In this document: positions 1 through 64,000 of the stretch, one piece after another | Numbering within the stretch: position 1 is the first letter of the stretch | Layout: every line of letters starts with the position of its first letter | Assembly (NCBI RefSeq): GCF_001553645.1 | Contig: NZ_CP014231.1 | Span: 744,001-808,000 of the forward strand | Direction: 5' to 3' | Length of the DNA: 64,000 bases | Source of the DNA: Leptotrichia sp. oral taxon 847 | GTDB taxonomy: Bacteria > Fusobacteriota > Fusobacteriia > Fusobacteriales > Leptotrichiaceae | Made by a program: the position numbers and the translations under genes | The notes under the pieces: model-generated | Databases searched by the model: none | What the model saw: only the letters and a program-made list of their open reading frames with translations | Told to the model about the DNA's origin: nothing

Positions 1-498
1 AAATTCACTTAAAATAGCTTCATATTTCTTTATCGCTACATAAAAATTTACAGGCTCACCAAACCAATGTGTTATTTGATAAAAAAAATGTCTTACATTC
101 CAGTATTGTTCCTTTTTATCTGCTTTATTTTCTAAATTTTCAATTATTTCCTCAACAGTAAATTCTGTTTGCAATTTAATAAATTCAGAAATTTTATCGT
201 AACCAGTTTTTGTTTCATTTTGTTTTATCAGCTTTTCGTATTTTCTATTTTTTTTGAAAACAATATTCAATTTTTCCAATTTTTTTCTAATATTATCATC
301 TTTTTTCTCAGATGAACCACTTTCATAATATTGCAATAATTTTTTCTTTATTATTTCATTCAAATCATTATTTTTATCATTATCAATAAAAAATGTATCA
401 ATATATATTGCCGTATATTCAGGACAAACCTTCATCCCATTATTCCAACACACTGAGACACCTTCAATAAACCCTTCAATGTAATCTCTATTCTTCAT
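1..498 (-). CDS. Unknown protein, C-terminus cut by window edge
   Basis: An open frame on the minus strand starts at an ATG at 498 and runs off the left edge, giving at least 166 residues. I do not recognise the family. The visible part is acidic and lysine-rich, begins MKNRDYIEGFIEGVSVCWNN, and has a central charged, probably helical stretch followed by an aromatic segment (WNVRHFFYQITHWFGEP). No signal peptide or membrane segment is seen. It lies just upstream of the window edge in a series of small same-strand genes (520-2462) of immunity-protein-like size. I infer that it belongs to that accessory cluster; no function is assigned. Confidence 0.55.
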   Translation of the reverse strand, partial: MKNRDYIEGFIEGVSVCWNNGMKVCPEYTAIYIDTFFIDNDKNNDLNEIIKKKLLQYYESGSSEKKDDNIRKKLEKLNIVFKKNRKYEKLIKQNETKTGYDKISEFIKLQTEFTVEEIIENLENKADKKEQYWNVRHFFYQITHWFGEPVNFYVAIKKYEAILSEF

Positions 499-519
499 TG
501 TGATAATTCCTTTTCAAAA

Positions 520-1017
520 TTATGATTTTTTATAAATATTTGTCAAATCGTCAAAAACAACTTTCTCATAAATCTCAGCATCAGTTATAAACATATATCC
601 ATCAAAAAATACTTCATCATAAGCCCACACACTAAATTGACTAATAGAATATGGCATTATTTCATCAATTATTAAATTTTGAAAGAAAAAGTTTTCTGTA
701 ATAATTCCATTTCTAGCATTTTCTACATCGTATTTAGTTAAGCTATTTTCCAATTTTTGAATAACCTTCTCCAATGGAACAGACAATTTATTCTCTTTTA
801 AACGGCTGTTCGCCATACCTAAATATTTTTTTACAATGCTATTTTTTATTTTGACATCCCATTCTTTTACATTATCAAGAATAAGAGACATCTGTTTTTC
901 CAATTCCTTATTATAAATTTCAGCTTCTTCCATTGATACATGCACTTTTTTCCCAAGCCAATTAACTTCAAAGTCCTCAATTTCGCCATTATCATTTACA
1001 TTAAACGCTATCTTCAT
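520..1017 (-). CDS. Unknown 165-residue protein in immunity-like gene cluster
   Basis: A complete ORF of 165 residues. It begins MKIAFNVNDNGEIEDF, has a helical lysine/glutamate-rich middle and a more hydrophobic C-terminal third with SQFSVWAYDEVFFDGY. The aromatic/acidic surface and small size resemble the DUF2262/DUF6985 kind of proteins found among polymorphic-toxin immunity genes, but I cannot confirm a family. It lacks a signal peptide. It sits 21 bp upstream of the partial gene at 498 and 22 bp downstream of the gene ending at 1040, all on one strand, so co-transcription is likely. Confidence 0.6.
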   Translation of the reverse strand: MKIAFNVNDNGEIEDFEVNWLGKKVHVSMEEAEIYNKELEKQMSLILDNVKEWDVKIKNSIVKKYLGMANSRLKENKLSVPLEKVIQKLENSLTKYDVENARNGIITENFFFQNLIIDEIMPYSISQFSVWAYDEVFFDGYMFITDAEIYEKVVFDDLTNIYKKS

Positions 1018-1039
1018 TTTCCCTCATTTCTATTCTTAC

Positions 1040-1498
1040 CTAGAATGAATCCCAGAAAATATCATCTCCGTTTTCCTCAATATACTTATAAATTTTATCT
1101 TCATTTTCAATCAAATCCTCAACTATTTCAGCCACTTTCCGTATTTTTTCCCAGTTTTCCTCAGTATTACCAATATAACGTCCGACATATCCACCTGCTT
1201 CAGGATCAGAATCATAATTTTCATAAAGTTCCGGATAATTAGTCTCCAAATAACTTTCAATTAAAGCCGCCCATCCATAGCCGTTTAAATAAGCTTCTTC
1301 ATTAATCTCAGATACTTTTTCAAAAATTTCATCAAATTTTTTATCATTATTCATTAGGCAAAAGGCTACTTGATTGTTAATATCATTCTTTATTTCCTGT
1401 ATTTCTTCTTCTGAAAGTTCCATTCCACTTTTTTTCAAACTTTCAATATATTCCTCAAACCCTTTGTAATCTTGCTCATCAACTGCTACATATTTCAT
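1040..1498 (-). CDS. Immunity protein, Imm51-like
   Basis: A 152-residue acidic cytosolic protein with no signal peptide. The central segment NGYGWAALIESYLETNYPEL followed by DPEAGGYVGRY matches what I recall of the Imm51 pattern (a Gly-Trp-Ala core, then a Pro-Glu-Leu and an acidic-Pro-Glu-Ala-Gly turn). Imm51 proteins are predicted antidotes to polymorphic toxins delivered by contact-dependent systems. The ATG at 1498 is preceded by GGAG. No toxin gene is visible next to it, so if the assignment is right this is an orphan immunity gene. The family call comes from memory of the motif and was not searched. Confidence 0.5.
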   Translation of the reverse strand: MKYVAVDEQDYKGFEEYIESLKKSGMELSEEEIQEIKNDINNQVAFCLMNNDKKFDEIFEKVSEINEEAYLNGYGWAALIESYLETNYPELYENYDSDPEAGGYVGRYIGNTEENWEKIRKVAEIVEDLIENEDKIYKYIEENGDDIFWDSF

Positions 1499-1775
1499 AA
1501 ATTTCTCCTTCTTTTCTTCATTTTATTTTTAACCAATCTCCAAAACCGCCATGTATGATAAATGTTCATTCCTATAAATCATTATTTTTAATAGAATATA
1601 TAAATATGTGTAATATTCATATAAATACGTACTTTATAATTTTATTTATCATATTTTTTATAATTTTTAGGCATTACATTATTTTGAAAATAATAAAAAT
1701 TAAATTTTACACTATTAAAATTTGTATTTTCATAATTAATTATTACTTTTTTATCTATTTTAAAAACAATTAATT

Positions 1776-2462
1776 TTAAGATTTTTTATAATATTTCTCT
1801 GCAATATCTGTTACATCTATGCTTACATCTAGTTCTGTATTCAAATATATTTTATCATCCTTTTTCAAAAATGCTTCCCAAATTTTCCCTGTATTCAAAT
1901 AAACCATAACAATTTCAAAATCATTTTTTAAAATTGTTACTATTTCTCTATTTTTTAATTCCGATATTTCTTTAAAAAAATTTTCAATATTATCATCTAA
2001 TTTATCTATATCAACAAAATATATATCATAAAATAATTGTTTTTTATATTCTTCAAATGTATCAAAATATCCTTTAAAATTACTCAATCCTAACCACTGT
2101 AACAAAATATCTAAACAAGAAATTTCATCTATTAAACTTATTTCTTCTTTAGACATCAACCTCAATAACTGCTGTTCAGTAAATTTTAAAGGTAAATATT
2201 TATAATCGTACTGATAAATTTTTTCTCGATATGGAACCATCAAAAAATTATTCTCAAATTTTACTATACCTGTATCACATTTATTTTTTATATCTCCATA
2301 ATTAAATTCAAACACAAACTTATATCGTACTTCTTCATTATAAGAAATTAATTCATACCAATATCCATAATAAACAATTTCATTATTTTTCATAATTTGA
2401 AGATAATCCTCGTAACAACTATCATAATAATTTTCATCCCAAGTAATTATACTTACATCCAT
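1776..2462 (-). CDS. Unknown 228-residue acidic protein
   Basis: A complete ORF of 228 residues, rich in Tyr, Asp and Glu, starting MDVSIITWDENYYDSCYEDY. It has no signal peptide, no membrane segment and no catalytic motif that I recognise. A predicted helical segment (FTEQQLLRLMSKEEISL) separates an aromatic beta-rich N-terminal half from an acidic C-terminal half. Its size, composition and position next to the Imm51-like gene suggest another immunity or accessory protein, but that is context only. The 277 bp between this gene and 1498 is extremely AT-rich and shows nothing I can name. Confidence 0.6.
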   Translation of the reverse strand: MDVSIITWDENYYDSCYEDYLQIMKNNEIVYYGYWYELISYNEEVRYKFVFEFNYGDIKNKCDTGIVKFENNFLMVPYREKIYQYDYKYLPLKFTEQQLLRLMSKEEISLIDEISCLDILLQWLGLSNFKGYFDTFEEYKKQLFYDIYFVDIDKLDDNIENFFKEISELKNREIVTILKNDFEIVMVYLNTGKIWEAFLKKDDKIYLNTELDVSIDVTDIAEKYYKKS

Positions 2463-2543
2463 TTTATCTCATCCTGTTTATATTAATTTATTCTTGAATT
2501 ATCATAATTTTTTATAATTCTTAAATATTTAAAAATTTAAATT

Positions 2544-2837
2544 TTATTTCTTCCTATACTTTCTCCCTTTCTTCTCTCCAATCGCCTCCAAAATCCCATT
2601 TTTCACAAGTTTATTCAAAAATCTTCTTGCCGTAGAATCCGAAACATTCAAAATTTTTTAAGCCTCACTATTGTCAATATAATTATTTTTCTCAAAATAC
2701 ACTTCCAGTATTTTCAGTCTTCGTAGCTCTTTATCAGTCATTTTATCAGTCAAAATATCAGTCATTTTTAAGTCTTTTTTTTCTTTTTTCACAATATTTC
2801 TAATTTTTTCTATTATATACAATAGTAAATTTAACAA
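2544..2837 (-). pseudogene. Winged-helix C-terminal remnant with in-frame stop
   Basis: Reading leftwards from 2837, the frame encodes EKIRNIVKKEKKD, then MTDILTDKMTDKELRRLKIL, a TAA stop at 2658-2660, and then KILNVSDSTARRFLNKLVKN followed by GILEAIGEKKGRKY to a stop at 2544. The two halves together form a winged helix-turn-helix of the kind found at the C-terminus of AlbA/AAA_4-type ATP-binding (Schlafen-like) regulators and some Fic proteins. No N-terminal ATPase domain is upstream; another stop lies at 2838-2840. So this is a decayed tail whose recognition helix is separated from the rest by the stop. Confidence 0.7.
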
Positions 2838-2915
2838 CTATTCTTCTTTTTTATAATCATTCATTGATATTCTTGCTGGTATTTCAAGACAATATTTTTC
2901 TTCCATCAACAAAAA

Positions 2916-2990
2916 TTACAACGAAAAAATGTTCTTATCACACACTTTTTACAACGAAAAATGCAAATATATTGCAAAAATTACAACGAT
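2916..2990. repeat. Three spaced TTACAACGA iterons
   Basis: The word TTACAACGA occurs at 2916, 2949 and 2981. The first two copies extend to TTACAACGAAAAA(A)ATG. The starts are 33 and 32 bp apart, close to three helical turns, so a protein could bind all three on the same DNA face. They lie directly upstream of the winged-helix remnant (minus strand) and may be its old operator. The rest of 2838-3118 is AT-rich with no gene. Confidence 0.5.
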
Positions 2991-3118
2991 ACTTTATCAT
3001 TTTTAAATTTATTAAAAGCCATACAAACACCTTTATTTCATTAAATAATAGCTTTAACAACTCTATTATGATAGAAAATATTTCTTACTTGAAAATTTTG
3101 TTTCCGCATAACTTATTT

Positions 3119-3472
3119 TTAAACCTTATTTATAGTATTATTATCAATCAATTCCAAATATTCATTTCCCCAATCGCATAAAGTTTTTAATACAGGCTCA
3201 ATAGAACTGCCTATTTCAGTCAGAGAATATTCAACTTTTGGAGGAATTTCAGGATAAATAGTTCTTTTTATCATTCTTTTATCTTCAAGTTCTCTCAATT
3301 GCTCTGTCAAAGTTTTCGTAGTAATATTTCCCAGGTTTCTTTGCAATTCATTAAATCTGACTACTTTTTTAATATACAAATTCCATAAAATCCTTAATTT
3401 CCATTTTCCACTGAGTATGTTTATTCCTAACTCCATTGGACAAGCGTTTGAAACTGCTTCTGTTTTTGACAT
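3119..3472 (-). CDS. HxlR-family transcriptional regulator
   Basis: A 117-residue protein with the HxlR layout: an N-terminal Cys (NACPMELGINILSGKWKLRI), the winged helix containing RFNELQRNLGNITTKTLTEQ and LRELEDKRMIKRTIYPEIPP, then VEYSLTEIGSSIEPVL and a C-terminal helix. This is the full family length. HxlR members are dimeric DNA-binding regulators, several of which sense electrophiles or disulfide stress through the N-terminal Cys (YodB, HypR). It is divergent from the amidohydrolase at 3605, and two palindromes lie in the shared promoter region. I infer that it regulates itself and that gene. Confidence 0.9.
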   Translation of the reverse strand: MSKTEAVSNACPMELGINILSGKWKLRILWNLYIKKVVRFNELQRNLGNITTKTLTEQLRELEDKRMIKRTIYPEIPPKVEYSLTEIGSSIEPVLKTLCDWGNEYLELIDNNTINKV

Positions 3473-3489
3473 ATTTTTCCTTCCTTTAA

Positions 3490-3513
3490 TAAAGTATCAA
3501 AAAAGATACTTTA
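3490..3513. promoter_or_regulatory. Perfect palindrome, probable HxlR operator
   Basis: TAAAGTATC, a 6-A spacer, then GATACTTTA forms perfect 9-bp inverted arms immediately upstream of the HxlR gene start at 3472. The position suits an autoregulatory operator. Its GTATC/GATAC cores resemble the short inverted half-sites of YodB/HxlR-type regulators in general form only. Confidence 0.6.
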
Positions 3514-3530
3514 TATCAAAAATGTGCGTA

Positions 3531-3561
3531 CTTGTATTGATTACAAGAGGTATGTTATACT
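3531..3561 (+). promoter_or_regulatory. Amidohydrolase promoter overlapped by a second palindrome
   Basis: CTTGTA-TTGAT-TACAAG (3531-3547) is a perfect 6-bp inverted repeat that overlaps a candidate -35 (TTGTAT). An 18-bp spacer follows, then TATACT as the -10. The gene at 3605 starts downstream with AAAGGATG as ribosome-binding site. A repressor bound at the palindrome would block this promoter, which fits the divergent HxlR gene. Confidence 0.55.
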
Positions 3562-3604
3562 TTATTATATCAAAAATAATAAAAATATGAAAGGATGAGA
3601 CGAC

Positions 3605-4405
3605 ATGATAATAGATAGCCACGAACATTTAATGTTGCCAACAGAATTACAAATTGAACAAATGAATAAAGCAGGAGTCGACAAGGCAATACTTTTTACA
3701 ACGACTCCACATCCTGAAAAAGCTAAAACATTGACTGAATTTAAAAATGAGATGTCAATTTTATTTAAAATTTTAGGTGGAGAAAATTCTCTTGAAAATA
3801 ATAAAAAAAGATTTAAAAAGGATATTTCTGATTTAATGAAAGTGATAAATAATTATCCTGATAAATTTTATGGCTTTGGAACAGTTCCACTTGGATTATC
3901 CCTTGAAGAAACTCAAATTTGGATAAAACAATATATTATTGACAATGGATTAAAAGGCATTGGCGAATTTACACCTGGAAATGATGAACAAGTAAGCCAA
4001 TTAGAAACAATTTTTAAAGCACTAAAACAATATGAAAACTTTCCCATATGGGTTCACACTTTTAATCCAGTCACTCTAAACGGTATAAAAATTCTCGAAA
4101 ATCTCACAAGAAAATATTCCAAAACACCAGTAATTTTTGGGCATATGGGAGGTTATAACTGGATGGAAGTAACAGATTTTGTAAAAAATACGCCAAATGC
4201 CTACATTGATTTATCCGCTGCTTTTTCTACACTCGCATTAAAAATGATAATAACAGAAGTTCCTGAAAAATGTCTATTTAGTTCTGACGCTCCTTACGGT
4301 GATTCATTTTTAAATAAACAAGCAATAGAATATTTAAGCCCATCTAAAAAAATATCAGATAAAATACTTGGAGAGAATATCATAAAATTATTAGAATTAA
4401 AATAA
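3605..4405 (+). CDS. Amidohydrolase-family metal-dependent hydrolase
   Basis: A 266-residue cytosolic protein of the amidohydrolase-2 (PF04909) TIM-barrel type. The N-terminal metal motif reads DSHEHL, a variant of the usual D-x-H-x-H. Later metal/active-site segments are WVHTFNP, FGHMGGYNW and SSDAPYG, the last carrying the conserved Asp. Family members hydrolyse or decarboxylate ring or lactone substrates; the substrate here cannot be read from sequence. It is slightly shorter than the typical 280-300 residues. It is divergent from, and probably controlled by, the HxlR regulator, which would fit a detoxification role. That last point is inference. Confidence 0.85.
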   Translation: MIIDSHEHLMLPTELQIEQMNKAGVDKAILFTTTPHPEKAKTLTEFKNEMSILFKILGGENSLENNKKRFKKDISDLMKVINNYPDKFYGFGTVPLGLSLEETQIWIKQYIIDNGLKGIGEFTPGNDEQVSQLETIFKALKQYENFPIWVHTFNPVTLNGIKILENLTRKYSKTPVIFGHMGGYNWMEVTDFVKNTPNAYIDLSAAFSTLALKMIITEVPEKCLFSSDAPYGDSFLNKQAIEYLSPSKKISDKILGENIIKLLELK

Positions 4406-4547
4406 ATATATTTTTTGATTTTTTTTAGCAGGGATATTCTCGCCATGCCCCTATTAATCTTCGAAATTTTTCTACACTGACCAAAAACTCCCTTCTGATT
4501 TAAAATAAAAAGTTTTTTAAAATTTAAATAGGGGTATAAAGATTAAG

Positions 4548-4694
4548 CTGTGTCTGAAAACTCAAAATCTATGTTATTTTTAATATTTTTTGATTTTAGA
4601 AATTGTACAAAGTACGATAAAATCAGTATTTATTATTTTTGAATTTAGAAAAATTTGTTAAAAATTCATCATTTTGAGAGTTTTAAGACATGCC
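4548..4694. mobile_element. Short inverted-repeat element (MITE-like)
   Basis: CTGTGTCTGAAAACTCAAAAT at 4548 is mirrored by CATTTTGAGAGTTTTAAGACATG ending near 4692, giving imperfect inverted ends of about 20 bp around 100 bp of AT-rich DNA without an ORF. This is the form of a non-autonomous transposon remnant. The rest of the 4406-4730 gap shows no gene; a GC-richer patch (AGGGATATTCTCGCCATGCC) lies at about 4431-4450. Confidence 0.45.
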
Positions 4695-4730
4695 CTAATT
4701 CAAAAAATTTCAAAATCATTTCCAATAAAT

Positions 4731-5462
4731 TTATTCCACCTCAAAAACCGCCATATACGGCAAATGATCCGACAATTTCGTCCAATCCCTCGAATCATCA
4801 TTAATATAAAAACTCTTTTTTACTTTGTAATCCGTCCCCTTTTTGACCATTACATAATCAATTCTAGATGTTTCAAGCTCCCTATTTTCAGAATTTTTCT
4901 TATTTTCCAAATCTTTACCCTCAAAATAGCTGTCATTCCAATCTTTCCTAATTTTCGCATAATATTCTGTCGTTGGCAAAAGATTAAAATCTCCACACAA
5001 AAACTTCACATCGCCCTTAAATTCCTCAATTGCAGCAAACAAATCAGCCAATTCCTCAGTTTTATTGTCCAAACTGTTATCAAGATGTGTATTTACAACT
5101 AAAATTTTCTTTTTAAATTTTGAAGTATTTAATCTAGCCGCCAAAACTTGCCTTTTTTCCTTGCTTTTTCCAGGTAGCTGATGAATGTAAATATTTTTCA
5201 CATCATACTTTGAAATAAACGCAATTCCAAACTCACCTTTATCAAAATACATCGTTTTCTGAAAATAATGATAATGATAACCCAATTCTTGTGCCATTTC
5301 CTGTACAACATTCCGAAATTTACTTCTTTTTGTATTTCTATCGACTTCCTGAAGTCCGATAAAATCTGGATTATACTTTTTTAAGCTCCGAGCAAGTTCC
5401 CTTCCATTAGTGAGTCTTGCCCCGAAAATATTGTATGTTATAAGTCTAAATTCTATTTTTTT
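4731..5462 (-). pseudogene. Endonuclease/exonuclease/phosphatase (EEP) gene lacking a start codon
   Basis: The coding frame runs from about 5462 to the stop at 4731 and keeps all EEP-fold landmarks: ITYNIFGARL, FIGLQEVDR, NTHLDNSLD, CGDFNLLP and LSDHLPYMAVFE. EEP enzymes are Mg-dependent nucleases or phosphodiesterases. The first ATG in frame (5297) lies after the metal-binding Asn and Glu, so a protein begun there would be inactive. Upstream of ITYNIF the frame has no ATG, GTG or TTG. A TTG in another frame at about 5475 could be joined by removing one base from an A6 run (5464-5469). So the gene is 5'-truncated, frameshifted, or uses an unusual start. Confidence 0.75.
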
Positions 5463-5492
5463 ATTTTTTCTGTGTAAACAATTGATTTATTA

Positions 5493-5996
5493 TTAATTAA
5501 TCCATCCCCATTCATCTTCAGTCAAATTTTCATAACTTCGATTTTTATCTTTCCCATCTCCATTAGGAAGCACTTCAAATGTATTATAATCCGCACCTTC
5601 TAAAATTTTTCCCTTAAAATAAATATTTTTATCATCTTTTATAAACCAGTCATTCAAAACTTCTACTTTATCTTTATTAATTCCATTTATTTCTTTAATA
5701 GTATAACATGAATAAAAACATCTTATTGGTTCATTTTTTATATAATATACATTGTATTTATCTTTTCCATATAATGTAGCATATATTATTCCATTTGGCA
5801 AAAATTCAAATGTTTCAGGATTTTTAATTTTTCCTAATAATGGAGAAGGATCTATTACTTCATTCCCGCTATAAACATGATTTTTATCCTTTGCATAATC
5901 TTCATTTAAAACTTTAAAACTCATAATATCAGCATTTTCTATTTTTTTATCCCGATAATAAATTTTATTCTCATTTCTCCAATAATTCCATCCCAA
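5493..5996 (-). CDS. DKNYY-repeat protein, C-terminal fragment
   Basis: 167 residues containing the repeated DKNxxY signature (KDKNHVYSGNEV, KDKYNVYYIKNEP, KDDKNIYFKG, GKDKNRSYENL). This marks the DKNYY family of secreted or lipoprotein repeat proteins, whose function is unknown. Its N-terminus lacks a signal peptide. The ORF at 6017-6244 just upstream on the same strand supplies a signal peptide and the first repeat. One added base in the T6-A-T6 run at 6021-6033 joins the two into one 250-residue reading frame. This part is therefore probably not a separate gene. Confidence 0.7.
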   Translation of the reverse strand: MGWNYWRNENKIYYRDKKIENADIMSFKVLNEDYAKDKNHVYSGNEVIDPSPLLGKIKNPETFEFLPNGIIYATLYGKDKYNVYYIKNEPIRCFYSCYTIKEINGINKDKVEVLNDWFIKDDKNIYFKGKILEGADYNTFEVLPNGDGKDKNRSYENLTEDEWGWIN

Positions 5997-6016
5997 TTTC
6001 TCAAAATTTTTAATTT

Positions 6017-6244
6017 TTAATTTTTTATTTTTTCACCCATATAATAAACATTCTTATCATCTTTCAAAAGATTATCTCCTATCAACTCAGCAGTTTTTGG
6101 ATTTGCCCCTTTTAAAATTTTACTTTCATAATAAACCTTACCTTTATCTATCGAATAATATTCTCCTATAATTTGTGCAACATCCCCAAATTCCACATTT
6201 GATAAAACTAGAAATAACAATATTTTCAAGATATTTTTCTTCAC
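6017..6244 (-). CDS. DKNYY-repeat protein, N-terminal fragment with signal peptide
   Basis: 75 residues. MKKNILKILLFLVLSNVEFG is a signal peptide, followed by KGKVYYESKILKGANPKTAE and KDDKNVYYMGEKIK, the start of a DKNYY repeat array that continues in the downstream ORF (5493-5996). The stop at 6017 arises right after a homopolymeric stretch. Removing the frameshift gives a normally sized exported protein. Either the gene is phase-variable or inactive, or the sequence carries a one-base error. Confidence 0.7.
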   Translation of the reverse strand: MKKNILKILLFLVLSNVEFGDVAQIIGEYYSIDKGKVYYESKILKGANPKTAELIGDNLLKDDKNVYYMGEKIKN

Positions 6245-6314
6245 ATATTCTCCTTTCGATTCAAACTCAAAATTTTATAAATTTCTTTTCAAACAAAAAT
6301 TACAATAAAAAATC

Positions 6315-7028
6315 TCACTCCCAAACATCATCTTTCATATCCGCTTTCCTTATCCCCGAAACAAACCTATTCCCGTCTACAAAAAACCTCAATTTTTTCT
6401 CAGTCCAAACACCTTTATTCGGGACTCCAATTCTCGCAGAAGTACCTATTTTCTTAGGAATTTTAGCATTTTCAAAATCAAGATACAAATATTTTTCATT
6501 TATTTTAGAAATGTCATATTTAATTCCAAAATTTTCATTTTCTAATTTTTCAGAAAAATTTTCAATTTCAAACATATTTTTCTCAATAATCTGAATTTCC
6601 GTCTTATAAAATCTATCGTCAATCCCAAACGCCTTTGTAAATTTTCCTGGACCATTACTCACTAAAATTCCACTTTTTCCACGATTTTCTTCCATTCTTT
6701 CGACATTCAAAATTGGCTCTATTGCTCTAATTAACACACTTTGCGGATTTCCTTCCTCACAAGTTACAATATTTAACATTTTATGAGAGTGTATCGAGTG
6801 AATATAGACAGTTCCAGCCTTTTCAAACAACGCTTCTACTTTTGGAGTCCGTTTTTTCGCGTAACCGTGAGCCGCTCTGTCAAATTCACCCAAATACGCC
6901 TCCGTTTCAACAATATATCCAGCAAATATCTCATTTTCATTCTTTGAAATCAAAATTTTCCCAAGTAACTCCTTTGCTATTGCAACAGTATCTTTTTGAT
7001 AAAATTTCTCTATTTCTTCAAAAGTCAT
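6315..7028 (-). CDS. mpg: DNA-3-methyladenine glycosylase (AAG/Mpg family)
   Basis: A 237-residue base-excision repair enzyme that removes alkylated purines. Visible family features are ELLGKILI, AGYIVETEAYLGEFDRAAHG (active-site Glu in VETEAY), YIHSIHSHKMLNIV, QSVLIRAIEPI, NGPGKFTKAFGI and SARIGV near the end. The length is normal for bacterial members. I start at 7028 because AAAGGAAG precedes that ATG by 7 bp; an in-frame ATG 33 bp upstream has no such site. It stands alone between the DKNYY fragments and the SH3 gene. Confidence 0.92.
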   Translation of the reverse strand: MTFEEIEKFYQKDTVAIAKELLGKILISKNENEIFAGYIVETEAYLGEFDRAAHGYAKKRTPKVEALFEKAGTVYIHSIHSHKMLNIVTCEEGNPQSVLIRAIEPILNVERMEENRGKSGILVSNGPGKFTKAFGIDDRFYKTEIQIIEKNMFEIENFSEKLENENFGIKYDISKINEKYLYLDFENAKIPKKIGTSARIGVPNKGVWTEKKLRFFVDGNRFVSGIRKADMKDDVWE

Positions 7029-7081
7029 TCTTTTACTTCCTTTATTCTTTTGTATTCTCAAATTTCTGTATTTTAAAACTT

Positions 7082-7903
7082 TTAATCAACATATTTTTTC
7101 AACTGGCTTTTATGAATAAAACCTCTATATTCCTTTGTTTTTGAGAGTTTATTACTCTCATCAGGATACTCAACATCAAAAATATAATACCAGTCGCCAG
7201 ATTTTGTAATATATTTTACAATAGTTCCGTTGTCCATTTTTGAAATAATTTTTGAGTCTGTTGTCGGTTTTTCACGCAAATTCGCATATCCATCCTTTGA
7301 ACTCACTTTATATTTTTTCAAATCAAAAGGCTCATTAGGATCTGCAAACTCTTCTTCAGAATCCTTCGATTTTTTCGTTTTTATTTCAGTAATTTTCGAT
7401 TTTGCACCATCAACTCTCTTTAATTCTGTAGCATAAGCGTAAACAGTCGTAAAATCACATTCCGTATACGGCAAAACCTTTTTTATCTTGACTGTCGCTG
7501 GAACTTCAAATTCTCCTTTACGAATTTTTTGCATTTTTTTGTACTCTTCTGGAAAACTTTTCTTCAATGTTTCAGTTATAATTTTCTCATCCTTAGCTGC
7601 TTCCTTTTCATAATCCACATTCACATCTGGATTATTATAGTCAAAATCTCTAAGTCTTAAAACCAGTGGCTTCCCATTCACAATATCCCTATTTTCAGGA
7701 TAAAACAGCATCTCACCATACCCAGTACCCGAGCAAGGCACCTCTGGATCACTTTTATCCCAATCCATCTTAAAAATTCCTCTTAAATTCAAAATTACAC
7801 CGTTATCAGTCAATAAAATTTCTTGAGCATTTGTATTTTTCCCAAAACTAATTACAGAAATTAATAGCAAAAATACAAAAAATAAATAATTTTTAAATTT
7901 CAT
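7082..7903 (-). CDS. Exported protein with C-terminal SH3 domain
   Basis: 273 residues. MKFKNYLFFVFLLLISVISFG is a signal peptide, so the start is the ATG at 7903 with a GAGGTGGG site just upstream. The middle is a mostly beta-rich unknown region (NLRGIFKMDWDKSDPEVPCS). The last 80 residues are a bacterial SH3 (SH3b) domain: DGYANLREKPTTDSKIISKM, VKYITKSGDWYYIF and RGFIHKSQL. Such domains often bind cell-wall or peptide ligands in the periplasm. The frame is open further upstream to 8077 only because a deoC remnant happens to be in phase. Confidence 0.8.
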   Translation of the reverse strand: MKFKNYLFFVFLLLISVISFGKNTNAQEILLTDNGVILNLRGIFKMDWDKSDPEVPCSGTGYGEMLFYPENRDIVNGKPLVLRLRDFDYNNPDVNVDYEKEAAKDEKIITETLKKSFPEEYKKMQKIRKGEFEVPATVKIKKVLPYTECDFTTVYAYATELKRVDGAKSKITEIKTKKSKDSEEEFADPNEPFDLKKYKVSSKDGYANLREKPTTDSKIISKMDNGTIVKYITKSGDWYYIFDVEYPDESNKLSKTKEYRGFIHKSQLKKYVD

Positions 7904-7949
7904 CTTTCCCACCTCTTTTTTATTAAAAAAATACAAATATTTAATATCC

Positions 7950-8208
7950 AGAACCTTTACTTTTAGCCCAGTCACAATCGCAATTCCAGAACTTGTTCCC
8001 AATCTTTCAGCACCCAATTCAATATATTTTTTCGCAGCTTCAAAGTCTTTTACTCCACCACTTGCCTTAACCAACATACCTCATTTACGTAAACAGAATA
8101 AAATCTATACTTCTTAGCCTCTTCACAGAATTTTTTCACATCTTTTCTCACAGTAATCGCTTTCAAAATTGTATGATCGATAAATTTGTTTATTTCCATT
8201 ATTCCCAT
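7950..8208 (-). pseudogene. deoC: Deoxyribose-phosphate aldolase remnant with internal deletion
   Basis: From 8208 (or 8199) the frame encodes MEINKFIDHTILKA then KKFCEEAKKYRFYSVYVNEV, the N-terminus of DeoC. After about 43 residues it jumps, in another frame, to LVKASGGVKDFEAAKKYIEL, GAERLGTSSGIAIVTG, the DeoC C-terminus containing the conserved KASGG Schiff-base-region motif and the phosphate-binding GTSSG. About 130 central residues are missing, including most of the barrel. DeoC normally cleaves deoxyribose 5-phosphate. The remnant cannot be functional. Confidence 0.85.
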
Positions 8209-8339
8209 TCTGTTATTTTTTTGTTTTTCTATTATATTATATCGGCTTTTTTGGGTTTTAGCAACATTATTTTATATAGCAGAAAATGCTGAAAAATATT
8301 ATTTTTAATCAGTGTTGTTCTTTTCAATTATTCATTTTT

Positions 8340-9557
8340 TTAGCTATCTTCTTTTGTTAAAAATTCTATTAAGTTTACATGCTTTATCCCATTTCTTGAC
8401 ATATCAAATTCATCCATCGACAGCACATATTTTGGATAATTGTCTTTAATGTTTTCTAAAACTGAAAATTCTTTTTCTTTTGTATCTTCTGAGGCTAATA
8501 AATAACTTACTTGAATATATATTATTTTATCATTTTTTTTACAGACAAAATCTATTTCAAGATTATCTACCTTTCCAATTTTTACATTATATCCTCTTCT
8601 CAGCATTTCAAAATACACAATATTTTCCAGCACTTGATTTATATTTTTCTGATTATTTTCCATTATAGCTTCTCTTATCCCATGATCAGCTATATAATAT
8701 TTTTCATTCACATTCAGTATCTTTTTTCCTAATAAATCATTTCTAGCAACTCTATAAATTAAAAATGCCTCTTCATATGCCTTTATATAGTTCAGTATTG
8801 TTTCTGTTGCCACTTTTCTATTTTCACTTTTAAAAAATTTAGAAATTGATGTCGCTGAAAATGTATTTCCAATATTCATAACAATATAATTTAGTATTCT
8901 TTCTAGCAAATCTGTATCTCTAATATTATTTCTCTGCGTAATATCTTTTAATATAATAGAAGCATATAAATCCTGTAAATACTGCATACTTGCTTCATAA
9001 TTATAATCCAAATTATGAAGAAACGGCATTCCTCCAAATTTTATATATTTTTGAAATGCTTCTTTTACTTTTATTTCTTGATTTTTCTCCTGTATAATTT
9101 TAAAAAACTCTTTAAATGAAAACGGATACACAACAAACTCAATATACCTCCCAGCCAGATATGTTGAAAGTTCTCCTGAAAGCAGCTTAGCATTTGAGCC
9201 TGTAATATAAATATCAAATCTAAACTCTTCATCTACCCTCAAAGAGTTCACACAACTTTCCCATTCTTCCACTTCTTGAATCTCATCTAAAAAAATATAG
9301 TAACTCTTATATTTATCATCAACCTTATTTAAAATAAAATCATACAATTTCTCATAATTTTTTAGATTTCTATATTTCAAATTTTCAAAATTAATATGAA
9401 TAAACTGATTTTCATTTATTCCTCTATTTTTCAATTCCTCCATTAAAAGTTTTAACATAACTGATTTTCCACTTCTTCTTATTCCTGTCAAAACTTTTAT
9501 CACATCTTTATCAATAAAAGGTACTATTTTTTTTATATATTCATCTCTTTTTAACAT
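8340..9557 (-). CDS. AAA-family ATPase with DUF4143 domain
   Basis: 405 residues. The N-terminal P-loop ATPase has Walker A GIRRSGKS, Walker B YYIFLDEIQEVEEWE and sensor segment YITGSNAKLLSGELSTYLAG. The C-terminal DUF4143 region contains NLEIDFVCKKNDKIIYIQVS, which resembles a restriction-endonuclease-fold core. This abundant prokaryotic family has no firm function; roles in defence or toxin-antitoxin-like systems have been proposed. The start at 9557 has GAGGTG 6 bp upstream. It stands alone and has an unusual triplet of palindromes in its promoter region. Confidence 0.88.
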   Translation of the reverse strand: MLKRDEYIKKIVPFIDKDVIKVLTGIRRSGKSVMLKLLMEELKNRGINENQFIHINFENLKYRNLKNYEKLYDFILNKVDDKYKSYYIFLDEIQEVEEWESCVNSLRVDEEFRFDIYITGSNAKLLSGELSTYLAGRYIEFVVYPFSFKEFFKIIQEKNQEIKVKEAFQKYIKFGGMPFLHNLDYNYEASMQYLQDLYASIILKDITQRNNIRDTDLLERILNYIVMNIGNTFSATSISKFFKSENRKVATETILNYIKAYEEAFLIYRVARNDLLGKKILNVNEKYYIADHGIREAIMENNQKNINQVLENIVYFEMLRRGYNVKIGKVDNLEIDFVCKKNDKIIYIQVSYLLASEDTKEKEFSVLENIKDNYPKYVLSMDEFDMSRNGIKHVNLIEFLTKEDS

Positions 9558-9574
9558 CTTATCACCTCTTTTCA

Positions 9575-9671
9575 ATTATAACTTACAAAAAATCGAAAAT
9601 CAACATTTTTATTAGTTATATCTTACAAAAATATTTTTTTCTACAATTTTATCAGTTATAACTTAGGTAAA
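9575..9671. repeat. Three TTATAACTTA boxes upstream of the DUF4143 ATPase
   Basis: ATTATAACTTACAAAAA (9575), GTTATATCTTACAAAAA (9614) and GTTATAACTTAGGTAAA (9654) are direct repeats about 40 bp apart, each holding the near-palindrome AGTTATAACT. They occupy the region in which the ATPase promoter must lie, and look like operator iterons spaced four helical turns apart. Confidence 0.6.
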
Positions 9672-9735
9672 TAAATATAAAAATTTAAAAAGATTAGCTT
9701 TCACTTTATACAAAAACTAATCCTTATTTAATCCA

Positions 9736-10011
9736 TTAAAATTCATAATGTGTCCACATACTGATAATATTTATTCTTTTTTCTTCCTCAATAACTTCAT
9801 ATACAAGTCGATGTTGCTTATTAATTCTTCTTGAATAATATCCCCTCAAATCTTTCGTTAAAATTTCATAAGATGGTGGCGTCTGAAAAGGATTTCTCTT
9901 TAGAAGATTTATCAATTTATCTACATTATTTTTTAATGCTGGAAATTGTTTTATTTTCTCCTTGTCTTTATTAGCTTTCTTTAAAATATAAATCTTATAT
10001 TCTTCTACCAT
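9736..10011 (-). CDS. Txe/YoeB-type mRNA interferase toxin
   Basis: 91 residues with the RelE-superfamily fold typical of YoeB: LKKANKDKEKIKQFP, LLKRNPFQTPPSYEILTKDL, GYYSRRINKQHRLVYEV and C-terminal SMWTHYEF. The Arg-rich RRINKQHRLVYEV and terminal His-Tyr match YoeB catalytic elements. YoeB toxins cleave mRNA on the ribosome. The start overlaps the end of the antitoxin gene by 7 bp, the usual translationally coupled arrangement. Confidence 0.92.
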   Translation of the reverse strand: MVEEYKIYILKKANKDKEKIKQFPALKNNVDKLINLLKRNPFQTPPSYEILTKDLRGYYSRRINKQHRLVYEVIEEEKRINIISMWTHYEF

Positions 10012-10244
10012 TCAAAAACCTCATAATCTTCATCAGTAGCATTCTTTGCAGTTTCAATCTTTTCTTTCATATTTGGATCCGATAATAAGTATAAAGTTTC
10101 TAATAAACCGTTATATTCAGCTTCACTAATAATAATCGCATTTCCTTTTTTTGTATTCACGTTAATAACATCATTATAGTCAATCGCTGATTCTAAATAA
10201 GAAAATAAATTTTTTCTCAAATTAGTTGCATTTGTATTTGTCAT
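10005..10244 (-). CDS. Phd/YefM-family antitoxin
   Basis: 79 residues. The N-terminal DNA-binding part reads TNATNLRKNLFSYLESAI and KKGNAIIISEAEYNGLLETL, the YefM signature, and the C-terminal acidic tail (ATDEDYEVFEW) wraps the toxin. The start at 10244 has GGAG 8 bp upstream; an ATG 9 bp earlier would sit almost on that site. It precedes the YoeB-like toxin and overlaps it. It probably autorepresses through the TGTACA pair upstream. Confidence 0.92.
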   Translation of the reverse strand: MTNTNATNLRKNLFSYLESAIDYNDVINVNTKKGNAIIISEAEYNGLLETLYLLSDPNMKEKIETAKNATDEDYEVFEW

Positions 10245-10265
10245 AAAAATCACTCCTTTTACCTA

Positions 10266-10283
10266 TGTACATAATACAGTACA
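10266..10283. promoter_or_regulatory. YefM-type operator, paired TGTACA cores
   Basis: TGTACA at 10266-10271 and AGTACA at 10278-10283 lie 12 bp centre to centre, 22 bp upstream of the antitoxin start. The E. coli yefM-yoeB operator is known to use two TGTACA cores at exactly this spacing, one better than the other. Seen spacing plus known family behaviour make this a strong operator candidate. Confidence 0.8.
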
Positions 10284-10461
10284 TAAATAGAAAAGTCAAG
10301 ATTTTTTTCATATTTTCATGTTTATTTTTTTTGTTGCACTTGATTTGACAAGACATCACCTCTAAATATTTTGTTCAATCTTAATATTTTCTTAATAAAA
10401 AGTTACTAAAATTAAAACAGCTTATGATAACAGCTACATTTTTTAAATTTTAAAAAAAAAT

Positions 10462-10506
10462 AAAACCCAGATAGTTTTATTTTAGTCAATTTATCTGAGT
10501 TTTTTT
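10462..10506 (-). terminator. Intrinsic terminator after the 165-residue secreted protein
   Basis: ACTCAGATA and TATCTGGGT (minus strand) form a 9-bp stem with one G-T wobble or mismatch, followed by a T-rich run. It lies 4 bp downstream of the stop at 10510, and A-runs on the other side would let it act in both directions. Confidence 0.8.
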
Positions 10507-10509
10507 AAA

Positions 10510-11007
10510 TTATTTAGTTTGTATTGGTTGTACTGGCTGTATATTTACATATCCTTCCAGTTGTTTAAATTTATTTGTATTCACAAATTTTTTTCGCATT
10601 TTTTCATAATCTACATCTGTCAATCTCTTAGCTTTTTCTCCATTTGAATATGAGCTTCTCAAAAATATTGCAACTTCAACCATTCCAAAAGCGTTTTTAT
10701 CAGCATCATAATTATCTTTTAGTGCCTTTTTAGAAACTTTAGCGTTTTCAATATCATTTATATAATCATCCACAAGTCGTATCTTATCTCCAGTTTCAAG
10801 ATATTTTTGAGCTTTTTTCATAAAATTTTCCAAGACTTTCGCATATTCTTGACTATTCAGCTCTTTCGAACTGCTTTTTATATTTTTCAACTTAATCGTA
10901 GTTTTTTTGCCATTTTTAAATCTTCTTTGTTTTACTTTTGCATTTCCAACAGAATTTACACACATTACTAACAAAATTGCTAAAATTATTTTTTTACCTT
11001 TTTTCAT
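10510..11007 (-). CDS. Small exported basic protein of unknown function
   Basis: 165 residues. MKKGKKIILAILLVMCVNSV is a signal peptide, followed by a very basic stretch (KVKQRRFKNGKKTTIKLKN) and a helical domain with LENFMKKAQKYLETGDKIRL and VEVAIFLRSSYSNGEKAKRL. The C-terminus is Gln-Pro rich (NIQPVQPIQ). I do not recognise the family. It has its own terminator and lies between the toxin-antitoxin operon and the insertion sequence, so it is probably monocistronic. Confidence 0.65.
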   Translation of the reverse strand: MKKGKKIILAILLVMCVNSVGNAKVKQRRFKNGKKTTIKLKNIKSSSKELNSQEYAKVLENFMKKAQKYLETGDKIRLVDDYINDIENAKVSKKALKDNYDADKNAFGMVEVAIFLRSSYSNGEKAKRLTDVDYEKMRKKFVNTNKFKQLEGYVNIQPVQPIQTK

Positions 11008-11079
11008 TTTGAACTCCTTTTTTACAATTAATAACTATTTTTACAATTGTTAAATTTCTAAATACTTATTTAGTCTGAA

Positions 11080-11237
11080 CCTCTCATGACTGAAGTTGTG
11101 AGGTTCTTAAGTACTATTTAGTTTCTTTTGAATATCTAATATTCAAATACTAGCTAATTTCCTTAAGACTTTAATGGACAAACTCTCCGTTGAGAATATT
11201 TACATCCTGTTGGCTTGGTTCAAAACCAGTTTTTATT
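11080..11237 (-). ncRNA. Probable omega RNA (reRNA) at the tnpB 3' end
   Basis: The about 160 bp after the tnpB stop, before the right-end stem GAACCTC...GAGGTTC, is less AT-rich than its surroundings and contains complementary segments such as GGTTTTGAACC and CTCAACGGAGAG. TnpB proteins are known to use an RNA made from this region as their guide scaffold. The presence of an RNA is inferred from family knowledge; the stems are seen. Confidence 0.6.
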
Positions 11238-12665
11238 TTAAAATCCCATACATTTTAATGTTTTTACATTTCCTTTTTTTATTCTTTCAATTTCTTCTTT
11301 ATGCAATTTAACAAAATTTTTAAATTCTTTTTGTGCTTTTTCTATATTTACTTCTTCTAAATTTTCTTTTACATTCTTTATTAAAAATGCAGAATACAAA
11401 TCTCTTTGTATTTTATTTCCTAATATTTCTACCCATCTTTTTGATAGACTTTTCTTTTCATATTCATTTGTACTATGATTTAGTTGACTAGCTTTTACTT
11501 TAAAAGTATCAATTTTTATTATATTTTTTCCAATATATTCTAATTTTCTATTTATTATTTCAATTAATAATGCAGGTGCTCTATTTGATAAAGATTTTCC
11601 AAATCTCTTTTTCTTTTTAAATTTTCCAGTCTTTTCAGATATTTCAGTTTTCTTGCTTCTTCTCTGTAAACCTTTAAAACTCATATTTTCAACTTTTACT
11701 ATTGTTCCAATTTCTAGTATACTATTCGCTAAAATATTATGAGATTGTTCCCTTTTCTCTGCGATTTTTCTCTGTAAATTTGAAAGTTTTAACTTTGTTT
11801 TTACATATGATTTGCTCTTTTTCCATTTTTCTTTATTTTCTATATTAATAGTACCATCAGCATTGTATTTATTAGGATTGTTTGCTCTTCTCTGTCTATC
11901 TAGTTTTCTTTGTAGCCTTGTTTTTTCTTTTTCATTTATTTCTATATTTTCAGCTAAAATCTTTAATTCTACTTTATTATCACTAACGATTGCTATTGTT
12001 GAAGTTCCTATATCAATTCCAATTTCATTTTCTCCACCGACTTTATGTTTTTTAGGAGGTGTCCCCTCAAAAGTTATTTGAACGTAGTATTTATTTTTTC
12101 CATTTACAACCCTCTTAAGTAATCTACAATACAATAACTTATCTAAAAAACAACTTTGTGCATATTTATCATTATTTTTTATTATTACAGGAATCTTTAA
12201 GCCTAACCAAGATATGCAACAATCTTCTTTAAAAAATCTAAGTCCTGTAATATTACCTTTTTCTCTAACTGAGTAGAAATTTCCATAACTTTTAAAATAT
12301 ACTTTTTTAGCTTTACCATACTTAAATTTTTCATAAGTCGCAAAAGCTCTTTCAGCTAATTCTTGTCCCATTTGTGAACCTATATTTTTTTTAAATTTTT
12401 GAGTCATAGCTTTTACAAATTTATTTAATTCAAATTTAGATATTAGATATTTTTTCTTAAGTTCTTTATATTTTTTAGATTGTTCTTTTTTATCTAATTT
12501 CTTAATTTCTTTATATTCAGAAGAATTTATCATTTTTCTATGTCTTTTAAGAATTTCACTAAGGCAAGAATTATATATCATTCTGGCTATGTTTAGTCTC
12601 TTTTCTAAAATATGTTCTTGCCATAGTTCAGTTTTTAAAGCTAATGTTAATACATAATTCGCCAT
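11238..12665 (-). CDS. tnpB: TnpB RNA-guided endonuclease, zinc-finger-less form
   Basis: 475 residues. The RuvC-like active site is complete: D218 in IGIDIGTS, E326 in VKVENMSFKG and D422 in IQRDLYSAFL. The N-terminal helical part (residues 1-130) and a Lys/Arg-rich bridge (250-310) fit TnpB. The usual CxxC...CxxC zinc ribbon between the last two acidic residues is absent; that place reads KASQLNHSTNEYEKKSLSKR with no Cys. TnpB is known to cut DNA with an omega RNA guide and to keep the element in place after TnpA excision. It starts 12 bp after tnpA. Confidence 0.93.
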   Translation of the reverse strand: MANYVLTLALKTELWQEHILEKRLNIARMIYNSCLSEILKRHRKMINSSEYKEIKKLDKKEQSKKYKELKKKYLISKFELNKFVKAMTQKFKKNIGSQMGQELAERAFATYEKFKYGKAKKVYFKSYGNFYSVREKGNITGLRFFKEDCCISWLGLKIPVIIKNNDKYAQSCFLDKLLYCRLLKRVVNGKNKYYVQITFEGTPPKKHKVGGENEIGIDIGTSTIAIVSDNKVELKILAENIEINEKEKTRLQRKLDRQRRANNPNKYNADGTINIENKEKWKKSKSYVKTKLKLSNLQRKIAEKREQSHNILANSILEIGTIVKVENMSFKGLQRRSKKTEISEKTGKFKKKKRFGKSLSNRAPALLIEIINRKLEYIGKNIIKIDTFKVKASQLNHSTNEYEKKSLSKRWVEILGNKIQRDLYSAFLIKNVKENLEEVNIEKAQKEFKNFVKLHKEEIERIKKGNVKTLKCMGF

Positions 12666-12677
12666 AATTCCTCCTTC

Positions 12678-13079
12678 TCATCTTTCTTTTTGAGTTTGGA
12701 TATATCTTTTTATTTGTTCTTCAGTATTTTCAGAAACAGTTGCAACAAAATAACTAGGGTTCCATAAGTGTCCATTCCATAACTTATTTTTTATCTCAGG
12801 ATGTTTTAAAAAAAGTTTTCTTGCAGAAATTCCTTTGAATATTTTCAAAATATTAGGTATGAAATGTTGAGGACTACACTCAAGTAATATATGAATATGG
12901 TCTAAATTTGTTTCCATTTCTATTATTTTTATATTATTTTCATTAGAAATTTCAATTAATAATTCTTTTAAAGTTTTTTCAATATCATCAATTAATACTT
13001 TTCTTCTATATTTTACAAACCACACTATATGATATTGAATTGAATACACATATCCTCTTCCAAAATTAATATTTATCAT
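12678..13079 (-). CDS. tnpA: IS200/IS605 TnpA, Y1 HUH transposase
   Basis: 133 residues, normal for the family. The HUH motif is H61-I62-H63 in NLDHIHILLE, and the nucleophile is Tyr126 in IKRYIQTQ, so the active site is complete. VWNPSYF-like LWNGHLWNPSYF is also conserved. TnpA cuts and rejoins single-stranded DNA at the element ends during transposition. It is followed by tnpB on the same strand. With both genes intact, the element could still be mobile. Confidence 0.95.
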   Translation of the reverse strand: MININFGRGYVYSIQYHIVWFVKYRRKVLIDDIEKTLKELLIEISNENNIKIIEMETNLDHIHILLECSPQHFIPNILKIFKGISARKLFLKHPEIKNKLWNGHLWNPSYFVATVSENTEEQIKRYIQTQKER

Positions 13080-13330
13080 CTTTTATCACTATTTTTATTA
13101 TACCATATGTATTTAATTATTTCAAAGTCTTTGTAAACAAAAAAATTACTATTCATCTCATTCCTTGCGTTGCGAGTGTTCTGGCATAACTTCATAAACT
13201 ATGACTATTATTACAATTATTGAACAAACTGTTAATTTACTTATATTTAGTATACTATATCTCGTTTTAAAGTTATTTCCACGATACAATACTCTTTAAA
13301 AAAAAATACAAAATTTTCCAAAAAAAGTAG

Positions 13331-13359
13331 TTGAAATTTCTTTATTTTTATGATATACT
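13331..13359 (+). promoter_or_regulatory. Promoter of the tRNA operon
   Basis: TTGAAA (13331-13336), a 17-bp spacer and TATACT (13354-13359) form a near-consensus sigma-70 promoter. The first tRNA begins 17 bp after the -10 element. This is the cleanest consensus promoter I see in the window. Confidence 0.85.
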
Positions 13360-13375
13360 TAATAAGTAATGTGAT

Positions 13376-13451
13376 GGTCGCATAGCTCAGTTGGGAGAGC
13401 ACCTGCCTTACAAGCAGGGGGTCATTGGTTCGAGCCCAATTGTGACCACCA
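13376..13451 (+). tRNA. tRNA-Val (UAC)
   Basis: 76 nt. The acceptor stem GGTCGCA pairs with TGTGACC, the anticodon loop CTTACAA holds TAC, the T-loop is GGTTCGAGCCC and the 3' CCA is encoded. It is the first of three tRNAs in one transcript. Confidence 0.97.
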
Positions 13452-13459
13452 TTTTTTTT

Positions 13460-13536
13460 GGAGGTGTAGCTCAGCTGGTTAGAGTGCTTGCCTGTCACGC
13501 AAGATGTCGCGAGTTCAAATCTCGTCACTTCCGCCA
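13460..13536 (+). tRNA. tRNA-Asp (GUC)
   Basis: 77 nt. GGAGGTG pairs with CACTTCC, the anticodon loop CTGTCAC holds GTC, the T-arm has GAGTTCAAATCTC and CCA is encoded. It is 8 nt after tRNA-Val. Confidence 0.97.
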
Positions 13537-13543
13537 TTTATTT

Positions 13544-13619
13544 GCCCAGATAGCTCAGTCGGTAGAGCAAGGGACTGAAAATCCCTGTGTCCGTGGTTCG
13601 ATTCCGCGTCTGGGCACCA
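13544..13619 (+). tRNA. tRNA-Phe (GAA)
   Basis: 76 nt. GCCCAGA pairs with TCTGGGC, the anticodon loop CTGAAAA holds GAA, the T-loop is GGTTCGATTCC and CCA is encoded. It is 7 nt after tRNA-Asp and last in the operon. Confidence 0.97.
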
Positions 13620-13628
13620 TTATTCATG

Positions 13629-13656
13629 TGATAACGTAGGTTATCATTTTTTTATT
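13629..13656 (+). terminator. Terminator of the tRNA operon
   Basis: TGATAAC-GTAG-GTTATCA is an 8-bp-scale hairpin with a four-base loop, followed by TTTTTTTATTTT. It starts 10 bp after tRNA-Phe. Confidence 0.85.
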
Positions 13657-13773
13657 TTAAACTTTTCTGAAATCACTTAACCAAATGAAATAATGAAATG
13701 AAATTACCCCGAAATCTTTAAAAAATATTCATTTACATTTTTACATAATTCTTAAAAATGTGCTTGTTTAATA

Positions 13774-13814
13774 AAAAATGTATCTTTTGATTTTTTACCA
13801 TCAGATACATTTTT
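13774..13814 (-). terminator. Long-stem terminator downstream of lpxD
   Basis: AAAAATGTATCT and AGATACATTTTT form a perfect 12-bp stem with a 17-base loop, and T-runs occur on both sides. It lies between the tRNA operon and the lpxD stop at 14012. It most likely ends the tamB-bamA-lpxD transcript and can work in both directions. The remaining gap sequence (13657-14011) shows no gene. Confidence 0.75.
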
Positions 13815-14011
13815 AATTTAAATTAACTAAAAGTTTTTATGATTAAGATTACAATTATTTCTACACTAATTCATAAGGAAAAAACGGTTAAAAAATTTTC
13901 TTATTTATTTGGATTATTTCCTGAATCATTTATTATGATTAAAATAATTATAATCCAAATAATTAAGTTTAGGTCCAAGATATCCACCTCTTACTTCAAA
14001 AACAAAAATTT

Positions 14012-15025
14012 TTATTTATTTTCTAATTTTCTTTCCAATTTTTTGACTTTTTTTACTAACTCAGGAACTCTTCCCATAGACATTTTTATTCGTAAATCAT
14101 CTATATGCTCTCTTAGTGGAAATCCCGACATTTGTTTTCCATCTGGCACATTATTTGTAACACCTGATTTTGCAGCAATTACAACATTGTTTCCTATTTT
14201 TAAGTGTCCAGCTACTCCTACTTGACCCGCAAGAATTGTGTTATTTCCAACTTCTACGCTTCCTGAAATTCCCACTTGTGCTATTATAAAACAGTTTGAG
14301 CCTATTATGTCGTTGTGAGCGATGTGAACTAAATTATCAATTTTAGTTCCTTTTTTTATTATTGTATCACCGATCGCCCCTCTATCAACACAAGTATTAG
14401 CCCCTATTTCTACTTCATCTTCCAAGATTACATTTCCAATTTGTTCTATTTTTACATTATTTCCTTTTACTTTTATGTAGCCAAATCCGTCCGAACCAAT
14501 TACTGCTCCTGGCTGAAAAATACATCTTTTACCTATTTTAGAAAACTCTCTAATTGTAACATTTGAATAAACTATTGTCCCGTCACCTATTTCAGTTCCT
14601 TCAAATATGGAAACATTTGGATAAATAACAACATTTTTCCCTATTTTTACATTGTGACCTATATATGTGTTAATATTTGAAACACTTGCAGTTTCGTCTA
14701 TCACTGCTGAATCTTCTATTGCTTTTTCAAAAGATTTTATTTTAGGTTTAAAATAATTTAATAAAATTGGCATTATTTCTCTCGGATTTTCATCTACCAC
14801 AATAAATGTCTTATCTTCTGGCAAATTTGGAATTTTGGGGACTATTAACGCTCCAGCATTACATTTATCAATATTTTTTAACATTTTTTCATCTGCGGCA
14901 AAAGCCAGTTCTTCTCCATTTGCTGCAAAAAAAGGAGCTAGCCTTGTAAATTTTATTTCATTATTTCCGATAATTTTTCCATTTATTAAGTTTGCTATCT
15001 CTTTTATATTATACATCTTTTCCAT
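14012..15025 (-). CDS. lpxD: UDP-3-O-acylglucosamine N-acyltransferase
   Basis: 337 residues. The N-terminal uridine-binding domain (1-100) is followed by a left-handed beta-helix of hexapeptide repeats such as [20 protein letters not shown] and [15 protein letters not shown], then a C-terminal helix. The catalytic His is expected at H237 in [11 protein letters not shown]. LpxD adds the second acyl chain to UDP-glucosamine in lipid A synthesis, on the cytosolic face. It is last in the order tamB-bamA-lpxD; GAGGTG precedes the start. Its presence shows that the cell makes LPS. Confidence 0.96.
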
Positions 15026-15056
15026 TTTTCACACCTCTTTTTATTTTTAAAAAATT

Positions 15057-15082
15057 AACAGGGAATCCCAAAATCCCCTGTT
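15057..15082 (-). terminator. Hairpin between bamA and lpxD
   Basis: On the minus strand AACAGGG and CCCTGTT pair around a loop containing GATTTTGGGATT, followed by AATTTTTT. It could attenuate transcription between bamA and lpxD or stabilise the upstream message. The T-run is only moderate, so full termination is not certain. Confidence 0.5.
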
Positions 15083-15127
15083 TATAAAATAACTTTGTAT
15101 TTATAATTTTCAACTGTAAATTATATT

Positions 15128-17449
15128 TTAGAATGATTGTCCAAAACTGAAATAAAATTTACCGTGATCTTTTTTCTGACCTGGTTTTTCAGGATCCATT
15201 GGCCAACCATAATCAAATCTTAATGGACCAACTGGTGTATTTAATCTAAGTCCAATTCCGTAACCTTTTTTAAGATCTTTGAAATCGTGTGAATTTTTTC
15301 TATCTGGTGAATATGTTCTTCTTCCTGTTGCTGGATTTACTCTTTCTTTTTGCCAAGCGTTTCCTATATCAAAAAAGGCAACTAACTGTACTGTGTCATT
15401 AATTTTTGTTCTATTTTCAATACTTGCGAAAAATTCATCATATCCATCAAATGCTCCATATTCATACCCACGAAGTGTTTCAGCTCCTCCGACACTAAAT
15501 CTCATTGCATCAGGAGTTCCACTTCCTGTTGTTCCCCAAACTGCTCTATATGCCATTATATTTCGTTTTCCAAATAATGGATGGAACGCTCTTAAATCTG
15601 CTTCAAATCTGTCATATTTTCTAGGATCTTTAAGTAGCTCTCCTCTTTCATAAGTTAGATTTGCATAAAGTCCTTTTGATGGATCATTTATATTATCTCT
15701 TGTGTCATAAATTAGTTGTGGAGTTAATGCTATTAAGTTATATTTGTCTTTAACTTCTCCTCCTGAATAAATTTCTTTTTTATGATCATATCTAGCTGCA
15801 AGTCTTACGTAAATATCTTTATTTAATCCCTTACCAATTGTCCATCTTGTTCCTATTGTTTTAACTTTTTCTAGTTCGTCCCAGTCAGCATCATCGTCAA
15901 CAGATTGTGTCCAATAAGCAGAACCTCCTAATTGAACTCTTTCAGTTCCTCTTACCCAAGGATCAAACCAGTCTATTGAAAATGTTTTATCCCCTTTGTT
16001 TGAAGCTTCCAAGTTAATTGATGCCTGTTGATCTCTTCCTAAAAAGTTATCATCTGATAATTTAAGTCCTCCAACTAATCCAACTGAAGTACCATAAGAA
16101 ATACTTCCATTAATTGTTGTGGTAGGTCTTTCTTCCACTATGAATTTTACATTTCTTTCATTTGGATCATCTTCACTTCCGTAAAGTTCTGGTGTTATTC
16201 TTGTAAAAATACCTGTTCTGTATAATTCAGCCATTGTTTGTTCTATATTTTTTTCTTCTAATACTTGCCCAGGTTTTACTTCTAATACTCTTTCAAAGAC
16301 ATAATCTTTTGTTTTTAATTTTGTATTCTTATCTGTTTGTCTGTCATCATCTTTTTTTGATATATATTTTTCAAAAGTTACATTCTTAACTATTCCTTCA
16401 CTAAGACCTATATTTACATCTCCTGCTTCTGATACATTTATTGATTCAATTCTCGCCGTTGTATATCCATTTTTAGAATATAACTTAACTACACCGTTTG
16501 AATCAGGATCTAATAAATTACCGTTTAGTATTTCTCCTCTTTTTAATCCTAGTGCTTTTTCCAATTGATCATTAGTAAACAGAGTGTTTCCTTTAAAGTT
16601 TACACTCTGAACAGGTGGATTTTCCTGCACTATATACAATATTGAAACTGTATTGTCAGCTTTTCTATCTATCTTAGGCTCAACACTTGAAAAATAACCT
16701 GAAGAAAATATTTTTTTGGCACCATCAATTGCTTTTTGTGGAATAAGTTTATCTCCTTCTTTTATTGGAAGATCTTTTAAATAATCATCTTTATTTAAAG
16801 TTTTGATACCTTGAATATCCACACTTGTTACTGTAAAATTTGTTTCTTTTTGATTTTCTTCATTTTGCACTTCTCTTTGAACAATATTTGCTGCATTTGG
16901 AGCTTCTTCAACTCTAACATCAATATTTACCGCATTTCCAACGATAGTCGGAACTACATTTACATTTGAGATATATTTTTCTCTTTTTAATGCCAAATAA
17001 ATATCACTTAAATCTTTATTTGAGTAGTTTTCACCAGAATGAACTGGAATTTTTGATCTCACTAAATCTTCTGGCAATTCATTTAAGTTAGAAATTTTTA
17101 TTTCTCCAACTGTCAAGTCATTTCTGTTTACTACTACCTCTTTTACCTTTTTTTCTTTTTTCTTTTTACCTTTTTTTCCTTCATCTCCAACTTCTTCACT
17201 AAAATTCGCTGTAGAATTAGTTTCTTCATCAGCTGGCTGTATTTCCTGAGCTTGAGATGTTTTTTCATTTTCATCTTCAGCCGCCGGCGTCAAAGAATTT
17301 GTCGTGGTGTCCGCTACTAGCACTGCTGTAGATTTAGTTTCAGTTTTAGTTCCAACAGTTTTTTCTCCCTCTTCAGCTGCTTGTGCCATATTATTCATCG
17401 AAACGAATAATGTTACTACCACAATCAAAGCATAAATTTTACTTCTCAT
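15128..17449 (-). CDS. bamA: Outer membrane protein assembly factor BamA (Omp85)
   Basis: 773 residues. MRSKIYALIVVVTLFVSMNN is the start of a signal peptide. Residues about 30-105 are low-complexity Glu/Lys/Thr. Four POTRA domains can be followed (about 108-185, 205-280, 282-355 and 357-450), one fewer than in E. coli. The C-terminal 16-strand barrel begins at TINGSISYGTSVGLVGGLKL and ends FYFSFGQSF with the usual terminal Phe; the L6 motif is GGAETLRGYEYG. BamA inserts beta-barrel proteins, including autotransporters such as the two in this window. It starts 8 bp after tamB with AGGAGG, so they form one operon. Confidence 0.96.
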   Translation of the reverse strand: MRSKIYALIVVVTLFVSMNNMAQAAEEGEKTVGTKTETKSTAVLVADTTTNSLTPAAEDENEKTSQAQEIQPADEETNSTANFSEEVGDEGKKGKKKKEKKVKEVVVNRNDLTVGEIKISNLNELPEDLVRSKIPVHSGENYSNKDLSDIYLALKREKYISNVNVVPTIVGNAVNIDVRVEEAPNAANIVQREVQNEENQKETNFTVTSVDIQGIKTLNKDDYLKDLPIKEGDKLIPQKAIDGAKKIFSSGYFSSVEPKIDRKADNTVSILYIVQENPPVQSVNFKGNTLFTNDQLEKALGLKRGEILNGNLLDPDSNGVVKLYSKNGYTTARIESINVSEAGDVNIGLSEGIVKNVTFEKYISKKDDDRQTDKNTKLKTKDYVFERVLEVKPGQVLEEKNIEQTMAELYRTGIFTRITPELYGSEDDPNERNVKFIVEERPTTTINGSISYGTSVGLVGGLKLSDDNFLGRDQQASINLEASNKGDKTFSIDWFDPWVRGTERVQLGGSAYWTQSVDDDADWDELEKVKTIGTRWTIGKGLNKDIYVRLAARYDHKKEIYSGGEVKDKYNLIALTPQLIYDTRDNINDPSKGLYANLTYERGELLKDPRKYDRFEADLRAFHPLFGKRNIMAYRAVWGTTGSGTPDAMRFSVGGAETLRGYEYGAFDGYDEFFASIENRTKINDTVQLVAFFDIGNAWQKERVNPATGRRTYSPDRKNSHDFKDLKKGYGIGLRLNTPVGPLRFDYGWPMDPEKPGQKKDHGKFYFSFGQSF

Positions 17450-17457
17450 TTTTCCTC

Positions 17458-20400
17458 CTATTTTGTTAATGTATCCAATTTTCTTTTTTTGAATATTTTT
17501 CTAAATAAATCACCAATACTATTGGCTTTCGTTGAAAAATCAACTCCAAAATAATAATTTATTTTGTTTTGTTTTTTCGTTGTATTTGTATTTATTTTAT
17601 TATTTTTTCTTGCTGTTTCTCCTCCAAGTCTAAAATCAAGACCAGTTGCGACATTATAACTTAACCAAGCATTGTAGCCTATCGGATTGTCTTCCTGTTC
17701 TTTTGAAGATTGGAAAGGAAATTTTATTGCTAAATTCCAGTACACTTTATCTTTGTATAATTTATCTTGTAGTGTTAATGTTGTTGAAGCACTGTATTTA
17801 CCAGTTTTATCCGATTTATCCACATTTGTCGATACAGCTAGTTTTGATAGTCCTAATGCCCCTCCAATTTTATCAGTTATTGAAGAAAAAATCAACTCAT
17901 TTAATGCAGTATTTAAAAGTGAACCTGCGACAACTAGCCCATCTTCTGAGTTATCTTTGCTATCTTTTTTTTCTTTATTTCCGACAACTGTGTCAAAGGC
18001 TAAAAGAGAAATTATTTCTTCTCTTGTTTTTCCAGAACTTGAACTAAATCTAATATCAGGATTATTTATATTTCCAGTAACATCTACTTCTATTCTTTCT
18101 CCACCAACTTTTGTACTAGCTTCAAATACAACGTATGCGTTTGACATAAAGTCAGTTTCTGAAGTTGATTTTGAAAGACGCACTACCGAGTTATCTATTT
18201 TAAATTCATTTCCATTTAAGTAAAATGAACCTTTTGAAACATTAAAATCACCTATTATTCCAATTTGTCCATTTTCAAAAGAAATTTCAGAAGTACCTTT
18301 TATTGTACCTTTTATATTTCTCACAAGACTGACGCTCGGAATATTTAATTTCACTTTTTCACCAACTTGAACATCTAAATTAACAGTATACTGTTTTAAG
18401 ATTTTATCAAGCACTTCTTCAACTACACCTTCTACAATACTCTTATCTTTGGCTTGTTTTTCTTTTTGTTCCTCAGATAATTTTGAATCTTGTTTATTTG
18501 CAAAATCGGGTATCTGTCTAATTTCAGCATCACTTACAATTAGATTTCCAAACAATCTTTCTTCTGTCAATATCAAATTCCCTGTAAGAGCATAATCAAT
18601 ATCAGTTCCATAATGAAGTCCCAATTTATTCAATTCCGCATTTAATTCAAACTTGCCAAATTGTAAACGTTTTGTTTTCATAAAATCTGCTGGTATCGTT
18701 GGCACGTCCAAATTTCCACCGACATTAAATGTCCCGTTATTAAATCCACCGTCCAATCGATTTACAATAAGTTTTGTACCTTGCAAATCAATATTTGCGT
18801 TAACGTTGTCCACTAATGTCAATGCATCTTTCGTTTTATAATTGAAGTTATTTAGCAAAATATGTCCTGAAGTTCCATTGCTATTTGAAATAACGGCATC
18901 AATATTTGCTACTCCACTAGCTTCACTCACATCTTTATTCGCTGTTAAAAAGTCCAAATTAAAATTTTGTGCCAATACAGAAATATCGTATTTTATTGGT
19001 GAATAATCAACATATCCGCTTACTACAAGTGGATTATTTTCATAATTTAAGTTAAATAACCCTATATTTACCGTTTTATTATTACCTTGAAGATCTATGT
19101 CCACATCAGTTACTGGGAATCCAGCTAGAGTTACTTTATCAGATTTTATTCTTAATCCTGTTAAAAACTTTTCAAAACTTCCTTTATAAAAGAAATTAAA
19201 ATCAATGTTTCCACTGTATCCTTTATTTTTTAAGTCCTGTACAGAATCTAGCGCAAAATTATGATCTTCAACCTTGTAGTCAATATTAACGTTCGCTAAA
19301 TCAAATTTCGTATTTGTCTCAAATAAAGTTTCATTATTTTCTCCGACAAATTTCAAATTTTTTATATCAAATATACCGTATTTAAACAGTTTGTCAATAT
19401 TTCCATTGCTATAATCAATATCTGCCACAATGTGTGGAATTTTATAACTTCTGTAACTCATATTTTCTAAGATTACCTGTCCAGACAAGTCAAATTTATT
19501 TAAATCACCTTTTAAATTAACTTTTGATCTTGTTCCAAATGTTAAATCGTTCTTTTTCAATAATTTTGGAATATCATTTTCATTCAAATTAAATGCCAAA
19601 TTAGCTACTCCGTTTCTTAAATTATATGTTCCAGAAATATTATTATCTCTTAAAGAAACGTCCCTAAAGTTTATTACGCTATTTTTTACATCCAAATATG
19701 CTCTTGTTTTCCCAATCGTGTTAAAATTAATTTTTGTTGTCGATGGAGTTAAAACAATTTTACCGTTTAAATTATCTGGCGTTCCAGAAACATTTGCCTT
19801 TAAACTGTCCACATACATACTTACTTGCGGGTCAAATGTACCGTATAAAACATAATTTTTTAACTCGGCATCAAATTTTGTATGTCTTGTTTTTAAATTA
19901 TAGCTTCCAGTCGCAAACAATTTATCATTTCCAAAACTTTGAATTTTTAAAATGTCATTTTTTAAATTAAGTTTTGCTGTTAAATTTTTTAGTCTTTGAT
20001 ATTCCAACCAAACTTCGGCAGCATTGACATACATATCCAGATCCAATTTTCTTAGATCATTAATCTTCCCATTTGCGTGTAAATTTTCATATTCTACTAT
20101 ATATTCTCCATAAGGACTGTAAAGTTCATAGCTTCCTGAAATTTTATTGTTTGTACCATTAATTTTCACCTTTATATCAAAAGGTAATTTTGCTTTATTT
20201 AATCCTTTAAAATTATAGCCATAATTTCTTAAAAGTTTCGCTAAATCCATTTTGCCCTTACTTTGTACACTGTAAGAATGTTTCATATTTGACGTTGTTG
20301 TACCTTTTACACTTATCACTGTTCCACCAGTATGCACATCAGCTTTTATGTCATAATTTCCTCTGTTTATATTTATATTTGCAATTATACTATCGATCAT

Positions 20401-22098
20401 TTTTATCGGCAAATTTTTAATTTTTGCTTTTATATGTCCCGAACGAAGAATATGTTTTTCATCAAATTTAACAAATAATTTTTTCACATCTGGATTTAAA
20501 ACATATTTTTTCCCATTGTATTTGATAGTTATGTAACCGTTTCCTTTTGCATTTACAAGAAGCGTTTTTGCCTTTGGATTTATAACATAATCGGCACTTA
20601 GTTTTCTTGAAATAAGTGTCCCAGAAATAACATTTTTACTTGAAATTTTAGCACTTCCTACAAATTTTGGAATATTGTAATCAGAGCCTTTGTTTATCAG
20701 AATATAATTACCTTTTCCTGTCTTTTTATTCAAATCGTATGTAAATTTTGGAACTTTTACGTCATTTTTTATGTGAAATCCGCTTATCACCTCATCAAAA
20801 CGAAAAGCCGAATCGGTTAATGTCAAAAGTTTTTTTTCAGTGGAAAGTTTCATTTTTGTAGTTACATTACTAAAATCATAATTTGCTATAGTTATTTTTT
20901 TTGATGAAAATTTCCCATCTAGTTCAACTTTTGCATCTTTGAATTTCTTTTTTCCCTTATTCTTATTTTCTTTTTCGTTTTTTTGAGTGTCAACTCTCAC
21001 ATTTAATTCTCCAGTAATATTTCCTTTCGCCTTTACGTTAAAATCTTTTAAAATTTTGTACCTTGCAATTTGTGAATAAGGAACTTCCTTAGTTTTTATT
21101 TTTAAATTGAGCTTTTTGTCCAGATGTCCATAAGTCAAAAGTAGCGAAACCGGTTTTCCTGATAATTTTGAACTTGCATCAACGACAATTTTTTCTTTTG
21201 TAAGATTAATATTTGCATTAATTTTGTCAATATCGCCTTCAAAATCAACATAACTTAATCTTCCGTTTTTTACGTTCAAATTACCAATTGCTTCCATAGT
21301 TTTAGTAACTTTGTTATTTGACAAATTAAGTTTCCCGTTTAAAATTCCATCTTTTATTGTAATCATTTCCAGTGGAGCATATTGTCCTAGCTCTTTTGTT
21401 GCTCTCACATTTCCAAAATCAAAATTCAAATGAAATTCTTTTCTTCTATTATCACTATTTTTTATTTTATCAAACATTGATTTTGTAGACTGACTAGATT
21501 TTATCATCTGTTTTAACTCAATTTTCAAATTTTCAGTTGTATTATCTGGATTTAAATTTCCTATTCCCTTAGCCATCAATGAAAATCCACGAGATTTTGA
21601 AATTTCCAGATTTCCATTTACACTTTTTAAAGATTTTTTTATCTTATTTTTATAACTCGTATCAGCGTAGTTAAGTAGCACATCGTGAATAAAAAGTTTT
21701 CCAAGTCTACTTGTTCTGTCAAATGTTTTTGCCTTTTTATTCTCTTTCACTATGTGAAAAATATTAAAATCATTGTTTTTCCCTCGCTCCAAATTTACAG
21801 TTGCATTGTAAATATCTATCTTACTAAGCCTGGTTGGCATAAATAAATTTATTTTTGCAACCGCTCTTTTTGCATCAATTACCACATTTCCCGACAGATC
21901 TTTAACTTTCAAATTATCAATCTGAATTTGACTAAACCCATAAAGCCGGACTTTGGTAAACTCAACATTTAACACATTTGTTTTTAAAACATTCGTCAAT
22001 GTCGACTTAAAATGTGATGTTGAAATATAATATTTTAATGCAATCAAAGACATTAGAAGCGGTATAAAAACCATTAAAGATTTTTTTAAATATTTCAT
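17458..22098 (-). CDS. tamB: Translocation and assembly module protein TamB (DUF490)
   Basis: 1546 residues. One N-terminal membrane anchor (MKYLKKSLMVFIPLLMSLIA) is followed by a very long periplasmic beta-rich (taco-fold) region of repeating amphipathic strands. The C-terminal TamB signature includes LKLNIPSVSLVRNIKGTIKG, GSFYLNGNEFKIDNSVVRLS and TREEIISLLAFDTVVGN. TamB-family proteins bridge the two membranes and are implicated in phospholipid transport and autotransporter assembly. It lies directly upstream of bamA, which here seems to stand in for tamA, an arrangement common in diderms lacking TamA. RBS GGAGG lies 13 bp before the ATG, a long spacing. Confidence 0.93.
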   Translation of the reverse strand: MKYLKKSLMVFIPLLMSLIALKYYISTSHFKSTLTNVLKTNVLNVEFTKVRLYGFSQIQIDNLKVKDLSGNVVIDAKRAVAKINLFMPTRLSKIDIYNATVNLERGKNNDFNIFHIVKENKKAKTFDRTSRLGKLFIHDVLLNYADTSYKNKIKKSLKSVNGNLEISKSRGFSLMAKGIGNLNPDNTTENLKIELKQMIKSSQSTKSMFDKIKNSDNRRKEFHLNFDFGNVRATKELGQYAPLEMITIKDGILNGKLNLSNNKVTKTMEAIGNLNVKNGRLSYVDFEGDIDKINANINLTKEKIVVDASSKLSGKPVSLLLTYGHLDKKLNLKIKTKEVPYSQIARYKILKDFNVKAKGNITGELNVRVDTQKNEKENKNKGKKKFKDAKVELDGKFSSKKITIANYDFSNVTTKMKLSTEKKLLTLTDSAFRFDEVISGFHIKNDVKVPKFTYDLNKKTGKGNYILINKGSDYNIPKFVGSAKISSKNVISGTLISRKLSADYVINPKAKTLLVNAKGNGYITIKYNGKKYVLNPDVKKLFVKFDEKHILRSGHIKAKIKNLPIKMIDSIIANININRGNYDIKADVHTGGTVISVKGTTTSNMKHSYSVQSKGKMDLAKLLRNYGYNFKGLNKAKLPFDIKVKINGTNNKISGSYELYSPYGEYIVEYENLHANGKINDLRKLDLDMYVNAAEVWLEYQRLKNLTAKLNLKNDILKIQSFGNDKLFATGSYNLKTRHTKFDAELKNYVLYGTFDPQVSMYVDSLKANVSGTPDNLNGKIVLTPSTTKINFNTIGKTRAYLDVKNSVINFRDVSLRDNNISGTYNLRNGVANLAFNLNENDIPKLLKKNDLTFGTRSKVNLKGDLNKFDLSGQVILENMSYRSYKIPHIVADIDYSNGNIDKLFKYGIFDIKNLKFVGENNETLFETNTKFDLANVNIDYKVEDHNFALDSVQDLKNKGYSGNIDFNFFYKGSFEKFLTGLRIKSDKVTLAGFPVTDVDIDLQGNNKTVNIGLFNLNYENNPLVVSGYVDYSPIKYDISVLAQNFNLDFLTANKDVSEASGVANIDAVISNSNGTSGHILLNNFNYKTKDALTLVDNVNANIDLQGTKLIVNRLDGGFNNGTFNVGGNLDVPTIPADFMKTKRLQFGKFELNAELNKLGLHYGTDIDYALTGNLILTEERLFGNLIVSDAEIRQIPDFANKQDSKLSEEQKEKQAKDKSIVEGVVEEVLDKILKQYTVNLDVQVGEKVKLNIPSVSLVRNIKGTIKGTSEISFENGQIGIIGDFNVSKGSFYLNGNEFKIDNSVVRLSKSTSETDFMSNAYVVFEASTKVGGERIEVDVTGNINNPDIRFSSSSGKTREEIISLLAFDTVVGNKEKKDSKDNSEDGLVVAGSLLNTALNELIFSSITDKIGGALGLSKLAVSTNVDKSDKTGKYSASTTLTLQDKLYKDKVYWNLAIKFPFQSSKEQEDNPIGYNAWLSYNVATGLDFRLGGETARKNNKINTNTTKKQNKINYYFGVDFSTKANSIGDLFRKIFKKRKLDTLTK

Positions 22099-22478
22099 TT
22101 CACAATTTTTACCTCCTTTTCCGTAACTTGTACATTTTAATCTGCACTGTCAATCAACTATAACTGACCATTTTGAAAAGGATAATTCTTATGCCTTTTA
22201 TCTTTTTATTTTGTAATAATTTATCTTTATATTGCACATATTTTTTACAATAAAATCTAATTACCCTATTTTTTGATATTCTCCTGTTCATCAAACTAAA
22301 AATATCTTCCTGTATTTTAACACAATTTTGGATAAAAATCTATTTTTATTTAAAAATGAAGTTTACAAAGTAAAATCTTTTTAAAAAAATTCAAATTACA
22401 ATATATAATTTAATAATATGTTAAAAATTAAAAAACATTACTAAATAAAATAACATTTTGTATCTCCAAAATAAATAT
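22099..22478. other. Non-coding stretch upstream of tamB
   Basis: 380 bp of AT-rich DNA between the tamB start and the small membrane protein stop. I see no ORF, repeat or strong hairpin. The tamB-bamA-lpxD promoter must lie here, but no near-consensus pair stands out. Confidence 0.5.
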
Positions 22479-22607
22479 TTAAAGAAATTTTTCTAAAATA
22501 TAATATCCTATTGCAATTATGATTACCCAAAATATTAATTTTTTTGCTAATTTAAAAATCAATTTCAAAATGAAAAAAACTATAATTATCGTTATCAATG
22601 TCTTCAT
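22479..22607 (-). CDS. 42-residue membrane protein downstream of relA
   Basis: ATG at 22607, stop at 22479-22481. The protein is almost entirely hydrophobic with a basic middle: MKTLITIIIVFFILKLIF, then KLAKKLIFWVIIIAIGYY. This suggests two short membrane segments joined by a Lys-rich turn, or one hairpin. GGGGGAA stands 5 bp before the ATG, a strong ribosome-binding site, and it starts 19 bp after the relA stop, so it is probably translated from the relA message. No family is recognised. Confidence 0.65.
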   Translation of the reverse strand: MKTLITIIIVFFILKLIFKLAKKLIFWVIIIAIGYYILEKFL

Positions 22608-22626
22608 TTTTATTCCCCCAAAAGAT

Positions 22627-24843
22627 TTATTTTATTATCTCAATTACATCTTTCATTGATTTTAGATTGTTTGAAAGTTTGTCAAAATCTTCTCTATTTC
22701 TTATCATTATTCCCAGATGCATAAGGCAAAGCTGATTTCCATTTTCTTTTAAAAGGTTTGTATTGACGTTTACAATTTCCATCTTATACTCATTTAAGAT
22801 TCTTATGATGTCTAAAAGAAGTCCATTTCTATCGTATGCCTTCAATGAAAAATTAAACTGGTATCTTGTTGTATTTTTGCGGATTTCCTCTTCATCCCAA
22901 AATACTTCAACTTCTCTATCTGATTCAGTTTCCATCAATTTTTGAAAATTTTTACAGTCTTTTCTGTGAATTGCAATTCCTCTACCTCGAGTTACATATC
23001 CACAAATTTCATCTCCGGGAAGCGGACTACAACATTTTGCAAAACGGTACATCGTATTTTCTGTTCCTGAAATTTTTATTCCACCTTGACTTTTTTCTTT
23101 CCTTTTATTTCCTTTCTCCTGTTCTTCTTCCAAAACTTCTTCCAGTTTTTTTTCCTGTTTTGTCTCAAATTTTTTCAAAAATCCATCAAGTGATAAATCC
23201 CCTGTTGCAAATTTATAAAAAAGTAATTCTTTTGTAGAAATATTAAATTTTTTCATATACAAAAATACTTTTTCTTCTTCTTCAACATCTTTTAATTTTA
23301 GTCCTAATTTTTCAAATTCTTTTTCTAATAATTGTTCACCTTCTTTTGATTTTTCTAAAAACTCCTTATCTTTGAACCATTTTCTGATTTTTAATCTTGA
23401 GCTATGGTTATTTACCATCGTTATCCAATCTTTTCCTGGACCTTTTGTATTTTTGGAGGTTAGAACTTCGACTTTATCCCCATTCTCAAGAGTCTGGTTA
23501 AGCTGAACTATTCTATCGTTAATTTTAGCCCCAATTGTTCTGTAACCAATTTGTGTGTGAATTTGAAATGCGAAATCAAGAGCCGTTGAATTTTTTGGAA
23601 GCTCTATGACATCGCCTTTTGGAGTAAACACAAAAATTGTCTGATTTAGTACATCTCCTGTAACTTCTCTTGCAAAACTTTTCGTTCTTTCTTCTTCATT
23701 ATTTTCATTATTAGCATTTTTCTCAATAATTTTTTTGACAGCTGCATAATATTCCTCGTCTTTTGATTTTTTTTCTTTGTATTTTTTATCTTTGTATTTC
23801 CAGTGCGCTGCAACTCCATCTTCGGCAATTTGATGCATCTGTTTTGTTCTAATTTGAATTTCCACTTTTTGCTTTTCGGGTCCTTTTACCGTTGTGTGAA
23901 TGGACTGATACCCATTTGACTTTGGCGCAGCGATGTAATCTTTAAATCTCCCTGGAACTGGAATAAATAAATTGTGAATTATCCCAAGTGCATTATAGCA
24001 TTCATCTTCCTTTTCAACAATTATCCTAACCGCTATCAAATCATTCAAATCAGCAAATTTCTTTTCCTTTTCAATCATTTTACGATAAATGCTATAAAGA
24101 TGCTTAGGTCTTCCTGTAACCTCTCCTTTTAAATTATGTTTTTTAAGCTCTTTTTCAATTTCTAATATAACTTTTTTTGTGTAATCTTCCCTTTCCTGTT
24201 TTTTTGTATTTACAAGTTCTTTAATTTCTTGATATTCCTTTGGATGCAAATATCTAAAACTTATGTCTTCCAGCTCTGACTTTATTTTTGACATTCCAAT
24301 CCTATGTGCAATCGGTGCAAAAATTTCAAGTGTTTCCTTAGACTTTTCAAGTTGCTTTGCAGGCGTCATATATTTTAGCGTTCTCATATTATGAAGTCTA
24401 TCAGCAAGTTTTATAATTACGACCCTGATATCCTCAGACATCGCCACTACCATCTTACGAATATTTTCTATCTTTTTACTGTCCGTTCGTGGCAAATTTC
24501 TAAGTTTTGTAACTCCGTCAACCAGTTTTCTGACATCTGCTCCAAAAATATACTCAATATCAGGCAATGTAATTAACGTATCTTCCACAACATCGTGAAG
24601 TATCCCAGCAACAATCGTATCCGTATCCATCTTTAAATCAGCCAGAATTTTTGCGACTTCTATCGGATGTAAAATATAATTTTCTCCACTTTTCCTCTTT
24701 TGTCCAGTATGCGACTCATTTGCCAATGTAAAAGCTTGTGAAATCTCTTCAGTATCCACATTCAAATTATTTTTTTGAATTCTGTCCAAAAGCTGCTGCA
24801 ATAGTTCTTTTGACGTTTTATTTATCACTTTTTCCTGTTCCAT
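22627..24843 (-). CDS. relA: Bifunctional (p)ppGpp synthetase/hydrolase RelA/SpoT
   Basis: 738 residues with the full Rel layout. The HD hydrolase domain has H83-D84 in ILHDVVEDT, the synthetase domain contains RPKHLYSIYRKM and SNGYQSIHTTVKG, then come TGS (IFVFTPKGDVIELPKNSTAL), a zinc-finger/CC region (FAKCCSPLPGDEICGYVTRG) and a C-terminal ACT domain (RNGLLLDIIRILNEYKMEIV). Intact active sites in both catalytic halves suggest it makes and degrades the alarmone. AAAGGAAG precedes the ATG. The small membrane gene follows. Confidence 0.96.
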   Translation of the reverse strand: MEQEKVINKTSKELLQQLLDRIQKNNLNVDTEEISQAFTLANESHTGQKRKSGENYILHPIEVAKILADLKMDTDTIVAGILHDVVEDTLITLPDIEYIFGADVRKLVDGVTKLRNLPRTDSKKIENIRKMVVAMSEDIRVVIIKLADRLHNMRTLKYMTPAKQLEKSKETLEIFAPIAHRIGMSKIKSELEDISFRYLHPKEYQEIKELVNTKKQEREDYTKKVILEIEKELKKHNLKGEVTGRPKHLYSIYRKMIEKEKKFADLNDLIAVRIIVEKEDECYNALGIIHNLFIPVPGRFKDYIAAPKSNGYQSIHTTVKGPEKQKVEIQIRTKQMHQIAEDGVAAHWKYKDKKYKEKKSKDEEYYAAVKKIIEKNANNENNEEERTKSFAREVTGDVLNQTIFVFTPKGDVIELPKNSTALDFAFQIHTQIGYRTIGAKINDRIVQLNQTLENGDKVEVLTSKNTKGPGKDWITMVNNHSSRLKIRKWFKDKEFLEKSKEGEQLLEKEFEKLGLKLKDVEEEEKVFLYMKKFNISTKELLFYKFATGDLSLDGFLKKFETKQEKKLEEVLEEEQEKGNKRKEKSQGGIKISGTENTMYRFAKCCSPLPGDEICGYVTRGRGIAIHRKDCKNFQKLMETESDREVEVFWDEEEIRKNTTRYQFNFSLKAYDRNGLLLDIIRILNEYKMEIVNVNTNLLKENGNQLCLMHLGIMIRNREDFDKLSNNLKSMKDVIEIIK

Positions 24844-24940
24844 ATTTTTCTTCCTTTCAGGTCAAAATTAAACCTACTTTTATTTTCTTCAATTTTACTA
24901 TATATTTTAAAAAAAATCTATCTTTTTAAACGCTAAAACA

Positions 24941-25395
24941 GAGTAAAATACTTAAAGTAAATTTTAATTTCAATATTTTTTATTTATTTTGATTACAAGA
25001 TGTTATTTTAATTAGTATAGTTTTTTATTTTTTACATAAGGGGAAAGGACCGCCATTTCCCCTTATAATCCCCACGCTCGTCTAAGAATTTTTTTGAAGC
25101 AAAGCCGAAACTCACTTCGTTCAGACAGTCGTCTTTACTCCAAAAAAATCACGACACCTTTTGTATAATAGTAGAATTTAAACCGTCGGAGCATTTTTAT
25201 GCGCTGACAAAACTGTCTGAGCACAATCAGTGCGAGTTTTTTGGCAGTGCATAAAAATGTCTTGAGCCTTGCCGGGGTGCAGGGGTGCGGCGATGAGCAC
25301 TTCTGCTTAAAAAAATAAATTATTTTAGTAATTTCGTGAGTTGAATAAGAAACTTAAAATAGAAATCTTTATTTGCTCCCAAAATTTTTATACTC
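24941..25395 (+). repeat. Structured interspersed repeat, copy A
   Basis: About 455 bp, nearly identical in its core (24990-25380) to copies at 28128-28593 (same orientation) and 57371-57837 (inverted). The ends carry inverted motifs (GAGTAAAATACTTAAAGTAA left; TTTTTATACTC right). The interior folds into several strong stems: AAGGGGAAA/TTTCCCCTT, TTTTTTTGAAGCAAAG with CTTTACTCCAAAAAAA, and CATTTTTATGCGCTG with the complementary CAGTGCATAAAAATG. No ORF is present. It has the form of a MITE-like element. It lies between relA and the autotransporter end. Confidence 0.85.
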
Positions 25396-25550
25396 AAATA
25401 CTAAATTAAACGCTAAAGATAGATTAATAAAATAAAAGCTCAATTTACAGCGATTACTTTTAAATTTTATTAATATGATTTTGAAAAAATTTCAAATATT
25501 CATTTTCTCAATTACATAAAGCTTTTAACAACTTCATAGACTGAAAAAAC

Positions 25551-25584
25551 AAAAAAAGCAAGAATTTAAAATCCTGCTTTTTTT
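25551..25584 (-). terminator. Terminator of the 815-residue autotransporter
   Basis: AAAAAAGCAGGATTTTAAATTCTTGCTTTTTTT-type stem on the minus strand (arms AAAGCA/TGCTTT), followed by T's. It starts 13 bp after the stop at 25597. Confidence 0.8.
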
Positions 25585-25596
25585 ATATCTTAAAAA

Positions 25597-28044
25597 TTAA
25601 AAAGTATGTTTAAACCCGATAGTTCCTTTATATCCTGAACGTTTTTCATTTCCAAATGAATGTTCATATCTTGTATCTACATACAAATTGCTTTTTTGTC
25701 CTACTGGAGCTTGAGCGCCTATTCCTATTTCTCCCCAAGTTGTACCGTATTTTTCGCCTACTTTATCAAGTCCTATATTTGCGTACTTGTTATTATTTTT
25801 TATCAAATCATGCCATACATTTGCTATCGCATAATATGTGTTTGTTCTATTTGTGGCTTCTGAATTTTTATCGTATGAAATTCTTACTCCCGCTCTTGCT
25901 CTTAATCCGTTTCTATTGTCTTGACTTACATCTCTTAAACCGTCATTAAATGATTTTGTGTGTAAATATTGATAAGCTAACTGCGCTTGTGGCTCGATTG
26001 ACCAGCTGCTGTCACTTATATTTTTAGAAAATTTAAACGGTCTTCCAACTTCCGCTGACAATAATAGTCCATAACCTTTTTGTTTTGCATCATAATTATC
26101 TCTTGAATCATATTTATTTTGTAAAAATGACATTTGTCCAACTAAATCGTAATATGAGCCATTTGGTGTATATTTAGTTTTTGTAAGTCCTAAAGAAATA
26201 CTTTCCGATTTTCCTTTCCCTGTAAACTTATCATCAGAAATATATCCATTTTCTGCTCTGTATCTGTCAAAGAAATCCGTATTTGCTCTGTTATAGGCAA
26301 TATATCCACCCAATAAATGAGTGTTTCCCTTCAAATCTTCATTTATTTTAAAGTCATATCCCGCTTGGACTCCATAAATATCATTTTCATATTCAAATCT
26401 TTCTTTTCCTTTTTCATTTAATCCACGCCCAAAAATTCTAGTCCAAATTTGACCTTTATCTTTTGACATATTTTCTAAATTTAAAATTTGATTTTCTCCT
26501 CTTCTTTCATGAAGTGTCCCAATAGTTTCATATCCCATTTCCAAATTAACTTTTGGCATCAAGACATACGCAGCAACTGGCTGTGCCATTATGTATATTG
26601 GTTTAGAAGAAGGGGTTGTTCCACCACTTGTTCCGCCTGTTCCAGCAATCACTCCTAAATTTGCACTTCCAAGCGGCGCAATAGTCCAGTAATATTCCCA
26701 AATTCCATTAACTCGTCTACTAGTAAGCTGTGCTTCTGCCGCTCCCGCAGTTTTTGCAGTTCCAGTAAACGTAGTTGGTGATGAATTTCCAGCTACTTTT
26801 ACAACTGGGACACTGTTTATTCGTTGCGATAGTTGCTGAACATTTCCAGGAATATAATTTTCAAATATATTTTCTTGTGGGGTATCATCAATATAAATTG
26901 GTACTACTTTTGTTGTTCCAGTTGCATTTCCTGTGATGTAGACTAAATCTGATTCTGAATTTTCTCCATTTTCACCACCTGGTGCATTCCAAACAGTATT
27001 CATTTCAATTCTACCATTATCTCCATGATAATTTCCTTCTATAATAAGTTTATCCTTGTTGGAATCATTTGTTAACTGAATAAGTCCACTGTTATTTAAA
27101 GTTCCATCATTATTAATTCCATCAGATGTCAATTTTATATGATAAATTGAAGTTACCCCATCACTTTCTGTAACATTACTTTCATCAAATGATAGAAAGG
27201 ATTTTTTATCTATATTTAATGAATTAATTGTCGCTCTTTGTTCAGAAAGAGAACTATTTTTACTTAATCCCCAATATGCTCCACCTACCAAATTTACATT
27301 TAAAATAGATTTTCCATGTTTTGTCATCAAACCTAATATTTGTGTCCCACCATCACCTTCAGTGCTATCATCTATTCCATTAACTGTCAATTCTGAATAA
27401 ACACCATTTGCTTCATCTGCATCAACTTCAACTAACCAACCATCAGCAGCTGAATGAATTTGTGATTTAAAACCATTAGTACCGATTAAATTAAGTTCCG
27501 CATTTTTTATTCCGTATCCATTCTTAGCTTCAACTTTTACAGTAGGCACTGTTGAATTTGGTGCTGTTATAAAAACATCTTTTAAAGTTACTTTCTGATT
27601 TGTAGCACTAGAATTTGCTCCTGTAATTGGATTTGTTACTGTATATAAAATTGCTTCTTTTGATGAATCAAAATTCATGTCAATATGATTTGATACTCCA
27701 ATCTGACCAATCGTTTTAAATTCAGTATTCGAATCTGTAACTGTTATCAAAGTTCTGGGTGTAAATAAAGGACTTGGCGTTCTTGAATCTATATCTCCTT
27801 GTCCTGTAAAAATAAATTTTTTACCTTCACTAATCCTAAAAACACCATGTGAATAATTATTATAATTAAGAACATCCCCATCTCCAGTACCAGAATTTAC
27901 AATATATTCTCCATTTGCATTTGGAGTGATTGGAACAGAAAATCCTAATGCTCCTGTCATTAAAAATGTAATCAATAACGCTTTTGTGTATTTTTCTTTT
28001 CTTTTGATTAAACTTTTAAAATAATGTTCAATCTCCTTTAACAT
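25597..28044 (-). CDS. Type V autotransporter (fusobacterial type)
   Basis: 815 residues. The N-terminus MLKEIEHYFKSLIKRKEKYT then ALLITFLMTGALGFS is the long leader typical of fusobacterial autotransporters. A beta-helical passenger rich in Asn, Thr and Gly (about 40-490) follows, then a linker with Gly/Thr/Ser runs, and an autotransporter barrel of about 270 residues ending GTIGFKHTF. I start at 28044 because GAAGG is 8 bp before that ATG; the ATG 6 bp upstream is too close. Passenger function is unknown (adhesin is likely). Direct repeats A and B flank the gene, which could allow its loss by recombination. Confidence 0.88.
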   Translation of the reverse strand: MLKEIEHYFKSLIKRKEKYTKALLITFLMTGALGFSVPITPNANGEYIVNSGTGDGDVLNYNNYSHGVFRISEGKKFIFTGQGDIDSRTPSPLFTPRTLITVTDSNTEFKTIGQIGVSNHIDMNFDSSKEAILYTVTNPITGANSSATNQKVTLKDVFITAPNSTVPTVKVEAKNGYGIKNAELNLIGTNGFKSQIHSAADGWLVEVDADEANGVYSELTVNGIDDSTEGDGGTQILGLMTKHGKSILNVNLVGGAYWGLSKNSSLSEQRATINSLNIDKKSFLSFDESNVTESDGVTSIYHIKLTSDGINNDGTLNNSGLIQLTNDSNKDKLIIEGNYHGDNGRIEMNTVWNAPGGENGENSESDLVYITGNATGTTKVVPIYIDDTPQENIFENYIPGNVQQLSQRINSVPVVKVAGNSSPTTFTGTAKTAGAAEAQLTSRRVNGIWEYYWTIAPLGSANLGVIAGTGGTSGGTTPSSKPIYIMAQPVAAYVLMPKVNLEMGYETIGTLHERRGENQILNLENMSKDKGQIWTRIFGRGLNEKGKERFEYENDIYGVQAGYDFKINEDLKGNTHLLGGYIAYNRANTDFFDRYRAENGYISDDKFTGKGKSESISLGLTKTKYTPNGSYYDLVGQMSFLQNKYDSRDNYDAKQKGYGLLLSAEVGRPFKFSKNISDSSWSIEPQAQLAYQYLHTKSFNDGLRDVSQDNRNGLRARAGVRISYDKNSEATNRTNTYYAIANVWHDLIKNNNKYANIGLDKVGEKYGTTWGEIGIGAQAPVGQKSNLYVDTRYEHSFGNEKRSGYKGTIGFKHTF

Positions 28045-28127
28045 TTCCATTGCCTTCTTTCTTAATTTTTTAATTTATTAAAATAGTTATAACACAATTT
28101 TTTAATAAAGTCAAAAAAAACTTGGTG

Positions 28128-28593
28128 AAAGATGGTTTAAAAATTTTAGGGGCAGATTTTTTAATTTCAAATTTTTTAGGTTATTCTTGATTACAAGATG
28201 TTATTTTGTTTAATATTATTTTTTTATTTTTTACATAAGGGGAAAGGACCGCCATTTCCCCTTATAATCCCCACGCTCGTCTAAGCATTTTTTTGAAGCA
28301 AAGCCGAAACTCACTTCGTTCAGACAGTCGTCTTTACTCCAAAAAAATCACGACACCTTTTGTATAATAGTAAAATTTAAACCGTCGGAGCATTTTTATG
28401 TGCTGACAAAACTGTTTGAGCACGATTAGTGCGAGTTTTTTGTCAGTGCATAAAAATGTCGAAGACTAGCCGGGGTGCAGGGGTGCGGCGATGAGCACTT
28501 CTGCTTAAAAAAGAAAAAATTATTTTAGTAACTTTCTGGATTGAATGAAAAACTTAAAATAAGATTTTTTATTTACTCCTAACTATTTTACTC
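28128..28593 (+). repeat. Structured interspersed repeat, copy B
   Basis: Direct-orientation copy of repeat A. The core from GATTACAAGATGTTATTTT (28189) to ATTTACTCCT (28580) differs at scattered positions only. The right end AACTATTTTACTCTG is the best preserved terminal motif, and its complement GAGTAAAATAGTTAGGAGTA matches the left end of copy A at most positions. The long stem is kept, with compensating changes (GCGCTGAC in A, GTGCTGAC in B). It lies upstream of the autotransporter and of the divergent TPR gene. Confidence 0.85.
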
Positions 28594-28702
28594 TGACCTT
28601 GGTGAAATAAAAATTTTAAAAATAAATAAACTTCTATAAGTTGATATTCTCACTCTTTTTTGGTATAATTAATTTAAGACAAATTAAAAAAGGTGATGAT
28701 TT

Positions 28703-29740
28703 ATGGAAGGGATTACATTGGAAAATTTAGATAACAATGACACAGGGCAATTTTTAGAAGAAGGAAAAAAATATCTTGAAAAAGGCGATTTTGTATTAGC
28801 GGAAAAATATTTAAAAAAAGCGACAAAATCAGGAAACAGAGAAGCATTTTTGCTACTTTTTGACATATTTTTAAAAGATGACAGAACTAATATTGCGGAA
28901 AAATATTTAAAACCAATTGCTGACGGTGGAGATCTTGAATTTCAAAATAAATTGGGAGAAGTTTACAGCCAAAAAGCAAATTTTGAATTAGCAGAATATT
29001 ATTTTAAACTAGCGATAGGAAATGGAAATAAAAAAGCGCAGTATAATTTGGGAAAACTTTACTATGAATATCAAAAAAAAGATTTAGCAACAGAAAATTT
29101 AAAAATTGCAGCAGATCAGGGACAAGACCAGGAAGCACAAGTATTACTTGCAAAAATTTACAAAGATTCCGGTCAAACTGATCTAGCACAGCATTATTTA
29201 AGCGCTGCAAAAGACAACGCAAAAGCTTATTATTACTTAGGAAATTTATACGAAGAAAAAAATGAATTAGCTCTAGCTGAAAATAACTGGAAAATTGCAG
29301 CTGATGAATACGATGACAAGAGCGCTCAAAAAAAATTAGTCAATTACTACAAAGATAATTTGACACTACAAAAACACTATTTGTCGCTACTTGCTGATAA
29401 AAATAATCTAGAAGCATTTGTAAAATTGGGAGACATTTTTTCACAAGAAAAAAATTATGGACTAGCATTTTCAAATTACAATAATTTTTTTAATGCAACT
29501 TCTAATCTAAAAGACAAACCTAAGCCTGATATGTCTGGAATTGACAAGGAAAAATTGAAGCTTAACTACGGTAAAAGTTGTGTTTCGCTAGGAAAATTTG
29601 AAATTGCTGAAGAATGTTTCAAAGATAATAAATATTTAAGCGACAATGAAAATATTATCGAAGTAGCAAAATTATACGAAACAGCACAGCAGTTTAAAAA
29701 AGCTATTGAATATTATAAATTGGCACTGCATATTCAATAA
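28703..29740 (+). CDS. TPR/Sel1-like repeat protein
   Basis: 345 residues with no signal peptide. About nine helical hairpins of TPR/Sel1 type follow one another, with units such as GNGNKKAQYNLGKLYYEYQK, DLATENLKIAADQGQ, EAQVLLAKIYKDSGQTDLAQ and KAYYYLGNLYEEKNELALAE. Such proteins act as scaffolds for protein complexes. GGTGATGATTT precedes the ATG. pyrD begins 30 bp downstream and is probably co-transcribed; no functional link is known to me. Confidence 0.85.
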   Translation: MEGITLENLDNNDTGQFLEEGKKYLEKGDFVLAEKYLKKATKSGNREAFLLLFDIFLKDDRTNIAEKYLKPIADGGDLEFQNKLGEVYSQKANFELAEYYFKLAIGNGNKKAQYNLGKLYYEYQKKDLATENLKIAADQGQDQEAQVLLAKIYKDSGQTDLAQHYLSAAKDNAKAYYYLGNLYEEKNELALAENNWKIAADEYDDKSAQKKLVNYYKDNLTLQKHYLSLLADKNNLEAFVKLGDIFSQEKNYGLAFSNYNNFFNATSNLKDKPKPDMSGIDKEKLKLNYGKSCVSLGKFEIAEECFKDNKYLSDNENIIEVAKLYETAQQFKKAIEYYKLALHIQ

Positions 29741-29770
29741 TAATTGAAATAGTAAAGATTGGAGAAATAA

Positions 29771-30703
29771 ATGGTATCTACAAAGACAAAAATAGCAAAT
29801 TTTGAATTTGATAACTGTATTATGAATGCAGCAGGCGTTTTGTGCTACGACAAGGACGAACTTGAGAAAATATTAAATTCAAAAGCTGGAACATTTGTTA
29901 CAAAAACGGCAACATTGGAAAAAAGAGATGGAAATCAAAAACCTAGATACTATGACACAAAATTGGGAAGTATCAACTCAATGGGACTTCCCAATCTGGG
30001 ATTTGATTACTACCTTAATTATTTACTGAAATTAAAGAAAACTCATCCAAAACGAAAATTTTTCTTTTCACTTGTGGGAATGTCGCAAAATGACACTCAC
30101 ACATTACTAAAAAAAGTACAAGAAAGTGATTTTGACGGGATAACAGAGTTGAACTTATCGTGTCCAAATGTGCCTGGAAAGCCACAGATAGCATACGATT
30201 TAGAAACAACCGAAAAATTACTGGCAGATATTTTTTCATATTTTGAAAAACCGCTTGGAATAAAATTGCCGCCATATTTTGATTTAGTCCACTTTGACCA
30301 GGCAGCAAAAGTTTTTAACAAATTTCCATTAGCTTTTGTAAACTGTATAAACAGTATTGGAAATGGAATCGTAATTGAAGATGAAAGCGTGGTTATAAAA
30401 CCCAAAAATGGATTTGGAGGGATTGGAGGAGAATATGTAAAACCTACAGCTCTAGCAAATGTTCATGCTTTTTATCAAAGATTAAACCCAAGTATTCAAA
30501 TTATTGGAACAGGCGGAATCTCATCAGGAAGAGATGCATTTGAGCATATTTTATGCGGTGCAAGTATGGTTCAAATTGGAACAATTTTACACAAAGAAGG
30601 TCCGAGCGCATTTGCAAGAATTACAAACGAATTAAAAAAAATTATGGAGAAAAAAGGATATAAAAATATTGATGAGTTTAAAGGGAAATTAAAATATTTA
30701 TAA
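29771..30703 (+). CDS. pyrD: Dihydroorotate dehydrogenase, class 1A
   Basis: 310 residues. The active-site Cys131 lies in [13 protein letters not shown], the hallmark of the soluble, fumarate-using class 1A (PyrDA) rather than the NAD-linked class 1B (active-site Cys too, but with PyrK) or the membrane class 2 (Ser). FMN-binding segments [44 protein letters not shown] and [20 protein letters not shown] are intact. It oxidises dihydroorotate to orotate in pyrimidine synthesis. No pyrK is next to it, which agrees with class 1A. GGAG precedes the start. Confidence 0.95.
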
Positions 30704-30812
30704 AAATATTTCAAAAAAACAGTTGCCAATAATATTAAAAAAGACGTAGCAAAAAACATAATATAAAATTACCGAAACATTAATTAAAGAAGGAGCATTA
30801 TTTAAAATAAAA

Positions 30813-32384
30813 ATGAGAATGAATAAAATAAAAAGTAAATTATTAGTATTTCTGATCTTTATGATGACATTCGTAACGGGATATAGTGCAAGTGATGAAA
30901 TTAAAGTGGGGATGGAGTGTGGGTACGCTCCATTCAACTGGTTTCAAGACACAAATAAAAATGGCGCAATAAAAACTGATGGTGGATACTGTGGTGGTTA
31001 CGATGTTGAAATAGCTAAGGTTATAGCTAAAAAATTAGGAAAAAAATTAGTAATAGTAAAAACGGAATGGGATGCACTACTTGGACCTGCACTAACATCT
31101 GGAAAAGTTGATTTAGTAATAGCTGGTATGTCAGCAACGCCTGAAAGAAAACAAAGTTTATTATTTACAAAACCATATTATGAATCAGATTTGGTAGTAG
31201 TAGTTAAGAAAAACGGAAAATATTCTAAGGCAAAAACAATTAATGACTTTTCAGGAGCAAGAATTACAGGACAGTTAAATACATTACATTATGGTGTAAT
31301 TGATCAAATGAAGGGTGTCATTAAACAAACTGCAATGGAGAATTTTCCTGCAATGATAGTTGCTCTAAATTCCAATAAGATTGATGGATATGTGTCAGAA
31401 AGACCAGGAGCGATGGCAGCTAAGTATTCGAATCCAAATTTGACATTTATATCATTTGATAAAAATACAGGATTTAAGTATGAAACTTCCGAAGTAAATG
31501 TTGCAATCGGAATGAAACTGGGAAATACAGAATTGGAAGAGAAAGTAAACAAAATACTTGACGAAGATTTGACTCCAAAAGTAAGACAAAAAATAATGGA
31601 AAAGGCAATAAAAACACAACCTGGAAATACTTCAAGATCATTTTTTGGATGGGTAGCATTCTTTATCCAAAAAAACTGGCTTCAATTTGTTAAAGGGACA
31701 GTTATGACACTATTTATTTCATTGACAGGGACTGTGGTTGGATTTTTAATTGGAATAGTAGTTGCCTTGTCAAGACAAGTAGAAGCTGAAGCGGATAACA
31801 GAACTTCTAAATTTAAAAAAGCTGGATTTTATATTTTAAATAAATTTTTTGCAATATATATTGCAGTGTTTAGAGGAACGCCAATGATGGTGCAATCAAT
31901 GGTAATTTACTACGGATTGTCACAAGTATTTGGATTAAATTTATCACCGATTGTAGCTGCGTTGTTTATTGTTTCGATAAATACGGGAGCTTATATGAGT
32001 GAAATTATAAGAGGTGGAATTGATTCGATTGATAAAGGACAATTTGAAGCTGCAAAAGCTATTGGTATGACAAATTTCCAAACAATGAAGAGCATAATTT
32101 TCCCACAAATGTTTAGAAATATTTTACCAATGATCGGAAATGAATTTATTGTAAATATTAAAGATACTTCTGTACTAAACGTAATCAGCGTTACAGAATT
32201 ATTCTTTATTTCAAAATCTGTTGCGGGAACATATTCGAGATATTACGAAGTCTTTATCATAACAAGTGTGATTTACTTCTTCTTAACATTTACATTATCG
32301 CTACTTCTAAAACAACTTGAGAAAAAAATAGATGGGCCTCAAACATTTGAATTTTTAGAAGAAGTTGAAGAAGGAGAGAAATAA
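30813..32384 (+). CDS. Amino-acid ABC transporter, substrate-binding/permease fusion
   Basis: 523 residues. A signal peptide (about 1-27) leads to a type-3 solute-binding domain ([47 protein letters not shown]), then a permease domain from about 285 with five membrane segments and the EAA loop ([20 protein letters not shown]). This GlnP-like fusion tethers the binding protein to the membrane. The CGYAPFN and FTKPYYES motifs suggest polar or basic amino acids; the exact substrate is uncertain. It overlaps the ATPase gene by one base (TAATG). Confidence 0.93.
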
Positions 32385-33130
32385 TGTCAGATAAACAAAA
32401 AGTAATAGAAATTAAGAATATAAGAAAAGATTTTGGAAATAGAACGGTTTTAAAAGATATAAACTTTAATGTACACGAAGGAGAAGTCGTGAGTATAATA
32501 GGTTCTTCTGGAAGTGGAAAATCTACGCTTTTACGATGTATAAATTTACTAGAAACACCTACCAGTGGACAAATCTTGATCCACGGGAAAGATGTATTGA
32601 ACGGCGATGTTCCTTTGGTTGAGTTGAGAGAAAAAGTTGGAATGGTCTTTCAGCAATTTAATTTATTCAATAACTTAAGTGTTCTAGATAACTGCGTTAT
32701 TGGACAAATGAAAGTTTTGAAAAAAACTAGGGAAGAAGCTGAAAAAGTTGCAAAAGAATTTTTAGGAAAAGTTGGAATGTCAAGATTTATTAACGCAAAA
32801 CCAAATCAAATTTCAGGTGGTCAAAAACAAAGGGTTGCAATTGCAAGAGCCTTATCTATGGAGCCAGAAGTACTGTTATTTGATGAACCAACATCGGCAC
32901 TAGATCCTGAAATGGTTGGAGAAGTTTTAAAGGTAATGAAGGATTTAGCCAAAAGCGGACTTACGATGATTGTCGTTACACATGAAATGGATTTTGCTCA
33001 TGATGTTTCAAGTAGAGTAGTCTTTATGGATCAGGGAATAATTTTAGAAGATGATAAGCCAGAAATCATTTTTGAGAAACCAAAACACAATAGAACAAAA
33101 GAATTTTTATCGAGAATGCTTCAAAAATAA
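32384..33130 (+). CDS. glnQ: Amino-acid ABC transporter ATP-binding protein (GlnQ type)
   Basis: 248 residues. Walker [20 protein letters not shown]-loop VFQQFNLF, signature [15 protein letters not shown], Walker [14 protein letters not shown] and the H-loop VVTHEMDF are all present. It energises the SBP-permease fusion encoded just upstream, with which it overlaps by one base. The length is normal. A terminator follows 8 bp after the stop. The gene name reflects the family and does not prove the substrate. Confidence 0.95.
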
Positions 33131-33137
33131 TAATTTC

Positions 33138-33177
33138 AAAAAATACGTCAAATATTAATAAAAAGACGTATTTTTTT
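33138..33177 (+). terminator. Terminator of the ABC transporter operon
   Basis: AAAAATACGTC and GACGTATTTTT form an 11-bp stem with a 15-base AT-rich loop, continuing into TTTTTTT. It lies directly after the glnQ stop. Confidence 0.88.
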
Positions 33178-33202
33178 ATTATTACAAAATGTACCTATGA
33201 TT

Positions 33203-33292
33203 GAGAGTGTAAACTTTTTTGTGTAAATAAACTAGTGAATCCTTATATTACTGGATTTGTATATACATTTACACAAAATTATGGACACTCTC
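33203..33292. mobile_element. IS256-like palindromic relic (about 90 bp)
   Basis: GAGAGTGT...ACACTCTC bound the unit. Inside, TTGTGTAAAT (33219) pairs with ATTTACACAA (33267) and AATCC with GGATT. The outer segments match the GGAGAGTGTCC-N-AAAATTTTGTGTAA style ends of IS256-family elements as I recall them. No transposase is present. It lies between the convergent glnQ and histidine kinase genes. Confidence 0.6.
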
Positions 33293-33351
33293 CAATGATT
33301 ATTAGAATGATTCCCGATATCTTGTCTATTGATTTCTTTAATAGTTTTTAT

Positions 33352-34662
33352 TTATTCATAATCAATTTTTTTAAACAACATTCTTACATCAACTCCATCT
33401 TTTCTATTTTCCAGATAAATTTCCCCATCATTTAACAAAATTATGTCTTTTATAATTGAAAGTCCAATTCCTACTCCTTTTTTAGCATTTTTGCCTTGAA
33501 AATTACGGTTAAACAGTTTTTTCTTCTCTTCCTCAGGAATCCCTTCTCCATAATTTCTTACGATAATTTCAACCATTTCATCTTCTTTGGCAATTAATTC
33601 AATATTTCCAATAGAATATTTTATACTATTGTCTATTAACCCACGTAAAACTTCTGAAATTAGGTTTTTATCAGCGAAAATATTTATTTTCTCGTCCACT
33701 TTTACTATAATTTTTCTTTCAATATTTAAAAGCTCGTAATCTTTTTTTATTTTTTCAAAAAGAGAATTTACATTGATAATTTCTTTTTTTATTGTTATTT
33801 TTTCAAGATTTGAACTTAAAAATAATGTATTTATTATTCTTTCAATATTTTTTACTTCAAGATTCAAATTTTCAATGGCTTCATTTAATAAATCTTTGTC
33901 ATTTTTCCCCCATTCTAATATATCTAAATAACCTTTCATTATAGCAAGAGGCGTCTTTAATTCATGTGACACATCGGAAGAAAATGTTTTTTGACTTTCT
34001 ATAATCTCCTCTTTTTTCTTAAAAGTTTCATTTAAAACATCAATTAATTCTCCAATTTCATCATCTCTTGTTTTAGTCAATTGTGCGTCAATATTATGAT
34101 TATTTATTTCCTTACTTTGAAAAATTATATTTGACAACGGATTTAATACATATTCTGCTACAATTTTTGAAATTATAATAATCGAAATTGTGATTAAAAC
34201 AAACATTACAAGCATAACATACAAGATTTCATGTGCTTCCATAAATTTAAAATTTCTTATTGCATAATATTTTGTATTATTCACAGTATAAATTCTTTTG
34301 TAGACAAATCTGTCCCATTTTGTTTCAAGTTTATTTACTTCAATTTTCTTAAAATCAGAACGATTTTCGTCATCTGTCAAATAAATGAAATCCCCATTTT
34401 TTTCAACCGCAAGAGAAATGTATTGTTTATCGGCATAATCGTAGTTTTTGTAAGTCTGTTTCAATTTATCAATCGGAACATTATTTAATTTTTCAATGGC
34501 AGATAAGACAAGTTTATCCATTTCTTTAGTTTCAGCTTCAACAGCTTTATGAATTAAAAATATGGTCATTCCCAAGATAATTATAAACGAGATAAAAACT
34601 AGACTTACCGTATTTGCAAAAATTATTTTGTCTTTTATTTTTTTTAATCTTATTTTTTTCAT
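33352..34662 (-). CDS. Sensor histidine kinase
   Basis: 436 residues. TM1 (about 13-37), a periplasmic sensor of about 105 residues (LDKLVLSAIEKLNNVPIDKL onward), TM2 (about 143-168), a HAMP-like linker, HisKA with the H-box SHELKTPLAIMKGYLDILEW, and HATPase with N-box RGLIDNSIKYS, G1 YGEGIPEEEKKKLFNRNF and G2 KKGVGIGLSIIKDI. This is a classical membrane sensor. It overlaps the regulator gene by 4 bp (ATGA). Lying beside lipid-A-type modification genes, it is placed like PmrB or PhoQ, but the sensor domain shows no acidic metal patch that I could identify. Confidence 0.95.
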   Translation of the reverse strand: MKKIRLKKIKDKIIFANTVSLVFISFIIILGMTIFLIHKAVEAETKEMDKLVLSAIEKLNNVPIDKLKQTYKNYDYADKQYISLAVEKNGDFIYLTDDENRSDFKKIEVNKLETKWDRFVYKRIYTVNNTKYYAIRNFKFMEAHEILYVMLVMFVLITISIIIISKIVAEYVLNPLSNIIFQSKEINNHNIDAQLTKTRDDEIGELIDVLNETFKKKEEIIESQKTFSSDVSHELKTPLAIMKGYLDILEWGKNDKDLLNEAIENLNLEVKNIERIINTLFLSSNLEKITIKKEIINVNSLFEKIKKDYELLNIERKIIVKVDEKINIFADKNLISEVLRGLIDNSIKYSIGNIELIAKEDEMVEIIVRNYGEGIPEEEKKKLFNRNFQGKNAKKGVGIGLSIIKDIILLNDGEIYLENRKDGVDVRMLFKKIDYE

Positions 34663-35306
34663 ATTTTTAAAATATACCCAATTCCTCTCACAGTCTTAAT
34701 TTTTTCTTTTCCCAATTTTTGCCTAATTTTTTTTATTGTGCTGTCAAGAAGATTGTCGCTTGCATCCCAACCCCATATTTTTTCAACGATTTTATCCCGT
34801 GAAACAATTTCCTCTTTATGTTCAATCAACAATTTAACTAATTCAAATTCCGTCTTTGTCAATAAGATAGGTCTATCCTCCAAATAGACAGAATAATTTT
34901 CTGTATTTAATTTTAAAGTTTTGTAGACAATCTGAGAAAGTTTTTCCTTTCTAATATTTATATCAATTCTTGCATCAAGCTCCAAAAAATCAAAAGGTTT
35001 TGTAACATAATCGCTCGCTCCTGATTTTAATAATTCAACTTTTTCTTCCGTATTATTTTTCGCAGAAACAACAATTATAGGGACTTCTGATATTTTTCTA
35101 ACATTTTTGCAGACATCATTTCCTTCCATCGAAGGAAGTCCCAAATCCAAAAGCATCAAATCATAAAAGTCCCTTTTTTTGTCAATTTCATTTAATGCGT
35201 CAATTCCATTTTCGATTATCGTTATTTCATGATTTTTGTGTTCAAGCTGTAATTTTAAAATACGTGATATTTTTTTATCATCTTCAACAATCAGTATTTT
35301 TCCCAT
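34659..35306 (-). CDS. OmpR/PhoB-family response regulator
   Basis: 215 residues. The receiver domain has acidic pocket IVEDDKK, phospho-acceptor Asp in MLLDLGLPSMEGND, Thr/Ser in VVSAKN and Lys in VTKPFDF. The C-terminal winged helix includes LTKTEFELVKLLIEHKEEIV and IWGWDASDNLLDSTIKKIRQ with GIGYIL. It is translationally coupled to the kinase. OmpR/PhoB relatives bind direct repeats with an 11-bp period. Three such boxes with identical promoter spacing lie nearby (35337, 35529, 37661) and are its probable targets. Confidence 0.95.
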   Translation of the reverse strand: MGKILIVEDDKKISRILKLQLEHKNHEITIIENGIDALNEIDKKRDFYDLMLLDLGLPSMEGNDVCKNVRKISEVPIIVVSAKNNTEEKVELLKSGASDYVTKPFDFLELDARIDINIRKEKLSQIVYKTLKLNTENYSVYLEDRPILLTKTEFELVKLLIEHKEEIVSRDKIVEKIWGWDASDNLLDSTIKKIRQKLGKEKIKTVRGIGYILKI

Positions 35307-35336
35307 TTTTATTTTATCTTTTTCCTTTCTAAAAAT

Positions 35337-35382
35337 TTATTCAGGTTAAATTCATTTTTAAATTTATTTTTTGTGGTATTAT
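35337..35382 (+). promoter_or_regulatory. Response-regulator box and promoter 1
   Basis: TTATTCA-GGTT-AAATTCA (two half-sites, 11-bp period), further AT-rich DNA, and TATTAT at 35377-35382, exactly 40 bp from the box start. No -35 consensus lies 17 bp before the -10; the second half of the region stands there instead, as for activator-dependent promoters. It lies 31 bp from the regulator start but points away from it, toward a short ORF and a terminator-like hairpin. Confidence 0.65.
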
Positions 35383-35418
35383 TAATTATCAAAAATATTA
35401 TATCTCAATTTTGTAAAA

Positions 35419-35520
35419 ATGAAAAGATATAAATTTAATATACTAATAATTTTTTCATCAATAACGATAATTTTAACTAAAAAAGGAGCTTTTCAAAAGT
35501 TCTTTTTTTGTTTTACTTAA
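35419..35520 (+). CDS. 33-residue hydrophobic small ORF behind promoter 1
   Basis: ATG at about 35419 opens MKRYKFNILIIFSSITIILT, then KKGAFQKFFFCF, stop at 35518-35520. It looks like a single membrane segment or a truncated signal peptide. No clear ribosome-binding site is seen, and a terminator-like hairpin overlaps its 3' half. It may be a small regulatory peptide, the stub of a lost gene left by duplication of the promoter, or untranslated. Confidence that it is a gene is low. Confidence 0.25.
   Translation: MKRYKFNILIIFSSITIILTKKGAFQKFFFCFT
35479..35509 (+). terminator. Terminator-like hairpin between promoters 1 and 2
   Basis: AAAAAAGGAGCTTTT and AAAAGTTCTTTTTTT pair imperfectly with a one-base loop and end in a T7 run. 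It would stop transcripts from promoter 1 about 120 nt after their start. Confidence 0.55.
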
Positions 35521-35528
35521 CATAAAAT

Positions 35529-35574
35529 TTATTCAGATTAAATTCATTTTTAAATTTATTTTCTGTGGTATTAT
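35529..35574 (+). promoter_or_regulatory. Response-regulator box and promoter 2 (PAP2 gene)
   Basis: TTATTCA-GATT-AAATTCA, with TATTAT at 35569-35574, again 40 bp from the box start. The whole block 35525-35606 repeats 35333-35414 with about three differences in 81 bp, so it is a tandem promoter duplication with a 192-bp period. It drives the PAP2 phosphatase at 35649. Confidence 0.7.
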
Positions 35575-35648
35575 TAATTATCAAAAATATTATATCTTAA
35601 TTTTAAAGAAATAAAAAAATTTTTTTAACAAAAACAAAGAAGGAGAAG

Positions 35649-36332
35649 GTGATTTTGTTGCAATTAACTACTAATATTTTTTTTATTGACAGATTCTTTT
35701 TTAAACATTTATCATATATCTCAAAATCTAGTATTTTTCATCATTCAGAAAGCACTGAAAATTTTTTCCATTTTATTACTAAATTTGGAGAAGGATACTT
35801 TGAATTGCTGCTGACAGTTGTGTTATTATTGATTTTTTTAATTAATAAAAAGAAATACAATCATTTAAAAAAATATATTTTAGCACTAATTTTTACTTTG
35901 CTTTCCACTCAAATTACAGTAAATATAATGAAAGTATTGTTTGCAAGAGCAAGACCATCGATAACTATAAATCCTGATAAATTTTATGGAATTATGACTT
36001 TGATTAAAAATAGTTCATTTTGGAAAGGAAATTATGTATCTTTTCCATCAGGACATACAATTACTATTTGGGGAACAATTTGGATTTTATCTTTTGTTAT
36101 AAAAAACAAAACTATCAAAATACCGTTATTCATCTTAGGAATTTTAGTAGGAATGAGCCGTATTTATTTAGTGCGACATTGGACTACTGATGTTGTTGCA
36201 AGTGTTATTCTTTCATATTTTATCGCAAAATTTGTACATAAAAAGATATTTGGAAATAAAGAAAAAATTAGAAAAACAAGATTATTTTCTTATGACAGAA
36301 AAACAAATATTGGAATCTTAAAAAAGATATAA
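35649..36332 (+). CDS. PAP2-family membrane phosphatase
   Basis: 227 residues, probable GTG start at 35649 (a TTG at 35658 is also possible, with AAGGTG 6 bp upstream). The three PAP2 motifs are complete: LFARARPS, SFPSGHTITIWG and SRIYLVRHWTTDVVAS. Several membrane segments are visible (VVLLLIFLI, YILALIFTLLSTQITVNIM, IPLFILGILVGM). PAP2 enzymes remove phosphate from lipids such as undecaprenyl pyrophosphate, phosphatidylglycerol phosphate or lipid A (LpxE/LpxF type). Its promoter carries the response-regulator box, which favours a regulated envelope role. The substrate is inferred, not shown. Confidence 0.88.
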   Translation: MILLQLTTNIFFIDRFFFKHLSYISKSSIFHHSESTENFFHFITKFGEGYFELLLTVVLLLIFLINKKKYNHLKKYILALIFTLLSTQITVNIMKVLFARARPSITINPDKFYGIMTLIKNSSFWKGNYVSFPSGHTITIWGTIWILSFVIKNKTIKIPLFILGILVGMSRIYLVRHWTTDVVASVILSYFIAKFVHKKIFGNKEKIRKTRLFSYDRKTNIGILKKI

Positions 36333-36379
36333 TGGCAAATACTTTAAATTATAAAAATAAAAAAATAGAAATTTAAAAA

Positions 36380-36403
36380 CAGGATGATATTTTTATCATC
36401 CTG
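36380..36403 (-). terminator. Hairpin terminator between convergent genes
   Basis: CAGGATGATA-TTTT-TATCATCCTG is a perfect 10-bp stem. On the minus strand it is followed by TTTTT, so it best fits the end of the transcript from 37411-36526; it may also act on the PAP2 message. Confidence 0.7.
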
Positions 36404-36424
36404 CACCATATATTATATTTTGAG

Positions 36425-36450
36425 TTTACACAAAATTCTGGACACTCTCC
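36425..36450. mobile_element. Solo IS256-like end
   Basis: TTTACACAAAATTCTGGACA then CTCTCC repeats the end found at 33268-33294 (TTTACACAAAATTATGGACA then CTCTCC) with one substitution. No partner end or transposase lies close by. It is a relic. Confidence 0.55.
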
Positions 36451-36525
36451 TGTCTTACAACAATGATTATTTTCAATTTTTATCTTTAAAAATACCAATC
36501 TTCTTTAATTAAAATAAATAAACAA

Positions 36526-36933
36526 CTATCTTAATATAGAAAACATAAAAAAGTTATACGGTTTCTTTACTTTGTATTCTTTTGTAATATTTAAAATATC
36601 TTTCTTATTTTTATAATAAATCCCCCTATCTAATCCTTCATTTTTATTTATTAAAAAGTATTCGTTTTTACAATAAGAATATAAATCATATCCTTCTCTG
36701 TATATTGTTATACCGTCTGAACTAACCTTTCCATAATAATATATTCCTTTTTTACCGATTTCTAATATTTTACATCCTTCTTTTCCCTCAAGCCTATAAT
36801 CTCTTTCTCTCCAATTATAAGAAACTGTATCCCAATAAAAACTTTTAAGAACAAAAAAGTTATTTATTATTAACAATTTAAAAGACAGTGCTATTATAGT
36901 TATCAAGACTATTAACATAATTTTTTTTAACAT
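36526..36933 (-). CDS. Unknown protein with N-terminal membrane anchor
   Basis: 135 residues. MLKKIMLIVLITIIALSFKL and the following hydrophobic residues form one membrane anchor. The rest is Tyr/Lys rich (WRERDYRLEGKEGCKILEIG, KGIYYYGKVSSDGITIYREG) and probably extracytoplasmic. No family is recognised. It follows the 115-residue gene with an 11-bp gap, so the three small genes from 37411 to 36526 probably form one transcript. Confidence 0.6.
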   Translation of the reverse strand: MLKKIMLIVLITIIALSFKLLIINNFFVLKSFYWDTVSYNWRERDYRLEGKEGCKILEIGKKGIYYYGKVSSDGITIYREGYDLYSYCKNEYFLINKNEGLDRGIYYKNKKDILNITKEYKVKKPYNFFMFSILR

Positions 36934-36944
36934 CTTTATTACTC

Positions 36945-37292
36945 CTATCTTCTTTTAGGCAATTCTGTTTTTACTTCGTTTTCCATTTCTTTTAGTGACT
37001 TTAAAGTTTTATTAATCTTTATTTCTCTTTTTCGTGTTTTTATTCCAAAAGGATTTCCGCCAATCAATTCTCTTCTTGAAGATTTTTGTGAACCAGAAGC
37101 TAGTACATTACCTACATTATCAAAAGTATCTCTATATTGAATTAGTATTGTTATATTGATATTGTATTCCATTAGTTTTTTTATCTTATCATATGAAAAA
37201 GTAAATAAATTAGTATTCTCTAATGCTGTAAATTCAGTATTAAATAGATTAAAGTCTACTATTTTACGTTCTCTTAGTCTATCTTTTTTCAT
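36945..37292 (-). CDS. Unknown 115-residue basic protein
   Basis: Starts MKKDRLRERKIVDFNLFNTE and ends in a Lys/Arg/Glu-rich helix (KTLKSLKEMENEVKTELPKR). The middle contains LASGSQKSSRRELIGGNPFG, a turn-rich basic patch. There is no signal peptide. The start overlaps the stop of the upstream 40-residue ORF (ATGA), which indicates translational coupling. It may be a fragment of a polymorphic toxin or a nucleic-acid-binding protein, but no family can be named. Confidence 0.5.
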   Translation of the reverse strand: MKKDRLRERKIVDFNLFNTEFTALENTNLFTFSYDKIKKLMEYNINITILIQYRDTFDNVGNVLASGSQKSSRRELIGGNPFGIKTRKREIKINKTLKSLKEMENEVKTELPKRR

Positions 37293-37411
37293 TCATTAAT
37301 ATTTTTCCCTTTAATAAAATTTGTCCATCTATTTATAATTTTATTCATTAAACTTGTAGTAGTTTTATCATTAAATAATCTATACGTTTCATCTGGCATA
37401 TAGTCATCCAT
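37289..37411 (-). CDS. 40-residue ORF coupled to the 115-residue gene
   Basis: MDDYMPDETYRLFNDKTTTS then LMNKIINRWTNFIKGKNIN, stop overlapping the next ATG by 4 bp. The same frame is open upstream (RSWNKQKFI before the Met), so this may be the tail of a longer, truncated gene. Function is unknown. The region from 37412 to 37660 is AT-rich and shows no further gene. Confidence 0.4.
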   Translation of the reverse strand: MDDYMPDETYRLFNDKTTTSLMNKIINRWTNFIKGKNINE

Positions 37412-37660
37412 AATGAATTTTTGTTTATTCCAACTTCTGTTCCTTTTTTTTATTATTTAACATTAATCATATACAAATGTAAATATCTGTTTAAAGAAAA
37501 AAATTAAAAATCTTGCTACTGCAAATTTTCTTATGTATGTACCGATTAATTTATAATTTTTAAGCATAAAATATGTTAAATAATTTAAAATTTAAAGAAT
37601 AATAGCTAAAATCTTTCAAAAGATAAATTCCAGTTTTTCAAATTTCTTTTTTTATAATAT

Positions 37661-37706
37661 TTATTCAGTTTAAATTCATTTTTTAAATATATTTTCGTGC
37701 TATATT
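37661..37706 (+). promoter_or_regulatory. Response-regulator box and promoter 3 (ugd operon)
   Basis: TTATTCA-GTTT-AAATTCA with TATATT at 37701-37706, once more 40 bp from the box start, matching promoters 1 and 2 in half-sites and spacing while the flanks differ. The ugd start is 75 bp downstream of the -10, preceded by AGGAGG. Because this copy is not a simple duplicate of the other two, the shared motif is probably functional. Confidence 0.7.
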
Positions 37707-37780
37707 TATTTTATAGAAGAAATAAAAATGTAAACTTTTTTAAAAATAAAATTAAAAATTAAATTATAGGAGGATCTTTT

Positions 37781-39118
37781 ATGAACGTAACGATAATCGG
37801 AACAGGATACATCGGTTTAGTTCAAGGTGTTGTAATGTCGGATTTAGGATTTGATGTTGTCTGTATTGATAATGATGAAGTAAAAATTGAAACGTTAAAA
37901 CAGGGAAAATCGCCTATTTATGAGCCAGAATTGGAAGAAACTTTAAAAAAGTCATTGAAAAACGGGAAAATTAAATTTACTTTGGATTATAATTCTGGGA
38001 TAAAAAATGCTGATGTGATATTTCTTGCGGTAGGAACGCCACCTTTGGCTGATGGAAGTTCAAATTTGAATTATATCACGGCTGCAATTAAAAATTTAGC
38101 TCAATTTCTTTCAAAAGATAGCCTTATTATTACAAAATCAACTGTTCCGATGGGAACAAACAAAAAAATCAAAAAAATTATTTTAGATGAATTAAAAAAA
38201 AGAAATATGGGTAATCTTAATGTATCAGTTATTTCAAATCCTGAATTTTTAAGGGAAGGAAAGGCTGTTTATGACTTTTTAAATCCTGATAGGATTGTTG
38301 TGGGAATTGATGAAAATGATAATAAAGAAAAAATAAAAAAAGAAATTTATAAAATTTATGAATACTTTTTAAAAAAACAAATTCCAATAATTTTTACAAA
38401 TCTTGAAACGGCAGAATTGTCCAAATATTCTTCAAATGCGTTTTTGTCTGTAAAAATATCATTTATTAATGAAATGGCGATGCTTTCTGAAAAAATAGGA
38501 GCGAATATTGAAGATGTTTCAAAAATTATGGGATTTGACCACAGAATTGGAAATGAATTTTTGAATGCGGGACTTGGTTTTGGAGGTTCCTGTTTTCCAA
38601 AAGACACTCTTGCGATACTAAACATTGGGAAAAATAATGACTGTGAGATGAGTATTGTAAATTCTGCTGTGAAATTTAATAATGATTTGAAAGATATTTT
38701 GATAAAAAAGATAAAAAATAAACTTGGAAGTACAAAAGATAAGACGATTTCGATCTTGGGACTGTCATTTAAGCCAGAAACTAACGATATAAGGGAATCC
38801 CCTGCGATAAAAATAATAAAAAAATTGATAAATTTAGGAGCAAAAATTAAAGTTTATTGTCCTCAAGGGATGGAAAAGACAAAAAAAGAACTTGAAAACT
38901 ATTCAGATTGTATTAAATACTGTAAAAATGAATATGAATGTGCCAAAAATTCAGACTGTCTAATTTTGACTACAGAATGGGAACAATTTAAAAATATGGA
39001 TTTAGAGAGAATAAAAAATGTTATGAAGAGTAATTATTTTTTTGATTTTAGAAATATGTTTTCAGATAATGAAAATATTAGAAATTATTTTCACTATTAT
39101 CCGATTGGGAGAAATTAA
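37781..39118 (+). CDS. ugd: UDP-glucose 6-dehydrogenase
   Basis: 445 residues. The Rossmann motif IIGTGYIGLVQGVVMSDLGF, FLAVGTPP, STVPMGT, NPEFLREGKAVYDFLNPDRI, the central dimer helix and the catalytic Cys271 in GFGGSCFPKDT are all present. The enzyme oxidises UDP-glucose to UDP-glucuronic acid in the cytosol. It is the first gene of an operon that goes on with a glycosyltransferase, an ArnT-like protein and a UDP-uronate epimerase, so its product is probably the sugar source for an envelope modification. AGGAGG gives a strong start. Confidence 0.96.
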   Translation: MNVTIIGTGYIGLVQGVVMSDLGFDVVCIDNDEVKIETLKQGKSPIYEPELEETLKKSLKNGKIKFTLDYNSGIKNADVIFLAVGTPPLADGSSNLNYITAAIKNLAQFLSKDSLIITKSTVPMGTNKKIKKIILDELKKRNMGNLNVSVISNPEFLREGKAVYDFLNPDRIVVGIDENDNKEKIKKEIYKIYEYFLKKQIPIIFTNLETAELSKYSSNAFLSVKISFINEMAMLSEKIGANIEDVSKIMGFDHRIGNEFLNAGLGFGGSCFPKDTLAILNIGKNNDCEMSIVNSAVKFNNDLKDILIKKIKNKLGSTKDKTISILGLSFKPETNDIRESPAIKIIKKLINLGAKIKVYCPQGMEKTKKELENYSDCIKYCKNEYECAKNSDCLILTTEWEQFKNMDLERIKNVMKSNYFFDFRNMFSDNENIRNYFHYYPIGRN

Positions 39119-39157
39119 TGCTCTTTTATTATAAATTTTAAAAAAGGAGGAAAAATT

Positions 39158-39871
39158 ATGGAAATATCATTTGTTGTACCGATTTTTAATGAAGAGGAGA
39201 ATATACTTCTTTTAGTGGAAAAACTGGAATTGGCGGTAAAAGGGAAATATAGTGAATATGAATTTATTTTAGTTGACGACGGGAGTACCGATAAATCAAA
39301 GGAGATTCTTGAAAAATTGTCAAAAGATAAAAAATATTTAAAACCTATTTTTTTTAAGAAAAACTGTGGACAAAGTGCGGCACTTTCGGCAGGATTTAAG
39401 TATTGCAGCGGAGATATTGTCGTGTCAATGGATGGAGATTTGCAGACAAATCCAAAAGATATTTCTCTTCTTATCCCATATTTAAAGGAATATGATATGG
39501 TAAACGGAATGCGTGCGACAAGACAAGACGGCTTTTACAGAAAACTGGCTTCATTAGTTGGAAATTCATTTAGAAATTTTATTACAAAAGACAATATTCG
39601 CGATACAGGTTGTCCTTTAAAAGTATTTAAAAAAGAAGTTGTTAAATCTTTTTACCTGTATAAAGGAATGCACAGATTTTTACCCACACTTGCAAAAATA
39701 AATAGATTTTCTGTGATTGAAATAGCAGTACCGCATTACGACCGTATTTATGGAAAATCGAAATATACGACTTTTAATAGACTATTTGTCGGATTTGAAG
39801 ATGTTTTTGCCGTGAGATGGATGAAAAAAAGGAGAATAGACTATGAAATTGCCGACAAAAAAAATTACTAA
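39158..39871 (+). CDS. Family 2 glycosyltransferase (polyprenyl-phosphate sugar synthase type)
   Basis: 237 residues of the DPM1/GtrB/ArnC group: SFVVPIFNEEENI, ILVDDGSTDKSKEIL, KKNCGQSAALSAGFKYCSGD, SMDGDLQTNPKDI (the DxD-like metal site) and IRDTGCPLKVFKKEV. It lacks the C-terminal membrane pair of ArnC and resembles the shorter DPM1 form. Family members move a sugar from UDP to a polyprenyl phosphate. In this operon the donor is probably UDP-galacturonate or UDP-glucuronate, as for rhizobial RgtE. It overlaps the next ORF by 29 bp. Confidence 0.88.
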   Translation: MEISFVVPIFNEEENILLLVEKLELAVKGKYSEYEFILVDDGSTDKSKEILEKLSKDKKYLKPIFFKKNCGQSAALSAGFKYCSGDIVVSMDGDLQTNPKDISLLIPYLKEYDMVNGMRATRQDGFYRKLASLVGNSFRNFITKDNIRDTGCPLKVFKKEVVKSFYLYKGMHRFLPTLAKINRFSVIEIAVPHYDRIYGKSKYTTFNRLFVGFEDVFAVRWMKKRRIDYEIADKKNY

Positions 39872-41221
39872 ATTCAATTTTTACAAAGGTTTTAAGTTAA
39901 AAAGAAGAAAACTAAAATTTAAATTTGAATATTTTATCCCAATTGTGCTAATTCTCGTAACATTACCACTTTTTAATCGAATGTTTACTCAGAGAAATGA
40001 ATTAAAATATTTGTATATTGCTCAAGATATAATAAAAAATAAAAATCCATTTGTGTATTATTTATCTGGAAAACTTTATACGGATAAACCGCCGTTATTC
40101 TTTTGGATAATTATCTTTTCAAAATTTATTTTTAGAAATTATTATACTTACGGAATTGTTATTTTTAACATATTTATTGAAAGTTTTTTACTCATAAAAT
40201 TATATAGATTTTTAAAAATAAAATTTGACGAGAATATTGCTATAATGTCAATATTTATAACATTTACAGGAATTCTTCAATATATTTCTGTAATCGTAGT
40301 TAGAATGGACATTTATCTTAGCTGTTTCATAGCTTTATCGTTTTTAAATTTTTTTGAATGTTATGAAAAAAATGATTATCAAAAAAATTGGATAACTTTT
40401 GTCTACATCGGATTTGCCTTTTTATTTAAAGGAATTGTAGGACTTTTGACTCCATTATTAGTGATAATTCTTTTCAAATTTACAGCTTCAAAAAAATATT
40501 CTTTAAAAGAGGTAGGATTTTACAAAGGATTATCAATAATTCTAGCATTTGTCCTATTTTGGATAATTCCAGCCTACATAAGTTTAGGAAATATTTTCAT
40601 TAATGAATTATTTTCTAAACAACTTTTTGGAAGAGCAGTGAAAGCTTTTGCCCATAAAAGACCGTTTTATTATTATTTATATACTTTACCAATGACAGTA
40701 TTTCCGTGGACTGTGTATTCGGTGTATGTGATGTATAAATCCATCATTTCTTGGATTAAAGAAAAAAATACGAGCGATTTTGAAAAATTTCTATTAATAT
40801 GGATTTTTTCAACATTATTTTATTTGTCAGTTTCAAGTAGTAAACTTGTCATTTACTTACTTCCAATTGTAACTCCAATTGGAATTTTGACGGCTATAAA
40901 TTATAAAAAAATCCCTTTTGAAACAAAAAATATTCTTTTTTCATAACAATTTCTATTTTTATAGTAACTCCAATCGTTATGATTTTCTCAAATTCAAGAG
41001 ATTTTGTTCCATTTAAAGTAATTTCTATTTTTTCACTATTCAATATAGGAATGGTAAGTTTATTATTATTTTTAAAAGCTGGAAAAAAAGTAGGATTTAT
41101 ATTTTTGGGATTACTATTTCCAATAGTTACTTTTGTTGCAGGATTTAATATAAGTAAAATAAACAAAATGACAGATGCGAGAAATTATGATTCAAACTAT
41201 ATTTACATAGAAAAAAAATAA
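39843..41221 (+). pseudogene. ArnT-like glycosyltransferase (GT83/PMT type), split by a frameshift at a T6 run
   Basis: The first ORF (39843-40946, 367 residues) has a basic N-terminus, FIPIVLILVTLPLFN, NELKYLYIAQDIIKNKNPFV, DKPPLFFWIII (catalytic-loop-like Asp-Lys-Pro-Pro), and many membrane segments. It stops after ETKNILFS. One extra T in the T6 run at 40936-40941 would continue as FITISIFIVTPIVMIFSN through 41221, giving 459 residues, a normal ArnT/Rgt length. ArnT-like enzymes transfer a sugar from a polyprenyl carrier to lipid A in the periplasm. The 367-residue form lacks the C-terminal region. It may be phase-variable, dead, or a sequencing error. Confidence 0.8.
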
Positions 41222-41242
41222 AACTAAATGGGAGAAAATAAA

Positions 41243-41533
41243 ATGGAAAAAATATTTATAATTTTAGGATTAGCAGGACAACTGATGTTTTCTGCAAGAT
41301 TTTTAGTTCAATGGATTGCGAGCGAAAAAAGAAAAAAAAGCGTTGTTCCAATTTCATTTTGGTTTTTAAGCCTTTTTGGAAGTTTTCTTTTATTAATTTA
41401 TGCAATTTACAGAAAAGATATTGTCTTTACTTTGGGACAATTATTTGGATTTATCGTTTATATAAGAAATTTACTTATTATTAAAAATACAGAAAAAATA
41501 GAAAAAAATATAAAGAAAGGAAAATTGAAATAA
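41243..41533 (+). CDS. LAB_N-domain membrane protein
   Basis: 96 residues with three membrane segments (IFIILGLAGQLMFSARFLVQ; VVPISFWFLSLFGSFLLLIY; LGQLFGFIVYIRNLLII). FSARFLVQWIASEKRKKSVV and PISFWFLSLFGS are the signature of the LpxB N-terminal-like domain (LAB_N, PF07578), found as a stand-alone protein next to ArnC/ArnT-like genes. A carrier-flipping or helper role has been suggested by context. I start at 41243, with GGGAG 8 bp upstream. It lies between the ArnT-like gene and the epimerase. Confidence 0.85.
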   Translation: MEKIFIILGLAGQLMFSARFLVQWIASEKRKKSVVPISFWFLSLFGSFLLLIYAIYRKDIVFTLGQLFGFIVYIRNLLIIKNTEKIEKNIKKGKLK

Positions 41534-41534
41534 A

Positions 41535-42581
41535 ATGAAAACTTATTTAATCACAGGTGGAGCGGGATTTATCGGATCCCATCTTGTAAAAAAATTATTA
41601 TCAGAAAATTTTAAAGTAATTGTAGTAGATAATTTTGACGATTTTTATGATTACAAAATCAAAATTTCCAATTTGTGTGAAGCAACAAATACTTCTTTTC
41701 AAATAAAATATGACAAAAAAGAAAAAAATCTAAAAGAATTTGTCAACTTTATAAATAATGCAGATAAAAATATGATTTTATTAAACAAAGACATCAGAAA
41801 TTTCGATGATTTGAAAGAAGTTTTTAAAAGCTATAAATTTGACGGAATCGTGCATTTAGCAGCAAAAGCTGGAGTGCGACCATCTTTTGAAAAACCATTG
41901 GATTACGAAGAAACAAATATAAAAGGAACTTTAAATTTATTGGAATTATGTAAAAAATTTAAAATTAACAATTTTGTCTGTGCTTCTTCATCTTCAGTTT
42001 ACGGAGATACACCAAAATTTCCTTTTTCAGAAAACGATGACATAAAAAAAACTTTATCGCCTTATGCTCTAACTAAAAAAACTTGCGAAGAAATGGCGTA
42101 TCTATATTACAAAAATTACAGTATAAAAGTCGTAATGCTCAGATTTTTTACAGTTTATGGACCAGGACAGCGGCCAGATTTAGCTATTCATAAATTTGCA
42201 AAAAAACTGAAATACAATGAAAAAATATCAATTTATGGAGATGGCAAGACAGGACGGGACTATACTTATATTGATGATATAATCGCAGGAATCATAGCTT
42301 CAATAAACTTTATAAACCAAAAAAATGAATGTTACGAAATCTTTAATCTCGGAAACAACAGAGTGATAACTCTTATGGAAATGGTAAAAACAATGGAAAA
42401 AATTTCAGGCTACAAAGCTGATTTAGAATTTTGCGACTTTCAAAAAGGAGATATGCCGATGACATACGCTGATATTTCCAAAGCCAAAAAACTTCTTGAT
42501 TATAGTCCAAAAACAGATTTTGAAGATGGAATAGAAAAATTTTTTGAATGGTTTGAGAAAAAAGAAAGTGGTGAAATTTAA
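41535..42581 (+). CDS. NAD-dependent epimerase, UDP-glucuronate 4-epimerase type
   Basis: 348 residues. GGAGFIGSHLVKKLL binds NAD; the catalytic set is SSSSVYG and Tyr177-x3-Lys181 in SPYALTKKTCEE. RFFTVYGPGQRPDLAIHKFA, DYTYIDDI and NLGNNRVITLMEMV are typical of the UDP-GlcA/UDP-GalA 4-epimerases (GAE/Gla/LspL). It follows ugd in the same operon, so it most likely makes UDP-galacturonate from UDP-glucuronate. There is an insertion (about 45-85) relative to short epimerases. Its ATG lies just after the LAB_N stop, and it overlaps the PAP2 gene by one base. Confidence 0.9.
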   Translation: MKTYLITGGAGFIGSHLVKKLLSENFKVIVVDNFDDFYDYKIKISNLCEATNTSFQIKYDKKEKNLKEFVNFINNADKNMILLNKDIRNFDDLKEVFKSYKFDGIVHLAAKAGVRPSFEKPLDYEETNIKGTLNLLELCKKFKINNFVCASSSSVYGDTPKFPFSENDDIKKTLSPYALTKKTCEEMAYLYYKNYSIKVVMLRFFTVYGPGQRPDLAIHKFAKKLKYNEKISIYGDGKTGRDYTYIDDIIAGIIASINFINQKNECYEIFNLGNNRVITLMEMVKTMEKISGYKADLEFCDFQKGDMPMTYADISKAKKLLDYSPKTDFEDGIEKFFEWFEKKESGEI

Positions 42582-43114
42582 TGAATATATTGCAAAATTT
42601 TGATTTATTAGTAATTGAAGCACTATACCACATCCATGAGCCGATTTTAGATAAAATTATGATTTTTTTTACAGATTTAGGAAATACAATCTGGGTAGTA
42701 ATAACCATATGGCTTTTAATAAATAAAAAAACAAGAAAAACAGGCTTAAAAGCAGCAGCAGCACTTATTATATTTCTTCTGATAGTTAATGTTGGTTTAA
42801 AACCTTTCTTTCATAGAACAAGACCTTTTAAATATTTAAAAGACATAGTTTTATTAATCCCGGAACCAAGTAGTTTTTCGTTTCCATCGGCACATACAGC
42901 ATCAGCTTTTACAATGGTTTATATTTTTTATAAAGATATTAAAAAATATTTTCCTGGCGTACTGATTTTAGCTATTTTAATATCACTTTCAAGATTGTAT
43001 CTAAGCGTACATTTTCCCACCGATGTAATGGCAGGAATTGGGATAGGATTATTTTCAGGATTTTTAGGAAATAGTTTAATTAATAATTTTGAATTTAAAG
43101 GAGAAAAGCAATGA
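42581..43114 (+). CDS. PAP2-family membrane phosphatase, second copy
   Basis: 177 residues. The PAP2 motifs are KPFFHRTRPF, SFPSAHTASAF and SRLYLSVHFPTDVMAG, with several membrane segments (IWVVITIWLLI, ALIIFLLIVNVGL, GVLILAILISL). The size resembles BcrC/UppP-type and small LpxE-like phosphatases. In this operon it could recycle the polyprenyl carrier after sugar transfer or remove a lipid A phosphate; I cannot choose between them. It overlaps both neighbours (TAATG before, ATGA after), so it is an integral part of the operon. Confidence 0.9.
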   Translation: MNILQNFDLLVIEALYHIHEPILDKIMIFFTDLGNTIWVVITIWLLINKKTRKTGLKAAAALIIFLLIVNVGLKPFFHRTRPFKYLKDIVLLIPEPSSFSFPSAHTASAFTMVYIFYKDIKKYFPGVLILAILISLSRLYLSVHFPTDVMAGIGIGLFSGFLGNSLINNFEFKGEKQ

Positions 43115-43230
43115 AAAAAATAATAATTTTATTAATATCTGTTTTACTTTTGATTTCTCAATGTACAAGTTATCAAAATAATGATGATTTTTGTTCGATA
43201 GTGATTCCGACTTGTGAGATTAATAAATAA
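43111..43230 (+). CDS. 39-residue lipoprotein at the end of the ugd operon
   Basis: MKKIIILLISVLLLISQCTS is a lipoprotein signal peptide with the lipobox LISQ-C at Cys18. The mature part is only about 22 residues (ends SIVIPTCEINK) with two further Cys. The start overlaps the PAP2 stop (ATGA), and GGAG lies 7 bp upstream, so translation is likely. Tiny lipoproteins of this kind can be regulators or entericidin-like. No family is recognised. Confidence 0.65.
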   Translation: MKKIIILLISVLLLISQCTSYQNNDDFCSIVIPTCEINK

Positions 43231-43296
43231 AATATCTAAAATTAAAGTAAATACAAAAAACAAAAAAAATGAAATTCTAAAAAAATAATTTAAATT

Positions 43297-43384
43297 AAAA
43301 GTGTTCAAAATTTTGTATGATTTCTAAATAAATTGACATCTTATCAGTTTTATTTGAAACTTATAAAAATTATAGACACTTTTT
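43297..43384. mobile_element. IS256-like palindromic relic (about 88 bp)
   Basis: AAAAGTGTTCAAAATTTTGT at the left and TATAAAAATTATAGACACTT then TT at the right form imperfect inverted ends like the relic at 33203-33292. No ORF lies inside. The remainder of 43231-43528 is AT-rich with no gene. Confidence 0.5.
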
Positions 43385-43528
43385 TAATTTTTTAACTTAA
43401 AAAATAAGTTATAAAAATATATATAAATTATTTTTGTATACGTAAATAAATAAAAAAAATGAAACAAAGGTAAAATAAAGAAATATGGAATATAATATTT
43501 TGATAAACAGGTTAAATGGAGGAAAAAA

Positions 43529-43999
43529 ATGAAAATTATAAAAAAAATAATATTATTTTTAGGTGCAATAACTCTTGTCTTATGGGGAAACTATGCTAGA
43601 CAGCAATCCAAAATTACTGAAATAACCACAGAAAATAATTCTTCTGAAAATGTAAATTCTTTAGTAGACGGGACAACTATTGAAAATAAATCCTCTGAAA
43701 GAGCAATTTCTTCAGAAGAAAAGACTGATAATTCTGTAAAAAAAGAAAAAAAACGATTTAAGAGATCTTCAATTTCTTCAAAATTGAAAGAAAATTCAAA
43801 AAATAATAATTCAACTGTCGAACAAAAAGAGTCCGAAAAAACAACTTCTTCTAAAGTGGAAAATAAAAATTCAGAAAATATAAATAATTCAAATAATCAA
43901 AAAGAGAATAAAGATACCGGGAAAAAAACTGGTGAGGAGAAAAAAACAAATTCAACTGAAACAAAAAATCCTGAAAAATCAACTTCAATTAAAAATTGA
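43529..43999 (+). CDS. Low-complexity exported protein
   Basis: 156 residues. A basic N-terminus and hydrophobic stretch (MKIIKKIILFLGAITLVLWG) export or anchor the protein. The rest is almost only Ser, Thr, Asn, Lys and Glu (ENSKNNNSTVEQKESEKTTS), so it is disordered and wall- or surface-linker-like. GGAGG precedes the ATG. After the stop, another frame continues as IEGYLIEENGKIHYTYGFLK to about 44075, which may be a lost C-terminal repeat. Function is unknown. Confidence 0.6.
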   Translation: MKIIKKIILFLGAITLVLWGNYARQQSKITEITTENNSSENVNSLVDGTTIENKSSERAISSEEKTDNSVKKEKKRFKRSSISSKLKENSKNNNSTVEQKESEKTTSSKVENKNSENINNSNNQKENKDTGKKTGEEKKTNSTETKNPEKSTSIKN

Positions 44000-44123
44000 T
44001 AAAAATTGAAGGATATTTGATAGAAGAAAATGGGAAAATACATTATACTTACGGATTTTTAAAATATATTAAATAAAAAATTTTTAAATTTTAAACTATA
44101 AAAAATAAAAAATTGGAGAAAAA

Positions 44124-44207
44124 ATGATTAAAGATATAATGAAAATCGATTCAATGAAACATATAACAAAAGTTTTGGAAATAAAAAAACTGGAAAAGAA
44201 AATTTAA
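44124..44207 (+). CDS. 27-residue small ORF before the rnfD-like gene
   Basis: MIKDIMKIDSMKHITKVLEI then KKLEKKI, with GGAG 5 bp before the ATG and the stop 22 bp before the rnfD-like start. It is highly basic and probably helical. It could be a leader peptide or the stub of a deleted upstream gene. Translation is plausible from the ribosome-binding site, but function is unknown. Confidence 0.3.
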   Translation: MIKDIMKIDSMKHITKVLEIKKLEKKI

Positions 44208-44229
44208 TGAAAATGGAGGTAAATAAATA

Positions 44230-45300
44230 ATGGAAGTAAAAAATAGTTATACGCCTTGTTTAAGAACAGGAGATGATATAAAAACTGTAATGTTCGACGT
44301 AATTTTAGCTCTTACGCCAGCAATATTAATCTCAATTTTAGTTTATGGATTATCTTCATTTTTAATCATATTAATTTGTATTTTGTCAGCAGTTTTGACA
44401 GAAACTATTTTTTCAAAAATTTTTTTTAACGAAATAAGTAGCATAAAAAACTTGTCAGCTATAGTTACAGGGATTTTACTGGCATTCATACTGGCACCAT
44501 ACACTCCAATTTATGTAGCTGCATTTGGTGCTGCAATGGCGATAATCTTTGGAAAATTAATTTTCGGTGGAATCGGAAAAAATAGATTAAATCCTGCTGT
44601 TGTAGGAAGAGAGTTTATGACGGTATTTTTCCCACTTATTATGTCCTCACCTGCGATATGGTCTGGAAATTCACTAAATATATCAGAACTAAAAATATTT
44701 TCTTTTATAATTGACAACAATCTTACAAATTATCTTGACAAATTGTTAATAAATCCAACAGGTTCAATAGGAGAAGTCTCAATACTGGCACTAATTGCTG
44801 GAGGAACTTATCTATTAATAAAAAATAGAATTTCGTGGCACATACCAGTAGCTTTATTTTGCACAGTTTTTCTTGTTTCATCTTTTGTAAAAGAAGCCGA
44901 AATTTCAATGGGTGGACTTATGTTAGTAGGAATTTTTATGGCAACAGATACGCCAACAAGTCCAACATATTCTTTTGGAAAATTTTACTATGGAATGATG
45001 ATGGGACTGACAATGGCTATATTTTGGAAATTTGGTATTCAATCTGAAACACTGTCGTATTCAATAATTGTTTTAAATATTTTTTCAAAAAAGATTAATA
45101 AAGTTTTTAGACCTGTAGTTTCCGGTTATAAATTAAATTTGATAAAGAAAATATTTTCATTTTTAAAAATTTCGATATTAATATTCCTCTTTGATTTACT
45201 ATGGATACTTTTACACAAATTTGACATAATACCTTACATTGTATTTATCTACATTCTTGTAACAACTGTAAAACTTATCTCATCAAAAAATATAAAATAA
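44230..45300 (+). CDS. Orphan RnfD/NqrB-family membrane protein
   Basis: 356 residues and about ten membrane segments. Family marks are YTPCLRTGDDIKTVMFDVIL, FGKLIFGGIGKNRLNPAVVG, TGSIGEVSILALIAGG and MATDTPTSPTYSFGKFYYGM. RnfD is a subunit of the ion-pumping ferredoxin:NAD oxidoreductase. Normally rnfCDGEAB lie together; none of the others is here. The segment where RnfD usually has the SGAT flavin-attachment motif reads SGNSLNIS, without the Thr. So this may be a divergent paralogue without covalent FMN. A terminator follows 13 bp after the stop. Confidence 0.85.
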   Translation: MEVKNSYTPCLRTGDDIKTVMFDVILALTPAILISILVYGLSSFLIILICILSAVLTETIFSKIFFNEISSIKNLSAIVTGILLAFILAPYTPIYVAAFGAAMAIIFGKLIFGGIGKNRLNPAVVGREFMTVFFPLIMSSPAIWSGNSLNISELKIFSFIIDNNLTNYLDKLLINPTGSIGEVSILALIAGGTYLLIKNRISWHIPVALFCTVFLVSSFVKEAEISMGGLMLVGIFMATDTPTSPTYSFGKFYYGMMMGLTMAIFWKFGIQSETLSYSIIVLNIFSKKINKVFRPVVSGYKLNLIKKIFSFLKISILIFLFDLLWILLHKFDIIPYIVFIYILVTTVKLISSKNIK

Positions 45301-45312
45301 TATAACTAAAGT

Positions 45313-45347
45313 AAAAAGGATTGAAGTATAATCTTCAATCCTTTTTT
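45313..45347 (+). terminator. Terminator of the rnfD-like gene
   Basis: AAAAAGGATTGAAG and CTTCAATCCTTTTTT form a perfect 14-bp stem with a six-base loop. A-runs and T-runs on both sides suggest that it may work in both directions. Confidence 0.92.
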
Positions 45348-45416
45348 GTTTTTTACAAATTTTCTCAAAATTTCAAAATTTAAACTAGGTAAATTAATGC
45401 TTTAGACATAGACTAA

Positions 45417-45734
45417 TTATTTATTTTTTCTATAACGACTAAATTCTGGTGTGTTTTTAACATTTACTTTTGATGTATCTTCACTAGCTTTTTTCTTACC
45501 AATTGCGTCGTCTATTCCAGCTCGATTGACATTTTTATCGTCTTTTTTATCTTTTTTCTTTTTATCTACTTTTTTAAAAATGCTGTCTACGCCTTTTCTG
45601 TCAGTTGTTTTGTCTTTATCCTTTTTAACTATATTTGAAATTCTTCTTCCCAATCTTTTTAATCTTCTTGGAGATGAAAAGCTAAGTGCTGAACCCATAA
45701 CTAAGAATACTAGTATATATTTTTTTATTTTCAT
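45417..45734 (-). CDS. Small exported Lys/Asp-rich protein
   Basis: 105 residues. MKIKKYILVFLVMGSALSFS is a signal peptide. The mature part is extremely charged (RRLKRLGRRISNIVKKDKDK, KKVDKKKKDKKDDKNVNRAG) with two related segments, DRKGVDSIFKKVDKKKKDK and NRAGIDDAIGKKKASED, which look like a short duplicated unit. No known domain. It may bind nucleic acid or acidic envelope polymers because of its charge; this is speculation. It is probably monocistronic. Confidence 0.6.
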   Translation of the reverse strand: MKIKKYILVFLVMGSALSFSSPRRLKRLGRRISNIVKKDKDKTTDRKGVDSIFKKVDKKKKDKKDDKNVNRAGIDDAIGKKKASEDTSKVNVKNTPEFSRYRKNK

Positions 45735-45817
45735 TTTTATTCCTCCTCTTCTTTTTCAAGTCAAATAAGTATACTCCTAATTTCTTTGTTTTAGATTATA
45801 ATAAACTTTTTTTATTG

Positions 45818-46348
45818 TTAATAAGTTAGCTGAGAATACACTTCATATCCGTCTAAAAGTTCTCTTCCTTTTAAATCGGAAAGTTCTATCATAAATGCCA
45901 ATTCCACAACTTTGGCTCCCAATTTTTCTACTAATTGGACCATCGCTTTGGCAGTTCCACCAGTTGCCAGCAAATCATCCACTATTAAAATTTTATCACC
46001 TTTTGAAAAAGCATCTTTATGAATTTCTATACTATTTTTACCGTATTCTAGGCTATATTCCACACTTTCAACTTCAGCGGGTAATTTTCCTGGTTTTCTT
46101 GCTGGAACAAACCCCGCACCAATGTTATAAGCAATTGCAGAAGCAAAAATAAACCCTCTCGCATCGGCTCCTACAACATAGTCAATTCCTTTATTTTTGT
46201 ATCTGTCAGTAAAGTCTTTTATCACAATTTGAAGTCCTTCTTTATTTTTTAGAGCAGTTGTAATGTCCCTAAAGACTACACCTTTTTCGGGAAAGTCATT
46301 TACGCTTCTCACCAAATTTTTAACAAATTCTTTTTCTTTTTTATCCAT
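45818..46348 (-). CDS. apt: Adenine phosphoribosyltransferase
   Basis: 176 residues, standard length. VNDFPEKGVVFRDITTALKN, VGADARGFIFASAIAYNIGA, the flexible-loop region SVEYSLEYGKNSIEIHKDAF and the PRPP-binding motif ILIVDDLLATGGTAKAMVQL are all conserved. It salvages adenine to AMP with PRPP in the cytosol. It follows the Nudix gene at 46388 by about 40 bp on the same strand. Confidence 0.96.
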   Translation of the reverse strand: MDKKEKEFVKNLVRSVNDFPEKGVVFRDITTALKNKEGLQIVIKDFTDRYKNKGIDYVVGADARGFIFASAIAYNIGAGFVPARKPGKLPAEVESVEYSLEYGKNSIEIHKDAFSKGDKILIVDDLLATGGTAKAMVQLVEKLGAKVVELAFMIELSDLKGRELLDGYEVYSQLTY

Positions 46349-46387
46349 TGTTTGTCCTCTTTTTCTATCGTATTTTTTACATAATTT

Positions 46388-46840
46388 TTAATCATTCCAC
46401 AAATTTCCTAAATAACATTCAAATTTTTGACCATCCATTATTTTCATAAGATTTTCTTTAATATTTGGATAAATTGTCAAATTTTCCAGTTCACTTTTTT
46501 TAAAAAATTTTAAATCTGAAAGTACAGCTTCATCACCTAATTTTATAACTTCATCGTTTTTATTTTCTCTGTGAACGCTGTAAAATAAATTTAATACATG
46601 TCTACTTTTATCTGGCGAAATTGTTTCGGAAAAAAATAAAAATTTGTCGACTTTTATGTCAATATTCGTTTCTTCTTTATATTCCCGAATTACAGCTTCT
46701 TTAGTACTCTCACCCCAATCGTTTCCACCGCCGGGAATTAACCAATATTTTTTATCATTTTTACTGTGCTGAATTAACAAGATTTTATCATTTTCAATAA
46801 GAATCCCTGCCACTCTTATACGAGGTCTCATCTCTTCCAT
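46388..46840 (-). CDS. Nudix hydrolase
   Basis: 150 residues. The Nudix box GGGNDWGESTKEAVIREYKE then ETNID has all its conserved Gly, Arg and Glu residues. MRPRIRVAGILIENDKILLI is the first strand pair. These enzymes hydrolyse nucleoside diphosphates linked to another group, often as house-cleaning; the substrate is not readable. It starts 12 bp after the CorC-type gene and precedes apt, so they are probably co-transcribed. Confidence 0.92.
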   Translation of the reverse strand: MEEMRPRIRVAGILIENDKILLIQHSKNDKKYWLIPGGGNDWGESTKEAVIREYKEETNIDIKVDKFLFFSETISPDKSRHVLNLFYSVHRENKNDEVIKLGDEAVLSDLKFFKKSELENLTIYPNIKENLMKIMDGQKFECYLGNLWND

Positions 46841-46852
46841 TCTTTGCTTCTC

Positions 46853-48136
46853 CTATTCTTCTTCTTTTTTTTCTAAAATAACAATCCGAACTCTTTCCAC
46901 TCTTTTATTATCTGTATCTATGACTTTCATAACAAATCCATCGCCTTTAATTTGATCAAAGACTTCCGCTACTTTTCCCAACTTATCTTGAATATAGCCT
47001 GATACCGTATCGTATTCCTCAGATAACGGAATATCTAAGTTGAGTTTTTCATTTATTTCTTCAATAAGCGTATCACCTTTTACATCAAATATTCTTTCCC
47101 GAATTTTTTGGATACTCTCTTCTTCCTTATCAAACTCATCTCTAATTTCTCCAACGATTTCTTCCAATAAATCTTCAATCGTTACAATTCCTTGCGTCCC
47201 ACCGTATTCATCAATTACAATTGCCATATGCAACTGTTTTACTTTAAATTCTTCTAAAAGTTCTACCAGTGCTTTTGTAATCGGTACATAATATGCTTCT
47301 TTCATAAATTCTTTTAACAAAAGATTTTCATTATTTTTGTCATTGGCATAGCGAAGTAAATCTTTTATATGAACTGTTCCTACGATATTGTCAATTGTTC
47401 CCGTATAAATTGGAATTCGTGTAAATTCCTGCTCCAATATTTTACTCCAGACATCTTTTAATTTACTTTCAGAATCCAGCGCAAAAACATCCCTTCTAGG
47501 CGTTAAAATCTCTTTTACTGTCATATCGGCAAAGCCTATTATACTTGAAATCATTTCTTCTTCGCCTTCTTCTATCGCTCCACTTTGCGTCCCCGCTTTT
47601 ACAAATGTCAAAATTTCTTCTTCCGTTATTTCAAACATCTGTTCTTTTACTTCTATTTTTAATAATTTCATAACAAATCGTGAAATGTGAATAAAAAGTA
47701 AAACAATCGGTTTTAGTAAAATTCTTAACGCATTTAACGGAATTATCGCAACTTTTGAAATCTCATACACTTTCGCTCTTGCGACTAGTCTTGGAATCAT
47801 TTCCGTAAATACTAAAATTATTACTAAAAGAATAAAAAATACTAAATAAAAATATAAATTTTTTTCAAAAAATTTTTTTATCAAATTTATTCCAAAAAAA
47901 ATCATAAAAGAATATGAAATCGTTTTTATAAACAAAAGTGTAGTCAGAAGCTCATTTGGATTTTTTAACCACAGCTCCAAAAGTTTTCCCTCTTTTACAT
48001 TTTTTTCATTGTCTCCATTGTTTAAATGGATTTGCTTTAGTGAAAGTAAAGCCGATTCTGCCGCCGACAAAAATGCCGTGAAAAACAGCATAACCACCAA
48101 TAACACAATATCTATTGATATTATTTTCTCTTCCAA
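46853..48136 (-). CDS. CNNM/HlyC-CorC-type transporter-associated protein
   Basis: 427 residues. An N-terminal DUF21/CNNM membrane domain ([20 protein letters not shown]; three to four segments to about 150), two CBS domains ([40 protein letters not shown] then [20 protein letters not shown]) and a C-terminal CorC_HlyC domain ([20 protein letters not shown]). Family members are linked to Mg, Co or Na movement across the inner membrane. The older name haemolysin is not supported by function. Confidence 0.93.
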
Positions 48137-48245
48137 ATTTTATCCCTTCTTTTTTATAAACCTGTTTCAAAAAATATTACTTAATTTTTACAAAAAATTT
48201 TTTATGTCTATCATAAAAACTATATTTTAAAATAAAAATTTTAAA

Positions 48246-48725
48246 TTATCCAATTATCATCAAAGTTTGTCCTTTTTTTATTGCATCCCCGTCTTTTACC
48301 AATATTTTTTTTACTGTTCCTGAAACTGTTGATTTTACTTCATTCATAAGTTTCATTGCCTCAACGATACAAAGTGTCTGTCCTTTTTCAACTTTTACTC
48401 CTTCTTTTACAAACGGAGGCATATTTGGCGATGGTGCTGAATAAAAAGTCCCAACCATTGGTGAAATAATTTTATTTCCCTCAATTTCCTGGTTTTCTTC
48501 ACTTGCTGGTTTTGACTCTTGCACTTCCACAGTTTTTTCCTGTGTTGGTATTGCATTTGAAACTACATTTTGCGGAACTGCTCCCGCACTAACTACAACA
48601 TTTTTTTCTTTTTTCTTTTTGCTTAGCATAATTTCAAAATTATTTTCTTCATATTTTACTGTTTCAATTTTATTTTCATTCATACTCTGTGCCAGTTCTT
48701 TAATAAATTTAATTTTTTCTTTCAT
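48246..48725 (-). CDS. accB: Biotin carboxyl carrier protein of acetyl-CoA carboxylase
   Basis: 159 residues. The C-terminal biotinyl domain has the biotin-accepting Lys in VEAMKLMNEVKSTVSG, with a preceding thumb-like GTFYSAPSPNMPPFVKEG. The N-terminal 40 residues and a Val/Pro/Glu-rich linker separate it from the start, as in other AccB proteins. It carries carboxyl groups for malonyl-CoA formation in fatty-acid synthesis. accC is not adjacent. Confidence 0.95.
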   Translation of the reverse strand: MKEKIKFIKELAQSMNENKIETVKYEENNFEIMLSKKKKEKNVVVSAGAVPQNVVSNAIPTQEKTVEVQESKPASEENQEIEGNKIISPMVGTFYSAPSPNMPPFVKEGVKVEKGQTLCIVEAMKLMNEVKSTVSGTVKKILVKDGDAIKKGQTLMIIG

Positions 48726-48828
48726 TAATTTTCTCGCTTTCTTTTTTTTTCATAATTTTTTTACCCCTATATTATACATTGATTTTGAATAAATAACAAT
48801 AAAAATATTAATCAATTTTTATTTAACA

Positions 48829-48856
48829 GAGTAAAATATTTAGTATAGATAATTTC
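48829..48856. repeat. Solo end of the structured interspersed repeat
   Basis: GAGTAAAATATTTAGTATAG followed by ATAATTTC resembles the terminal motif of the 460-bp repeat (GAGTAAAATATTTAGGGATA in copy C). No body of the element follows, so this is an isolated end or relic. Confidence 0.45.
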
Positions 48857-48871
48857 CACTTAAAAAAAGAG

Positions 48872-48921
48872 AAAAACAGTTACAATGTAATCGCTCAATC
48901 TTATTGTAAGGTGTTTTTCTT
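48872..48921 (-). terminator. Terminator after the GH26 autotransporter
   Basis: GAAAAACA..TTACAAT and ATTGTAA..TGTTTTTC pair over about 15 bp with two mismatched bases, followed on the minus strand by TCTTTTTTT. It lies 140 bp after the stop at 49063. Apart from this and the solo repeat end, 48726-49062 shows no gene. Confidence 0.65.
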
Positions 48922-49062
48922 TGTGATTAAATAGTAGTTTTTTCGTTACTTTTTCAAAGAGTGTCAATTTTTCTATTCTATCCGATTGTATCATTTCTAA
49001 GTATGTTTAGAATGGCAATGGTTAATGGTTAATAAAGTAATAAATAAAATAATTTCAATACA

Positions 49063-52000
49063 CTAAAAACTTGCTTTAATTCCAAGTCCTCCTCTTACAT
49101 TATCGCCTTTCGTATCATATCCCAGATTTGCAGTTACTCCCAATCCTTGATTTTGTATTCCAAAGTTTAAGTCAAGCTTCACATTCCCTTTTTTGCTCTC
49201 CTTTTCGCTTCTCAAATTGTACCAGTCTGCATCGGTATGGGCTACTTTTTCTCTATTCGCACCCATACTTCCAAGTTCTGTTTCATATGCTATTCCTGTA
49301 CCTAGTACTAATGTTGTACTTGCTGTCAGTGGCTGAATATATTTAAATTCCGTTCCTATTTCAGGCTTTGCTGAAAAATAACCATTTTCTTTTACTTTTA
49401 ATCGCATATCTCCATTTTTTTCCTTGATTCTGCTAAATCTTCCATATTCCATATTCAATGCCCCGTACGGTCTAATGCTCATCTTATCATTTAATCTTGT
49501 TTCTTTTCCAATTTCGTTCCTCATCCCCAATCCGTACGAATAATAATTTGATTTTGCATTAAATACATTGTCTACAACAAGAAATCTTCTGTTCATGCTG
49601 TTTATTCCAAAAAATCCTTCTCCCGATACTGTCCATTTCAAATTTTTATCCTTGCCAAATGTGGTCGTCTTAAACACTCCACCTTTGAACATTGTCTGAT
49701 TTTCTCTTGACTTTCCTATATCCTTGAGCTGAAAGTTATTATTCACTATTCCTGCGTACCAACCTCTTGTATCGTCAGAAGCAAAATCATTTTTATGAAC
49801 ATAAGCTATCCCATAAGTATTATTTTTATAATCAGTTATTCCTGCTGTATCTGTTTTATATTCGTCTTTTGAACCAAATACTTTTATTCTGTCGCTCTGT
49901 TCAGTTTCATCTTTTATCAAATCGTTTACTTCTCTAGTTACTGCAGCCCCTGTTGTTTTTATCCTTGACTGGATATTTGCATACTGATGTCCCATCATTT
50001 CGTCTACTGCTTGAGTAAATAATATCTCTTCATTGTTTCCTATGCTGTTCAATTTATTAAACAATTCCTTTTCAGATCCTTCCTTTTCCACTCCATATCT
50101 CTGTTCCAGTCCATCTAAAAAATTATACGTCTGTCTTGAATTTTCCTTATCCCCCGCAAATACTGTATATGGAACTTTTGCTAAATATACATCTCCTGTT
50201 CCGTTTGCATTCGCCGTCATCCCAGCCATCCAAGTAAGACTTCCTGAATACACATTCCATTCTTTTATTCCTGAATTTTTTATCATACCGATGAAAGGAG
50301 ACGTAATGTTTTGTCCTAACTGAATATATTTTTTATCAGTACTCTGTGTTGCTTCAGCTCCTATTATCAAATCTGCTGACCGCATATTAGCAAGAGCTCC
50401 TAAATTATTAACAGGATTAGTTTTCATTACTCCCGAGGTGTCCACATAAATACCCACTGATGAAACAGGATTTGAGACGTTTGATGAAGCTTTAGGATTA
50501 ACTGTATTTACAAGTTGTATTTCCTGTGGTGTATTATTTAAAGTTATTGTTCCGTTGACAGTATTTATTTTTATTCTGTCTACTCCATCTGTTCCCATTG
50601 CTTTTTCAAGTCCTGTCGTTTTTTCCTCAAGTATTGGCAACGCTCCGCTTCCTGTTGTGATATTCATACTGCCGTAATTTTTTATAACAGCGTTCGACAG
50701 CACAAGTCCATAGCCGTTTGAAGCATCAATATTAATACTTCCTTTGTTATTTAAAGTACCATTGATTACCGCTATTCCTATCTGTCCATTATTTCCTGTA
50801 CCTGCTGTTGTAATTGTTCCTGTATTTAATGCAGTTGCTCCGTTATCTACATACATTCCTATATTTCTTGATGTTCCGCTTAATTCAATTGTCCCTGCAT
50901 TTTCCGCAATAGAGCCATTTCCTGTAGCGTACATTCCTACACTTCCAGGAGTTGTTACTTTTATTATTCCTGAATTTTTAACATATCCAAGTCCATCTGT
51001 ATATCCTGCAGCCATTCCTATTCCAATATTTCCAGCCGCTGACTGCGATACTGTTATTGTTCCTAAATTCTCTGCCACCTGCGGAGCTGTTATGGCATTT
51101 TTAGAATAACTGTAAATACCTACATTTCCTGTTCCTGAACTAAAATCTATATTTCCATAATTAATCAACTTTCCTGCTGTTATCAATCCATAATTTTGAT
51201 TCCCCGCTGATTTCAGATGATTATAATTTATGATATTTCCTGTTTTATCTGATGAATATAGAAATACAGAATTTGTATTTAATGTTACAGAGCCTGTATT
51301 TCTTGCATATCCTGTTACTATATTATTATTCTGACCTGTTGCAACATATCCAAATGAATTATTTCCAATAATGACTTTGTCGGTCTGACTGTTTAATACC
51401 TGATTACCACCCGATAAAAGAACATTTACACTGTTATTTCCTGTATTAAGTGCAGAATTCTGTCCTACAGATGTATTTTCTCCAACTGCGTATATTCCAA
51501 CACTGTTGTCTCCTGTAAGAATATTTCCTGTCACTTGCAATGTTCCATTTGAAGCCGCTATTCCAACACTATTTGTCGCACTTGATAAATCAATGTTACC
51601 ACTGCTGCTGACAGTGGAAACTGCTCCGTTATTTGCGGCAAATATTCCAACTATATCCCTACCACCTGCAGCGGTCGCTATATTCCCTGAGTTACTTATA
51701 TTTATATTTTTATTACCCCATATATTGTTTGCGGGAAGAGCATTCACTCCATAAATTCCAACACTTTGAGATCCTACTTCTATATTTCCTTTGTTTTCTA
51801 TTACGGAATTTGCTGAACCAAGCATCCCCACATTTCCTGCGCCTGTCATTTTGATTGATCCTGTTGTATCATTTGTTACAGTTCCATTATCAGACAGCAA
51901 GGCTGTTGTATTATTTCCAGTGAAATTTATTACACCTTTATTTGTTACCTGGATAGCGTTATTCCCTGATGAGCCCACATAATTTGTCTGCCCTAAAATA

Positions 52001-54045
52001 TAATTTTTGTTTCCCGCAACAGTTGAACCTGAGATTGTATTCCCGGCATCAAGCGTAATATTTGACAGATTAAAGTTTGAACTGTAAAACAAATCTGATG
52101 AATTGTCCAAATTTACATTCTGTCTGATATTTAAATTTCCTGCTGTTACTGAAGTATTCATAGGACTTCCTGCATTCAAATTAATTGGTGCCAAAAGCCA
52201 TGGTGCTGTTTTCATATCATTTTCTGCAACATGACCTGCCCAAGGAAGCTGATATTCTGTAGGCCATTGAGTCCAAGTCATAGCATAAGATGTACCTGTA
52301 CCTTGAAGAGCCTGTGCAACAGGTGTCTGAAACCATGTATTATTTGTAGATGACATTGCATGGCTTCCCAAACGGCCGTATTCTGTAAGAGCTGCCACTT
52401 TTCCTGATGATTTTGCCTGATTTCCAATCATACGCATATCTCCTGCAACAAGATTAATCCAATTTGCTTCACTTTGACTCGCAGACTGCCAATACGCATC
52501 ATATCCCAACACATCAATTACATCATCACCGGGATAATCTGCCATATATCTATTTAAATCACTTCCGCCTCCAAAATCACCGTTTGGTGCATATGCAAGA
52601 AGTATCTGATCTCTTACGCCTGCCGCAACAAGTGCTTCATGAACGCGTCTGAATGCAGCTTTTATTTTATCATGGGATTGATTTGGTTCTCCCCACCAAG
52701 GCCAATCTCCGTTTTGCTCATGGAATACTCTTAATACCCAGGGAATAGGTGTGCCGTCAGGCGCTACTGCGAGTTTTGCAGTTTCAACGATTGTCTGTAT
52801 CCATGTATTAAATTGATTTGCATACGCCCCAGTTGATGAAAACTGATCCAAATCTGGATTCCCTGTTTTATCGTCACTTTTTCCATCGTGGTTATTTTCA
52901 TATTTAGTGGGATTTGGAATCTCACTTGAAGCTGTAAAAACTGCTCCTAGGCTATTTGCTTTTTTTATATAATCTGCCATCAGCTGACTATTATCTTGTA
53001 TGCTTTTTGTCCAGTGTGTTGGCTGTTCTCCAAAGTGCATTCCGATTACCGCGGGATATTTCCCCGTAACAGAATAAATATCTGAACTATAGCCTGAAGA
53101 ATTTTGTGGTGAAATACTTACATCAATTCCGTGCTGCTGTCCCATAATAGGTGTTCCTGCATTAGCATAATATTTAAGCGCATTCATAAGTTTTTGTCTT
53201 GATGTTAAATTTGTTGGAGTATAAGTTAAAGCAGGCATCGTTATTCCTTTTATTCCCAGCGCTGTACCTGTACCCTGTAAATCATTTACCATAATGACAG
53301 GCAATGTTATCGATGCTTTACTCTTATCAAATTCTACAGGTTTTGTAGTAACGTTTAAATTAATATTTGGTGTAAGCGTAGAAGCAGAAGATGCTCTATC
53401 CGATACAATAGGCTCTTGCTCTATTTTTATATCTGCAATTCCATAATTATTATTGTTATTTCTATTATTTGGATTTGTCAGAGCCGAGTTTTTCATATTT
53501 TCGTCTTTCAAAGACTTTGTATAGGAATTATATGAATCGCTGTTTGGAGAAACTGTTCTTAAAAAAATATCATTGCTTCTTTTATATACACCTTCATATT
53601 GATATTTATCACCTTTATCATTTTTCCCTTTGTATAATTTGTGCTGATTATTAAAAAAGTACTCAGTTTCATATTTTAAAGAATTATTTTTATTACTGTT
53701 TTTTATCATTTGATCAAGTTTTAAATCATTTTCTGATAAATTATAGCTGTTTTCTTTATGGTCTGATGTTACAATTGTATCATTTTCTTCGTTTTTAAAA
53801 ATAGGATTATCTTTAATGGATGAATAAATTTCATCTACCGTATTTATATTTGATTTTTCATAAAAATCATCTTTTTCGTTATCGGCTTCTTGTAAATTTT
53901 CATTGTTTACGTATAAATTCTTTTCCCTACTGACATTCTCATTTATTTTTACCAAAGTATTTTTGCCAATGTTATTTTTTTCTGCTAAAACAAGAGTTGA
54001 AATACTGGAAAAAATTCCTATCCATTTAAATTTGTTTCTCTTCAT
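49063..54045 (-). CDS. Autotransporter with GH26 (beta-mannanase family) passenger domain
   Basis: 1660 residues. Signal peptide (MKRNKFKWIGIFSSISTLVL), a disordered polar region (25-240), then a GH26 domain (about 275-620): GQQHGIDVSIS, the acid/base Glu443 in LRVFHEQNGDWPWWGE and the nucleophile Glu555 in AALTEYGRLGS, 112 residues apart as in known GH26 enzymes. A long Gly/Asn/Thr-rich beta-helix (about 630-1330) and a C-terminal autotransporter barrel ending GGLGIKASF follow. GH26 enzymes mostly cut beta-1,4-mannans. A surface-anchored mannanase is thus predicted. The GH26 segment is richer in G+C than its surroundings, suggesting acquisition. Confidence 0.92.
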   Translation of the reverse strand: MKRNKFKWIGIFSSISTLVLAEKNNIGKNTLVKINENVSREKNLYVNNENLQEADNEKDDFYEKSNINTVDEIYSSIKDNPIFKNEENDTIVTSDHKENSYNLSENDLKLDQMIKNSNKNNSLKYETEYFFNNQHKLYKGKNDKGDKYQYEGVYKRSNDIFLRTVSPNSDSYNSYTKSLKDENMKNSALTNPNNRNNNNNYGIADIKIEQEPIVSDRASSASTLTPNINLNVTTKPVEFDKSKASITLPVIMVNDLQGTGTALGIKGITMPALTYTPTNLTSRQKLMNALKYYANAGTPIMGQQHGIDVSISPQNSSGYSSDIYSVTGKYPAVIGMHFGEQPTHWTKSIQDNSQLMADYIKKANSLGAVFTASSEIPNPTKYENNHDGKSDDKTGNPDLDQFSSTGAYANQFNTWIQTIVETAKLAVAPDGTPIPWVLRVFHEQNGDWPWWGEPNQSHDKIKAAFRRVHEALVAAGVRDQILLAYAPNGDFGGGSDLNRYMADYPGDDVIDVLGYDAYWQSASQSEANWINLVAGDMRMIGNQAKSSGKVAALTEYGRLGSHAMSSTNNTWFQTPVAQALQGTGTSYAMTWTQWPTEYQLPWAGHVAENDMKTAPWLLAPINLNAGSPMNTSVTAGNLNIRQNVNLDNSSDLFYSSNFNLSNITLDAGNTISGSTVAGNKNYILGQTNYVGSSGNNAIQVTNKGVINFTGNNTTALLSDNGTVTNDTTGSIKMTGAGNVGMLGSANSVIENKGNIEVGSQSVGIYGVNALPANNIWGNKNINISNSGNIATAAGGRDIVGIFAANNGAVSTVSSSGNIDLSSATNSVGIAASNGTLQVTGNILTGDNSVGIYAVGENTSVGQNSALNTGNNSVNVLLSGGNQVLNSQTDKVIIGNNSFGYVATGQNNNIVTGYARNTGSVTLNTNSVFLYSSDKTGNIINYNHLKSAGNQNYGLITAGKLINYGNIDFSSGTGNVGIYSYSKNAITAPQVAENLGTITVSQSAAGNIGIGMAAGYTDGLGYVKNSGIIKVTTPGSVGMYATGNGSIAENAGTIELSGTSRNIGMYVDNGATALNTGTITTAGTGNNGQIGIAVINGTLNNKGSINIDASNGYGLVLSNAVIKNYGSMNITTGSGALPILEEKTTGLEKAMGTDGVDRIKINTVNGTITLNNTPQEIQLVNTVNPKASSNVSNPVSSVGIYVDTSGVMKTNPVNNLGALANMRSADLIIGAEATQSTDKKYIQLGQNITSPFIGMIKNSGIKEWNVYSGSLTWMAGMTANANGTGDVYLAKVPYTVFAGDKENSRQTYNFLDGLEQRYGVEKEGSEKELFNKLNSIGNNEEILFTQAVDEMMGHQYANIQSRIKTTGAAVTREVNDLIKDETEQSDRIKVFGSKDEYKTDTAGITDYKNNTYGIAYVHKNDFASDDTRGWYAGIVNNNFQLKDIGKSRENQTMFKGGVFKTTTFGKDKNLKWTVSGEGFFGINSMNRRFLVVDNVFNAKSNYYSYGLGMRNEIGKETRLNDKMSIRPYGALNMEYGRFSRIKEKNGDMRLKVKENGYFSAKPEIGTEFKYIQPLTASTTLVLGTGIAYETELGSMGANREKVAHTDADWYNLRSEKESKKGNVKLDLNFGIQNQGLGVTANLGYDTKGDNVRGGLGIKASF

Positions 54046-54124
54046 AAATTTAAAATACCTCTAAAATTACTATATAATTTATTAAATTTCAAAAATAAAT
54101 ATTATCTATTAAATTCAACATTTT

Positions 54125-54142
54125 TCACAATTTCTTTTGTGA
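54125..54142. promoter_or_regulatory. Palindrome upstream of the GH26 autotransporter
   Basis: TCACAA-TTTCTT-TTGTGA is a perfect 6-bp inverted repeat about 80 bp upstream of the autotransporter start. The arms are in the opposite order to a CRP site (TGTGA...TCACA), and no regulator is assigned. Confidence 0.35.
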
Positions 54143-54210
54143 TTTCATTCTTATTCATCATCTAAATGCGTATTCTTTTGATTTTATAAGCAAATGCACT
54201 TTCCTTTTTT

Positions 54211-55059
54211 TTATAATTTACTTTTATAACTTTTAAATGTATTTTTTATAAGGCTTGCAATTGTCATAGGTCCTACTCCGCCAGGAACTGGTGTTATAAA
54301 ACTAGCTTTTTCAAAAATTTCGTCAAAATCCACATCTCCGCAAAGCTTTCCATCCACACGATTTATTCCAACGTCAATTACAACTGCATTGTCTTTTATA
54401 TCTTTACCTTTTATCAATTTTGGAACTCCAACGGCTGCGACAACTATGTCAGCTTTTTGCAATTTCTTACTTAAATTTTTAGTCTTTGAATTACAAACTT
54501 GAACAGTTGCTCCACTTTGAATTAAAAGCAGTGCAAGTGGCTTTCCAACTATATTGCTTCTCCCAACAATTACTGCATCTTTTCCAGAAAGCTCAATACC
54601 GTATTCTTCAAACATCTGCATAATTCCGTATGGCGTACATGGTAAAAATCCTGTTTTGTCGCCTATCATCATTTTTCCAATGTTTTCAGTGTGAAATCCG
54701 TCCACATCTTTTGAACTTGCAATTTCATTTATGACTTTTAGCTCATCAATATGTTTTGAAAGCGGCAATTGCACCAAAATTCCGTCAATTTTTTTATCTT
54801 CATTTAATTTTCTTATTTCGCAAAGCAATTCTTCTTGCGTAATGTCCTCTGGCAATCTTATAGTTTCAGAATAAAATCCAACTTTTTCACAAGCTCTTAT
54901 TTTATTTCTCACATATACTTGTGAAGCCGCATTTTCTCCGACTATAATCACCGCAAGTCCCGCACTTCGCCCGACTTTTTCTTTAATTTTATCGTGTTCC
55001 TTTTTTATATCTTCAAAAATTTTTTGCGAAAGCGCCTTTCCATCAATAATTTTTCCCAT
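54211..55059 (-). CDS. folD: Methylenetetrahydrofolate dehydrogenase/cyclohydrolase
   Basis: 282 residues. The active-site Tyr/Lys region VYVRNKIRACEKVG, VQLPLSKHIDE, FLPCTPYGIMQM, the NADP motif VIVGRSNIVGKPLALLL and ITPVPGGVGPMTIASL are conserved. FolD converts 5,10-methylene-THF to 10-formyl-THF, which supplies the formyl group used by Fmt encoded two genes upstream. It starts 12 bp after rex, so it is the last gene of def-fmt-rex-folD. Confidence 0.96.
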   Translation of the reverse strand: MGKIIDGKALSQKIFEDIKKEHDKIKEKVGRSAGLAVIIVGENAASQVYVRNKIRACEKVGFYSETIRLPEDITQEELLCEIRKLNEDKKIDGILVQLPLSKHIDELKVINEIASSKDVDGFHTENIGKMMIGDKTGFLPCTPYGIMQMFEEYGIELSGKDAVIVGRSNIVGKPLALLLIQSGATVQVCNSKTKNLSKKLQKADIVVAAVGVPKLIKGKDIKDNAVVIDVGINRVDGKLCGDVDFDEIFEKASFITPVPGGVGPMTIASLIKNTFKSYKSKL

Positions 55060-55071
55060 AAGACCTCCATT

Positions 55072-55719
55072 TTATTTTTCTTCTTTATTCAATCTCCAAA
55101 AATTTAATTCTTGCAATTTTGCCGAAATGTCAATATTTACAACTGTTATATCTGAACCTAGCTCAAGTTTGTAAGTCGTCATATTCAAAATAGCTTTTAT
55201 TCCATTTTTCACAAGCTGTTCTGCCGCAAATTGCGCCTGTTCCTTTACAACCGCAAGAATTGCCGTATCAACTTCTCCACAGAAATTTTCTCTAAATTCT
55301 TTTACATCGTTGACATCACGAATTTCAAGATTGTCAGAAACAACTTTTCCTATTTTATTTTTATCTTTGTCAAAAATTCCAACAATCTGAAAACCTTTTC
55401 CCAAGACATTTCTGTTAGACGAGATCATTTCTCCCATTTTTCCGTGTCCAACGATTATGACGTTATTAACTTTATTTATTCCCAAAATATCTTCGATGAT
55501 TTCAATCAATTTAGAAATATCGTATCCTTTTCCGCGCACGCCAAAATCTCCAAAAGTTGACAAATCTTTTCTGACTTGAGCTGATGTCGTATTCATTATT
55601 TTGGAAAGTTCAATCGAGTTAATTTCATTTTCATATTTTTGAACATCTTTTAAAATTGATAGATATTCCGTCAATCTCTGAATCACTTTTTCTGAAATCT
55701 CTAATTTTTTAAATTTCAT
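55072..55719 (-). CDS. rex: Redox-sensing transcriptional repressor Rex
   Basis: 215 residues. The N-terminal winged helix (ISEKVIQRLTEYLSILKDVQ, SIELSKIMNTTSAQVRKDLS, TFGDFGVRGKGYDI) is followed by a Rossmann domain (NVIIVGHGKMGEMI, VGIFDKDKNKIGKVV) and a domain-swapped C-terminal helix. Rex senses the NADH/NAD ratio and represses fermentation and respiration genes. I start at 55719, with GGAG 8 bp upstream; the ATG 27 bp earlier lacks a site. No clear Rex operator (TTGTGA-N6-TCACAA type) was seen in the window. Confidence 0.95.
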   Translation of the reverse strand: MKFKKLEISEKVIQRLTEYLSILKDVQKYENEINSIELSKIMNTTSAQVRKDLSTFGDFGVRGKGYDISKLIEIIEDILGINKVNNVIIVGHGKMGEMISSNRNVLGKGFQIVGIFDKDKNKIGKVVSDNLEIRDVNDVKEFRENFCGEVDTAILAVVKEQAQFAAEQLVKNGIKAILNMTTYKLELGSDITVVNIDISAKLQELNFWRLNKEEK

Positions 55720-55783
55720 TCCACCACTCCTTTCAAAAATATGCAAAATTTTATAATATTTATAATTTATTTTTACAAAATAA

Positions 55784-56716
55784 CTATTTTAAACACTCAC
55801 CAATAGCCATTTTTCTACCATTAATGACATCTACTCCTCTTTGCAGTTTTTTTCCTTGAAATTTCACTTCAAGCAAAACTAAAGCTCCATTTTTAACTTT
55901 TATAACAGGTCCTTTTTTATTTATAATATCAACAATCTGACCATTTTGACCTTTATATTCTTTATCTAATTTTTCAGTTTTATAAATTTTTATATTTTCA
56001 TTTTTTTCATTAAAAGTGTGTGCCGCTGGAAATGGATTTAACCCTCGAATTTGATTAAAAATTACTTCTTTTGTATTGTTCCAATCAATTTTAGTCTGTT
56101 CTTTCGTAATTGGTTTAACAAATGTTGCAAGACTTTCATCCTGTTTTGTAGCTTCAACCTTTCCAGCTTCAATCAATTTTAACACCTTTTCAAGCCCTAT
56201 CGCTCCCAAGTCCTTTAATTTGTCATGCAAAGTTCCAAGCGTATCATTCTCCAAAATATCACAGCTTTCTTGCAGTATCACGTCACCTGAATCCAGTCCT
56301 TCCTCAATATACATTATGCTCACGCCACTTTTCACATCCCCATTTAAAATTGCCGAGTGAATCGGAGAAGCACCTCTGTATTTTGGTAAAAGCGAAGAAT
56401 GGACATTAATTATTCCATATTTTGGTATATCTATAATTTCTTTTGGTAAAATCTTCCCATATGCTACAACTACGATTAAATCTGGATTTATCTCTTTTAT
56501 TTTTTTGATTATTTTTTCATCTTTAACTTTTTGTGGCTGAATGACTTCAATTTCATTATCAATTCCAAACTGTTTTACTGGCGAAAAGATTATTTTATTT
56601 CCTCTGGCATTCACTTTATCCTCTTTTGTAAAAATTGCCCTCAAATCCGTATTTTTTGCTACAACTTTCAAACTTGGAATTGCAAATTCCGGCGTTCCCA
56701 TAAATATTGTTTTCAA
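55784..56716 (-). CDS. fmt: Methionyl-tRNA formyltransferase
   Basis: 310 residues. IFMGTPEFAIPSLKVV, the catalytic region INVHSSLLPKYRGASPIHSA with Asn/His, SIMYIEEGLDSGDVI and the C-terminal tRNA-binding domain (RGLNPFPAAHTF) are conserved. It formylates initiator Met-tRNA using 10-formyl-THF, the product of FolD encoded downstream. It follows def by 16 bp; def removes the formyl group later. Confidence 0.97.
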   Translation of the reverse strand: MKTIFMGTPEFAIPSLKVVAKNTDLRAIFTKEDKVNARGNKIIFSPVKQFGIDNEIEVIQPQKVKDEKIIKKIKEINPDLIVVVAYGKILPKEIIDIPKYGIINVHSSLLPKYRGASPIHSAILNGDVKSGVSIMYIEEGLDSGDVILQESCDILENDTLGTLHDKLKDLGAIGLEKVLKLIEAGKVEATKQDESLATFVKPITKEQTKIDWNNTKEVIFNQIRGLNPFPAAHTFNEKNENIKIYKTEKLDKEYKGQNGQIVDIINKKGPVIKVKNGALVLLEVKFQGKKLQRGVDVINGRKMAIGECLK

Positions 56717-56732
56717 AAAATTTCACTCCTTT

Positions 56733-57260
56733 TTAATCCAAATCTTCCCTATAAATTCTACCTTTGCTAAAATCTTTTTTCAAAACTTCTATTTTTTTTG
56801 CGACAAGCCTTTTATTCATAACAGAAAGCCGCTCTGTAAACAAAATTCCGTCCAAATGATCAAGTTCGTGCTGAAATGCTCTAGCCCACATTTCATCAAG
56901 CTCTTCTTGAACTTCAGTCCCATTTTCATCAAAATATTTAACTTTAATTTTTTTAGGTCTTACAACCTTTTTATAAATTCCAGGAATACTCAAGCACCCT
57001 TCTTCAAAATCCACTTTTTCTTCACTAAATTCCAATATTTCTGGATTAACGACCTTTTTTAAAACCCCTTCGTATTCCAGCACAAAAAATCTTTTAGGAA
57101 TGTCGACCTGATTCGCAGCAAGTCCCACTCCATTAGCTTTTCTCATCAAATTAACCATCTCACTCAATGTTTCTCTCAGCTCATCATCAAAATTTTCAAC
57201 CTTCTCGGCAACTTTTTTCAAAGTTGGATGTCCGAATAAAACTATTTTTAATTCTTTCAT
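56733..57260 (-). CDS. def: Peptide deformylase
   Basis: 175 residues. All three motifs are present: GVGLAANQVD, EGCLSIPG and the metal-binding HELDHLDG. It removes formyl from nascent proteins. It is the first gene of def-fmt-rex-folD, with the structured repeat C directly upstream. The promoter must therefore lie between the repeat end and 57260, or inside the repeat. Confidence 0.97.
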   Translation of the reverse strand: MKELKIVLFGHPTLKKVAEKVENFDDELRETLSEMVNLMRKANGVGLAANQVDIPKRFFVLEYEGVLKKVVNPEILEFSEEKVDFEEGCLSIPGIYKKVVRPKKIKVKYFDENGTEVQEELDEMWARAFQHELDHLDGILFTERLSVMNKRLVAKKIEVLKKDFSKGRIYREDLD

Positions 57261-57370
57261 TATATTTAATTTTTTCTCCTTAATTTTATTTTCTTGTTTT
57301 TTTATTTTTCTATTTTACTATTATTTTACCATATATTTAAAAATTTTTACAATTTTTTTGTTTTATAAAC

Positions 57371-57837
57371 GGAGTAAAATATTTAGGGATAAATAAAAAC
57401 TTCTATTTTAAGTTTATCATTCAATCCACAAAATTACTAAAATAACAATTTTTTTCTATTCCTTTTTAAGCAGAAGTGCTCATCGCCGCACCCCTGCACC
57501 CCGGCTAGTCTTCGTCATTTTTATACACTGCCAAAAAACTCGCACTAATCGTGCTCAGACAGTTTTGTCAGCACATAAAAATGCTCCGACGGTTTAAATT
57601 TTACTACCATATAAAAGTGTCGTGATTTTTTTGGAGTAAAGACGACTGTCTAAACGAAGTGAGTTTCGGCTTTGCTTCAAAAAAATGCTTAGACGAGCGT
57701 GGGGATTATAAGGGGAAATGGCGGCCCTTTCCCCTTATGTAAAAAATAAAAAACTATACTAAACAAAATAACATCTTGTAAACAAAAATAAATTAAAAAA
57801 AATATTGAAATTAAAATTTACCCCTAAATACCTTTCT
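57371..57837 (-). repeat. Structured interspersed repeat, copy C (inverted)
   Basis: About 467 bp and the best-preserved full copy. The ends are inverted: GGAGTAAAATATTTAGGGAT then AAAT at one side, and on the other strand GAAAGGTATTTAGGGGTAAA. The interior repeats the same stems as A and B, with GC-rich words such as GCACCCCTGCACCCCGG. It fills most of the gap between def and the sufU-like gene, and carries no ORF. Confidence 0.85.
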
Positions 57838-57904
57838 TCATTATTTTATAAAAATACTAAAAAAATTCAAAATTTATTATTCTTTGTATTTTTCAAATAA
57901 TTTT

Positions 57905-58348
57905 CTATTTTTTATTTTCTACAATCACTTTTAGTGAGTGCCAACTAAGTGTAGCACATTTTACTCGAGCAGGCATCTTAGCCACGTATTCCAAAAGTAC
58001 TGCATCTCCTAATTTTTTCAGTTCTTCCTTTGTCAATTTTTCTTTATTTTCGTCTATACTCATCATTTTGAAAAAAATGTCAACTTTTTCTTTTGCTTCT
58101 TCCAAAGTTTTTCCTTTTACTAAATCAATTAACATCGCCATTGAAGCAGTTGAAATAGCACACCCAGAGCCGATAAATGCCGCATCCACAATGACATCAT
58201 CTTCCACTTTTAATTCCAATGTCAAGTCATCGCCACAATTGGGATTATGCCCCCTCTCCACATAAGTCGGATTTTCCATCTCGTGATTTAATTCTTTTCT
58301 ACGGCTATATTCTAATATTGTCTGCTGATAAATTCTCTCCAAATCCAT
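57905..58348 (-). CDS. sufU: SufU/IscU-type iron-sulfur assembly protein
   Basis: 147 residues. The three conserved Cys are in NPNCGDDL, GSGCAIST and ARVKCATLSW, with the Asp after the first Cys and the insertion before the last Cys typical of SufU. SufU is a zinc-dependent sulfur shuttle for SufS in Gram-positive-type SUF systems. It is the last gene of sufCBDSU, about 55 bp after sufS. Confidence 0.94.
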   Translation of the reverse strand: MDLERIYQQTILEYSRRKELNHEMENPTYVERGHNPNCGDDLTLELKVEDDVIVDAAFIGSGCAISTASMAMLIDLVKGKTLEEAKEKVDIFFKMMSIDENKEKLTKEELKKLGDAVLLEYVAKMPARVKCATLSWHSLKVIVENKK

Positions 58349-58403
58349 TTTTTATATCTCCTTTTTATTCTTTTATTTTCTAAAATTTTTAATTTTCAAT
58401 CTT

Positions 58404-59603
58404 TTATAGTTTAAAAACTCCCTTTACTTTCAAAAGTCCTTCAATCAATTTTTGAATATCACTTTCATCATTGTAAATGCTAAAACTAGCACGGCAGCAC
58501 GACGCAACTCCAATATATTTCATAAGTGGCTGTGCACAGTGATGACCTGATCTCACAGCTACATCAAAAGAATCCAAGATGAATGCAACATCGTGTGAAT
58601 GAACTCCAATCACATTAAACGCAATAACTCCTGTTCTTTCCACATCTTTTGTAAAATAAGTTTCCACAAAATCAAGTTTATTTAATTCTTCTAGTGCTTT
58701 ATTTGCCAAATTTTCCTCAATTTTTTCAATTTTTTCATATCCAATTTTGCAAATAAACTTAATCGCCTCTTCCAGAGTCACAGCTCCTTCCACATTTTGA
58801 GTCCCACCTTCAAATTTATTCGGTAACTGCGCAAAAGTTGATTCCTGTTCTGTAACAAATTCTATCATATCCCCGCCATACAAAAATGGTGGCATTTTGT
58901 CCAAAATTTCTTTTTTCCCATACATCACACCAATTCCCATAGGCGCAAAAATTTTATGCCCTGAAAACACCAAAAAATCTGCATCTAATTCTTGCACATC
59001 GTGTTTAAAATGAAGTATTGACTGCGCTGCATCGACCAAAACTAAAGCATTTTTACTGTGAGCAATCTCAATTATTTCTTTTACTGGCTGAATTACACCC
59101 GTTACATTTACAACCGCAGAAACTGCGACAATTTTAGTTCTATCAGAAATTTTACTTTTTAAATCTTCCAAGTCAAATTGTCCATTTTCTGTAAGATAAA
59201 CATATTTTAACTTAGCTTTTTTTTGCTTTGCCACAAATTGCCACGGTACGATATTGGCGTGATGGTTTGAAATTCCTAAAATAATTTCGTCGTCTTCGTT
59301 TATAAAGTTCATTCCGTAAGTGTAAGCAATTAAATTTATACTTTCAGTCGTATTTTTTGTGAAAATCACTTCTTCGGCTCTTTTTGCATTTATAAATTTT
59401 CTCACACATTCTCTTGCATTACTTAATAGCGACTGTGCTTCCACAGATAGTTTATGCGACCCTCGTCCAGGATTTCCATTATATTTTTCATAATATTCTC
59501 TAATTTTATCCAGCACAACTCTTGGCTTTTGAGAAGTGGCAGCTGTATCTAAATAATGATTTTCTATATTTGAAAAAATTGGAAATTTATTTTTATAATT
59601 CAT
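58404..59603 (-). CDS. sufS: Cysteine desulfurase SufS
   Basis: 399 residues, fold-type I PLP enzyme of class II. NHHANIVPWQ, VLVDAAQSILHFKHD, the PLP Lys in VFSGHKIFAPMGIG and the active Cys in RSGHHCAQPLMKYI are conserved. It takes sulfur from cysteine and passes it to SufU. It lies between sufD (163-bp gap with a hairpin) and sufU. Confidence 0.96.
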   Translation of the reverse strand: MNYKNKFPIFSNIENHYLDTAATSQKPRVVLDKIREYYEKYNGNPGRGSHKLSVEAQSLLSNARECVRKFINAKRAEEVIFTKNTTESINLIAYTYGMNFINEDDEIILGISNHHANIVPWQFVAKQKKAKLKYVYLTENGQFDLEDLKSKISDRTKIVAVSAVVNVTGVIQPVKEIIEIAHSKNALVLVDAAQSILHFKHDVQELDADFLVFSGHKIFAPMGIGVMYGKKEILDKMPPFLYGGDMIEFVTEQESTFAQLPNKFEGGTQNVEGAVTLEEAIKFICKIGYEKIEKIEENLANKALEELNKLDFVETYFTKDVERTGVIAFNVIGVHSHDVAFILDSFDVAVRSGHHCAQPLMKYIGVASCCRASFSIYNDESDIQKLIEGLLKVKGVFKL

Positions 59604-59712
59604 TCTTGTTTTTTTATTCCTTTCGTATTTTATTTTATCTTGTATTATATATTTTATCTACTTTTTTATTTAATTTTTTTCCATTTTAAAATATTTAAAA
59701 AAATATAATTTA

Positions 59713-59752
59713 ACCCACTTCACTACTATTTAAAGTATAGCACTCAGTGGGT
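59713..59752 (-). promoter_or_regulatory. Hairpin in the sufD-sufS gap
   Basis: ACCCACT and AGTGGGT (7 bp) enclose CTAT/ATAG and an AT loop. On the minus strand the hairpin is followed by AAATTATATTTTTTT. It may be a partial terminator that lowers sufSU expression. The half ATACCCACTGAGTGCTAT is also near-palindromic and could bind an Rrf2/IscR-type regulator; I see no such gene in the window. Confidence 0.5.
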
Positions 59753-59765
59753 ATTTTTTCAAATT

Positions 59766-60893
59766 TTATATTCTTTCTTCCAATTCTTCTAATAAATGCT
59801 CTCTTAATGCTTCATCATCGATATTATTTAATATTGGTTTAAATGACGATTCCACAATTAATTTTTTGGCTCTGCTCTCAGATAGGCCTCGACTCATCAA
59901 ATAAAACAGCTGTGATTCGTTGACTTTTCCGATTGACGCATAATGTTCTCCAACTACATCATCTTCGTCACAAAATAATGTTGGAATTGAGTGAACATTT
60001 ATATTTTTGTCCAGCAAAATGGCAAATTCTCCTTCTCTTCCTTCCGATTTTGAAGCACCTTGCTTAAAGTACATATTTCCACGAAATACTTTGGTTGCTG
60101 TGTCTTTTACAGCTCCTCTTCCGTGAATGTCTCCCAATGTTTTTCTGCCGTAAAATACTGTCGAATATTCCAAGTCAACTTTTCTATCTCCGTCAGCCAA
60201 ATATCCTGGAAATACATAAGCCTGTGAATTATCTTCCAATAAATATGAAGTGTGGCTAACTGCATTTACTTGTGCCCCCAGCTCAACGCTGTAATAATTT
60301 ACAACTCCTTGCCCTTTCACTTCAATTTTAGAGCTCTCAAAATTTCTACTTTTTGTATTCAAAGTTTGAATTTTTATTATTTTCACATTTGAATTTGCTC
60401 TAGCAAACACTTTTATAACTCCATTGTGATAACTTTCGGTGTTATCACTTGAATTATAGCTTATAATAATTGTAGCGCTTGCAAAATCTTCCACTTCAAT
60501 CACATTGTAGTCAACCAAAAAATTATTTTCTTTATCTGTTACATAAGTCAAATAAATCGGATGTTCAATTTTTTTTCTCTCTTTTATTTTAACAAATTGC
60601 CCTTGATTATAAAAAGCAAAATTTTGCAACTTAAAAAACTCTCCAAGCCCGTATTCATAGCTGCTTTTTAATCTCTCCAAATCTTTTAGCGCATCATTAA
60701 TCCCGTTTATTTCCACACCTTCCTGGTTTTCATTTTTTGTCGAAAAATTATCAAATTTTTTAAATTCTTGTGGTTCTTCATATTTATATTTAACTCTGTT
60801 CCACTCAGGTTTTTTCAAATTTTTGTATTTTTCAAAAACTTTTAACCTGTATTCACTATTTTCAAGATTTTCTAAACTTTCTTTTTCTAGCAT
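59766..60893 (-). CDS. sufD: Fe-S assembly scaffold protein SufD
   Basis: 375 residues. A variable N-terminal helical part (1-110) is followed by the beta-helix core shared with SufB (IEVKGQGVVNYYSVELGAQV; GAVKDTATKVFRGNMYFKQG) and the C-terminal motif LFYLMSRGLSESRAKKLIVE. SufD forms SufBC2D with SufB and SufC and helps build the cluster. It starts about 110 bp after sufB. Confidence 0.95.
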   Translation of the reverse strand: MLEKESLENLENSEYRLKVFEKYKNLKKPEWNRVKYKYEEPQEFKKFDNFSTKNENQEGVEINGINDALKDLERLKSSYEYGLGEFFKLQNFAFYNQGQFVKIKERKKIEHPIYLTYVTDKENNFLVDYNVIEVEDFASATIIISYNSSDNTESYHNGVIKVFARANSNVKIIKIQTLNTKSRNFESSKIEVKGQGVVNYYSVELGAQVNAVSHTSYLLEDNSQAYVFPGYLADGDRKVDLEYSTVFYGRKTLGDIHGRGAVKDTATKVFRGNMYFKQGASKSEGREGEFAILLDKNINVHSIPTLFCDEDDVVGEHYASIGKVNESQLFYLMSRGLSESRAKKLIVESSFKPILNNIDDEALREHLLEELEERI

Positions 60894-61003
60894 CCCATTT
60901 CTCCTTTACAAATTAATATTTTAATTATATTTATTTATCTAAAAATCAATACTTTTAATATTTTTAATATTTTTAATTTTAGCTTTTTAATTTTAAAAAA
61001 ACT

Positions 61004-62416
61004 TTATCCAATTGTCCCTTCCAATTCCAATTCAATAAGTTTATTTAACTCAACCGCATACTCTAGCGGCAACTCTTTTGAAATCGGCTCAACAAACCCT
61101 CTTACAATCATCGCTTTTGCCTCATCTTCACTAATTCCTCTCGACATCAAATAAAAGATTGCCTCATCACTAATTCTTCCAATTTTAGCTTCGTGCCCTA
61201 TATCGACGCTGTCATTTCTTATGTCAATTATAGGTATCGTATCTGAAGACGAAATATTGTCTAACATAAGCGATTCACATTCAACTGTCGCTTTAGTTCC
61301 AGTCGCTTCTGGCATAACTTTTAGCAGTCCTCTGTAAAAAGCCGCTCCCCCATTTTTAGAAATTGATTTTGAATGCACTGTCGAAGTAGTATTTTTTCCA
61401 ATATGGACAATTTTACAACCAGTATCCAGGTTTTGTCCGCTTGAAGCAAAAGTAACTCCTGTAAATTCACAACTAGCACGGTCTCCTTTTAAAATGCTCA
61501 TCGGATAAAGCATTGAAACTCTTGACCCAAATGAACCTGAAACCCACTCAATTACACCATCTTCTTCAACTAGCGCTCTTTTAGTATTAAGATTATACAT
61601 ATTTCTCGACCAGTTTTCTATCGTAGAATATCTAAGTCTAGCCCCTTTTCTCACAAAAAGCTCAACCGCTCCAGCGTGAAGCGCATTTTTCTGATATTTT
61701 GGCGCAGAACATCCTTCAATAAAATGTAAATCCGCTCCTTCGTCAACAATTATTAGTGTATGTTCAAACTGTCCAGCTTCTGGTGCATTTAATCTAAAAT
61801 AAGATTGAAGCGGCATATTGACTTTCACGCCTTTTGGTACATAGATAAATGAACCACCTGACCAAACAGCTCCGTGAAGTGCTGAAAACTTGTGGTCATT
61901 TACTGTAATCAAAGTCATAAAATATTCTTTTAGAATATCTTCATATTGTTTGATGGCTGTTTCAATATCCGTATAAATGACACCTTGCTCAGTTAATTCC
62001 TTATGAATGCTGTGATACACAACTTCTGAATCATATTGCGCTCCAACTCCTGCAAGTGACTGTTTTTCCGCCTCAGGAATTCCAAGTCTGTCAAAAGTAT
62101 CTCTTATATAACTTGGCACATCGTCCCAATTTTCATTCATTGGCGCAGAATCTGGCTCCAAATAGTGAATTATATCGTTCATATCCAAGTCCGACAAATC
62201 TGGACCCCAGTCAGTCATCGGCTTTGAATTATACACTTCTAGCGCTTTTAATCTAAAATTTAACATCCATTCCGGCTCATTTTTTCTAGCAGAAATTTTT
62301 CTAATTATTTCTTCTGTCAACCCTTTTTGAACTTTGTATTTATATTTAACTTCGTCTTTTATGTCATAGACTCCTCGCTCAATATCTGCAACATATGTTT
62401 TTTTTCTTGTTTCCAT
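61004..62416 (-). CDS. sufB: Fe-S assembly protein SufB
   Basis: 470 residues, normal length. YDSEVVYHSIHKELTEQGVI, VNDHKFSALHGAVWSGGSFI, YVPKGVKVNMPLQSYFRLN, EGCSAPKYQKNALHAGAVEL and IFYLMSRGISEDEAKAMIVR are characteristic. SufB is the main scaffold subunit on which the Fe-S cluster forms. It follows sufC by 43 bp. Confidence 0.97.
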   Translation of the reverse strand: METRKKTYVADIERGVYDIKDEVKYKYKVQKGLTEEIIRKISARKNEPEWMLNFRLKALEVYNSKPMTDWGPDLSDLDMNDIIHYLEPDSAPMNENWDDVPSYIRDTFDRLGIPEAEKQSLAGVGAQYDSEVVYHSIHKELTEQGVIYTDIETAIKQYEDILKEYFMTLITVNDHKFSALHGAVWSGGSFIYVPKGVKVNMPLQSYFRLNAPEAGQFEHTLIIVDEGADLHFIEGCSAPKYQKNALHAGAVELFVRKGARLRYSTIENWSRNMYNLNTKRALVEEDGVIEWVSGSFGSRVSMLYPMSILKGDRASCEFTGVTFASSGQNLDTGCKIVHIGKNTTSTVHSKSISKNGGAAFYRGLLKVMPEATGTKATVECESLMLDNISSSDTIPIIDIRNDSVDIGHEAKIGRISDEAIFYLMSRGISEDEAKAMIVRGFVEPISKELPLEYAVELNKLIELELEGTIG

Positions 62417-62459
62417 AATTTCCTACACTTTCTATTTTTTAATTTTTTCTCTTAAAATT

Positions 62460-63206
62460 CTATAACCCAAATTGCTTTTTCATTTCTCCATAACCATTTT
62501 TTTCAATTTCTTCAACTATTTCTTTTCCACCAGTTCTGACAATTTTTCCATCCATCAAAATATGCACGAAATCTGGCTCCAAATAGTCCAAAACTTTATC
62601 GTAGTGCGTTATAATTAAAAGCGCTGTATCATTTGTCTTCAATTTTTGCACACCTTCAAACACAATTTTTGTCGCATCAATGTCAAGCCCTGAATCTGTT
62701 TCATCTAAAATCGCTAATTTGGGCTCAAGCACTGCCATCTGTAAAATTTCATTTTTCTTTTTTTCTCCTCCAGAAAACCCGACATTCAAATGTCTTTGAG
62801 CATATTCTGGATTAATGTGGAGTTTTTCCATCTTTTCTTCCAATTCATTGTGAAACTGCATCAAATATTGTTTTTCTCCAGTTACAGCTTCTTTCGCCGT
62901 TCTCAAAAAATCTTCTACAGTTAGTCCTGGAATTTCTTCAGGATATTGAAATGACAAGAAAATCCCTTTTTTTGCTCTCTCATCGACAGAATCATCATTA
63001 ATATTTTCTCCATCCAAAATAATATCTCCACCGATTAATTTATGTTTAGGATTTCCCACCAGAATACTTGCAAGCGTAGATTTTCCAGCACCATTTGGTC
63101 CCATTATAACATGAACTTCCCCCTTGTTGATATTTAAATTAAGACCTTTTAAAATCTCTTTTCCCTCAACTTCAGATCTTATATCTTTTAACTGTAATAA
63201 ACTCAT
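62460..63206 (-). CDS. sufC: SUF system ATPase SufC
   Basis: 248 residues. Walker A GPNGAGKSTLASILVG, Q-loop FLSFQYPEEIPGL, the SufC-specific signature GFSGGEKKKNEILQMA, Walker B LAILDETDSGLDIDA and H-loop IITHYDKVLDYL are present. SufC powers the SufBC2D scaffold. It is the first gene of the sufCBDSU operon, transcribed leftward from a promoter in 63207-63470. Confidence 0.97.
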   Translation of the reverse strand: MSLLQLKDIRSEVEGKEILKGLNLNINKGEVHVIMGPNGAGKSTLASILVGNPKHKLIGGDIILDGENINDDSVDERAKKGIFLSFQYPEEIPGLTVEDFLRTAKEAVTGEKQYLMQFHNELEEKMEKLHINPEYAQRHLNVGFSGGEKKKNEILQMAVLEPKLAILDETDSGLDIDATKIVFEGVQKLKTNDTALLIITHYDKVLDYLEPDFVHILMDGKIVRTGGKEIVEEIEKNGYGEMKKQFGL

Positions 63207-63474
63207 TTTATTTTTACCTCCAAAATATTTTATTTATAAATGTTTTTTTATCAAACAAAAATCACAATTACATTTTACCAAAAAATTGTAACAAAATCAA
63301 TTGTGAAATTATTTATTTTTTTTATAAATTTAAAATAATTAAAATTTTAAAATTATTTTATTTTTTACAACAACTATTCTCCCATTTATATTGTTTAATT
63401 TATACTATTTTTTCAAGTTTCTATTTCTTTTTTTACGAAAGAGGACCATCGTCATATTTTTGATTAAAAAAATC
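63207..63474. other. Divergent intergenic region between sufC and argS
   Basis: About 270 bp of AT-rich DNA that must hold the sufC promoter on the minus strand. I find no convincing IscR-like palindrome or stem, apart from scattered TTGTGA/CACAAT half-words (63250-63310). Confidence 0.4.
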
Positions 63475-63503
63475 TTGTGGTTATTTAAAAATTATGATAA
63501 AAT
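63475..63503 (+). promoter_or_regulatory. argS promoter
   Basis: TTGTGG (63475-63480), a 17-bp spacer and TAAAAT (63498-63503). The argS start lies 47 bp downstream. No T-box-like leader is present in the short untranslated region. Confidence 0.6.
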
Positions 63504-63549
63504 ACTTTGGTATTATGATGTTTTAGAAAGGAGAATTTAAAAATTACGG

Positions 63550-64000
63550 ATGAAATTGTTGACAAATAAAATAAAAAAATTGTTTTCTGAAAATATAAAT
63601 AAAATTTTTGAAAATGATTTTTCAGATAAAATTGACATACAAAATTCTACAAAAAAAGAATTTGGAGATTTTCAGACGAATTTTGCTTTGGTTAGTTCTA
63701 AATTAATCGGAAAAAATCCTAGAGAAATAGCGACTAGAATAGTCGCAGAATTTAAAAAAAACGAAATTATTGAAAAGCTCGAAATTGCAGGACCAGGATT
63801 TATTAATATTTTTTTGAAAAATGAATTTTTGAATGAAGAAATTAAAAAATTGGAAAACGAAAAATATGATTTTTCTTTTTTAGATACAGATAAAACAGTA
63901 ATTATTGACTACTCTTCACCAAATATTGCTAAAAGAATGCACATTGGACATTTGAGAAGTACAATAATTGGACATTCGATTAAAAAAATACTGGAATTTC
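63550..64000 (+). CDS. argS: Arginyl-tRNA synthetase, 5' part (cut by window edge)
   Basis: At least 150 residues from the ATG at 63550. The N-terminal Add1 domain includes [20 protein letters not shown] and [17 protein letters not shown]. Then comes the class I catalytic start [20 protein letters not shown] with the HIGH motif in MHIGH, followed by [14 protein letters not shown] at the edge. It charges tRNA-Arg. GGAG lies 14 bp before the ATG, a long spacing; no better in-frame start exists because a TAA lies 9 bp upstream. Confidence 0.95.

Follow-up and report, generated by a model that had tools for sequence, protein, structure and literature searches.

Can a fusobacterium alter its lipid A with a uronic acid in response to a signal from its envelope? 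This question is raised by a locus at positions 33352-43230 of the window, the whole stretch of 64,000 nt that was studied from contig NZ_CP014231.1 of Leptotrichia sp. oral taxon 847. In Mesorhizobium loti, rgtE-rgtF-lpxE are clustered genes for lipid A 1-GalA (PMC5644692), and in the M. loti and Aquifex/Caulobacter systems galacturonate (GalA) replaces a lipid A phosphate (PMC5644692, PMC7663294, PMC6581854). In the literature searched, no paper describing such a set in fusobacteria turned up.

In this paper we put the probability at roughly 0.6 that the cassette is designed for the addition of GalA to lipid A under the control of a two-component system (TCS), a figure that concerns the design and not activity in this strain. 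Sequence comparison supports the predicted gene identities, the operon, a promoter box and the recurrent linkage of cassette and TCS. If the reading is true, fusobacteria, oral and gut species among them, can adjust the charge and phosphate content of lipid A on demand by a pathway distinct from the Arn/Ept systems, which would be relevant to their encounters with host peptides and TLR4.

Gene order and sugar supply

The locus contains a sensor kinase, an OmpR-type regulator and a PAP2 phosphatase (PAP2a), followed by ugd, GT2, ArnT-like, LAB_N, epimerase, a second PAP2 (PAP2b) and a tiny ORF. All of the genes listed in a preliminary description lie where it had placed them, and profile searches matched their families (HisKA/HATPase, Response_reg/Trans_reg_C, two PAP2, UDPG_MGDP_dh, Glycos_transf_2, PMT_2/ArnT, LAB_N and epimerase).

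The UDP-glucose 6-dehydrogenase, Ugd (37781..39118, + strand), scores above the TIGR03026 cut-off, and the UDP-glucuronate 4-epimerase (41535..42581, +) has its best PDB matches in 5u4q and BcUGAepi 6zl6; each is the sole copy in this genome. Ugd would supply UDP-GlcA and the epimerase would convert it to UDP-GalA, so that the UDP-GalA source of Rgt-type systems (Ugd plus UDP-GlcA 4-epimerase) is present. The epimerase has equivalents of Thr178 and Arg185 in FTVYGPGQRPD and the catalytic Tyr/Lys in YALTK, and Arg185 is the carboxylate-binding arginine of UDP-glucuronate 4-epimerase (PMC12338863). Because the enzyme carries this arginine, galacturonate is strongly favored as the best-supported candidate for the transferred sugar.

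The same two genes sustain the proposal of a uronic acid made in the preliminary description, since no tested congener has them without the operon or a remnant of it. They are absent from the three checked congeners that lack the operon; in G046, the cassette is present and neither gene was found in the 90% complete draft. The absence of ArnB that had been claimed was borne out as well: no full-length ArnB-type aminotransferase was found in the genome, only weak partial DegT matches (best E 3e-12), and arnA, arnD, arnE and arnF were not found within the operon.

Capsule loci often contain Ugd and a UDP-GlcA epimerase, and the two enzymes might here feed a capsule or other uronate polysaccharide, their position in the operon being incidental. 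The closest epimerase relatives outside the order (~53%), which are from Chryseobacterium-type genomes and lack an adjoining cassette, would fit this explanation. However, neither Wzx, Wzy nor a priming transferase was found among the ORFs and profile matches of the operon, the operon's genes, GT2, ArnT-like and LAB_N among them, overlap or abut, and in Cetobacterium and a Fusobacterium MAG the epimerase and Ugd lie inside the same cassette, which makes a capsule very improbable. The epimerase alone is not diagnostic as a marker of the cassette; a contig scan with it gave mostly Chryseobacterium-type loci without the cassette.

Transfer genes and acceptor

The GT2 (39158..39871, +) is a putative ArnC/RgtE-like polyprenyl-phosphate uronosyltransferase with ArnC as its best match both in NCBIfam (Glycos_transf_2) and in the PDB (9hwj, 3e-37). 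No TM segment was found, so it lacks C-terminal TM helices. Its ArnC-type domain corresponds to the DPM-type GT2 of Rgt systems, the polyprenyl-P-uronate synthase, with the substrate predicted, and it would load GalA onto polyprenyl phosphate. The LAB_N protein (41228..41533, +; PF07578 E 2e-33) is a small membrane protein of three helices that would help to anchor or flip the polyprenyl-linked donor, and with weak to moderate confidence we regard it as a candidate flippase or GT2 anchor. Weak profile and fold matches hint at a resemblance to SemiSWEET; the structure model, built from two sequences, is of only moderate confidence (pLDDT 74), and none of the fold matches reached E 0.001.

The ArnT-like GT-C glycosyltransferase, which in the periplasm would place GalA on lipid A, is split. 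Its N-terminal 367 aa (39843..40946, +; PRK13279 E 1e-24, PMT_2) and its C-terminal part (40979..41221, +) are in different frames, whereas in the congener G078 they are joined in a single 459-aa open frame that is 97% identical. Relative to G078, one T is missing from a T7 run at ~40935. The family named in the preliminary description was correct, but the split into two ORFs had been missed. The pathway may be inactive in this strain, because its last enzyme is frameshifted.

The G078 ortholog matches CmArnT (5ezm), and the intact protein reaches 88 bits, far below the 567-bit NCBIfam equivalog cut-off for ArnT, so by sequence we class the enzyme as ArnT-like and not as ArnT. Asp55 and Asp158 of CmArnT are acidic residues with a role in ArnT. 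The Asp158 equivalent is kept (RMD), and at the position of Asp55 this strain has Asn, as do 19 of 20 homologs of the type. A plasmid search for a comparison with rhizobial RgtF yielded none, only fusobacterial and ArnT matches.

Both this low score and the Asn in place of Asp55 would also suit a Gtr-type system that works in the periplasm and adds GalA not to lipid A but to LPS core, O-antigen or some other surface glycan. GT2, small membrane protein and GT-C together form a general three-component plan for the decoration of periplasmic glycans (PMC11127046), which the cassette matches, and several Fusobacteriaceae loci have two different GT-C enzymes each, which makes it likely that there is more than one acceptor site. 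We nevertheless consider another acceptor somewhat unlikely, given that the best match of the GT-C enzymes is ArnT, that an LpxE-like PAP2b is in the operon and that another PAP2 adjoins LAB_N/ArnT in G046. Since the Rgt enzymes of rhizobia are ArnT-like whether they act on core or on lipid A, homology alone does not settle the acceptor. We propose lipid A as the acceptor with moderate confidence, from homology to the ArnT family and because the operon has an LpxE-like PAP2b and the genome has LpxC.

PAP2b (42581..43114, +) has full PAP2 motifs and Aquifex LpxE as its best PDB match (6ebu, 2e-15); in the periplasm it would remove a lipid A phosphate. Since YodM (3e-10) follows LpxE among its matches, its substrate may instead be PGP or undecaprenyl-PP, and in G078 no PAP2b was found downstream of the operon; its role in the pathway is proposed with weak to moderate confidence. 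A translated ORF of 39 aa (43111..43230, +) overlaps PAP2b by 4 bp. It had been called a tiny lipoprotein; the ORF is identical in the sister G075, but its lipobox (LISQC) is only weak.

Regulation

The sensor histidine kinase (33352..34662, - strand; HisKA + HATPase_c) has two TM helices (19-37 and 146-164) and a periplasmic domain of ~110 residues, and its orthologs adjoin the GT2/ArnT cassette in other genera. The OmpR/PhoB-type response regulator (34659..35306, -) has Response_reg and Trans_reg_C domains. The PmrA and PmrB equivalog cut-offs were not reached by the regulator (139 vs 330 bits) or the kinase (100 vs 314 bits), so on these scores the TCS is classed as an analog of PmrAB and not an ortholog.

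A box, TTTATTCAGNTTAAATTCATTTTT, at which the preliminary description had hinted, is real and occurs in three perfect copies on the + strand (24/24 matches each; 0.03 expected in shuffles), which are the only sites in this genome under 3 mismatches. Two are upstream of PAP2a (35649..36332, +; PF01569, with KX6RP, PSGH and SRX5HX3D motifs): copy 1 (35336..35359) is within a 117-bp promoter duplication (repeat family D1), and copy 2 (35528..35551) ends 97 bp upstream of the start codon, with a -10-like TATTAT at 35569-35574. Copy 3 (37660..37683) likewise ends 97 bp upstream of the ugd start codon and is followed by a -10-like TATATT at 37701-37706, so that the geometry from box to -10-like element to start codon is equal in both promoters. 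Across 98 genomes of the phylum, the 18-base core of the box was matched 19 times and its reversed control never.

The TCS would sense an envelope signal, and we strongly predict that the OmpR-type regulator binds the box, near the -35 regions in front of PAP2a and the ugd operon. Autoregulation of the regulator was rejected as the main role of the box, because copy 1 duplicates the PAP2a promoter and the orientation and -10 elements face PAP2a. In G078, the operon is ~245 kb from the TCS, yet a box with 3 mismatches is upstream of ugd. Nearly all congeners have the box before PAP2a; it also lies upstream of GT2 in G046 and G084, and in variant form in G086, G087 and G089. The control of the operon by this TCS, as previously proposed, draws support from the box and from conserved linkage.

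Distribution of the cassette

Across Fusobacteriales, including Ilyobacter polytropus and Cetobacterium somerae, the GT2/LAB_N/ArnT cassette adjoins a TCS, the regulators belonging to two clades, and the TCS is at most 3.4 kb from GT2 in 16 of 17 related regions. The regulated set is thus not peculiar to this genome. Species with an intact cassette include I. polytropus, Sebaldella and those resembling G078. The search in relatives that had been suggested recovered the recurrent cassette and TCS but not the box in Fusobacteriaceae. A single box for all Fusobacteriales was rejected, as the regulators of Fusobacteriaceae fall in a separate clade, and in their upstream regions the box is lacking and a different candidate stretch, TTTTTACCAAATMTTCATC-like, is shared.

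Within the genus, an ortholog of the regulator (at least 89%) is present in 12 of 13 members, this genome included, the ArnT-like gene is missing from 11 of 13, and most congeners retain the TCS and PAP2a without the operon. In G075 a 3-kb deletion has removed the operon core and left an in-frame Ugd-epimerase chimera. It was an overstatement, given the frameshift and these congeners, that this organism swaps its lipid A phosphates. The locus in this strain could well be a decaying relic, with PAP2a now the main target of the TCS and an operon whose products, UDP-GalA and perhaps polyprenyl-P-GalA, have no effect; the frameshift, the G075 deletion and the congeners without the operon all point that way. 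We give this somewhat less than an even chance, as every other gene of the operon has an open frame and intact motifs, its promoter box carries no mismatch, and a frameshift in a T homopolymer could be an assembly error. A relic is compatible with a cassette designed for lipid A galacturonylation, which does not concern activity here. Counted against that design were the frameshift, the losses of the ArnT-like gene and in G075, the Asn for Asp55, and the gaps in G046 and G078.

Rather doubtful, in our view, is the wider proposal of signal-controlled lipid A galacturonylation throughout Fusobacteriales, with two regulator clades, Asn-Glu (versus Asp-Glu) ArnT-like enzymes that act on a lipid A hydroxyl exposed by a co-regulated PAP2, and a SemiSWEET-like LAB_N flippase for the uronate donor. 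If true, LAB_N proteins and an ArnT-like clade whose catalytic motif is altered would each gain a concrete candidate role.

Comparison with known systems

The M. loti rgtE-rgtF(-lpxE) and Aquifex/Caulobacter GalA systems likewise have a DPM-type GT2 making polyprenyl-P-GalA, an ArnT-like GT-C GalA transferase and a nearby lipid A phosphatase (PMC5644692, PMC7663294, PMC6581854), functions that are here read from genes. Unlike them, the fusobacterial set, in another phylum, has its own TCS and box, Ugd and 4-epimerase in the operon, LAB_N, and a GT2 without TM helices. The Arn operon (pmrHFIJKLM) shares Ugd, an ArnC-like GT2, an ArnT-like transferase and OmpR-type TCS control (PmrAB/PhoPQ); it differs in its amination and arnA, arnD, arnE and arnF genes, and the sugar expected here is a uronate rather than Ara4N, acidic and not cationic. 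Gtr-type glycosylation has the same GT2, small membrane protein and GT-C transferase, to which the fusobacterial unit adds uronate supply genes, phosphatases and a TCS, with a GT-C of the ArnT type. The epimerase and BcUGAepi of Bacillus cereus have the Thr178/Arg185 equivalents, SSVYG and Tyr-X3-Lys in common, although the fusobacterial enzyme, whose activity is predicted, exceeds the Bacillus one by ~20 residues and carries an insertion close to its N-terminus. The set as a whole is of a kind related to Rgt and Arn.

Gene content and integrity of the operon

The host genome is closed (2.19 Mb; the window is positions 744001-808000), and every gene of the preliminary description lies where it was placed and belongs to the family assigned to it. 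The operon is tight: the GT2 and ArnT-like genes overlap by 29 bp, LAB_N and the epimerase gene are 1 bp apart, and PAP2b overlaps the epimerase gene by 1 bp and the 39-aa ORF by 4 bp. An OrfB/IS605-type transposase (weak Pfam match) is found at 11238-12665, and an ORF near the two-component system (TCS) in L161 (6347-7444) resembles it by eye only.

The ArnT-like gene is present and of the ArnT-like family, but it is not intact. Its ortholog in the congener G078 is a single 459-aa open frame, 97% identical, whereas near 40935 the window has one T fewer than the run of seven Ts, so that the protein ends after 367 aa and the C-terminal part is left in another frame. The missing T may instead be an assembly error in the homopolymer. 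Both the gene set and its regulation are real; because of this frameshift, it is doubtful that the set works in this particular strain. In the sister genome G075, the stretch from Ugd residue ~349 to epimerase residue ~110 is deleted, and the loss of the cassette core has left an in-frame, 593-aa Ugd-epimerase chimera (L158:5809-7590) containing a scar derived from the ArnT C-terminus. Only 2 of 13 members of the genus have the ArnT-like gene, compared with 36 of the 96 genomes from the order.

The ArnT-like protein is similar to CmArnT (5ezm; E 1e-8), scores far under the cut-off of the ArnT NCBIfam model, and retains the equivalent of Asp158. The Asp55 position is Asn, followed by a conserved Glu, in 19 of 20 members of the clade, the exception being G046, with Asp.

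Sugar supply

Ugd and the epimerase are each encoded once in the host genome, and neither was found in three tested congeners without the operon. The nearest solved structures to the epimerase are 5u4q and the Bacillus cereus UDP-GlcA 4-epimerase; its motif FTVYGPGQRPD contains the equivalents of Thr178 and Arg185, the latter of which, in the product complex, holds UDP-GalA by its carboxylate (PMC12338863). Since, in addition, no full-length ArnB-type aminotransferase was found in the host genome, UDP-GalA is the expected product, and the chemistry as predicted to this point is well supported.

The regulatory box

TTTATTCAGNTTAAATTCATTTTT occurs in three mismatch-free copies, at 35336, 35528 and 37660 (0.03 expected from shuffles), inside a 117-bp promoter repeat; no other site in the host genome has fewer than three mismatches. 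At the promoters of PAP2a and ugd, a -10-like element follows 41 bp after the start of the box, whose end lies 97 bp upstream of the start codon; by analogy with OmpR/PhoB-type activators, this would be the spacing of a box replacing a -35 element. The 18-base core has 19 matches, spread over 12 of the 98 genomes from the phylum; the reversed pattern, used as a control, has none in the 98.

The box precedes PAP2a in most congeners, GT2 in G046 and G084 and, as a variant, GT2 in G086, G087 and G089 (all related genomes). In G078 it precedes ugd, with three mismatches to the full box, although the operon is there ~245 kb away from the TCS. The same box lies upstream of a PepSY-domain exported protein in G078 and in another genome, G073 (L138:13076-13600 and L160:1334-1858), which is for that reason probably a regulon member in both. 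The box therefore tracks target genes and not just a neighbourhood, and from these sequences we infer that the window's regulator binds it. A Lys/Glu/Ser-rich exported protein of G073 (L175:1606-2097) also carries the box; its window homolog (43529-43999) does not.

Linkage to two-component systems in relatives

Of 17 related regions that contain GT2, 16 have a regulator gene no more than 3.4 kb from it, mostly divergent and at a distance of 130-260 bp; named examples are Ilyobacter polytropus and Cetobacterium somerae, where the genes are annotated only generically. The gene set and its control are spread more widely than the preliminary description supposed. The regulators split into two clades, one holding the window's regulator, those of box-bearing relatives and that of G046, and the other those of Fusobacteriaceae, without the box. 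Fusobacteriaceae cassettes (L144-L157) share another stretch upstream of GT2, TTTTTACCAAATMTTCATC-like and tied to the second clade.

G084 (L170:8889-10464) retains TCS, box and GT2, with no ArnT-like or LAB_N gene nearby, and its GT2 may serve a different function. Alongside the first, the cassettes at L143, L147, L150, L152, L157 and L099 (a Fusobacterium MAG) carry a second type of ArnT-like protein (MEARNFITA ... EKPP ... TWD), which points to two acceptor sites.

Transfer, acceptor and comparison with known systems

The match of GT2 to ArnC structures is confined to the catalytic domain, and no TM segment was found in GT2. LAB_N is a three-helix protein whose family profile and moderate AlphaFold model both point weakly toward SemiSWEET transporters; as a guess, it could be a flippase or anchor. 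PAP2b is nearest to Aquifex LpxE, with YodM second, and LpxC shows that the host genome encodes the committed step in lipid A biosynthesis. Polyprenyl-P-GalA is likely made, and lipid A, on the best reading, would be the acceptor.

The set belongs with the Rgt/Arn kind, of which it is a variant; no description of such a set in fusobacteria was found in the literature searched, which took in few subscription journals. Its closest functional parallels are the lipid A of Aquifex pyrophilus, in which both phosphates are replaced by GalA (PMC6581854), and the clustered rgtE, rgtF and lpxE of M. loti (PMC5644692).

Follow-up and report, generated by a model that had tools for sequence, protein, structure and literature searches.

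A GH26 glycosidase domain in a Fap2/RadD-like autotransporter of Leptotrichia sp. oral taxon 847

The window, a stretch of 64,000 nucleotides from Leptotrichia sp. oral taxon 847, carries on the reverse strand at 49063-54045 one intact ATG-start open reading frame (ORF) of 1660 amino acids with zero internal stops. The protein starts with a putative signal peptide, followed by an N-terminal module that recurs in autotransporters of the genus, a (beta/alpha)8 domain of family GH26, a stalk resembling those of Fap2 and RadD, and a C-terminal autotransporter barrel. This layout raises the question of what a glycoside hydrolase does in such a protein and which sugar polymer it would act on. A preliminary description had read the gene as a GH26 glycoside hydrolase carried as an autotransporter passenger, and profile, structure model and architecture bear this out.

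Gene, domains and genomic site

The features of the locus are the following.

53983..54045, reverse strand: putative signal peptide, residues 1-21, short; from sequence reading and comparison within the genus
53278..53760, reverse strand: autotransporter N-terminal module, residues 96-256; from BLASTP and an alignment of 10 of 18 autotransporters
52162..53223, reverse strand: GH26 (beta/alpha)8 domain, residues 275-628; from Pfam, PDB and a structure model
53035..53037, reverse strand: H337, replacing the -2 subsite Asp (BoMan26B D101); D in 87 of 92 aligned rows; PMC6556568
52921..52923, reverse strand: E375, replacing the -1 subsite His (BoMan26B H136); H in 89 of 92 rows; PMC6556568
52717..52719, reverse strand: E443, acid/base (BoMan26B E201); conserved in 92 of 92 rows
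52699..52701, reverse strand: P449, replacing the -1 subsite Phe (BoMan26B F207); F in 90 of 92 rows; PMC6556568
52381..52383, reverse strand: E555, nucleophile (BoMan26B E291); conserved in 92 of 92 rows
49885..52140, reverse strand: Fap2/RadD-like passenger stalk, residues 636-1387; from Pfam, NCBIfam, PDB and BLASTP
49063..49884, reverse strand: autotransporter beta-barrel and stop codon, residues 1388-1660; PF03797
54046..54210, no strand: upstream boundary of the extra gene, adjoining folD
48726..49062, no strand: downstream boundary of the extra gene, adjoining the biotin carboxyl carrier gene

The Pfam Glyco_hydro_26 profile matched residues 281-550 (E 8.8e-24, 84.9 bits against a cut-off of 20.2) and the Autotransporter barrel PF03797 residues 1388-1640 (E 2.7e-22, 80.2 bits against a cut-off of 26), while Pfam found no carbohydrate-binding domain in the 1660 residues. 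The stalk agrees with the length of about 700 residues given earlier, including a sub-threshold Pfam match to a BigA beta-sandwich at 1227-1291. Its structure model, made from one sequence, had a pLDDT of 40.8 and was unusable. The putative signal peptide of about residues 1-21, read by eye, has LVLA at its end and is without the long KKDLK.FAKR...YTDSALITFLLTG leader that is present in 10 aligned autotransporters of the genus.

We found that the whole gene, not the enzyme part alone, differs at this site and is lineage-specific, because each of the 12 congeneric genomes has the biotin carboxyl carrier gene (bccp) after folD and lacks an autotransporter gene between the two. The two species that come nearest in folD (96% and 94%) have in this gap a small ORF, about 44 codons long as judged by eye (L003 2885-3181, L004 13709-14169); this ORF is missing at the site in Leptotrichia sp. 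oral taxon 847, where the autotransporter gene occupies its place. The L004 gap also holds an A-rich AAATAAAG-type repeat. No GH26 match was obtained in the 12 other sampled species of the genus, and with our own genome counted in both samples, GH26 exceeded the cut-off in one of 33 family genomes and one of 98 phylum genomes. A weak partial GH26 match under the cut-off (E 6.8e-4, 203-residue frame) was seen in another family of the phylum (L002, G045:C120).

It had been proposed that the G+C-richer DNA of the enzyme domain reflects recent uptake. The rise itself is real (0.405 in the enzyme versus 0.357 in the stalk); recent uptake is not supported by it, because codon positions 1 and 2 account for nearly all of the excess. 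The values for positions 1, 2 and 3 are 0.518, 0.453 and 0.244 in the enzyme and 0.412, 0.447 and 0.211 in the stalk; at position 3 the barrel has 0.264 and eight neighbouring genes range from 0.194 to 0.258. Fourfold-site G+C is 0.163 for the enzyme, 0.178 for the stalk and 0.220 for the barrel, and the same eight genes span 0.137-0.376. These values fit an ameliorated gene that was either acquired as a whole or lost in other lineages.

An assembly chimera or an annotation artefact could also produce the only GH26 over the cut-off among 98 sampled phylum genomes. We consider this very improbable, since the ORF is continuous in a one-contig genome with a listed completeness of 100% and contamination of 0.06, its three parts (enzyme, stalk and barrel) have similar third-position G+C, and the sequence on either side of the enzyme is matched by autotransporters of the genus.

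No mobile vehicle was identified in plasmid, phage and viral searches; the plasmid search with the enzyme returned 14 records, all below 60% identity, and the phage search three. Repeats that could mark the ends of a mobile element were sought between 48600 and 54400; of the 44 direct families 20 were listed, of the 28 inverted pairs 25, and none of those listed was convincing. Promoter-like sites were no more frequent than expected by chance (26 found versus 26.3 expected), and a terminator scan did no better than shuffled sequence. The gene stands among housekeeping genes, and none of the ORFs adjoining it is a mannan gene. Elsewhere in the window, 45417-45734 on the reverse strand encodes a small lysine-rich protein of 105 residues with a signal-peptide-like start, adjoining rnfD.

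Autotransporter relatives and the position of the enzyme

In a PDB sequence search, residues 670-1129 matched an autotransporter chain 3250 residues long (9qe7, E 2.1e-23). Such homology to an autotransporter of solved structure would agree with the beta-helical stalk described earlier. Because the code 9qe7 appears once in the available part of the Fap2 paper PMC12397386, the chain is taken as Fap2. The NCBIfam RadD model NF049908 matched residues 775-1640 with 133.9 bits, far under its equivalog cut-off of 3500; by sequence, the Leptotrichia protein is a relative of RadD and not RadD itself.

Within the genus, BLASTP placed the similarity on both sides of the enzyme. Residues 96-256 match an N-terminal module in 11 of 18 sampled autotransporters with 27-39% identity, and from about 620-720 onward stalk and barrel match 17 of the 18 with about 38-48%; in the eighteenth (L025) the match starts only at 1043. 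Between the two matching regions, the relatives carry about 620-1010 other residues, for example L028 at 219-914. In Fap2, the available part of PMC12397386 places the receptor-binding matchstick between the N-terminal region and the beta-helix, in a membrane-distal position. Our protein shares with Fap2 and RadD of Fusobacterium the type Va layout, a homologous stalk and barrel and an N-terminal region that precedes head and stalk. It differs in having a GH26 enzyme where Fap2, in that same account, has the matchstick adhesin as its tip, and it is shorter (1660 versus 3250 residues for the 9qe7 chain). Hence, judged from these alignments, the adhesive head seems to have been exchanged for an enzyme, with GH26 standing in place of the distal passenger part of the related adhesins.

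That other autotransporters of the genus might also be enzyme-headed was considered and is unsupported, as Pfam found no enzyme domain in the N-terminal parts (470-1200 residues) of 35 sampled proteins, eight of whose frames (L018, L022, L026, L030, L135, L137, L138 and L141) start, by eye, inside the N-terminal module or passenger, so that an upstream head would be missed in these. The 35 were drawn from 257 autotransporter matches in the genus, our own included and some being split pieces of one gene; E-value limits were 0.01 for one part of the scan and 0.001 for the other, with L025 left out. It returned one weak DUF match under the cut-off and one barrel match. Eleven shorter autotransporters of the genus (L124-L134, 1046-1130 residues) have a lipoprotein-like signal ending in SC and a single cysteine in ten cases and two in L134; Pfam gave only one barrel match in the first 900 residues of each. 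Barrel matches in the plasmid collection came from two Fusobacterium records and one Sebaldella record, which fits the phylum. A 2.1-Mb Fusobacterium vincentii record labelled as a plasmid (NZ_CP084075.1, L122) has one annotated feature in all; it is chromosome-sized and possibly mislabelled.

The 1660 residues contain no cysteine, which would suit passage through the barrel. This is a weak argument because cysteine is likewise missing from 12 of the 18 autotransporters sampled and, counting our own, from 57 of 89 GH26 rows. In the titles and abstract beginnings of the open-licence literature, we found no characterised GH26 autotransporter, which is not proof of absence, and no match for Leptotrichia with GH26 or for Cardiobacterium hominis with mannanase.

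GH26 fold, catalytic pair and glycone pocket

The enzyme part matched CfMan26A in the PDB sequence search (E 2.4e-34). An AlphaFold2 model of residues 256-640, built with 35 relatives, reached a mean pLDDT of 83.4 and a pTM of 0.86, with eight strands in order. In this model E443 (model position 188) directly follows strand 4 and E555 (position 300) lies within strand 7; both glutamates are thus placed at the ends of strands 4 and 7, and not away from a TIM-barrel active site, the placement that the preliminary description had named as speaking against its own reading. It had also located the two residues correctly: HEQNG starts at residue 442 and LTEYG at 553. H442 of the HE motif is, like both catalytic glutamates, present in each of the 92 rows. 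The presence of a GH26 fold and catalytic apparatus is confirmed by profile, modelled barrel, HE motif and both Glu. Since the dyad is intact, catalysis is likely.

Comparison of the model with known structures by Foldseek and VIA-align gave GH26 beta-mannanases as the top matches (Z 39.4 for a CfMan26A mutant chain and for 4yn5, 39.3 for 2bvt). All rows with Z above 30 were GH26 beta-mannanases, a marine GH26 (6q78) or engineered CfMan26A; lichenase entries (Z 20.8-21.1) and xylanases (Z 20.6-22.1) followed lower down. The protein shares the fold, the catalytic Glu pair and the +1 site with CfMan26A, CjMan26A, 4yn5 from Bacillus JAMB-750 and BoMan26A/B, and its identity to the first three is 22-29% in structural alignments. 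It differs from GH26 beta-mannanases in that the -2 Asp, -1 His and -1 Phe are replaced, the loop after strand 2 is shortened, no CBM was detected and the layout is that of an autotransporter.

According to the available part of PMC6556568, conservation in mannanase branches A and B reaches 97% or more at the following cleft residues: D101, H136, R197, H200, G204, W206, F207, D261, Y263, W314 and the two catalytic Glu (BoMan26B numbering). We mapped them with a Bacteroides finegoldii protein nearly identical to BoMan26B (6hf2, E 1.2e-252), whose numbering is equal at these places. In the alignment nine of the twelve residues are kept: R439, H442, E443, G446, W448, D516, Y518, E555 and W591. 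This set covers the Arg, the His of the HE motif, the +1 Gly, Trp and Asp, the -1 Tyr and Trp and both Glu, and includes the equivalents of all seven of R197, H200, G204, W206, D261, Y263 and W314. The other three are replaced (D101 by H337, H136 by E375 and F207 by P449), and a BoMan26A homologue yields identical columns (D86, H125 and F194). In the model, the altered Asp and His positions lie at the ends of the neighbouring strands 2 and 3, and the change from D and H to H and E looks like an exchange of acid and base, as a suggestion. By comparison with the mannanase cleft, the -1/-2 glycone pocket has probably been rebuilt, and the exact substrate would then differ from that of textbook mannanases.

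The identification as a beta-mannanase made in the preliminary description is therefore plausible, not secure: the catalytic dyad, the conserved +1 site and the best structural matches speak for it, and the replacement of three of the twelve cleft residues against it. From the sequence, we regard a beta-mannanase as probable. The protein could even be an orthodox endo-beta-1,4-mannanase in which the glycone substitutions are tolerated and manno-oligosaccharides feed the cell as in other mannan users. The structural neighbours above Z 30 and the intact +1 site and dyad would suit it; the three altered residues, so strongly conserved in branches A and B in the text available from PMC6556568, count against it, and we give this reading a substantial chance that falls short of even.

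Alteration is not restricted to the cleft. Fifty-eight positions are near-invariant (at least 95% conserved in the 88 other rows, a set without the distant viral L115, L116 and L120); the Leptotrichia domain keeps 38 of them and is altered at 20, including the three glycone-cleft residues. Its branch in the 92-row tree is very long (2.77 changes per column). Given the altered positions and the long branch, mannanase activity may have been lost. A GH26 barrel with weak or no catalysis might then serve as a sugar-binding head that grips a glycan, in the very position where related adhesins carry their binding heads; the lost glycone residues, the 20 of 58 altered positions and the fast-evolving branch would agree with this. 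However, the nine retained cleft residues, both Glu among them, are in our judgement more than simple decay should leave, and we consider such a head unlikely.

The closest relatives were sought in genome contigs with a four-sequence alignment, which gave at least 597 stretches and at least 531 relatives, of which the best 80 were kept; a single-sequence scan with the enzyme matched 31 stretches, none of them confirmed. A viral scan yielded nine distant loci from 70 stretches, and its single-sequence version none. Among the matches listed, the highest scores belong to a large Cardiobacterium hominis NCTC10426 protein with two GH26 domains (L033; 191 and 187 bits, 35% identity each), while some Bifidobacterium rows reach 36-37% identity with lower scores. 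The stretch after strand 2 is short in nine of 92 rows; the Leptotrichia domain and both Cardiobacterium domains share the same gap, and the other six are shortened differently. Cardiobacterium domain 1 is altered at the same three glycone positions (G, F and A) with both catalytic Glu kept, and it retains 47 near-invariant positions, 12 of 59 being altered. Three of the 92 rows are without the -1 His; two of these, the Leptotrichia domain and Cardiobacterium domain 1, are also altered at the Asp, and viral L115 is gapped there. The Cardiobacterium protein differs from ours in having two GH26 copies, Ig-like and marginal LapA matches and no autotransporter barrel in the 1969 residues read, which include the C-terminus, its 5' end lying outside the locus. 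One of its two GH26 domains has altered glycone residues, the other being canonical; they stand among Ig-like repeats (L033 941-1879 and 4001-5017), and the end of the protein contains a GGSGDDTL stretch that is RTX-like by eye.

In the 92-row tree, the Leptotrichia domain and the two Cardiobacterium domains were grouped (support 99/90) next to eight Bifidobacterium rows. The grouping with domain 1 may be due to long-branch attraction. In smaller trees (38 and 37 rows, from 39 chosen of the 92 with viral rows dropped), the Leptotrichia domain still stood beside Cardiobacterium domain 2 when domain 1 was left out, and at the Bifidobacterium end when both were left out. All eight compared Bifidobacterium rows differ from it in keeping the -2 Asp, -1 His and -1 Phe (BaMan26A lies outside those rows). 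BaMan26A of Bifidobacterium adolescentis is described, in the part of PMC4642672 available, as a putatively cell-attached mannanase with tandem CBM23. It resembles our protein as a putatively cell-attached GH26, from a genus whose GH26 domains neighbour the Leptotrichia domain in the trees, and differs from it in the tandem CBM23, of which none was found here. The way in which GH26 enzymes are attached to surfaces appears to vary from phylum to phylum.

Two further GH26 loci were noted during these searches. The Streptococcus sp. HMSC072G04 locus (L103, 3671-6715) combines GH26 with a mannanase galactose-binding-like domain, CBM11 and, by eye, a C-terminal LPNTG-type signal, and is a candidate surface-anchored mannanase. 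A 43-kb Bacteroides finegoldii record labelled as a circular plasmid (NZ_OY725938.1; L142 and L144) carries near-identical copies of BoMan26A and BoMan26B, neighboured by an alpha-galactosidase and a glycan-binding protein; this mannan locus is possibly mobile, or the replicon mislabelled.

Substrate and proposed role at the cell surface

The backbone of yeast mannan is alpha-linked, and GH26 enzymes cut beta-linked backbones. For this reason, the attack on yeast mannan that had been proposed earlier is not expected. Most likely the first-choice substrate is beta-1,4-mannan, with an altered preference on the glycone side. As for the products, the genome has seven places with PTS EIIC and one GH1 gene at C1:1391461, close to the PTS EIIC at C1:1389782; because these two lie near each other, use of released oligosaccharides is possible, and a cell living from an ordinary endo-mannanase would have in them a possible phospho-route. 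No GH130 match was found in any of the 13 genomes of the genus, which, together with the housekeeping surroundings of the gene, argues against such a life; with the lack of neighbouring mannan genes and of a carbohydrate-binding domain, it also counts against the reading preferred below.

In the reading that we prefer, and hold to be somewhat better than an even bet, the protein belongs to the Fap2/RadD-like expansion of type Va autotransporters in the Fusobacteriota; a GH26 glycosidase replaces its membrane-distal adhesive head and most likely cuts a beta-1,4-mannan-type polysaccharide. Its export and display at the tip are proposed because of the known biology of type Va systems. Sec would carry the protein across the inner membrane, the C-terminal barrel would insert and the passenger would be threaded outward with its C-terminus first. 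The stalk would then fold outside the cell, and the cysteine-free enzyme would emerge last and sit at the far tip. There the enzyme, using E443 and E555 in a retaining double-displacement mechanism, would hydrolyse a beta-1,4-mannan-type polysaccharide such as plant galactomannan or glucomannan from food, and the stalk would hold the cell attached to or near its substrate.

The altered glycone triad, which among the 92 compared rows is found only in the Leptotrichia domain and one Cardiobacterium hominis domain, allows a bolder version of the head swap in Fap2/RadD-type autotransporters. Both domains might belong to a GH26 subgroup with a rebuilt glycone site, and the enzyme might have another target than plain beta-1,4-mannan, perhaps one of the glycans in the oral biofilm or the host diet that canonical GH26 enzymes leave uncut, with its own substrate tethering the cell. 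We put this forward tentatively and think it rather unlikely.

Under our preferred reading as a surface glycosidase, and from what its sequence suggests, the enzyme probably acts at the cell surface, where it would cut or hold a sugar polymer. The substituted -1 and -2 residues next to an intact catalytic pair offer a direct test of the determinants of GH26 specificity, and the protein is a compact natural case of the export of a TIM barrel at the N-terminal end of a long stalk. If active, it would bring a surface activity of the mannanase type to a genus in which the 12 other sampled species gave no GH26 match. Overall, our data suggest that the large fusobacterial adhesin family may swap its receptor-binding tip for an enzyme.
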